A stretch of 18,954 nucleotides of DNA from Candidatus Hydrogenedentota bacterium (GTDB lineage: Bacteria; UBA8481; J006), in assembly GCA_003697085.1 (NCBI GenBank), contig RFFU01000054.1, forward strand, positions 1-18,954. Reading direction: 5' to 3'. The notes under the pieces were generated by a model, which did no database searches, was not told the origin of the DNA, and saw only the letters and a list, made by a program, of their open reading frames with translations. A program made the position numbers and the translations under genes. Of this stretch, positions 1 through 18,954 are shown piece after piece (positions within the stretch are counted from its first letter, which is position 1; each line of letters opens with the position of its first letter).

Positions 1-300
1 GAGGGTCTTTTCCGCATAGGTTCCGGTGAGCGAACCAAGGAGATAGACGCGGTCTCCCGGTGCAAGGTCCGAGACGTCCGGCCCGACCGCCTCAATGACA
101 CCCGCTCCATCGGTTCCAGGAACGTACGGGAGTTTCGGGAGGAGGGGGTAGGTGCCGGAGCGGATATAGGTTTCGACGGGATTAACGCCGGCGGCGCGGA
201 GTGCGACGAGAACTTCTCCCGGTCCCGGCGCACGAATAGGAAATTCACGAAGAGCGAGAACCTCCGCCCCCCCGAACTCTTTCACGACGATTGCTTTCAT
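1..300 (-). CDS. NADPH:quinone oxidoreductase (zeta-crystallin type), N-terminal part
   Basis: The first 100 codons of a gene that continues past the left edge. The protein begins MKAIVVKEFGGAEVL and contains GVNPVETYIRSGTYP, LPYVPGTDGAGVIEAVG and GDRVY. These are the usual blocks of the GroES-like N-terminal domain of medium-chain dehydrogenase/reductases. The residues after GVNP lack the Cys/His zinc ligands of true alcohol dehydrogenases, which points to the zinc-independent quinone oxidoreductase branch. That family reduces quinones or other enals with NADPH in the cytoplasm; the actual substrate cannot be told from this fragment. The ATG at 300 has an AAAGGAG ribosome binding site about 11 nt upstream. 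The NADPH-binding Rossmann domain lies outside the window. It is the last minus-strand gene seen at this end and is separated from the next gene by about 170 bp. Confidence 0.85.
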   Translation of the reverse strand, partial: MKAIVVKEFGGAEVLALREFPIRAPGPGEVLVALRAAGVNPVETYIRSGTYPLLPKLPYVPGTDGAGVIEAVGPDVSDLAPGDRVYLLGSLTGTYAEKTL

Positions 301-468
301 CCGTTCACGTTCTCCTTTCAACGAAACGAACAGGGTTTCCTGAGGAACGAGGTCGAAACGGGCGCATCCTATTGGTTCGAGGAGCCAAGGGCAAGCGGTT
401 CCGTGTCGCGACTTTCGCCTCGTCGCTCGAGAGAAGGGGATCTTCCGGTTTCGATCGGAACGAGGCGG

Positions 469-1230
469 TTACGGAACCGGGGCGTCGCGGGTTTCCGCCC
501 GAAGGAAGAGTGCTTCGAGGCGGTCCCAGTCTTCCTCCTCGATCGTGAAACTCGTCATTTCGCCGAAGGTATTGAGAATGACAATGGCGTTGAGTCCAGC
601 GTCGCGGATTCCCACGGAGCGCAGGCGTTTTGCGAAGGCACGATCCACCGTGCTGATCTCCTGAAGGCGCGCCGGAAAATCCTTTAACCTCCAGTCCGTC
701 GGCCATCCCTTTCTCTGGCGGAAATACTGCGTGACGAGATAACTCGAGATCATTCGGTAAATGGTTTCTTCCTGGGACGCGAACGGGAGATGGGTGTCCA
801 ACATCGGCCGGAGTTTGTCCATGACGGGACAACCGCTGGAGACCATAAAGATTCCCAGAAGCGAGCTCAACCCGCGCTGCAGAGAAGTCCGACGCGAGTA
901 GGTTCGTTGCGGTCCCTCAACCGTTACCAAGCATAATTCGTGGGATTCCCGGCCGCCGAAGATTTGAAGAAGTGGCACCACGCGGGCCGCAATCGGGCAG
1001 TGAGGCGCCCTTTTGGGGGAGAGGGGACAATTCGGGCATTGTTCGTTCTCCAAGCGAGTCCACTCCGGGAGCGGATCGGAAATAGGGGCGACAAGAGCAA
1101 GCGTGACGGGATCAAGGTGAACTTCAAAAGTTCGCTCTGTCCCGTCTTCGAACGAAAAGGTATATCGAAAGTATCTCGTTTCCGAAGCGGCTTGTTCCGG
1201 TGAACCGGAAGAACCGGGGGAAAGACTCAA
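469..1230 (-). CDS. Conserved hypothetical protein with a CxxC...C motif
   Basis: A protein of 253 residues with no function I can name. The N-terminal part (about residues 20-60) looks like a small beta domain (RYFRYTFSFEDGTERTF). It is followed by a Cys cluster, CPNC at 65-68 and HCP at 77-79, which could bind a metal or form disulfides. More Cys lie at 100 and 134. The middle (about 115-175) is helical and rich in conserved-looking residues (SSGCPVMDKLRPM, THLPFASQEETIYR, YLVTQYFRQRKG). The pattern resembles an uncharacterised family I associate with deltaproteobacteria, but I cannot name it with certainty. The start is a TTG whose last bases overlap the stop of the upstream gene (TTGA, 4 nt), so the two are probably translationally coupled. 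No signal peptide or membrane segment is seen. Confidence 0.7.
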   Translation of the reverse strand: MSLSPGSSGSPEQAASETRYFRYTFSFEDGTERTFEVHLDPVTLALVAPISDPLPEWTRLENEQCPNCPLSPKRAPHCPIAARVVPLLQIFGGRESHELCLVTVEGPQRTYSRRTSLQRGLSSLLGIFMVSSGCPVMDKLRPMLDTHLPFASQEETIYRMISSYLVTQYFRQRKGWPTDWRLKDFPARLQEISTVDRAFAKRLRSVGIRDAGLNAIVILNTFGEMTSFTIEEEDWDRLEALFLRAETRDAPVP

Positions 1231-2279
1231 TACCGCAGTTCCGGCGGGAGATGGACGAAATCGTGGACGACGGCGACGCGTCGGCCGTGGGTGAAGTCGT
1301 GATAAACGCGTTTCCCGCGTTTCCTAAGAAACTGTTTTTCTTCCGAGAAAGCGGCTGTCGAGGCTTTGTAATGTTTCACAAAGGGCGGTTCGACGGACAC
1401 GGCCTTGGCGAGACGTTTCTTCTCCTTCTTCGTCTTCTCCTTCGCTTCGGTATCCGCGGAGGATTCCGTCGCTGTTCCCTTCGTCGAAGCAACGGTTTCC
1501 GGAGACGTCTCCGCTTCGGGCGCGGTTTCCGGAGCTGCGGGTTCTTCCGTGGTTTCCGCCAGGACCGAAGCCGGTCCGGATTCCGAGGCCGCCGCCGTAT
1601 CGGTGACCTGCGTCTCGGTTACCGTTTCGGATTCTTGTTCCGCGACAATTTCCTCGGTGTCACCGCCGGGAGGCATCGATTCTTCCGCGCCCTTCGCCAT
1701 CATCTGCTCTTCGAGCGCTCGGTCATGTTTCTTCGCAGATCGCGCCGAGAAACTCCTCCAACCGAAGAGACCGATTACCAGAACGCCGGCGATTCCCGCG
1801 GCGATGAGAAGACGCTTCCGCTTCTTTCGCTTCTTTTCGTCCGCGATTTCGGGAGCGGATTCGCCTTCAACATTATCCTCGTCCTCTCCGGAGGTCGGCG
1901 CCTCCTCTTCGGAACCGGAGCGATCGGAAGCGGAAACGGGTTCCGTCTCCGGTACGAAAGGGGGCGGTTGAGAAGAAGTGGGAGGTTCGGGAGGCTCCGC
2001 TTTCTCGGATCGTTCGATTGGCTCGGACGGCTGGGCCGGAGTGGGCGACTCGAATGGAGCAGAAGGCGTGGGAGGGGCGATCGGCTTCGGCGGCTCAGGC
2101 GGAACGGGCGCCTGGAATTCCCGCATTTCCGTTTCAGTGGGAGGCTGCGGTGAAGAGGATGAATCCGGTCCGCGCATTTCCGGTTCGCTGCGAGATTCAG
2201 GCGAAACCGGTGTATCCGGTCCTGCTTGTTCCGCAATCTCCGGCGCGGAACCTTCCGTTTGCAGGCGTTCTTCGTCCAT
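1227..2279 (-). CDS. Pro/Glu-rich single-span membrane protein of unknown function
   Basis: A 350-residue protein of strongly biased composition. Residues 1-150 are rich in Pro, Glu, Ser and Thr (many PEPP/PPEPP-like pieces) and look disordered. A basic patch (KKRKKRKR, about 148-155) precedes one hydrophobic segment (LLIAAGIAGVLVIGLFGW, about 156-173). Then come another acidic Ala/Glu/Thr-rich low-complexity region (to about 285), a Lys-rich stretch and a more ordered basic C-terminus ending HDFVHLPPELRY. The basic patch before the helix suggests a cytoplasmic N-terminus and a periplasmic C-terminus, as in TonB-like or cell-envelope spacer proteins, but there is no TonB signature. The ATG at 2279 is used. 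The stop overlaps the TTG start of the following gene. The composition explains the long Arg-rich reading frames on the opposite strand. Being a real gene is likely; a function is not assigned. Confidence 0.7.
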   Translation of the reverse strand: MDEERLQTEGSAPEIAEQAGPDTPVSPESRSEPEMRGPDSSSSPQPPTETEMREFQAPVPPEPPKPIAPPTPSAPFESPTPAQPSEPIERSEKAEPPEPPTSSQPPPFVPETEPVSASDRSGSEEEAPTSGEDEDNVEGESAPEIADEKKRKKRKRLLIAAGIAGVLVIGLFGWRSFSARSAKKHDRALEEQMMAKGAEESMPPGGDTEEIVAEQESETVTETQVTDTAAASESGPASVLAETTEEPAAPETAPEAETSPETVASTKGTATESSADTEAKEKTKKEKKRLAKAVSVEPPFVKHYKASTAAFSEEKQFLRKRGKRVYHDFTHGRRVAVVHDFVHLPPELRY

Positions 2280-2359
2280 TCTTTGAGCCTCCCCTACGGT
2301 GCCGAACCTTCTCGAGGCCCGCTCATCAATACCGCAAATTTTCGTTCGGTGAAATTATC

Positions 2360-2395
2360 TCTCATTTTGGTTCGAAAAGGAATAGAAAAATGAGA
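2360..2395. repeat. Perfect 9-bp inverted repeat between ffh and the Pro/Glu-rich gene
   Basis: TCTCATTTT at 2360-2368 is the exact reverse complement of AAAATGAGA at 2387-2395, with an 18-nt spacer. The element is A+T-rich in a G+C-rich setting and lies in the only sizeable gap (2280-2472) of this gene block. It could end ffh transcription or act as an operator for the gene downstream on the minus strand. There is no clean U-run, so a classical intrinsic terminator is not well supported. Confidence 0.4.
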
Positions 2396-2472
2396 AACGT
2401 GGCTTCCGCGATTTACCTATCAGGCTTCCCCGTAGCGCATTCCCTTTCGCACAACGAACGAGAAATGTTCGC

Positions 2473-3786
2473 TCAAGAGAAAAATTGCCTGAGAATCCCG
2501 TTTCCCTTCTTGCCGCCGGTGAAGGCCCCCAGCATTCCCCGGACCTTTCGGAATTGCTTGAGCATTCGCGAAACCTCTTCCGTCCGGACCCCGCTTCCCC
2601 GGGCGATGCGCCGCTTGCGTGAGTGATCGATGATATCGGGATGGCGTCGTTCGCGGGGAGTCATCGAGAGGATCATCGACTCAAACCTCTTCAACTCCTC
2701 TTCGGATCCAGCGGCCATCGGAGCCAAATTTCCACCTCCGGGAAGCAGGGAGAGCAACTCCGTCAACGGCCCCATCTTTCGCATTTCGCGCATCTGTTCG
2801 AGAAAGAGTTCGAGGTCGAGGCCGTCCCGAAGCATTCTTTTGGTCAGCGATTCGACCTTCTTCGTGTCCGTCAGCCGTTCGGCGCGTTCGACGAGCGAGA
2901 CGACGTCGCCCATTCCGAGAATACGATCCGCGAATCGCTCGGGATGAAACGATTCGATGGCATCCGGTCGTTCGCCTGTTCCGATCCATTTGATCGGAAT
3001 ACCCGTGACGTGGCGGATGGAGAGCGCCGCCCCTCCGCGCGCATCCCCGTCGGTCTTCGTGAGCATCAGGGCGGTGAGCGGAACCCGTTTGTGGAATGTT
3101 TCTGCGACATTGAGGGCTTCTTGGCCGGTCATCGCATCGAGCACGAGAACGATCTCGTCCGGCTTCACGATTCCGGCGACTTCAACGAGTTCCTCCATCA
3201 ACTCTTCATCGATCTGAAGGCGTCCCGCGGTATCGAAGATGAGATGTTCGAAGGCGCGGCCTTCTTCGAGCGCCTTGCGCGCGGAGAGACGCACATCGGA
3301 GGGATCGGCCGGAGGAAGAAACGTCGCCTGCACCTTTTCCGCCATCACCCTTAGCTGTTCGACAGCCCCGGGACGTTTCAGATCCAGAGCGACGAGAGCG
3401 CTTTTTCCCAGAAGGTGGGCGAGTTTTGCGGCGGCGGTCGTTTTTCCCGCGCCTTGAAGACCACAGAGAAGAATGCGCGTCGGACCGGCCGGATTCTTTC
3501 GTAATTCAGGAGGAGGTTCCTCCGCTCCCAGCGTACGCGCCAATTCATCCCGCACAACCTTGACGAACTGATCCGCGGGCGTGACCGATTCGAGCACCTC
3601 GCTTCCAAGAGCCCGTTTTTTGACGTTTTCGAGAAAACTTTTCACGACGCGGAAATGGACATCCGCTTCCAGTAACGCGACACGAATCTCGCGCAGAGCC
3701 GGCTGAATGTTCTCCTCGTTCAATTTGCCGAAACCGGCAAGATTACGGAAAGTCTTGTTCAGTCGTTCGGTCAGCGTTTCAAACAT
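2473..3786 (-). CDS. ffh: Signal recognition particle protein Ffh (SRP54 GTPase)
   Basis: A 437-residue protein covering the whole Ffh family (usually about 450). The N domain (1-85) contains the expected ALLEADV box. The G domain carries the P-loop GLQGAGKTT (about 109-117), DTAGR, DAMTGQ, the base-specificity motif TKTDGDARGG and GTGE. The methionine-containing M domain has MGPLTELLSLLPGGG, SMTPRERRHPDIID and SRKRRIARGSG, which contact SRP RNA and the signal sequence. The box usually reading D-x-x-RPAA is DLKRPGA here, a mild divergence. Ffh binds signal peptides on ribosomes and delivers them with FtsY to the Sec translocon. The start ATG overlaps the end of rpe by 8 nt, so it is probably translated from the same mRNA. 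No SRP RNA gene is visible in the window. Confidence 0.97.
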   Translation of the reverse strand: MFETLTERLNKTFRNLAGFGKLNEENIQPALREIRVALLEADVHFRVVKSFLENVKKRALGSEVLESVTPADQFVKVVRDELARTLGAEEPPPELRKNPAGPTRILLCGLQGAGKTTAAAKLAHLLGKSALVALDLKRPGAVEQLRVMAEKVQATFLPPADPSDVRLSARKALEEGRAFEHLIFDTAGRLQIDEELMEELVEVAGIVKPDEIVLVLDAMTGQEALNVAETFHKRVPLTALMLTKTDGDARGGAALSIRHVTGIPIKWIGTGERPDAIESFHPERFADRILGMGDVVSLVERAERLTDTKKVESLTKRMLRDGLDLELFLEQMREMRKMGPLTELLSLLPGGGNLAPMAAGSEEELKRFESMILSMTPRERRHPDIIDHSRKRRIARGSGVRTEEVSRMLKQFRKVRGMLGAFTGGKKGNGILRQFFS

Positions 3787-4612
3787 CGGCGGTTCTCCGC
3801 GCTTTCGGTTCCTCGTTCCGCTCCACCCGGTCGCTTTTATGTTTCGAACCGGCCTGCATCCCCGAGGCGTTCGCTACGGGGCGCCGACAGCCTTCGTTCG
3901 CATCGCCGGAAAACCGGGGGGACGAAGGTTCAGCACGAAGGGAACGGATTCCGGCCGCCAAATCGTTCTGGCGAAAGAGGTAACTTCCTGCGACGAGTAT
4001 CTCGATCCCCGCCTCTCGCGCCTCCGCGGCGGTCGTTTGGTCGATGCCGCCGTCGATTTCGAGTCGAAAGTCAAGATTGCGCTCGCGACGAACGCGTGCG
4101 AGAGCACGAACCTTCTGGAGTGTGCGGCGGATGAATTCCTGCCCGCCGAATCCCGGTTCGACCGACATCACGAGAACGAGATCCACGAGCGGAAGGAAGG
4201 GGAAGAGTTTTTCGACGGGAGTGTCAGGTTTGAGGGAAAGGCCGGGGGAGATGCCGGCGCGGCGAATGGACTCGAGCGTGTCGGGGATAGGCGAGTGTGC
4301 CTCGCAGTGGATCGTCAAGAGATCGCTGCCTGCTTCCCGGAAGGGTTCGACATAGCGATGCGGTTCTTCGATCATAAGATGCACATCGAAGAAGAGTCGG
4401 CTCCGCGAGCGGCAACTACGAATCAACGGGGGGCCGAAGGTGATGTTCGGAACGAAGTGGCCGTCCATAACATCGAAATGCAGCAGATCCGCTCCCGCCT
4501 CCTCGCAGCGCCGGATTTCTTCGGAGAGCCGGCTGAAATCGGCTGAGAGGAGAGAGGGGGCGACGAACGGCGCACCCGATGCGGGGAATCTCTCTAGAAA
4601 CGAAGTCGTCAT
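3779..4612 (-). CDS. rpe: Ribulose-phosphate 3-epimerase with an unusual C-terminal tail
   Basis: A TIM-barrel epimerase interconverting D-ribulose 5-phosphate and D-xylulose 5-phosphate in the pentose phosphate pathway. Diagnostic blocks are APSLLSADF, HFDVMDGHFVPN, DVHLM, VMSVEPGFGGQ, EIDGGI and VAGSYLF, which supply the metal ligands (His, Asp, His, Asp) and phosphate loop. The upstream stop and the ATG at 4612 share one base (TGATG), so I prefer this start to the TTG one codon earlier. The family is normally about 220 residues. This protein has 277, and the last 45 or so (from about SSPRFSGDANEG) are hydrophilic, lack family similarity and run into the start of ffh. The tail may come from loss of the original stop codon or insertion of a short palindromic sequence. 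Confidence 0.95.
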   Translation of the reverse strand: MTTSFLERFPASGAPFVAPSLLSADFSRLSEEIRRCEEAGADLLHFDVMDGHFVPNITFGPPLIRSCRSRSRLFFDVHLMIEEPHRYVEPFREAGSDLLTIHCEAHSPIPDTLESIRRAGISPGLSLKPDTPVEKLFPFLPLVDLVLVMSVEPGFGGQEFIRRTLQKVRALARVRRERNLDFRLEIDGGIDQTTAAEAREAGIEILVAGSYLFRQNDLAAGIRSLRAEPSSPRFSGDANEGCRRPVANASGMQAGSKHKSDRVERNEEPKARRTADV

Positions 4613-5484
4613 CAAAAGCCCTCCGGAGAAGGAGATTCCGGGAAGTAGGAGATGGGAGCCGGCGCGGTTCCAAGGCTCGGCCCTCCGTCTGTTTCCGGTT
4701 GCTCCTCCGGGAATTCGAGGAAGGTCCCCGGAGGGACGGCGACGACGAGGTGAACGACTGTGGAATCGTCGATCGGGGAACCGGGAGGAGGGATTTGGGT
4801 GAGCACGGTTCGATCGGGACTCAACTCGGTATAATACGGTTCGGTGGTTAAGTGCGTGATACCTTTTTCGGCGAGGAGAAGGCGGGCGGAGGAGAAATCC
4901 ATCCGAACGAGGTCGGGCATGACGTTGGCGTTCGGAGACGCGGCGACGGTGATATCGACCGGACTTCCTGGCTTGAGGCGTTCGCCCGCCGGAGGGTTTT
5001 GCGCCAGGACGGTTCCGGGGGGGAAATCGCTGGCGACAGAGACCAGGGAGCCGATCCGGAGACCTTGGAGGCCGCTGTCGAGACCGGCGCGCCGGAGTAT
5101 ATTTTCCGCTTCGGCGCTGGGGTGCCCCACGAGATCAGGAACAGAGATGAGACCGCTTCCCTGGACGACGTAGAGCGTTACCTTTCGCCCGGGTTTGACG
5201 TGGGTATTCGCGGCGGGCGTTGTTCCGGAGACGCGCCCGGCCATTGTGTCTTCTCCGTAGATCGGAACGATTTCGGGCAGGAGCCCGCGTTTCTTGAGTT
5301 CGCCGACCGCCTTGTCCCATCGCAGCCCTTCCAGTTGCGGCAGGATGATTTCGGGCGTTTGCGCTCCTTCCAGAAGTCGATAGGCGGTTGCGGCCAGTCC
5401 GAACCAGATTAAAACCGAGAAGAAGACGAGGACACGAAGGAGGAGAAGCCAAGGGGAGGAGCGGGAATGCCGCTTTCGCGCCAT
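4612..5484 (-). CDS. Membrane-anchored protein with three PASTA domains
   Basis: A 290-residue protein. A basic N-terminus (MARKRHSRSS) is followed by one membrane segment (about 12-34, LLLLRVLVFFSVLIWFGLAA). Three consecutive PASTA repeats follow at about 44-110, 112-185 and 187-252. Each has the usual pattern: a P-x-L/V-x-G or MPDLV start, a helix with A..L...G, and a P..G..V closing strand (for example SVPDLVGHPSAEAENILRRAG, NPPAGERLKPGSPV). A Pro-rich tail closes the protein. PASTA domains bind peptidoglycan fragments or beta-lactams in PASTA kinases and penicillin-binding proteins. There is no kinase or transpeptidase domain here, so this is a stand-alone envelope protein with periplasmic PASTA repeats. 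It is 14 nt downstream of the TPR gene and shares one base with rpe. A PASTA gene next to rpe also occurs in other phyla, as I recall. Confidence 0.9.
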   Translation of the reverse strand: MARKRHSRSSPWLLLLRVLVFFSVLIWFGLAATAYRLLEGAQTPEIILPQLEGLRWDKAVGELKKRGLLPEIVPIYGEDTMAGRVSGTTPAANTHVKPGRKVTLYVVQGSGLISVPDLVGHPSAEAENILRRAGLDSGLQGLRIGSLVSVASDFPPGTVLAQNPPAGERLKPGSPVDITVAASPNANVMPDLVRMDFSSARLLLAEKGITHLTTEPYYTELSPDRTVLTQIPPPGSPIDDSTVVHLVVAVPPGTFLEFPEEQPETDGGPSLGTAPAPISYFPESPSPEGF

Positions 5485-5498
5485 GAGAGAGGCCCGGA

Positions 5499-6224
5499 TC
5501 AGGGAAGCGCGGGAGCGGAGGAGGGGACGGCGGAGGGTTCGGAGGAAATCGGACCCGGTGTTTTCCGGTCGTTCCCCTCCGTCTCGGCCTCGACCGCCAC
5601 GAGGCGCAGGTTGCTTCGAGCGATTTCAAACCAGAGGTTGTTCGTGTCGGAAGCGAGGATATCCTTGTAGATATGTGTCGCTGTTTGCGTATTACCCTGA
5701 GTCTCGGAGAGACGGGCCACATTGAGTTTGAGGTAGTGATCGAGGTAGGAGTCGGGATAGGATCGAAGAATTTGCTGATATTCCTCCAGGGCTGCGGCGG
5801 CGTCTCCCAACGCCTCGCGGCAACCCGCCGCATTCGCCAGCGCAAGCGGCGCCAGATCGGAGGAGGGATTTGTGCGCGCGAATTCTCGAAAGAGTTTTTC
5901 CGCTTTTTCATACTGTTCGAGCCCGAAAAGCGCGACTCCGTGGTAGAAGGGGGCGTCCTTGCGAAAGCGCGACAGTGTGTATTCCGTTTCGATCAGGCCG
6001 AAGATCTGTGCGGCTTGAGCGTACCTTCCGCTTTCGAGGGCGCGGAATCCCTGGAGCATGAGAGCGGAGGCCTCGCCGTTCTGCGCGCGGACCTGCCCCC
6101 AGTAGATCAAACCGACGATCGCAAGGATCAGGACTACGGCTGCCGATCCCAGGAATCGCGGTGAAAGGTTCCGGCCCGCCTCGACGGCCTTCTTCAGGAA
6201 ATCGATAAATTCATTCTGTTGCAT
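5499..6224 (-). CDS. Membrane-anchored tetratricopeptide-repeat protein
   Basis: A 241-residue protein. After a short N-terminus (MQQNEFIDFLKKAVEAGRN) there is one hydrophobic segment (about 26-43, GSAAVVLILAIVGLIYWG). Helical repeats of TPR type follow at about 52-200: FRALESGRYAQAAQIF, GVALFGLEQYEKAEKLFREF, ALGDAAAALEEYQQILRSYP and SETQGNTQTATHIYKDIL. The tail is Pro/Ser-rich. This layout is that of YfgM-like or Tol-Pal-linked TPR proteins with periplasmic repeats that act as protein-interaction scaffolds. The open frame extends further upstream, but that part is antisense to hemL. The ATG at 6224 gives a sensible membrane-anchored N-terminus and lies just outside hemL. First gene of the minus-strand run leading to ffh. 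Confidence 0.85.
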   Translation of the reverse strand: MQQNEFIDFLKKAVEAGRNLSPRFLGSAAVVLILAIVGLIYWGQVRAQNGEASALMLQGFRALESGRYAQAAQIFGLIETEYTLSRFRKDAPFYHGVALFGLEQYEKAEKLFREFARTNPSSDLAPLALANAAGCREALGDAAAALEEYQQILRSYPDSYLDHYLKLNVARLSETQGNTQTATHIYKDILASDTNNLWFEIARSNLRLVAVEAETEGNDRKTPGPISSEPSAVPSSAPALP

Positions 6225-6233
6225 AGCCCCGGG

Positions 6234-6262
6234 AGAATAGAATAGAGAAGGGCGAAAGGCAA
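6234..6262 (-). promoter_or_regulatory. Possible sigma-70 promoter for the TPR-PASTA-rpe-ffh run
   Basis: On the minus strand TTGCCT (6262-6257), a 17-nt spacer and TATTCT (6239-6234) fit a sigma-70 promoter in the 64-bp gap between the divergent TPR gene and hemL. The predicted start of transcription would lie almost at the ATG (6224), implying a leaderless or near-leaderless mRNA, which lowers confidence. Confidence 0.3.
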
Positions 6263-6288
6263 AGAGAAAACGAGGGAAGGAGAGGAGA

Positions 6289-7548
6289 ATGAAGAGCAAC
6301 CGAGAAGCCTTTGAGCGAGCCAAGCAAGTGCTGGTCGGAGGAGTGAACAGTCCGGTGCGGGCCTTCCGCGCGGTCGGAAGGGAACCGATCTTCATCGCGG
6401 CGGGACGAGGAAGTCGCGTGTGGGACATCGAGGGGAGGGAATATGTCGACTTTGTCGGTGCATGGGGTCCGATGATCTTGGGACACGCGGACCCGGACGT
6501 GGTCGAGGCGGTACAAAGCGCGGCGGAGAATTCGTTTTCCTTCGGAATGCCGACGGAGGCGGAGACGGAGTTGGCCGAGGAGATTCGAAAGGCTTTTCCG
6601 TCGATCGAGAAGGTTCGTTTCGTCAATTCGGGAACCGAGGCGACGATGGCGGCGTTGCGCTTGGCACGGGGCTTTACAGGCCGAAACAAGATACTCAAGT
6701 TTGCGGGATGTTATCATGGTCATTCCGACGGCCTCTTGGTGCGTGCCGGATCGGGAGCGACGACCCTCGGTGTTCCCGATTCCGCGGGCGTCCCCGGTAC
6801 GTTCGCCTCCGAAACGCTTCTTGCCCGTTACAACGATCTCGAGGATGTCGACCGGATTCTGGAGGAATACGAGCGTGAGTTGGCGGCCGTGATCGTGGAA
6901 CCCGTAGCAGGGAACATGGGAGTGATTCCTCCCGCTGAGGGATTTTTAGAGGGGTTGCGGTCCCGGTGCGACGAGGCGGGAGCCGTTCTGATCTTCGATG
7001 AGGTGATGACGGGTTTCCGCGTGGCGCGTGGCGGCGCGCAGGAACGGTTCGGAGTGCGGCCCGACTTGACCTGCCTGGGAAAGATCATCGGCGGTGGTCT
7101 TCCCGTGGGCGCTTACGGAGGGAAGAAGGAGATCATGGAATTCCTTTCGCCCGAGGGACCGGTTTATCAGGCCGGTACGAACTCCGGAAACCCGATCGCG
7201 ATGGCGGCGGGACTGGCGACGGTACGGAAACTCAGGCCAGGCGTTTACGAAACGCTTGAAAACCTTGGATCCGCGCTCGAATCGCTTTTGGCCTCCCGTT
7301 TTGCCGGCGAAGGTATCGTTCAGCGTGTGGGAAGTATGTTGACGCTTTTCTTTCCAAAAGACGAGGTGCTGTTCGAGCGGGGAGTCCGAAACTACGACGA
7401 TGTGGCCAGGGTCGATGCAGAGCGCTACGGGCGGTTCTTTCACGCAGCGGTGCGGCGCGGCGCCTTGCTGCCTCCGTCCGCGTATGAGGCGTTCTTCCTT
7501 TCGGTTGCGCATTCAAGCGAGGAACTCGAGAGGCTTATCGGAGAGTAG
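6289..7548 (+). CDS. hemL: Glutamate-1-semialdehyde 2,1-aminomutase
   Basis: A 419-residue PLP enzyme of full family length. It converts glutamate-1-semialdehyde to 5-aminolevulinate in the C5 route of tetrapyrrole (heme, siroheme, cobalamin) synthesis. Clear blocks are GGVNSPVRAFRAVG (17-30), WDIEGREYVDFVGAWGPMILGH (45-66), NSGTEATMAALRLAR (113-127), the PLP-binding Asp in LIFDEVMTGFR (237), the Schiff-base Lys in CLGKIIGGGLPVGAYGG (265) and YQAGTNSGNPIAMAAG. The family-typical gatekeeping and cofactor residues seem intact. A strong ribosome binding site (GGAAGGAGAGGAG) directly precedes the ATG at 6289. It is transcribed alone and divergently from the TPR gene. No other heme gene is in the window. 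Confidence 0.98.
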   Translation: MKSNREAFERAKQVLVGGVNSPVRAFRAVGREPIFIAAGRGSRVWDIEGREYVDFVGAWGPMILGHADPDVVEAVQSAAENSFSFGMPTEAETELAEEIRKAFPSIEKVRFVNSGTEATMAALRLARGFTGRNKILKFAGCYHGHSDGLLVRAGSGATTLGVPDSAGVPGTFASETLLARYNDLEDVDRILEEYERELAAVIVEPVAGNMGVIPPAEGFLEGLRSRCDEAGAVLIFDEVMTGFRVARGGAQERFGVRPDLTCLGKIIGGGLPVGAYGGKKEIMEFLSPEGPVYQAGTNSGNPIAMAAGLATVRKLRPGVYETLENLGSALESLLASRFAGEGIVQRVGSMLTLFFPKDEVLFERGVRNYDDVARVDAERYGRFFHAAVRRGALLPPSAYEAFFLSVAHSSEELERLIGE

Positions 7549-7946
7549 GCGTGCCGGCTTCCAGGGGAGTGTTCTCTTTTCCTCGAGATCAGAGCGCGCC
7601 GGCGCATCGCGCGATGATCACTCGGAGGAATGACGGTTTGGCTCTTCGGCGGTATTTGTGGATTTTCGAGTAGAACGAGTAAAAAATTTGGAATCTAGAA
7701 GAAATTCGTAATCCGAATAAAGAAATCCGAAAAGTGTACGTCCTTTTGTCAGAAAACTACATGGAAACACAAGAAATGAGCATAACCAGGCTGGGTGACG
7801 GGAGCAACCTGACTGCTTCGAGATTGGGATTTGTTTCGAATTTCGGGTTTCGGATCTCATGCATTGATTTTTCATACAACTCATTTGTCGTCAAAGAATA
7901 GCAGCAATGCTCCACTCAAAAATTTTGCTGATGAACCGAGGGTTTT
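7549..7946. other. A+T-rich non-coding gap after hemL
   Basis: About 400 bp without a credible gene. It contains a short perfect palindrome (ATCGCGCGAT, about 7608-7617). From about 7650 to 7945 the DNA is clearly richer in A+T than its surroundings and contains degenerate runs around AATTCG, AATCCGAA and TTCGAATTTCGGGTTTCG. An 88-codon minus-strand frame (7618-7884) crosses this but its translation is Ser/Cys-rich and unlike a protein, so I do not call it. No obvious intrinsic terminator for hemL was found. Confidence 0.6.
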
Positions 7947-8579
7947 TTAAAAGGTCTTCTTCCCATGAAACACTCTTGTTTCCATACGGAGAAAGAACGG
8001 CGCCACCAATAACCCGAGGGTAACAACGACGAGAGCCGGCAACGTTCCTCCGTAGAGGGAAAAAATGAGCATTGCTCCCGGAAAGAAGAGTGTCATTTTT
8101 ACTAAAGAGAAAAGTCTTGCAAGAATATCGCCGTGAAAAAACCGGCTGCCCGTTACCGATGCGAAGAAAAACATAACAAAAGGTTCAGACATCCACACGA
8201 AGAGCAGCGCGAGATAGCAGTGAAGGAATGGGTTTCTTCCGCTTCGCCTGGAATATGTCGCGATCAGTCCGACAAAAGTCAGAGCAGGTATGGTGACGTT
8301 GAGAAGTACGGATCCGACACGTCCGATCGATGGGCCTGCCACCGCGAAGAGGAACACAGTTGGAAACCAGAAAGAAAATGTGACTGCGAAAACGTCAATG
8401 ATGATCGGAATCAGAATTTCGTGGCGAAAAGAGGCGGACCGCAACTCAAAATGTCCGTTTACACAAGGCGGGCTTCTCCGCCGGCGGATGTCTTCACCCC
8501 CGCCGGGTCCGAAGAAGAAGGGGGGATTATTTTCACTGTCCGCGCGCGGTGCCGGTTTGTTACGCCTGCGTGTTGACAA
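7947..8579 (-). CDS. Unknown multi-span membrane protein
   Basis: A 210-residue frame. The first 50 or so residues are polar and unremarkable (MSTRRRNKPAPR, a Gly/Pro piece FFFGPGGGEDIRRRR). The rest is clearly a membrane protein with about five hydrophobic segments: about 55-80 (ILIPIIIDVFAVTFSFWF onward), 92-110, 119-142 (LALLFVWMSEPFVMFFF), 157-176 and 180-196 (ALVVVTLGLLVAPFF). The C-terminus is basic. I recognise no family. The frame begins with TTG at 8579, which overlaps the end of the 66-residue gene upstream by 20 nt. A start inside the polar region is possible because the first segment needs none of it. The 3' part lies in the A+T-rich patch, which may indicate transfer. Confidence 0.6.
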   Translation of the reverse strand: MSTRRRNKPAPRADSENNPPFFFGPGGGEDIRRRRSPPCVNGHFELRSASFRHEILIPIIIDVFAVTFSFWFPTVFLFAVAGPSIGRVGSVLLNVTIPALTFVGLIATYSRRSGRNPFLHCYLALLFVWMSEPFVMFFFASVTGSRFFHGDILARLFSLVKMTLFFPGAMLIFSLYGGTLPALVVVTLGLLVAPFFLRMETRVFHGKKTF

Positions 8580-8760
8580 CGCCTCCGACGCCGAAGGCTT
8601 GGGCCTCTTCCGCCGTGCGAACCTCTTCCGGGTTTCGTTCTCTCGGCGGGACGGTGTTGACGGTCAGGCCCCGCGTGTCCTCCACACGGGCTCGATCGGC
8701 TACGACATTCCCCTGATTGAGACCCTGCGCCGCGGCTCCCGCATCGATCCTTCCGCCCAT
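8560..8760 (-). CDS. Small hypothetical protein (66 residues)
   Basis: A short gene that starts at ATG 8760, preceded by a strong GGGGAGGAGG at a spacing of 9 nt. An in-frame TTG three codons earlier sits too close to that site. The product is soluble, Gly/Ala/Val-rich at both ends and charged in the middle (MGGRIDAGAAAQGLNQGN, PPRERNPEEVRTAEEAQ, then FGVGGVVNTQA). No membrane segment, signal peptide or Cys is present. I do not recognise it. It follows clpX by about 108 bp on the same strand and overlaps the downstream membrane-protein frame, so the two may be co-expressed. The strong ribosome binding site is the main argument that it is real. Confidence 0.5.
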   Translation of the reverse strand: MGGRIDAGAAAQGLNQGNVVADRARVEDTRGLTVNTVPPRERNPEEVRTAEEAQAFGVGGVVNTQA

Positions 8761-8793
8761 CGCGATCAACCTCCTCCCCTCTCCTGTTCTTTA

Positions 8794-8816
8794 CCGGGAA
8801 AGCCGGCGCTTCCCGG
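8794..8816 (-). terminator. GC-rich hairpin after clpX
   Basis: CCGGGAA (8794-8800) and TTCCCGG (8810-8816) form a perfect 7-bp stem with a 9-nt loop that itself contains GCCGGC. It lies in the 107-bp gap downstream of clpX. There is no U-tract behind it on the minus strand, so it would be a weak or factor-assisted terminator, or an mRNA 3'-end stabiliser. Confidence 0.35.
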
Positions 8817-8867
8817 CCCGTGTCTTCCCCGGCGAAAACCGCCCGCGGTGGAGCGCCGGAGGGACGT

Positions 8868-10133
8868 TCAGGCGGGGTGCTTCTTCCGTTTCTTCCGATC
8901 TCCCTCGTAGGTTAGGATCGGCTGGCCCTTCTTTTCAATCACCTCGCGCGTGATCGCCACTTCCGCCACATTCTCCAGGGACGGAATCTCATACATTAAA
9001 TCAAGCATAACATCTTCTATGATGGAACGCAAGCCCCGCGCTCCCGTGGCGCGCGAAATGGCCAACTGGGCCACAGCCTGGAGGGCGTCGTTCGTGAAAT
9101 GGAGTTTGACGTTTTCCATCTCGAAGAGCTTCATATACTGCTTGACAAGGGCGTTCTTCGGTTGGGTCAAAATATCGATGAGTTCCGATTCGCGGAGCCG
9201 ACCGAGCACGCCGATCACAGGCAGCCGCCCGACAAACTCCGGAATGAGGCCGAAACGGATCAAGTCCACGGGAATGACCTCGGCCAAGATCGTCTCGAGG
9301 TTCTTTTCCTTCTTCGTTCGGATATCCGCCGAAAAGCCCATCTGGTTCTTTCCGAGTCGTTCCTCGATGATCTTCTCAAGCCCGTCAAAAGCACCGCCGC
9401 AAATGAAGAGAATGTTCGTGGTATCGATCTGAACGTAATCCTGATGCGGATGTTTGCGCCCGCCCTGCGGCGGAACGTTGGCCACGGTGCCTTCGAGAAT
9501 CTTGAGTAAGGCCTGCTGAACTCCCTCTCCGGAGACATCCCGCGTCAGGGACGGAGAATCGGTCTTCTTCGTGATCTTATCGATCTCGTCGACATAGATG
9601 ATCCCGTGCTCCGCCTTCTTAATGTCATAGTCGGCATTTTGAATGAGGCGCAACAGGATGTTCTCGACATCCTCCCCCACATACCCCGCCTCGGTCAATG
9701 TCGTCGCGTCCGCTATCGCGAAGGGAACATCGATGATCCGAGCCAAAGTCCGGGCCAGAAGGGTCTTGCCGCTCCCCGTCGGACCGATGAGAAGGATATT
9801 CGATTTCTCCAACTCGACGTCGTCCGCGTCCTGAACAGGATTCCGGATGCGCTTGTAATGGTTGTAAACGGCGACCGAAAGGGTCTTCTTGGCCGTTTCC
9901 TGCCCGATGACGTAATCGTCCAAGGTTGCTTTGATCTCGAACGGCTTCGGGAGCCCTTCGCCGCCTTCCTTCTCGGCTTCCTCCACTTCCTCGTGAATGA
10001 TTTCGTTGCAGAGATCGATGCATTCGTCGCAGATGTAGACGCCGGGTCCGGCGACGAGTTTCTTGACCTCTTCCTGTCCTTTTCCGCAGAAGGAACAATT
10101 CAAACGTTCCTTGTCATTGCCAAACTTGAACAC
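8868..10133 (-). CDS. clpX: ATP-dependent Clp protease ATP-binding subunit ClpX
   Basis: A 421-residue AAA+ unfoldase of full length. The N-terminal C4 zinc finger has CSFC (13-16) and CDEC (35-38). Walker A is GPTGSGKT (117-124) and Walker B is IIYVDEID (178-185). The pore motif GYVG (150-153) and arginine-finger region PEFVGRLP follow, and [11 protein letters not shown] is sensor 2. The ClpP-docking loop reads MGF instead of the common IGF. ClpX unfolds tagged substrates and feeds them to ClpP in the cytoplasm. The GTG start at 10133 lies 2 nt after the clpP stop, with GAAGG as ribosome binding site, so clpX is translated from the tig-clpP-clpX mRNA. Confidence 0.98.
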
Positions 10134-10135
10134 TT

Positions 10136-10831
10136 TTAACCTTCGGTCTCCTTCTCGCGAGTTGGACTCTTTCTACTCTTATTTTTATCGGATTTTCCGC
10201 CGTTTTTCTCCTCTTTTTCCGAAGAAATTTCGTCGAGTTCGGTTCGAACCTTCCTTTCGGAGATCACCTCGTCAATGAGCCCGTAAGCGACGGCGTCATC
10301 GGCCGACATAAATTTGTCCCGATCCGTGTCCTTTTCAATCACGTCGAGCGGCTGACCGGTCTGGCGGACGAGGATGTGATTGAGCATCTCCTTGATCCGC
10401 AGGATCTCCTTCGCCTGGATGGCGACGTCCGAGGCTTGTCCCTGAGCCCCCCCGAGCGGCTGGTGAATCATAATCCGTGCGTGAGGCAGAGCGAACCGCT
10501 TCCCCTTCGTGCCTGCGGCGAGCAACAAGGCCGCCATCGAGGCGGCCTGGCCGAGGCAGATCGTCGAAACGTCCGATTTGATGTATTGCATCGTGTCGTA
10601 GATCGCGATTCCCGCCGTCACCACGCCGCCCGGCGAGTTGATATAAAGATGAATGTCTCGGTCGGGGTCCTCCGACTCCAGAAAAAGCAACTGGGCGATC
10701 ACGAGATTCGCCAGGTGATCGTCGATCGCCTCGCCCACGAAGATGATCCTGTCCCGAAGGAGGCGCGAGTAAATATCGTACGCGCGTTCACCGCGGGACG
10801 ACTGTTCGATAACCATTGGGATTAAAGGCAT
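10136..10831 (-). CDS. clpP: ATP-dependent Clp protease proteolytic subunit ClpP
   Basis: A 231-residue serine protease. From the ATG at 10831 ([10 protein letters not shown]) the catalytic triad falls at Ser98 (GQAASMAA), His123 (MIHQPLGG) and Asp172 (DRDKFMS), matching the family spacing. The open frame begins 17 codons further upstream, but the MPLIPMV start agrees with known ClpP N-termini and has GGAAAGGA seven nt upstream. ClpP forms the tetradecameric chamber that degrades proteins delivered by ClpX. The C-terminus has about 35 extra charged residues ([19 protein letters not shown]) not found in most ClpPs and probably disordered. The gene sits between tig and clpX, the usual order. 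Confidence 0.98.
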
Positions 10832-10885
10832 AGGTGTAGTCCTTTCCTTGCTGACGAATTTCGAAAACCGGACGATAAGCAAGAT

Positions 10886-12259
10886 TTAGGCATCTCCGGC
10901 GGCCTCCTGAACTCGCGGAGCGGTTTCGGCCGCTCCCGTTTCGTCCGCCTCTTCAACAACTTCGGCGTTCTCCAAAAGAAAGTAAAGAACCTTTTCCTTC
11001 AAAAGGTCCTCCCGAAGCGGTTCCAGAGCATTTTCGTCCCTCAACTTTCTCATCAGAGACTCGACGCTCGTGTCTTTTTCTGCCGCGACATTTATAAGAT
11101 AGCGGGCCAGCTCTCGGTCATCGATATGGATTTTTTCTTGTCGCGCAATCGCCCGGAGGACTACGGAAGTATGGACGACTTGCCGCGCGATTTCTTCCTG
11201 TTCCGCTTCAAAATCCTCGCGGCTCTTCCGGCTTCGTTCCAGGATGTCCTCGAGCGCAACACCGCTTTGGTCGAGACGTCTTTTCAACTTTTCCATCCGT
11301 CTCCGCTTCTCCTTCTCGATCATCCAGATCGGAACATCCTCGAGAGGGTTTTCTTCCCGTAACTTTTCGAGGAGATCTGCTTCCAGTTCGGAAAACGCGG
11401 CGTCCACGAGTTGCTTCCTCAACTCCAGCCGTATCTTCTCACGAAGTTCTTCCAGGGAATCGAATCGAAGTTCTCGCGCGAACTCTTCGTCTATCGCCGG
11501 CAGGGTTCGTTCCTTGACCTCGAGAATTTCAGCGTCATATTCTATGGTGGCGTTGCGGAGTTTTTCTTCGGGGACCGTTTCCGGGAACGTGATGGAAAAA
11601 TTCACCCGTTCCCCCTTCCGGCGGCCCAAGAGGGCGTTGCGAATCTCCGCCGGCGCCTTGGATTCCTCGAGGACAACCGCGTAGTTTTCGAGTACGAGTT
11701 TTTTGGTGAGCTCGGGCGAGGGATGCTTTCCGCGCCCGCTGATGATCACTTGATCCGTTTCCCGCGCCTCCCGGTCCACCGATTCGTAAAGAGCATTTCT
11801 TTCGGCAAGAGAACGGAGCGAAGATTCAATTTGCGTCTCGGAGGGCTCCGCGCTCCGCTTTGTCAACTTCAATCCCCGGTACTTTCGTAACTCCACCTTC
11901 GGTTCCGGAGCGAGAAGGAGATTGAGATGAAAGGTTTCGTCGGGATCGAAAGGAGAGGAATCCAAGATCTCCACGGGTGCGGCGAGTTCTTCGATATCGA
12001 GATTCTTACGCCGGAGAATTTCCCGAACGGAACGGCTTTGGATTCGACGTAGAGAACGGCTTCTTGCCAGCATTCCGACGCGGGATTCGACGAGATGGAG
12101 GGGGGCTTTTCCTTTTCGAAAGCCCTTGACGGCCACCTCTCGGGACAATTCCTTCAGGGTTCGTTCGTAGGTCGCCCGGCACTCAGAGGCCGGTACATCG
12201 AAGCCGATCCGGATTTTGGCGTCCGGTGTCTTTGTCTCCTCAAGGTTTTCCAATTCCAT
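10886..12259 (-). CDS. tig: Trigger factor (ribosome-associated chaperone)
   Basis: A 457-residue protein. The N-terminal ribosome-binding domain carries the signature GFRKGKAP (about 46-53), here within VKGFRKGKAPLHLVE. The central FKBP-like prolyl isomerase domain is at about 155-245, with divergent sequence. The long helical C-terminal substrate-cradle domain has the expected pattern (EKEKRRRMEKLKRRL, VVLRAIARQEKIHIDDREL, LLKEKVLYFLLENAEV). Trigger factor binds L23 at the ribosome exit and shields nascent chains. An acidic Ala/Glu tail ends the protein. The ATG at 12259 is preceded by AAGGAG at a somewhat long distance. First gene of tig-clpP-clpX; a promoter and inverted repeat lie upstream. 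Confidence 0.95.
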   Translation of the reverse strand: MELENLEETKTPDAKIRIGFDVPASECRATYERTLKELSREVAVKGFRKGKAPLHLVESRVGMLARSRSLRRIQSRSVREILRRKNLDIEELAAPVEILDSSPFDPDETFHLNLLLAPEPKVELRKYRGLKLTKRSAEPSETQIESSLRSLAERNALYESVDREARETDQVIISGRGKHPSPELTKKLVLENYAVVLEESKAPAEIRNALLGRRKGERVNFSITFPETVPEEKLRNATIEYDAEILEVKERTLPAIDEEFARELRFDSLEELREKIRLELRKQLVDAAFSELEADLLEKLREENPLEDVPIWMIEKEKRRRMEKLKRRLDQSGVALEDILERSRKSREDFEAEQEEIARQVVHTSVVLRAIARQEKIHIDDRELARYLINVAAEKDTSVESLMRKLRDENALEPLREDLLKEKVLYFLLENAEVVEEADETGAAETAPRVQEAAGDA

Positions 12260-12302
12260 CTCCGCTATGTTTCTCCTTCAAAAACCGTTTTTCCACGAAC
12301 GT

Positions 12303-12328
12303 GCAACGGAAAGATTCGAATCCGTTGC
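12303..12328. repeat. Perfect inverted repeat in the tig leader
   Basis: GCAACGGA (12303-12310) and TCCGTTGC (12321-12328) form a perfect 8-bp stem around a 10-nt loop containing the palindrome TTCGAA. It begins about 17 nt downstream of the predicted -10 box of tig, in the leader. It could be an operator or an mRNA hairpin. It does not match the HrcA CIRCE sequence, and no U-run follows on either strand. Confidence 0.55.
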
Positions 12329-12344
12329 GGTAGGATACCGGCGG

Positions 12345-12372
12345 ATTCTAACGATTTGTTTTGGAAAAGCAA
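12345..12372 (-). promoter_or_regulatory. Sigma-70-type promoter for tig-clpP-clpX
   Basis: On the minus strand TTGCTT (12372-12367), a 16-nt spacer and TAGAAT (12350-12345) give a reasonable promoter. The leader to the tig ATG at 12259 would be about 80 nt and contain the inverted repeat at 12303-12328. Confidence 0.5.
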
Positions 12373-12401
12373 CCTTTGGAAGGGGAGGTGTGACAGATTA
12401 T

Positions 12402-12500
12402 GGGCGGAGCAAAACCCGGTAGGTGGGACTACCTGGGAGCCAAAGCATCTTGCGTGTAATAGCGGCCTCTTTCGATGCAGGTTGCGGCGGCGTGGACCGT
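12402..12500 (+). ncRNA. Candidate structured leader, weakly like a GEMM-I cyclic-dinucleotide riboswitch
   Basis: Upstream of sodC the plus strand reads GGAGCAAAACC, a hairpin (CCC/GGG plus GGTAG/CTACC, loop GTGGGA, 12415-12437), then GGAGCCAAAGC and GTGTAA. About 33 nt after AAAGC comes a second small stem, GGTT (12480-12483) with GACC (12495-12498). The order and spacing recall GEMM-I RNAs (GGGCAAACC, hairpin, GGGACGCAAAGCC, ..CUAA.., GGU..ACC). The base at the position that reads the ligand would be A (12408), as in the GEMM-Ib type that senses cyclic AMP-GMP. Against it, several conserved bases differ (AGCC for ACGC), the hairpin loop is not GNRA, and a likely sodC promoter lies downstream. 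This is a hypothesis only. Confidence 0.25.
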
Positions 12501-12577
12501 GAGTGGATTTTTCGACCGAGGGATGGCTCGATCCCTTCGGCGAAAGATGGCCGTTTTTCGGGAACTGTTCCTCACCG

Positions 12578-12605
12578 TTGCCTTTTGTCGCGGGATGAAT
12601 ATCCT
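12578..12605 (+). promoter_or_regulatory. Possible promoter for sodC
   Basis: TTGCCT (12578-12583), a 16-nt spacer and TATCCT (12600-12605) precede the sodC ATG by about 35 nt. The stretch GGGATGAATATnnTAAAA that overlaps the -10 box recurs at the flagellar gene promoter (from 18008), which supports a shared promoter element. Confidence 0.4.
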
Positions 12606-12639
12606 AAAAGACGAGGGCTTGAGAAAGGATGAGAGTGGA

Positions 12640-13269
12640 ATGAGGTATCGAGTTCGATGGAGCGGAGTGGCGGGAACGGTGCTTCTCTTTGTGGGGTTGA
12701 CGGGGTGTTTCGCGGTTCAGAGCGATCTGGATCAAACAGCGATGGGTTCACAGTACTTCGTTGTGGGTCACGGCGATTATTTTGCTCCGGCGGAGCGGGA
12801 GACGGGAGGCGGGGTTTCGCGAGCGGTTGCGGTCATTCATCCCGTGGGGGGGAGTGCGGTCGAGGGGACCGTGAGTTTTGAAAGGAAAGTGAATGGGATT
12901 TTGGTGAAGGGAAGGATCGAGGGGTTGGAGCCAGGGGAACACGGATTTCACATCCACGAATTCGGGGATTGCAGCGGGCCGAGCGGGAAGACGGCCGGCG
13001 GCCATTTCAATCCGACGGCGGAGCGACACGGTGCTCCGGAGGATGTCGAGCGACACATCGGTGATCTGGGAAACATCGTGGCGGACGAGGCGGGGGTTGC
13101 GGAGTTCGAGATTATGGACCGTCGAATCCGCCTCAACGGCCCTCATTCGATCGTTGGTCGTGCGGTTGTGATTCATCGCGGACGCGATGATCTGACGAGC
13201 CAGCCGTCGGGAGCGGCGGGGCCTCGCGTCGGTTGCGGCGTCGTCGGGATTGCACGGTCCGGCGAATGA
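12640..13269 (+). CDS. sodC: Lipoprotein Cu/Zn superoxide dismutase
   Basis: A 209-residue protein. A basic start and hydrophobic stretch lead to the lipobox LTGC, so Cys23 is the likely lipidated residue and the enzyme is exported. The SOD domain is complete: HGFHIHEFGDC (His104, His106 for Cu), GGHFNPT (bridging His122), His130, ERHIGDLGN (His139, Asp142 for Zn), GRAVVIHRGRDDL (His179 for Cu) and GAAGPRVGCGVVG. Cys111 and Cys199 would form the conserved disulfide. It dismutates superoxide outside the cytoplasm. I prefer the ATG at 12640 because it gives a proper lipoprotein signal; the open frame extends 55 codons upstream without protein-like sequence. The gene stands alone on the plus strand, divergent from tig. 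Confidence 0.93.
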   Translation: MRYRVRWSGVAGTVLLFVGLTGCFAVQSDLDQTAMGSQYFVVGHGDYFAPAERETGGGVSRAVAVIHPVGGSAVEGTVSFERKVNGILVKGRIEGLEPGEHGFHIHEFGDCSGPSGKTAGGHFNPTAERHGAPEDVERHIGDLGNIVADEAGVAEFEIMDRRIRLNGPHSIVGRAVVIHRGRDDLTSQPSGAAGPRVGCGVVGIARSGE

Positions 13270-13304
13270 GAAAAGAGTCGGCTTTTATGGGGGATGGTTG
13301 AAAC

Positions 13305-13611
13305 GTGGCACCCGGATCCTCGACGAGAAAACGGGCTCGAAGCATCCGGAATGCTTTCGAGGAGAATCTTTTTGTCGACCAATCGTCCGTCAAAATAGCG
13401 TACGAGTATTCTTCCGGCGCCGACGTCATCCTGTATCACGGTGATTGTCTGGAGATATTACGAACGATTCCTGACGAGGTTGTACCGGAATATCTTCACA
13501 TAGCCGAGCAGAGAATCAATTTGGCATCCCAAGGACTTTTGAGGATCCGCCCGAGGAATCGACCGATTTATGAGCCGCCAAAAGGAAAAGAGGAAGAAAA
13601 GGAGATCGCGA
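13305..13611 (+). pseudogene. DNA methyltransferase remnant with an internal in-frame deletion
   Basis: The frame from GTG 13305 reads as the N-terminus of a site-specific DNA methyltransferase, including DVILYHGDCLEILRTIPDE (about residues 40-58), the block that normally precedes the (D/S)PP(Y/W) catalytic motif. At about 13476-13485 it jumps directly to a typical C-terminus (PEYLHIAEQRI, then RPRNRPIYEPPKGK). The catalytic motif and the SAM-binding FxGxG region are missing, so the product cannot methylate DNA. The frame remains open beyond the expected end and into the next gene, a further sign of decay. Other methyltransferases of this kind belong to restriction-modification systems or are orphan regulators; no endonuclease gene remains here. 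The 5' limit is approximate. Confidence 0.7.
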
Positions 13612-13911
13612 ATGACGATATTCGAGAAGATCCGCCGCGCCTTGGAGCCGCTTGACCCCGTTCAGGTAATCCTCTTCGGCTCGGCGGCGCGGGGCGAAAT
13701 GGATGCGTGGAGCGATGTGGATCTCATCGTCGTCCGGCCCACGGATTTGCCGTTTCTCGATCGGGCGCGGGAGGTGACGCCGCTCTTGCGAAAGGCGCTT
13801 GGGCGAAGCGCGGACGTGCTCGTTTATACCCCCGAGGAATTTGAGGAGATGAAGGAACGCAATGTCGGCATCGTTGCGATGGCTCTGGAGGAAGGCGTTC
13901 GCGTGATATGA
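13612..13911 (+). CDS. MNT-family nucleotidyltransferase (antitoxin of an MNT/HEPN pair)
   Basis: A 99-residue minimal nucleotidyltransferase. The active-site pattern is complete: FGSAARGEMDAWSDVDL (about 22-38), that is G-S-x10-D-x-D. The downstream region follows the family (ADVLVYTPEEFEEMKER). MntA-type antitoxins transfer AMP to a tyrosine of the HEPN RNase toxin and so neutralise it. The ATG at 13612 has GGAG seven nt upstream; an earlier in-frame ATG (13570) would add a Lys/Arg-rich piece and lacks such a site. The stop overlaps the next start codon as ATGA (13908-13911), the usual coupling to a HEPN gene, but that partner is truncated. The catalytic residues look intact although the gene is now an orphan. 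Confidence 0.85.
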   Translation: MTIFEKIRRALEPLDPVQVILFGSAARGEMDAWSDVDLIVVRPTDLPFLDRAREVTPLLRKALGRSADVLVYTPEEFEEMKERNVGIVAMALEEGVRVI

Positions 13912-13970
13912 AAGGAAGTCGGGAAGAAGCCGAGCGGCTGTTGAGCGAAGTGGAGCGTCGTTTTTCCTGA
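13908..13970 (+). pseudogene. Truncated HEPN toxin start
   Basis: An ATG overlapping the MNT stop (ATGA) opens a frame of only 20 codons, MKGSREEAERLLSEV followed by ERRFS and a stop. This matches the usual start of HEPN-domain partners, which begin with a short leader, then a helix of the type REEAxRWLxxAExD. The catalytic R-x4-6-H motif and the rest of the helical bundle are absent. The frame ends 5 nt before the convergent cofE stop codon. It is best read as the stump left by a deletion. With only 20 residues, identity rests mainly on position behind an MNT gene. Confidence 0.6.
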
Positions 13971-13975
13971 AACGA

Positions 13976-14758
13976 TCAGCGGAAGAGATCCTCGCTTTTC
14001 GGGCGGACGAGGGTGACAGCGCCGTCCGAATCCAACGATGCACCGGTGCGAAACGGAAAACCTCGGATGAGAACTGCGGGAACGCGATTCGTTTTCCGCA
14101 TGAGGAGCCCCGCGGCCGCCGCCAGTTCGTCCGCGGCTGCCTGAATTGAGGCGGTCAGCGGCCGTCCGGCAAGGTCGGGTGTGCCGCGAAGATCAATGAG
14201 CGGTTCAAGTCCGGCGCAGCCGACGGCGACGTTGACAAGACCCCTTCTCCAAGGCCGACCGAACGTGTCGCTGATCAGAACAGGAAGCGGAAATCCGATC
14301 GCTTCGGCTAATTCGGCTCGAAGACGCCGCGCTTCGGCGTCCGGATCCCGCGGCAATAGGACGAGGAGATCCTTGTCGACGGAATTGGACTCGTCGACAC
14401 CGGCGTTGGCGCATACGTGACCCGAGAGATGTTCACAGATCAAAACCCCTGTCGTCTGTCCTTCGATCCATTCGGCTTTGACGACGCTCCGGCTTTCTCT
14501 CAGAATCACTTCTACCTTACGCGGATCCTTTCCGATGCGCCGCGCTAATGCAACGGCCTCCGGACCGGGCGAGATCGTTTGCAGGTCGGCCAGGTACCCC
14601 CGGGTCCGCGAAATGATCTTATGCGCAACGACGAGGATATCGCGAGGATTAATATCGGGGATGGGTTGGAGAGCGGCGGCAAGCGGCTCAACGAGCGGAT
14701 CGCCGGGATGAAAGAGCGGGAGGCCGGTGATTGGAAGAAGTGAGAGGGGGGGCGTCAC
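13976..14758 (-). CDS. cofE: Coenzyme F420-0:L-glutamate ligase CofE
   Basis: A 260-residue enzyme that adds gamma-linked glutamates to F420-0 using GTP. Family blocks are LPLFHPGDPLVEPL, DILVVAHKIISRTRG, RKVEVILRESRSVV, HVCANAGVDESNS, ISDTFGRPWRRGLVNVAVG and the C-terminal ADELAAAAGLLMRKTNRVPAVLIRG. It corresponds to the archaeal CofE or the N-terminal half of actinobacterial FbiB; the nitroreductase-like C-terminal half of FbiB is absent. I chose GTG 14758, which overlaps the cofC stop as GTGA and leaves MTPPLSLLPITGLPLF; a GTG at 14782 would add eight residues inside cofC. Last gene of the F420 operon, convergent with the toxin-antitoxin remnant. Confidence 0.95.
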   Translation of the reverse strand: MTPPLSLLPITGLPLFHPGDPLVEPLAAALQPIPDINPRDILVVAHKIISRTRGYLADLQTISPGPEAVALARRIGKDPRKVEVILRESRSVVKAEWIEGQTTGVLICEHLSGHVCANAGVDESNSVDKDLLVLLPRDPDAEARRLRAELAEAIGFPLPVLISDTFGRPWRRGLVNVAVGCAGLEPLIDLRGTPDLAGRPLTASIQAAADELAAAAGLLMRKTNRVPAVLIRGFPFRTGASLDSDGAVTLVRPKSEDLFR

Positions 14759-15429
14759 GGGGAGGGCGTCTCGTGGAACCACTCGGCGGCGGCTCTTGCG
14801 GCCGGGTGCTCGGGATGTTTTATCAAGAATTGCTCGAGATCGCGCGGGGTATCGATGTCGAGCACGAAACTACGGAGCCGCACGACCGCACAGGGTATTC
14901 CTCGTACGCTGCACTGGGTGCGGTACCCGGCGAACGAGCGTTCCCCGAATCGAAAGTGAAGAATGTCCGGCGGAGCGGTCACGACAGCGTTCGTTCCGTC
15001 GTCATCCACCGCGGGAGAGAGAAGGACGGCCGGCGGCGCGAGGGGGAAGGAAACCAGGCGTGAGAGTTCTTCGGGATCGAGCGAGGCGAGGTCGCCGGGG
15101 ACGACGATCTGTCGCGAATAGCCGTTCTCCACGACATACCGTGTCGCCTCTTCGACCGCGGCCGATTCGCCACGCGCGGTTTTTTCCCGCAGGACGGTTG
15201 CGCCGAGGGAGGAGGCGATGTTCTCGACCGTGGGTCCGTTGGTGATCACGATGAGATCGACTCCGGAGACGGATCGAATACGCCGGAGGGTTTCCTGAAG
15301 GAGCAAGAGAGCGAGCTCGCGGCGGCGTTCAGGAGAGAGAAGCGGAGCAAGCCGTGTCTTGGAATCAGAGGGCTCCTTCGCCGGAACGACAACGGCACAA
15401 GAAGAACGATTGTGACGACTCGAGTTCAT
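14755..15429 (-). CDS. cofC: 2-phospho-L-lactate (or phosphoenolpyruvate) guanylyltransferase CofC/FbiD
   Basis: A 224-residue nucleotidyltransferase of the GT-A fold. N-terminal VVVPAKEPSDSKTRLAPLL is the nucleotide-binding loop. VVPGDLASLD, DDGTNAVVTAPPDILHFRFG and VLDIDTPRDLEQF are the metal and substrate-binding blocks of CofC/FbiD. The enzyme activates 2-phospholactate, phosphoenolpyruvate or 3-phosphoglycerate with GTP to give the donor used by CofD; the sequence alone does not tell which. The ATG at 15429 overlaps the cofD stop (ATGA), and its own stop overlaps the cofE start (GTGA). These overlaps show tight coupling of the three biosynthetic genes. Confidence 0.95.
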   Translation of the reverse strand: MNSSRHNRSSCAVVVPAKEPSDSKTRLAPLLSPERRRELALLLLQETLRRIRSVSGVDLIVITNGPTVENIASSLGATVLREKTARGESAAVEEATRYVVENGYSRQIVVPGDLASLDPEELSRLVSFPLAPPAVLLSPAVDDDGTNAVVTAPPDILHFRFGERSFAGYRTQCSVRGIPCAVVRLRSFVLDIDTPRDLEQFLIKHPEHPAARAAAEWFHETPSP

Positions 15430-16436
15430 CGTCTGTCCCGTGCGGCGGATCGAGACAGGTTTCGTTCGGGGACGCGAAGGCGTTCGAGAAGAGCGAGCGC
15501 GGCCTCGGCGGCCGAGCGTTTCCGTTGAGAGGAATCCAGAATGAGGTTCGTGGAAGCAAGAACGAATTCCGAGAGTGGAGGATGCGGATCGGCGGGAAGG
15601 TCGGTTTCGTGGACGAGAATTCCGTCCGCGAGATCACGATAATAATGAGCGAGACCGGCGAGGTCGGGTTCAAGGTTCAGGGCTCGCATCATTTTATCGG
15701 AAGGTCCTTTGAGGCTTTTGCCTTCGACGAAGGGAGAGACCACGATTCGAGGCGCGGCGAGTTTGCGGATTCGGGAGCGGAGGTCGGGGATCGCGAGAAT
15801 CGGGCCGATAGAGGCGACGGGATTACTGGGCGCGTAGAAGAGGCCGCCGGCGGTTTCGAGTGCGTGGAGTGTTTCCCGGCTTGCCGTGGCCTTCGCCGCG
15901 CCGGCGTATTCGACTCCGAGGACGCGGGGCCGGCAGGCGTGGCGGACAAAATACTCTTGAAACGGAAGCGCTCCCGAATCGGTTCGAACGATCGTACGAA
16001 CAGGGTCGTTCGAGGGAGGAAGAAGGCGGCAGGGAAGACCGAGGCGTTTTGCGAGAAAAGCGGTGACCTCGGTGAGCGAATGTCCGGTGGAAAGCATCTT
16101 CTTGCGAACGATGTGGAGGGCGAGGTCGCGGTCGCCGAGTTGGAACCAGGTGTCTTCTCCCAAACGGGCGAGTTCCTCGAGGCAGTGGAAGGTTTCCGAA
16201 GCGCGGCCCCAACCTCGGCTTCGATCCACGTGTCCCGTGAGCGTGTAGAGGATGGTATCGAGATCCGGGGAGACCGGAAGCCCATGAAAGGTCTCGTCAT
16301 CGCCGGTATTCCCGATAATCGTGATGCGTTCCGCGGGGAAAATTTGGAGGAGTCCCTCGAGGAACTTGACTCCGCCGATCCCGCCGCAGAGAACGACGAT
16401 GTCGAGAGCATCTTGGGAAAGATCAGAAGACGCCAT
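15426..16436 (-). CDS. cofD: 2-phospho-L-lactate transferase CofD/FbiA
   Basis: A 336-residue enzyme joining the guanylylated donor to the deazaflavin Fo, giving F420-0 or dehydro-F420-0. Family blocks are VVLCGGIGGVKFLEGL at the N-terminus, GNTGDDETFHGLPVSPDLDT (Fo/GDP site), SNDPVRTIVRT, the strongly diagnostic PSNPVASIGPILAIP and VVSPFVEGKSLKGPSDKMM. Length fits the family (about 310-335). No strong ribosome binding site is seen before the ATG at 16436. It lies 54 nt behind the LLM oxidoreductase and overlaps cofC by 4 nt. Fo synthase (CofG/CofH or FbiC) is not in the window and must be elsewhere. Confidence 0.96.
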   Translation of the reverse strand: MASSDLSQDALDIVVLCGGIGGVKFLEGLLQIFPAERITIIGNTGDDETFHGLPVSPDLDTILYTLTGHVDRSRGWGRASETFHCLEELARLGEDTWFQLGDRDLALHIVRKKMLSTGHSLTEVTAFLAKRLGLPCRLLPPSNDPVRTIVRTDSGALPFQEYFVRHACRPRVLGVEYAGAAKATASRETLHALETAGGLFYAPSNPVASIGPILAIPDLRSRIRKLAAPRIVVSPFVEGKSLKGPSDKMMRALNLEPDLAGLAHYYRDLADGILVHETDLPADPHPPLSEFVLASTNLILDSSQRKRSAAEAALALLERLRVPERNLSRSAARDRR

Positions 16437-16490
16437 GGAGAATCTCGAAGCCGGAACCGCTCCTGCGGCTCCGTCTCCGGCTCGTTTCCT

Positions 16491-17501
16491 TCAGGAAACC
16501 GCAAAGGTGTCGATCATCAATTTCACGTCCGGCGCCATCGGATAGAGGATCGGACAGGTGCAACCGCGTTTCATGTATTCCTTGACCTTGGATCGAGCCT
16601 GTTCGGGCGTTCCGCTGGCGGAGATTCTGTCCACCAGGTCATCGGGAACGTATTGCATCGCCTTTTCGACCTGTTCCTTTGTCGCGGGCCATCCGAGAAT
16701 CGACTGAACCTTCTCGAGAACATCTTGGGGGCAGTTGGAGGCCTTGGCGATATGGGGCTGCTGGGCGAGATACTGTGTGAGGAGCCATTTGGCCTCATGG
16801 CGCGCCTTGTCCTCGTCGTGGTCGACCGAGCAGACGATCAGTTGTGGGCGGTCGAGGTCCTCGACGGAGCGCCCTGCTTTCCGCGCTCCTTTCTCCAACA
16901 GTTCCATCGCGCGGTCGTTGTATTCCGGCGGAACACAATAATTGAGAACGGCACCGTCGGCGATTTCCCCGCAGAGTTCCATCATCTTCGGGCCGGTCGC
17001 TCCGATCATCAGCGGAATGTTCCGCGGCTCACGCCGTCCGTGAACGACGTCCAGTTCGATTCCCTCGACGTTGTGAAATTCGCCGTGAAATGTGACCTTT
17101 TCCATATTCAGAAGTTTCCGCATCACGGTGATCGTTTCCCGCATCGCCGTCAGCACCTTGTGGCGCTTGATTCCGACGTTGGCCGCCAGAGGATCCCACC
17201 ACGCTCCGATCCCGCAGATGACGCGGTTGGGGGCGAGGTCGTCGAGCGTGAGGAAGGTCGCGGCGAGAAGCCCGATGTTTCGGGTCCAATTGTTGATGAC
17301 TCCGGAACCGACCTTGATTCGTTTCGTGACGGCGGCGAAGGCGGCCATCGGAACGATGGCGTCGCGAACGAGCCGGGACTCGGCCTGCCACACCGCCTCG
17401 AATCCTTTCTCCTCGGCGTACTTCGCATATTCCATTCCATCCTGAAGCGAGTGCATATCCTGAAGGTAGAGCGCCACCCGAGGGATTTCGTTTTCAGCCA
17501 C
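16491..17501 (-). CDS. LLM-class F420-dependent oxidoreductase
   Basis: A 336-residue TIM-barrel protein of the luciferase-like monooxygenase family. Recognisable blocks are [97 protein letters not shown] and the tail [17 protein letters not shown]. These closely follow the methylenetetrahydromethanopterin reductase (Mer)-like and F420-dependent branch of the family. The substrate is unknown. The GTG at 17501 ([16 protein letters not shown]) has GGAGG nine nt upstream and fits the family start better than the frame-opening codon at 17528. As first gene of the F420 operon it is most likely an F420H2-dependent reductase or F420-reducing dehydrogenase rather than an FMN enzyme. Confidence 0.92.
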
Positions 17502-17534
17502 TGGTTTGATCCTCCTTTGATTGAGCAAGTCTCG

Positions 17535-17551
17535 GCTGAACGAAGTTCAGC
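17535..17551. repeat. Perfect inverted repeat at the start of the F420 operon
   Basis: GCTGAAC (17535-17541) and GTTCAGC (17545-17551) are exact reverse complements separated by 3 nt. They lie 5 nt downstream of the -10 box on the minus strand, at or near the transcription start. The element could be an operator or a stable 5' hairpin in the operon mRNA. Confidence 0.55.
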
Positions 17552-17556
17552 AGCGA

Positions 17557-17585
17557 ATCGTATGGGAACCGAGGCGCGACTTCAA
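17557..17585 (-). promoter_or_regulatory. Sigma-70 promoter of the F420 operon
   Basis: On the minus strand TTGAAG (17585-17580), a 17-nt spacer and TACGAT (17562-17557) give a good sigma-70 promoter. Transcription would start near 17550, about 50 nt before the GTG of the LLM oxidoreductase gene. Confidence 0.6.
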
Positions 17586-17599
17586 GCGCGGAGTAGAGC

Positions 17600-17748
17600 A
17601 ATAGGAAGAAAGCAAAAAGGGAGGAAGGGAGAAGGGAGAAGGAAGAAGGCAAAAGGAAAAAGGCAGAAGGAAGAAGGAAAAGGGGGAAGGAAGAGGGGAG
17701 AAGGATAGGGAGAAGAGAGAGGGCGAAAGGGGAGAAGGGGGGAAGACC
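17600..17748 (+). repeat. Polypurine tract (degenerate GGAGAA/GGAAGAA repeats)
   Basis: About 150 nt with purines almost throughout on the plus strand, built from short variable units such as GGGAGAA, GGAAGAA, GGCAAAA and GGAAAAA, and interrupted by only a few pyrimidines. The opposite reading frames (poly Lys/Arg/Gly or Ser/Pro/Phe/Leu) are artefacts of this composition. It lies just upstream of the -35 box of the F420 operon promoter. Such tracts can form triplex DNA or bent DNA and expand or contract by slippage. Confidence 0.8.
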
Positions 17749-17765
17749 TGCAAGGAGCGCGATTC

Positions 17766-17882
17766 TTGGGAGCGCCGGCATCCCTGCCCGCAGAGATGGG
17801 GCGCAGGTTCTCCAACCTGCGGGGCGGATTGGCGTCCGCGTTGTCATTCCGAGGAGGGCGAAGCCGACGAGGAATCCCCCAG
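17766..17882. repeat. Dispersed palindromic repeat
   Basis: It contains CGCAGGTT-CTCC-AACCTGCG (17802-17821), a perfect 8-bp stem with a 4-nt loop. About 20 nt further comes TTGTCATTCCGAGGAGG followed by CGAAGCCGACGAGGAATC (17841-17876). Both resemble short non-coding repeats seen in many copies in environmental bacterial genomes, where the second yields false translations like GFLVGFALLGMT on the opposite strand, as it does here. No transposase or target-site duplication is visible. Confidence 0.6.
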
Positions 17883-17992
17883 GAGCGTCGTCCACCACCT
17901 TTTTCTCCCTCGCCCCGTTCCCCTTTCTTCCTTTTTCCTCGCTCATTCAGGTGGCTCACCGTGCACCTGTGCCTTTCCAGCCAATTTCAGCA

Positions 17993-18021
17993 TTGACAAC
18001 AACGAGAGGGATGAATATATT
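17993..18021 (+). promoter_or_regulatory. Near-consensus sigma-70 promoter of the flagellar-like gene
   Basis: TTGACA (17993-17998), a 17-nt spacer and TATATT (18016-18021), the best promoter in the window. No sigma-28 or sigma-54 flagellar box is seen. Transcription would begin near 18028, about 30 nt before the ATG. Confidence 0.75.
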
Positions 18022-18058
18022 AAAATCAGGAGAGAACCAGGAGGGCGAGGTGAATACC

Positions 18059-18760
18059 ATGGATGGTCTCAATATCGCCGCCGGATCCATACGGACGGCG
18101 GATACTTCCTTGAGCGTGACTTCCAACAACATCGCGAATATCAATACCTCCGGTTTCCGCTCTGATAATACCCAATTTCAAACCGGTCCGGGCGGGAGGG
18201 GCGTCGAGGTGGCTTCGGTGACCGAGACGAATCGACCCGGACCGGTTGTTTTAACGGGGGGGCGTCTGGATTTATCTCTGCCGGGAGATTCCTTTTTCGC
18301 CGTACGTCGATCGAGCGGTGAGTTGGCGTTCACGCGGGATGGATCGTTTCAGATCGACGCCGCGGGCCGGATAACGACGCCGAACGGTGACCTTTTGGAT
18401 CCTCAAATCACCGTTCCCGCCGGGGCGCGACAGATTTCCGTCGGCCGGGATGGGACCGTGACCGGGCTCGCGGAAGACGGGACGGAAACGACGCTGGGGC
18501 GGATCGAGCCGGTTCGTTTTCCGAATCCGCAGGGTCTGGAGAATATCGGCGGCAATCTCTTTCGTCCAACGGCCGCGTCGGGAGCAGGAACGCGAGAAAC
18601 GGGACCCGAGGTTCTGCAAGGGGCGTTGACGCTGTCGAATACGGATCTTGCGCCGGAGATGGTGAACCTGATCCGGGACGAGCGATTCACGCAGGCGAAT
18701 GCCGCAGTCGTGCGAACGGAAGACGAAAACCTCGGTACGATCCTCGATATAAAGCGATAG
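18059..18760 (+). CDS. Flagellar rod/hook family protein (FlgF/FlgG-like)
   Basis: A 233-residue protein. The N-terminus (LNIAAGSIRTADTSLSVTSNN, then IANINTSGFR) is the flagellar basal-body rod motif. The centre has the FlgE/F/G block (SLPGDSFFAVRR, FTRDGSFQIDAAGRITTPNG, VGRDGTVTG). The C-terminus (NTDLAPEMVNLIRDERFTQANAAVVRTEDENLGTIL) is the conserved C-terminal coiled coil. FlgF and FlgG build the rod and are exported by the flagellar apparatus without a cleaved signal. At 233 residues it is a little shorter than usual FlgG (about 260). The ATG at 18059 follows GAGGTG by 6 nt; GTG 18050 is an alternative. It stands alone, without other flg genes in the window, so whether it is FlgF, FlgG or a paralogue cannot be settled. 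Confidence 0.88.
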   Translation: MDGLNIAAGSIRTADTSLSVTSNNIANINTSGFRSDNTQFQTGPGGRGVEVASVTETNRPGPVVLTGGRLDLSLPGDSFFAVRRSSGELAFTRDGSFQIDAAGRITTPNGDLLDPQITVPAGARQISVGRDGTVTGLAEDGTETTLGRIEPVRFPNPQGLENIGGNLFRPTAASGAGTRETGPEVLQGALTLSNTDLAPEMVNLIRDERFTQANAAVVRTEDENLGTILDIKR

Positions 18761-18821
18761 ATTCCCCAGTTGTTCATTTAAAAGAGCACGGGCACGTCTT
18801 TTTCTTCCTCGTTCACTCCAA

Positions 18822-18954
18822 TCAGTGAATCAATGTGAAGCGGCCCGTTCCGACCCGTTTTTCATTGTCGTAGATGCGGTAGAAGTACATTCCGCTCCCC
18901 ATCAATTTCCCGTTTTGGGTACGTCCGTCCCAAACAAGGGTTCTGTCACCATCA
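18822..18954 (-). CDS. C-terminus of a protein with a FlgD-type Ig-like domain
   Basis: The last 43 residues of a gene entering from the right edge. The translation includes DRTLVWDGRTQNGKLM, SGMYFYRIYDNEKR and the ending GRFTLIH. This is the characteristic end of FlgD-type Ig-like domains (WDGR.. NG....GxYFYR), which also serve as C-terminal domains of large secreted proteins in the Fibrobacteres-Chlorobi-Bacteroidetes relatives and other phyla. It could be a hook-capping FlgD or a secreted protein with this tail; the latter usually ends in a similar basic strand. Convergent with the flagellar gene, 61 nt apart. The stop lies inside a small inverted repeat (TTCACT/AGTGAA, 18812-18829). Confidence 0.75.
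   Translation of the reverse strand, partial: DGDRTLVWDGRTQNGKLMGSGMYFYRIYDNEKRVGTGRFTLIH

Follow-up and report, generated by a model that had tools for sequence, protein, structure and literature searches.

A complete F420 biosynthesis pathway is encoded in a genome that contains no detectable dehydro-F420 reductase, which suggests that F420 is probably built here by a route that skips the reductase step. In our preferred reading, to which we assign a probability of about 55%, the donor needs no later reduction and is most likely 2-phospho-L-lactate (2-PL) or another saturated phospho-acid. The four genes of interest lie in the window (the whole 18,954-nt stretch of DNA analysed, contig C84 of a 3.2 Mb genome) and would form the late branch of the resident pathway together with one separately acquired luciferase-like (LLM) oxidoreductase. 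The system is a known F420 pathway in a new variant form from a little-sampled phylum, and not a new kind of system.

The operon and the resident F420 pathway

The genes are arranged head-to-tail on the minus strand in the order LLM, cofD, cofC, cofE (Table 1). The earlier note described them as one compact operon with cof genes joined by 4-nt overlaps and a CofE lacking the nitroreductase-like half of FbiB; the coordinates, the overlap sequences, the single domain of CofE and the family scores, which are far above chance, all agree with this description. The identities of CofD, CofC and CofE were tested against the NCBIfam curated equivalog cut-offs. The longest cofE ORF begins at 14782, and the gene was taken from 14758. 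The LLM gene had also been credited with its own promoter, which did not hold up, as a sigma-70 promoter scan of the minus strand from 13000 to 18300 returned no site, including before LLM. The hairpin in the LLM-cofD gap (-33 kcal/mol over the 71 nt folded, z = -2.9) could lead to unequal levels of the LLM and cof transcripts.

Table 1 Features of the LLM-cofD-cofC-cofE locus in the window.
Feature	Position	Strand	Evidence and details
LLM-class (luciferase-like) oxidoreductase	16491..17501	-	336 aa; GTG start with strong upstream ribosome-binding site AAAGGAGG; Pfam Bac_luciferase (PF00296) 227 bits
LLM-cofD spacer, 54 nt, stable hairpin	16437..16490	-	Folding
cofD, phospho-acyl transferase to Fo	15426..16436	-	TIGR01819 295 bits (cut-off 257); PDB 3c3d and 6uvx matches; tree
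cofD/cofC overlap, 4 nt, ATGA	15426..15429	-	Sequence
cofC, guanylyltransferase	14755..15429	-	TIGR03552 137 bits (cut-off 105); PDB alignments; AlphaFold model
cofC/cofE overlap, 4 nt, GTGA	14755..14758	-	Sequence
cofE, F420-0:gamma-glutamyl ligase, single domain, 260 aa	13976..14758	-	TIGR01916 238 bits (cut-off 181); PDB 7uld and 2phn matches

The earlier note had made its proposal depend on Fo synthase genes being present in the genome. Contig C103 encodes CofH (517 bits) and CofG (469 bits), both over their cut-offs, as adjacent genes; their neighbour is a second LLM enzyme, which belongs to TIGR03842 (440 bits, cut-off 295). Consequently, all five F420 biosynthesis activities (CofG, CofH, CofC, CofD and CofE) are encoded in one genome, which also carries a gene for the F420:NADP reductase Fno (C75:16275-16925; TIGR01915, 220.5 bits, cut-off 149.8). 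Our sample of the phylum comprises two genomes, the source genome (G000) and a second one of the same order (G001), where the LLM2-CofG-CofH order is identical and a CofD fragment lies at a contig end. By family membership, the operon almost certainly makes an F420-type cofactor. CofG and CofH would produce Fo, CofC would join GTP and a phosphorylated C3 acid, CofD would transfer the acid to Fo, and CofE would add the glutamate tail. Hydride exchange with NADPH would fall to Fno, and both LLM enzymes are likely F420 users.

The absent nitroreductase and the donor of CofC

In mycobacteria, the donor is phosphoenolpyruvate (PEP) and the resulting dehydro-F420 is reduced by the nitroreductase half of FbiB, while Thermomicrobia use a stand-alone nitroreductase for dehydro-F420 (PMC8764529, PMC6450877). 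The earlier note had reasoned that a PEP donor would require a separate reductase elsewhere in the genome, and had suggested a stand-alone FbiB-C-like nitroreductase. A profile search of the source genome, a 94.6% complete draft, returned no match to PF00881 or TIGR03553. We used the cluster-only nitroreductase profile and set aside a profile partly trained on the BluB match. PF00881 found matches in 14/14 control genomes, and each of the 63 other CofD-bearing genomes tested (14 + 49) had at least one.

The exceptions coincide with a clade in the CofC tree. Here the CofC of the source genome groups with those of two genomes from another small phylum, G030 and G066 (100/99), and the sister of this clade consists of Acidobacteriota and an alphaproteobacterium (97/89). 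Among the other CofC-bearing genomes, G066 alone has no PF00881 match. The single nitroreductase match in G030 is BluB (TIGR02476, 266 bits; cut-off 150) and was rejected as a dehydro-F420 reductase for that reason. The source genome, G030 and G066 together make up exactly this CofC clade. With G030 counted as match-bearing, two of the three clade genomes have no PF00881 match vs 0/63 of the others (Fisher P = 0.0014, which serves as a guide and not as a strict test because the three clade genomes represent two lineages).

We consider the absence a real difference because in the Anaerolineae operons with this LLM gene, cofE and cofD are separated by a gene for an FbiB-C-like nitroreductase (TIGR03553, 146-158 bits in the two scanned). 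An FbiB-C-like match above 140 bits was found in only 4 of the 28 genomes scored; the nitroreductases of the comparators need not be dehydro-F420 reductases, since many of these genomes lack a strong FbiB-C-like match. Counting against the reductase-free reading, genomes of Acidobacteriota and Alphaproteobacteria with an E-type CofC have one to three nitroreductase matches each. From the absence in the three genomes, the F420 route here probably needs no nitroreductase step, for which the bacterial producers that use 3-phospho-D-glycerate (3-PG) provide a precedent (PMC8764529).

The CofC protein gives further indications about the donor. Its metal ligands Asp113, Asp191 and Asp193 are kept, being invariant in 21 CofC sequences and aligned to those of FbiD and 7P97. 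The AlphaFold model (pLDDT 93) is closest to 7P97, a 3-PG enzyme (Z 27.3, rmsd 1.7), followed by FbiD (Z 25.3) and the archaeal CofC (Z 24.2); the sequence scores are 77 bits to 7P97 vs 52 bits to FbiD. In the alignments, Glu88 occupies the position of Leu92 in the PEP enzyme FbiD and of Met91 in the 3-PG enzyme, and its spacing to the catalytic Asp equals that in 7P97. A valine aligns with Cys95 of the 3-PG enzyme. Glu88 is common to G030, G066 and the sister group from Acidobacteriota and Alphaproteobacteria, and the motif RGE[ST]xAVE.A occurs in the source, G030 and G066 proteins. The LN motif or close variants of it are found in Chloroflexota CofC and in the mycobacterial and archaeal structures. 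We infer that Glu88 marks a CofC clade with a donor pocket unlike those of the solved PEP, archaeal and 3-PG enzymes.

At the diagnostic position 162, Ser/Thr in the Mycetohabitans CofC is tied to 3-PG use (PMC8764529). Because Gly162 replaces Ser/Thr, our CofC would be of the 2-PL/PEP type by the published criterion (PMC8764529). However, the CofC of PEP producers also has Gly162 (PMC8764529) and the closest CofC structure is a 3-PG enzyme, both of which are counterpoints to a reductase-free route from 2-PL. CofC assays cannot separate 2-PL from PEP even in vitro (PMC8764529). The CofC sequence cannot decide the donor; on balance, 2-PL or another saturated acid is slightly favoured over PEP. 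Within a reductase-free route, the use of PEP-derived dehydro-F420 as such is less likely.

An ordinary PEP route would account for the same genes if a dehydro-F420 reductase of another fold (a hypothetical 'CofX') were encoded elsewhere, which is possible, if rather unlikely. Apart from the 3-PG producers, the bacterial pathways characterised so far start from PEP, Gly162 fits a CofC of the PEP/2-PL type, and a non-FbiB reductase has already been postulated in archaea and in certain bacteria (PMC6450877). However, no candidate is found in the operon or beside CofGH, and the LLM enzyme is a poor candidate for this role since Anaerolineae carry it together with a nitroreductase. It is improbable, though worth naming, that the clade CofC with Glu88 and Gly162 activates a C3 phospho-acid new to F420, such as 2-phosphoglycerate, to give a new reductase-free congener.

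A PEP route with an FbiB-C-like nitroreductase missed by the draft assembly appears improbable. The source genome is in 145 contigs, and one gene could be missing from the assembly, but no FbiB-C-like nitroreductase was detected in either of the other clade members, whose completeness is 94% and 88%. From the completeness values, the chance of missing the gene in all three would be ~0.0004 if it were universal and the losses independent (G030 and G066 share a family). Less probable still is a 3PG-F420 type, in which CofC would use 3-phospho-D-glycerate as in Mycetohabitans. A 3-PG donor would make a reductase unnecessary, and it is kept among the candidates because 7P97 is the solved structure that comes closest in both sequence and fold; the glycine at position 162 disfavours it, as do the glutamate and valine in place of Met91 and Cys95, and the CofC tree does not unite our protein with 7P97.

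Two questions are open in the literature: by what means organisms other than mycobacteria reduce dehydro-F420, and whether bacteria truly use 2-phospholactate as a donor (PMC6450877, PMC8764529). A full pathway with no detectable nitroreductase-fold gene makes the bacterial donor and reductase question directly testable by one enzyme assay.

Probable separate origins of LLM and the cof set

The trees indicate that LLM has a different history from its cof neighbours. The CofD of the source genome groups with those of G001, G030 and G066 (SH-aLRT 90), and both this group and the CofC clade fall outside Actinomycetota and Chloroflexota, while the CofE tree does not resolve the placement. The LLM protein, in contrast, branches within a clade of Chloroflexota (99*, 100*), surrounded by Anaerolineae proteins whose genes neighbour cofC. 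Its identity is 83% to a G030 protein and 78% to one from Anaerolineales, with a range of 67-83% over the LLM proteins whose genes adjoin cofC or occur in G030, while CofC identity between the genomes compared is merely 29-43%. The same LLM gene follows cofD-cofC in at least 12 Anaerolineae and Ardenticatenia loci. The LLM gene therefore appears to have moved horizontally, and the operon would combine resident cof genes with an LLM gene that travels between lineages, indicating that a conserved LLM enzyme spreads separately from the adjoining cof genes.

The earlier note had named contamination from a common F420 producer as the phylogenetic outcome that would speak against it. A foreign source of the cof genes, either as contamination or by recent import from such a producer, is hardly credible because CofC and CofD fall outside Actinomycetota and Chloroflexota in the trees; despite the Chloroflexota affinity of LLM, contamination of the cof genes is rejected on the basis of the trees and of G001, which shares the CofD grouping and the LLM2-CofG-CofH order, and the genes (60-62% GC) lie within a contig that also carries housekeeping genes of similar GC (neighbours 55-60%). 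The trees and the complete pathway thus support a late-step F420 operon outside the best-known producers, as had been proposed, and a phylum represented by two genomes is now added to the F420 makers.

The best NCBIfam matches of the LLM protein are F420-dependent groups, though it passes no equivalog cut-off. It scores 175 bits against the profile of Mer, the F420-dependent methylene-H4MPT reductase (TIGR03555, cut-off 348.7 bits), and 72 bits against that of Fgd, the F420-dependent glucose-6-phosphate dehydrogenase (TIGR03554, cut-off 420 bits). It belongs to an unnamed subfamily nearest to Mer that is common to Anaerolineae F420 operons and in which the WQAESR and GAWWDP motifs are conserved. 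Judged by its position alone beside F420 genes, the enzyme most likely uses F420. A replacement methylene-THF reductase was considered and is unlikely because a normal MetF is encoded in G000, G001 and G030.

Comparison with known F420 systems

Mer is both the closest named family to the LLM enzyme and the source of its closest solved structures (144 bits to 8qq8). The LLM enzyme differs from it in scoring under the Mer cut-offs and in having AESRLVR at the TDHYNNR stretch of Mer, and the source genome encodes the ordinary MetF as well.

The mycobacterial FbiD/FbiA/FbiB pathway, which runs from PEP via dehydro-F420, relies on the same enzyme families to activate and transfer the donor and to add glutamate, and FbiD shares the glycine at the 3-PG diagnostic position. 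In contrast to that pathway, CofE here lacks the nitroreductase half, Fo synthesis is divided between two polypeptides, CofG and CofH, the genome search returned no nitroreductase, and Glu88 stands in place of Leu92. The CofC/CofD/CofE system of methanogenic archaea, which uses 2-phospholactate, is similar in its single-domain CofE, its separate CofG and CofH and its lack of a nitroreductase partner. However, our CofC resembles its archaeal counterpart only distantly (22% identity, Z 24.2) and has other residues where the archaeal donor pocket has its LN motif.

The 3PG-F420 pathway of Mycetohabitans also has no reductase and provides the nearest solved CofC structure, 7P97, while its Ser162, Met91 and Cys95 correspond to Gly, Glu and Val here and the two proteins are apart in the tree. 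The Anaerolineae (Chloroflexota) operon cofE-nitroreductase-cofD-cofC-LLM has an LLM of the same subfamily (67-78% identity) next to cofD-cofC; it differs from the operon described here in its gene order, in having a nitroreductase, and in the lineage of its CofC and CofD.

Features within the cof region

The spacer between the LLM-class (luciferase-like) oxidoreductase gene and cofD contains a strong hairpin, which could act in attenuation of cof transcription or in masking of the cofD start. Beside cofE, a 20-codon ORF and an MntA-like nucleotidyltransferase gene share a 4-nt overlap. The short ORF may be a remnant stump of a HEPN partner, and positions 13570-13970 possibly represent a decayed toxin-antitoxin pair.

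Coordinates of the features (L-numbers, loci extracted for comparison, with local coordinates)
Feature	Location	Remark
DUF6901-matching protein	window 469-1230	253 bits
MntA-like nucleotidyltransferase gene	window 13570-13911	
20-codon ORF	window 13908-13970	
Strong hairpin, LLM-cofD spacer	window 16437-16490	
Memo and AMMECR1 genes, G030	L102:12800-14211	adjoining cofD-cofC, upstream side
Memo and AMMECR1 genes, G066	L153:5103-6712	adjoining cofD-cofC, upstream side
Second LLM enzyme, own genome	L100:9272-10279 = contig C103:33271-34278	TIGR03842, above cut-off
Second LLM enzyme, G001	L101:2284-3384	TIGR03842, above cut-off

Neighbours of the cof genes in other genomes

Both sister-phylum genomes (G030 and G066) carry one Memo and one AMMECR1 gene immediately 5' of cofD-cofC. 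From one genome to the other, these genes share 55-56% identity; neither is known to be connected to F420. In both genomes of the window's phylum (its own and G001), CofG-CofH is immediately preceded by a second LLM enzyme.

LLM genes beside cofD-cofC

In many of the Dehalococcoidia and SAR202 loci (L013-L054), an LLM gene is located 3' of cofC. Because the LLM genes of these loci belong to a different clade (about 25% identity), the placement of an LLM gene next to cofD-cofC has arisen with distinct LLM subfamilies.
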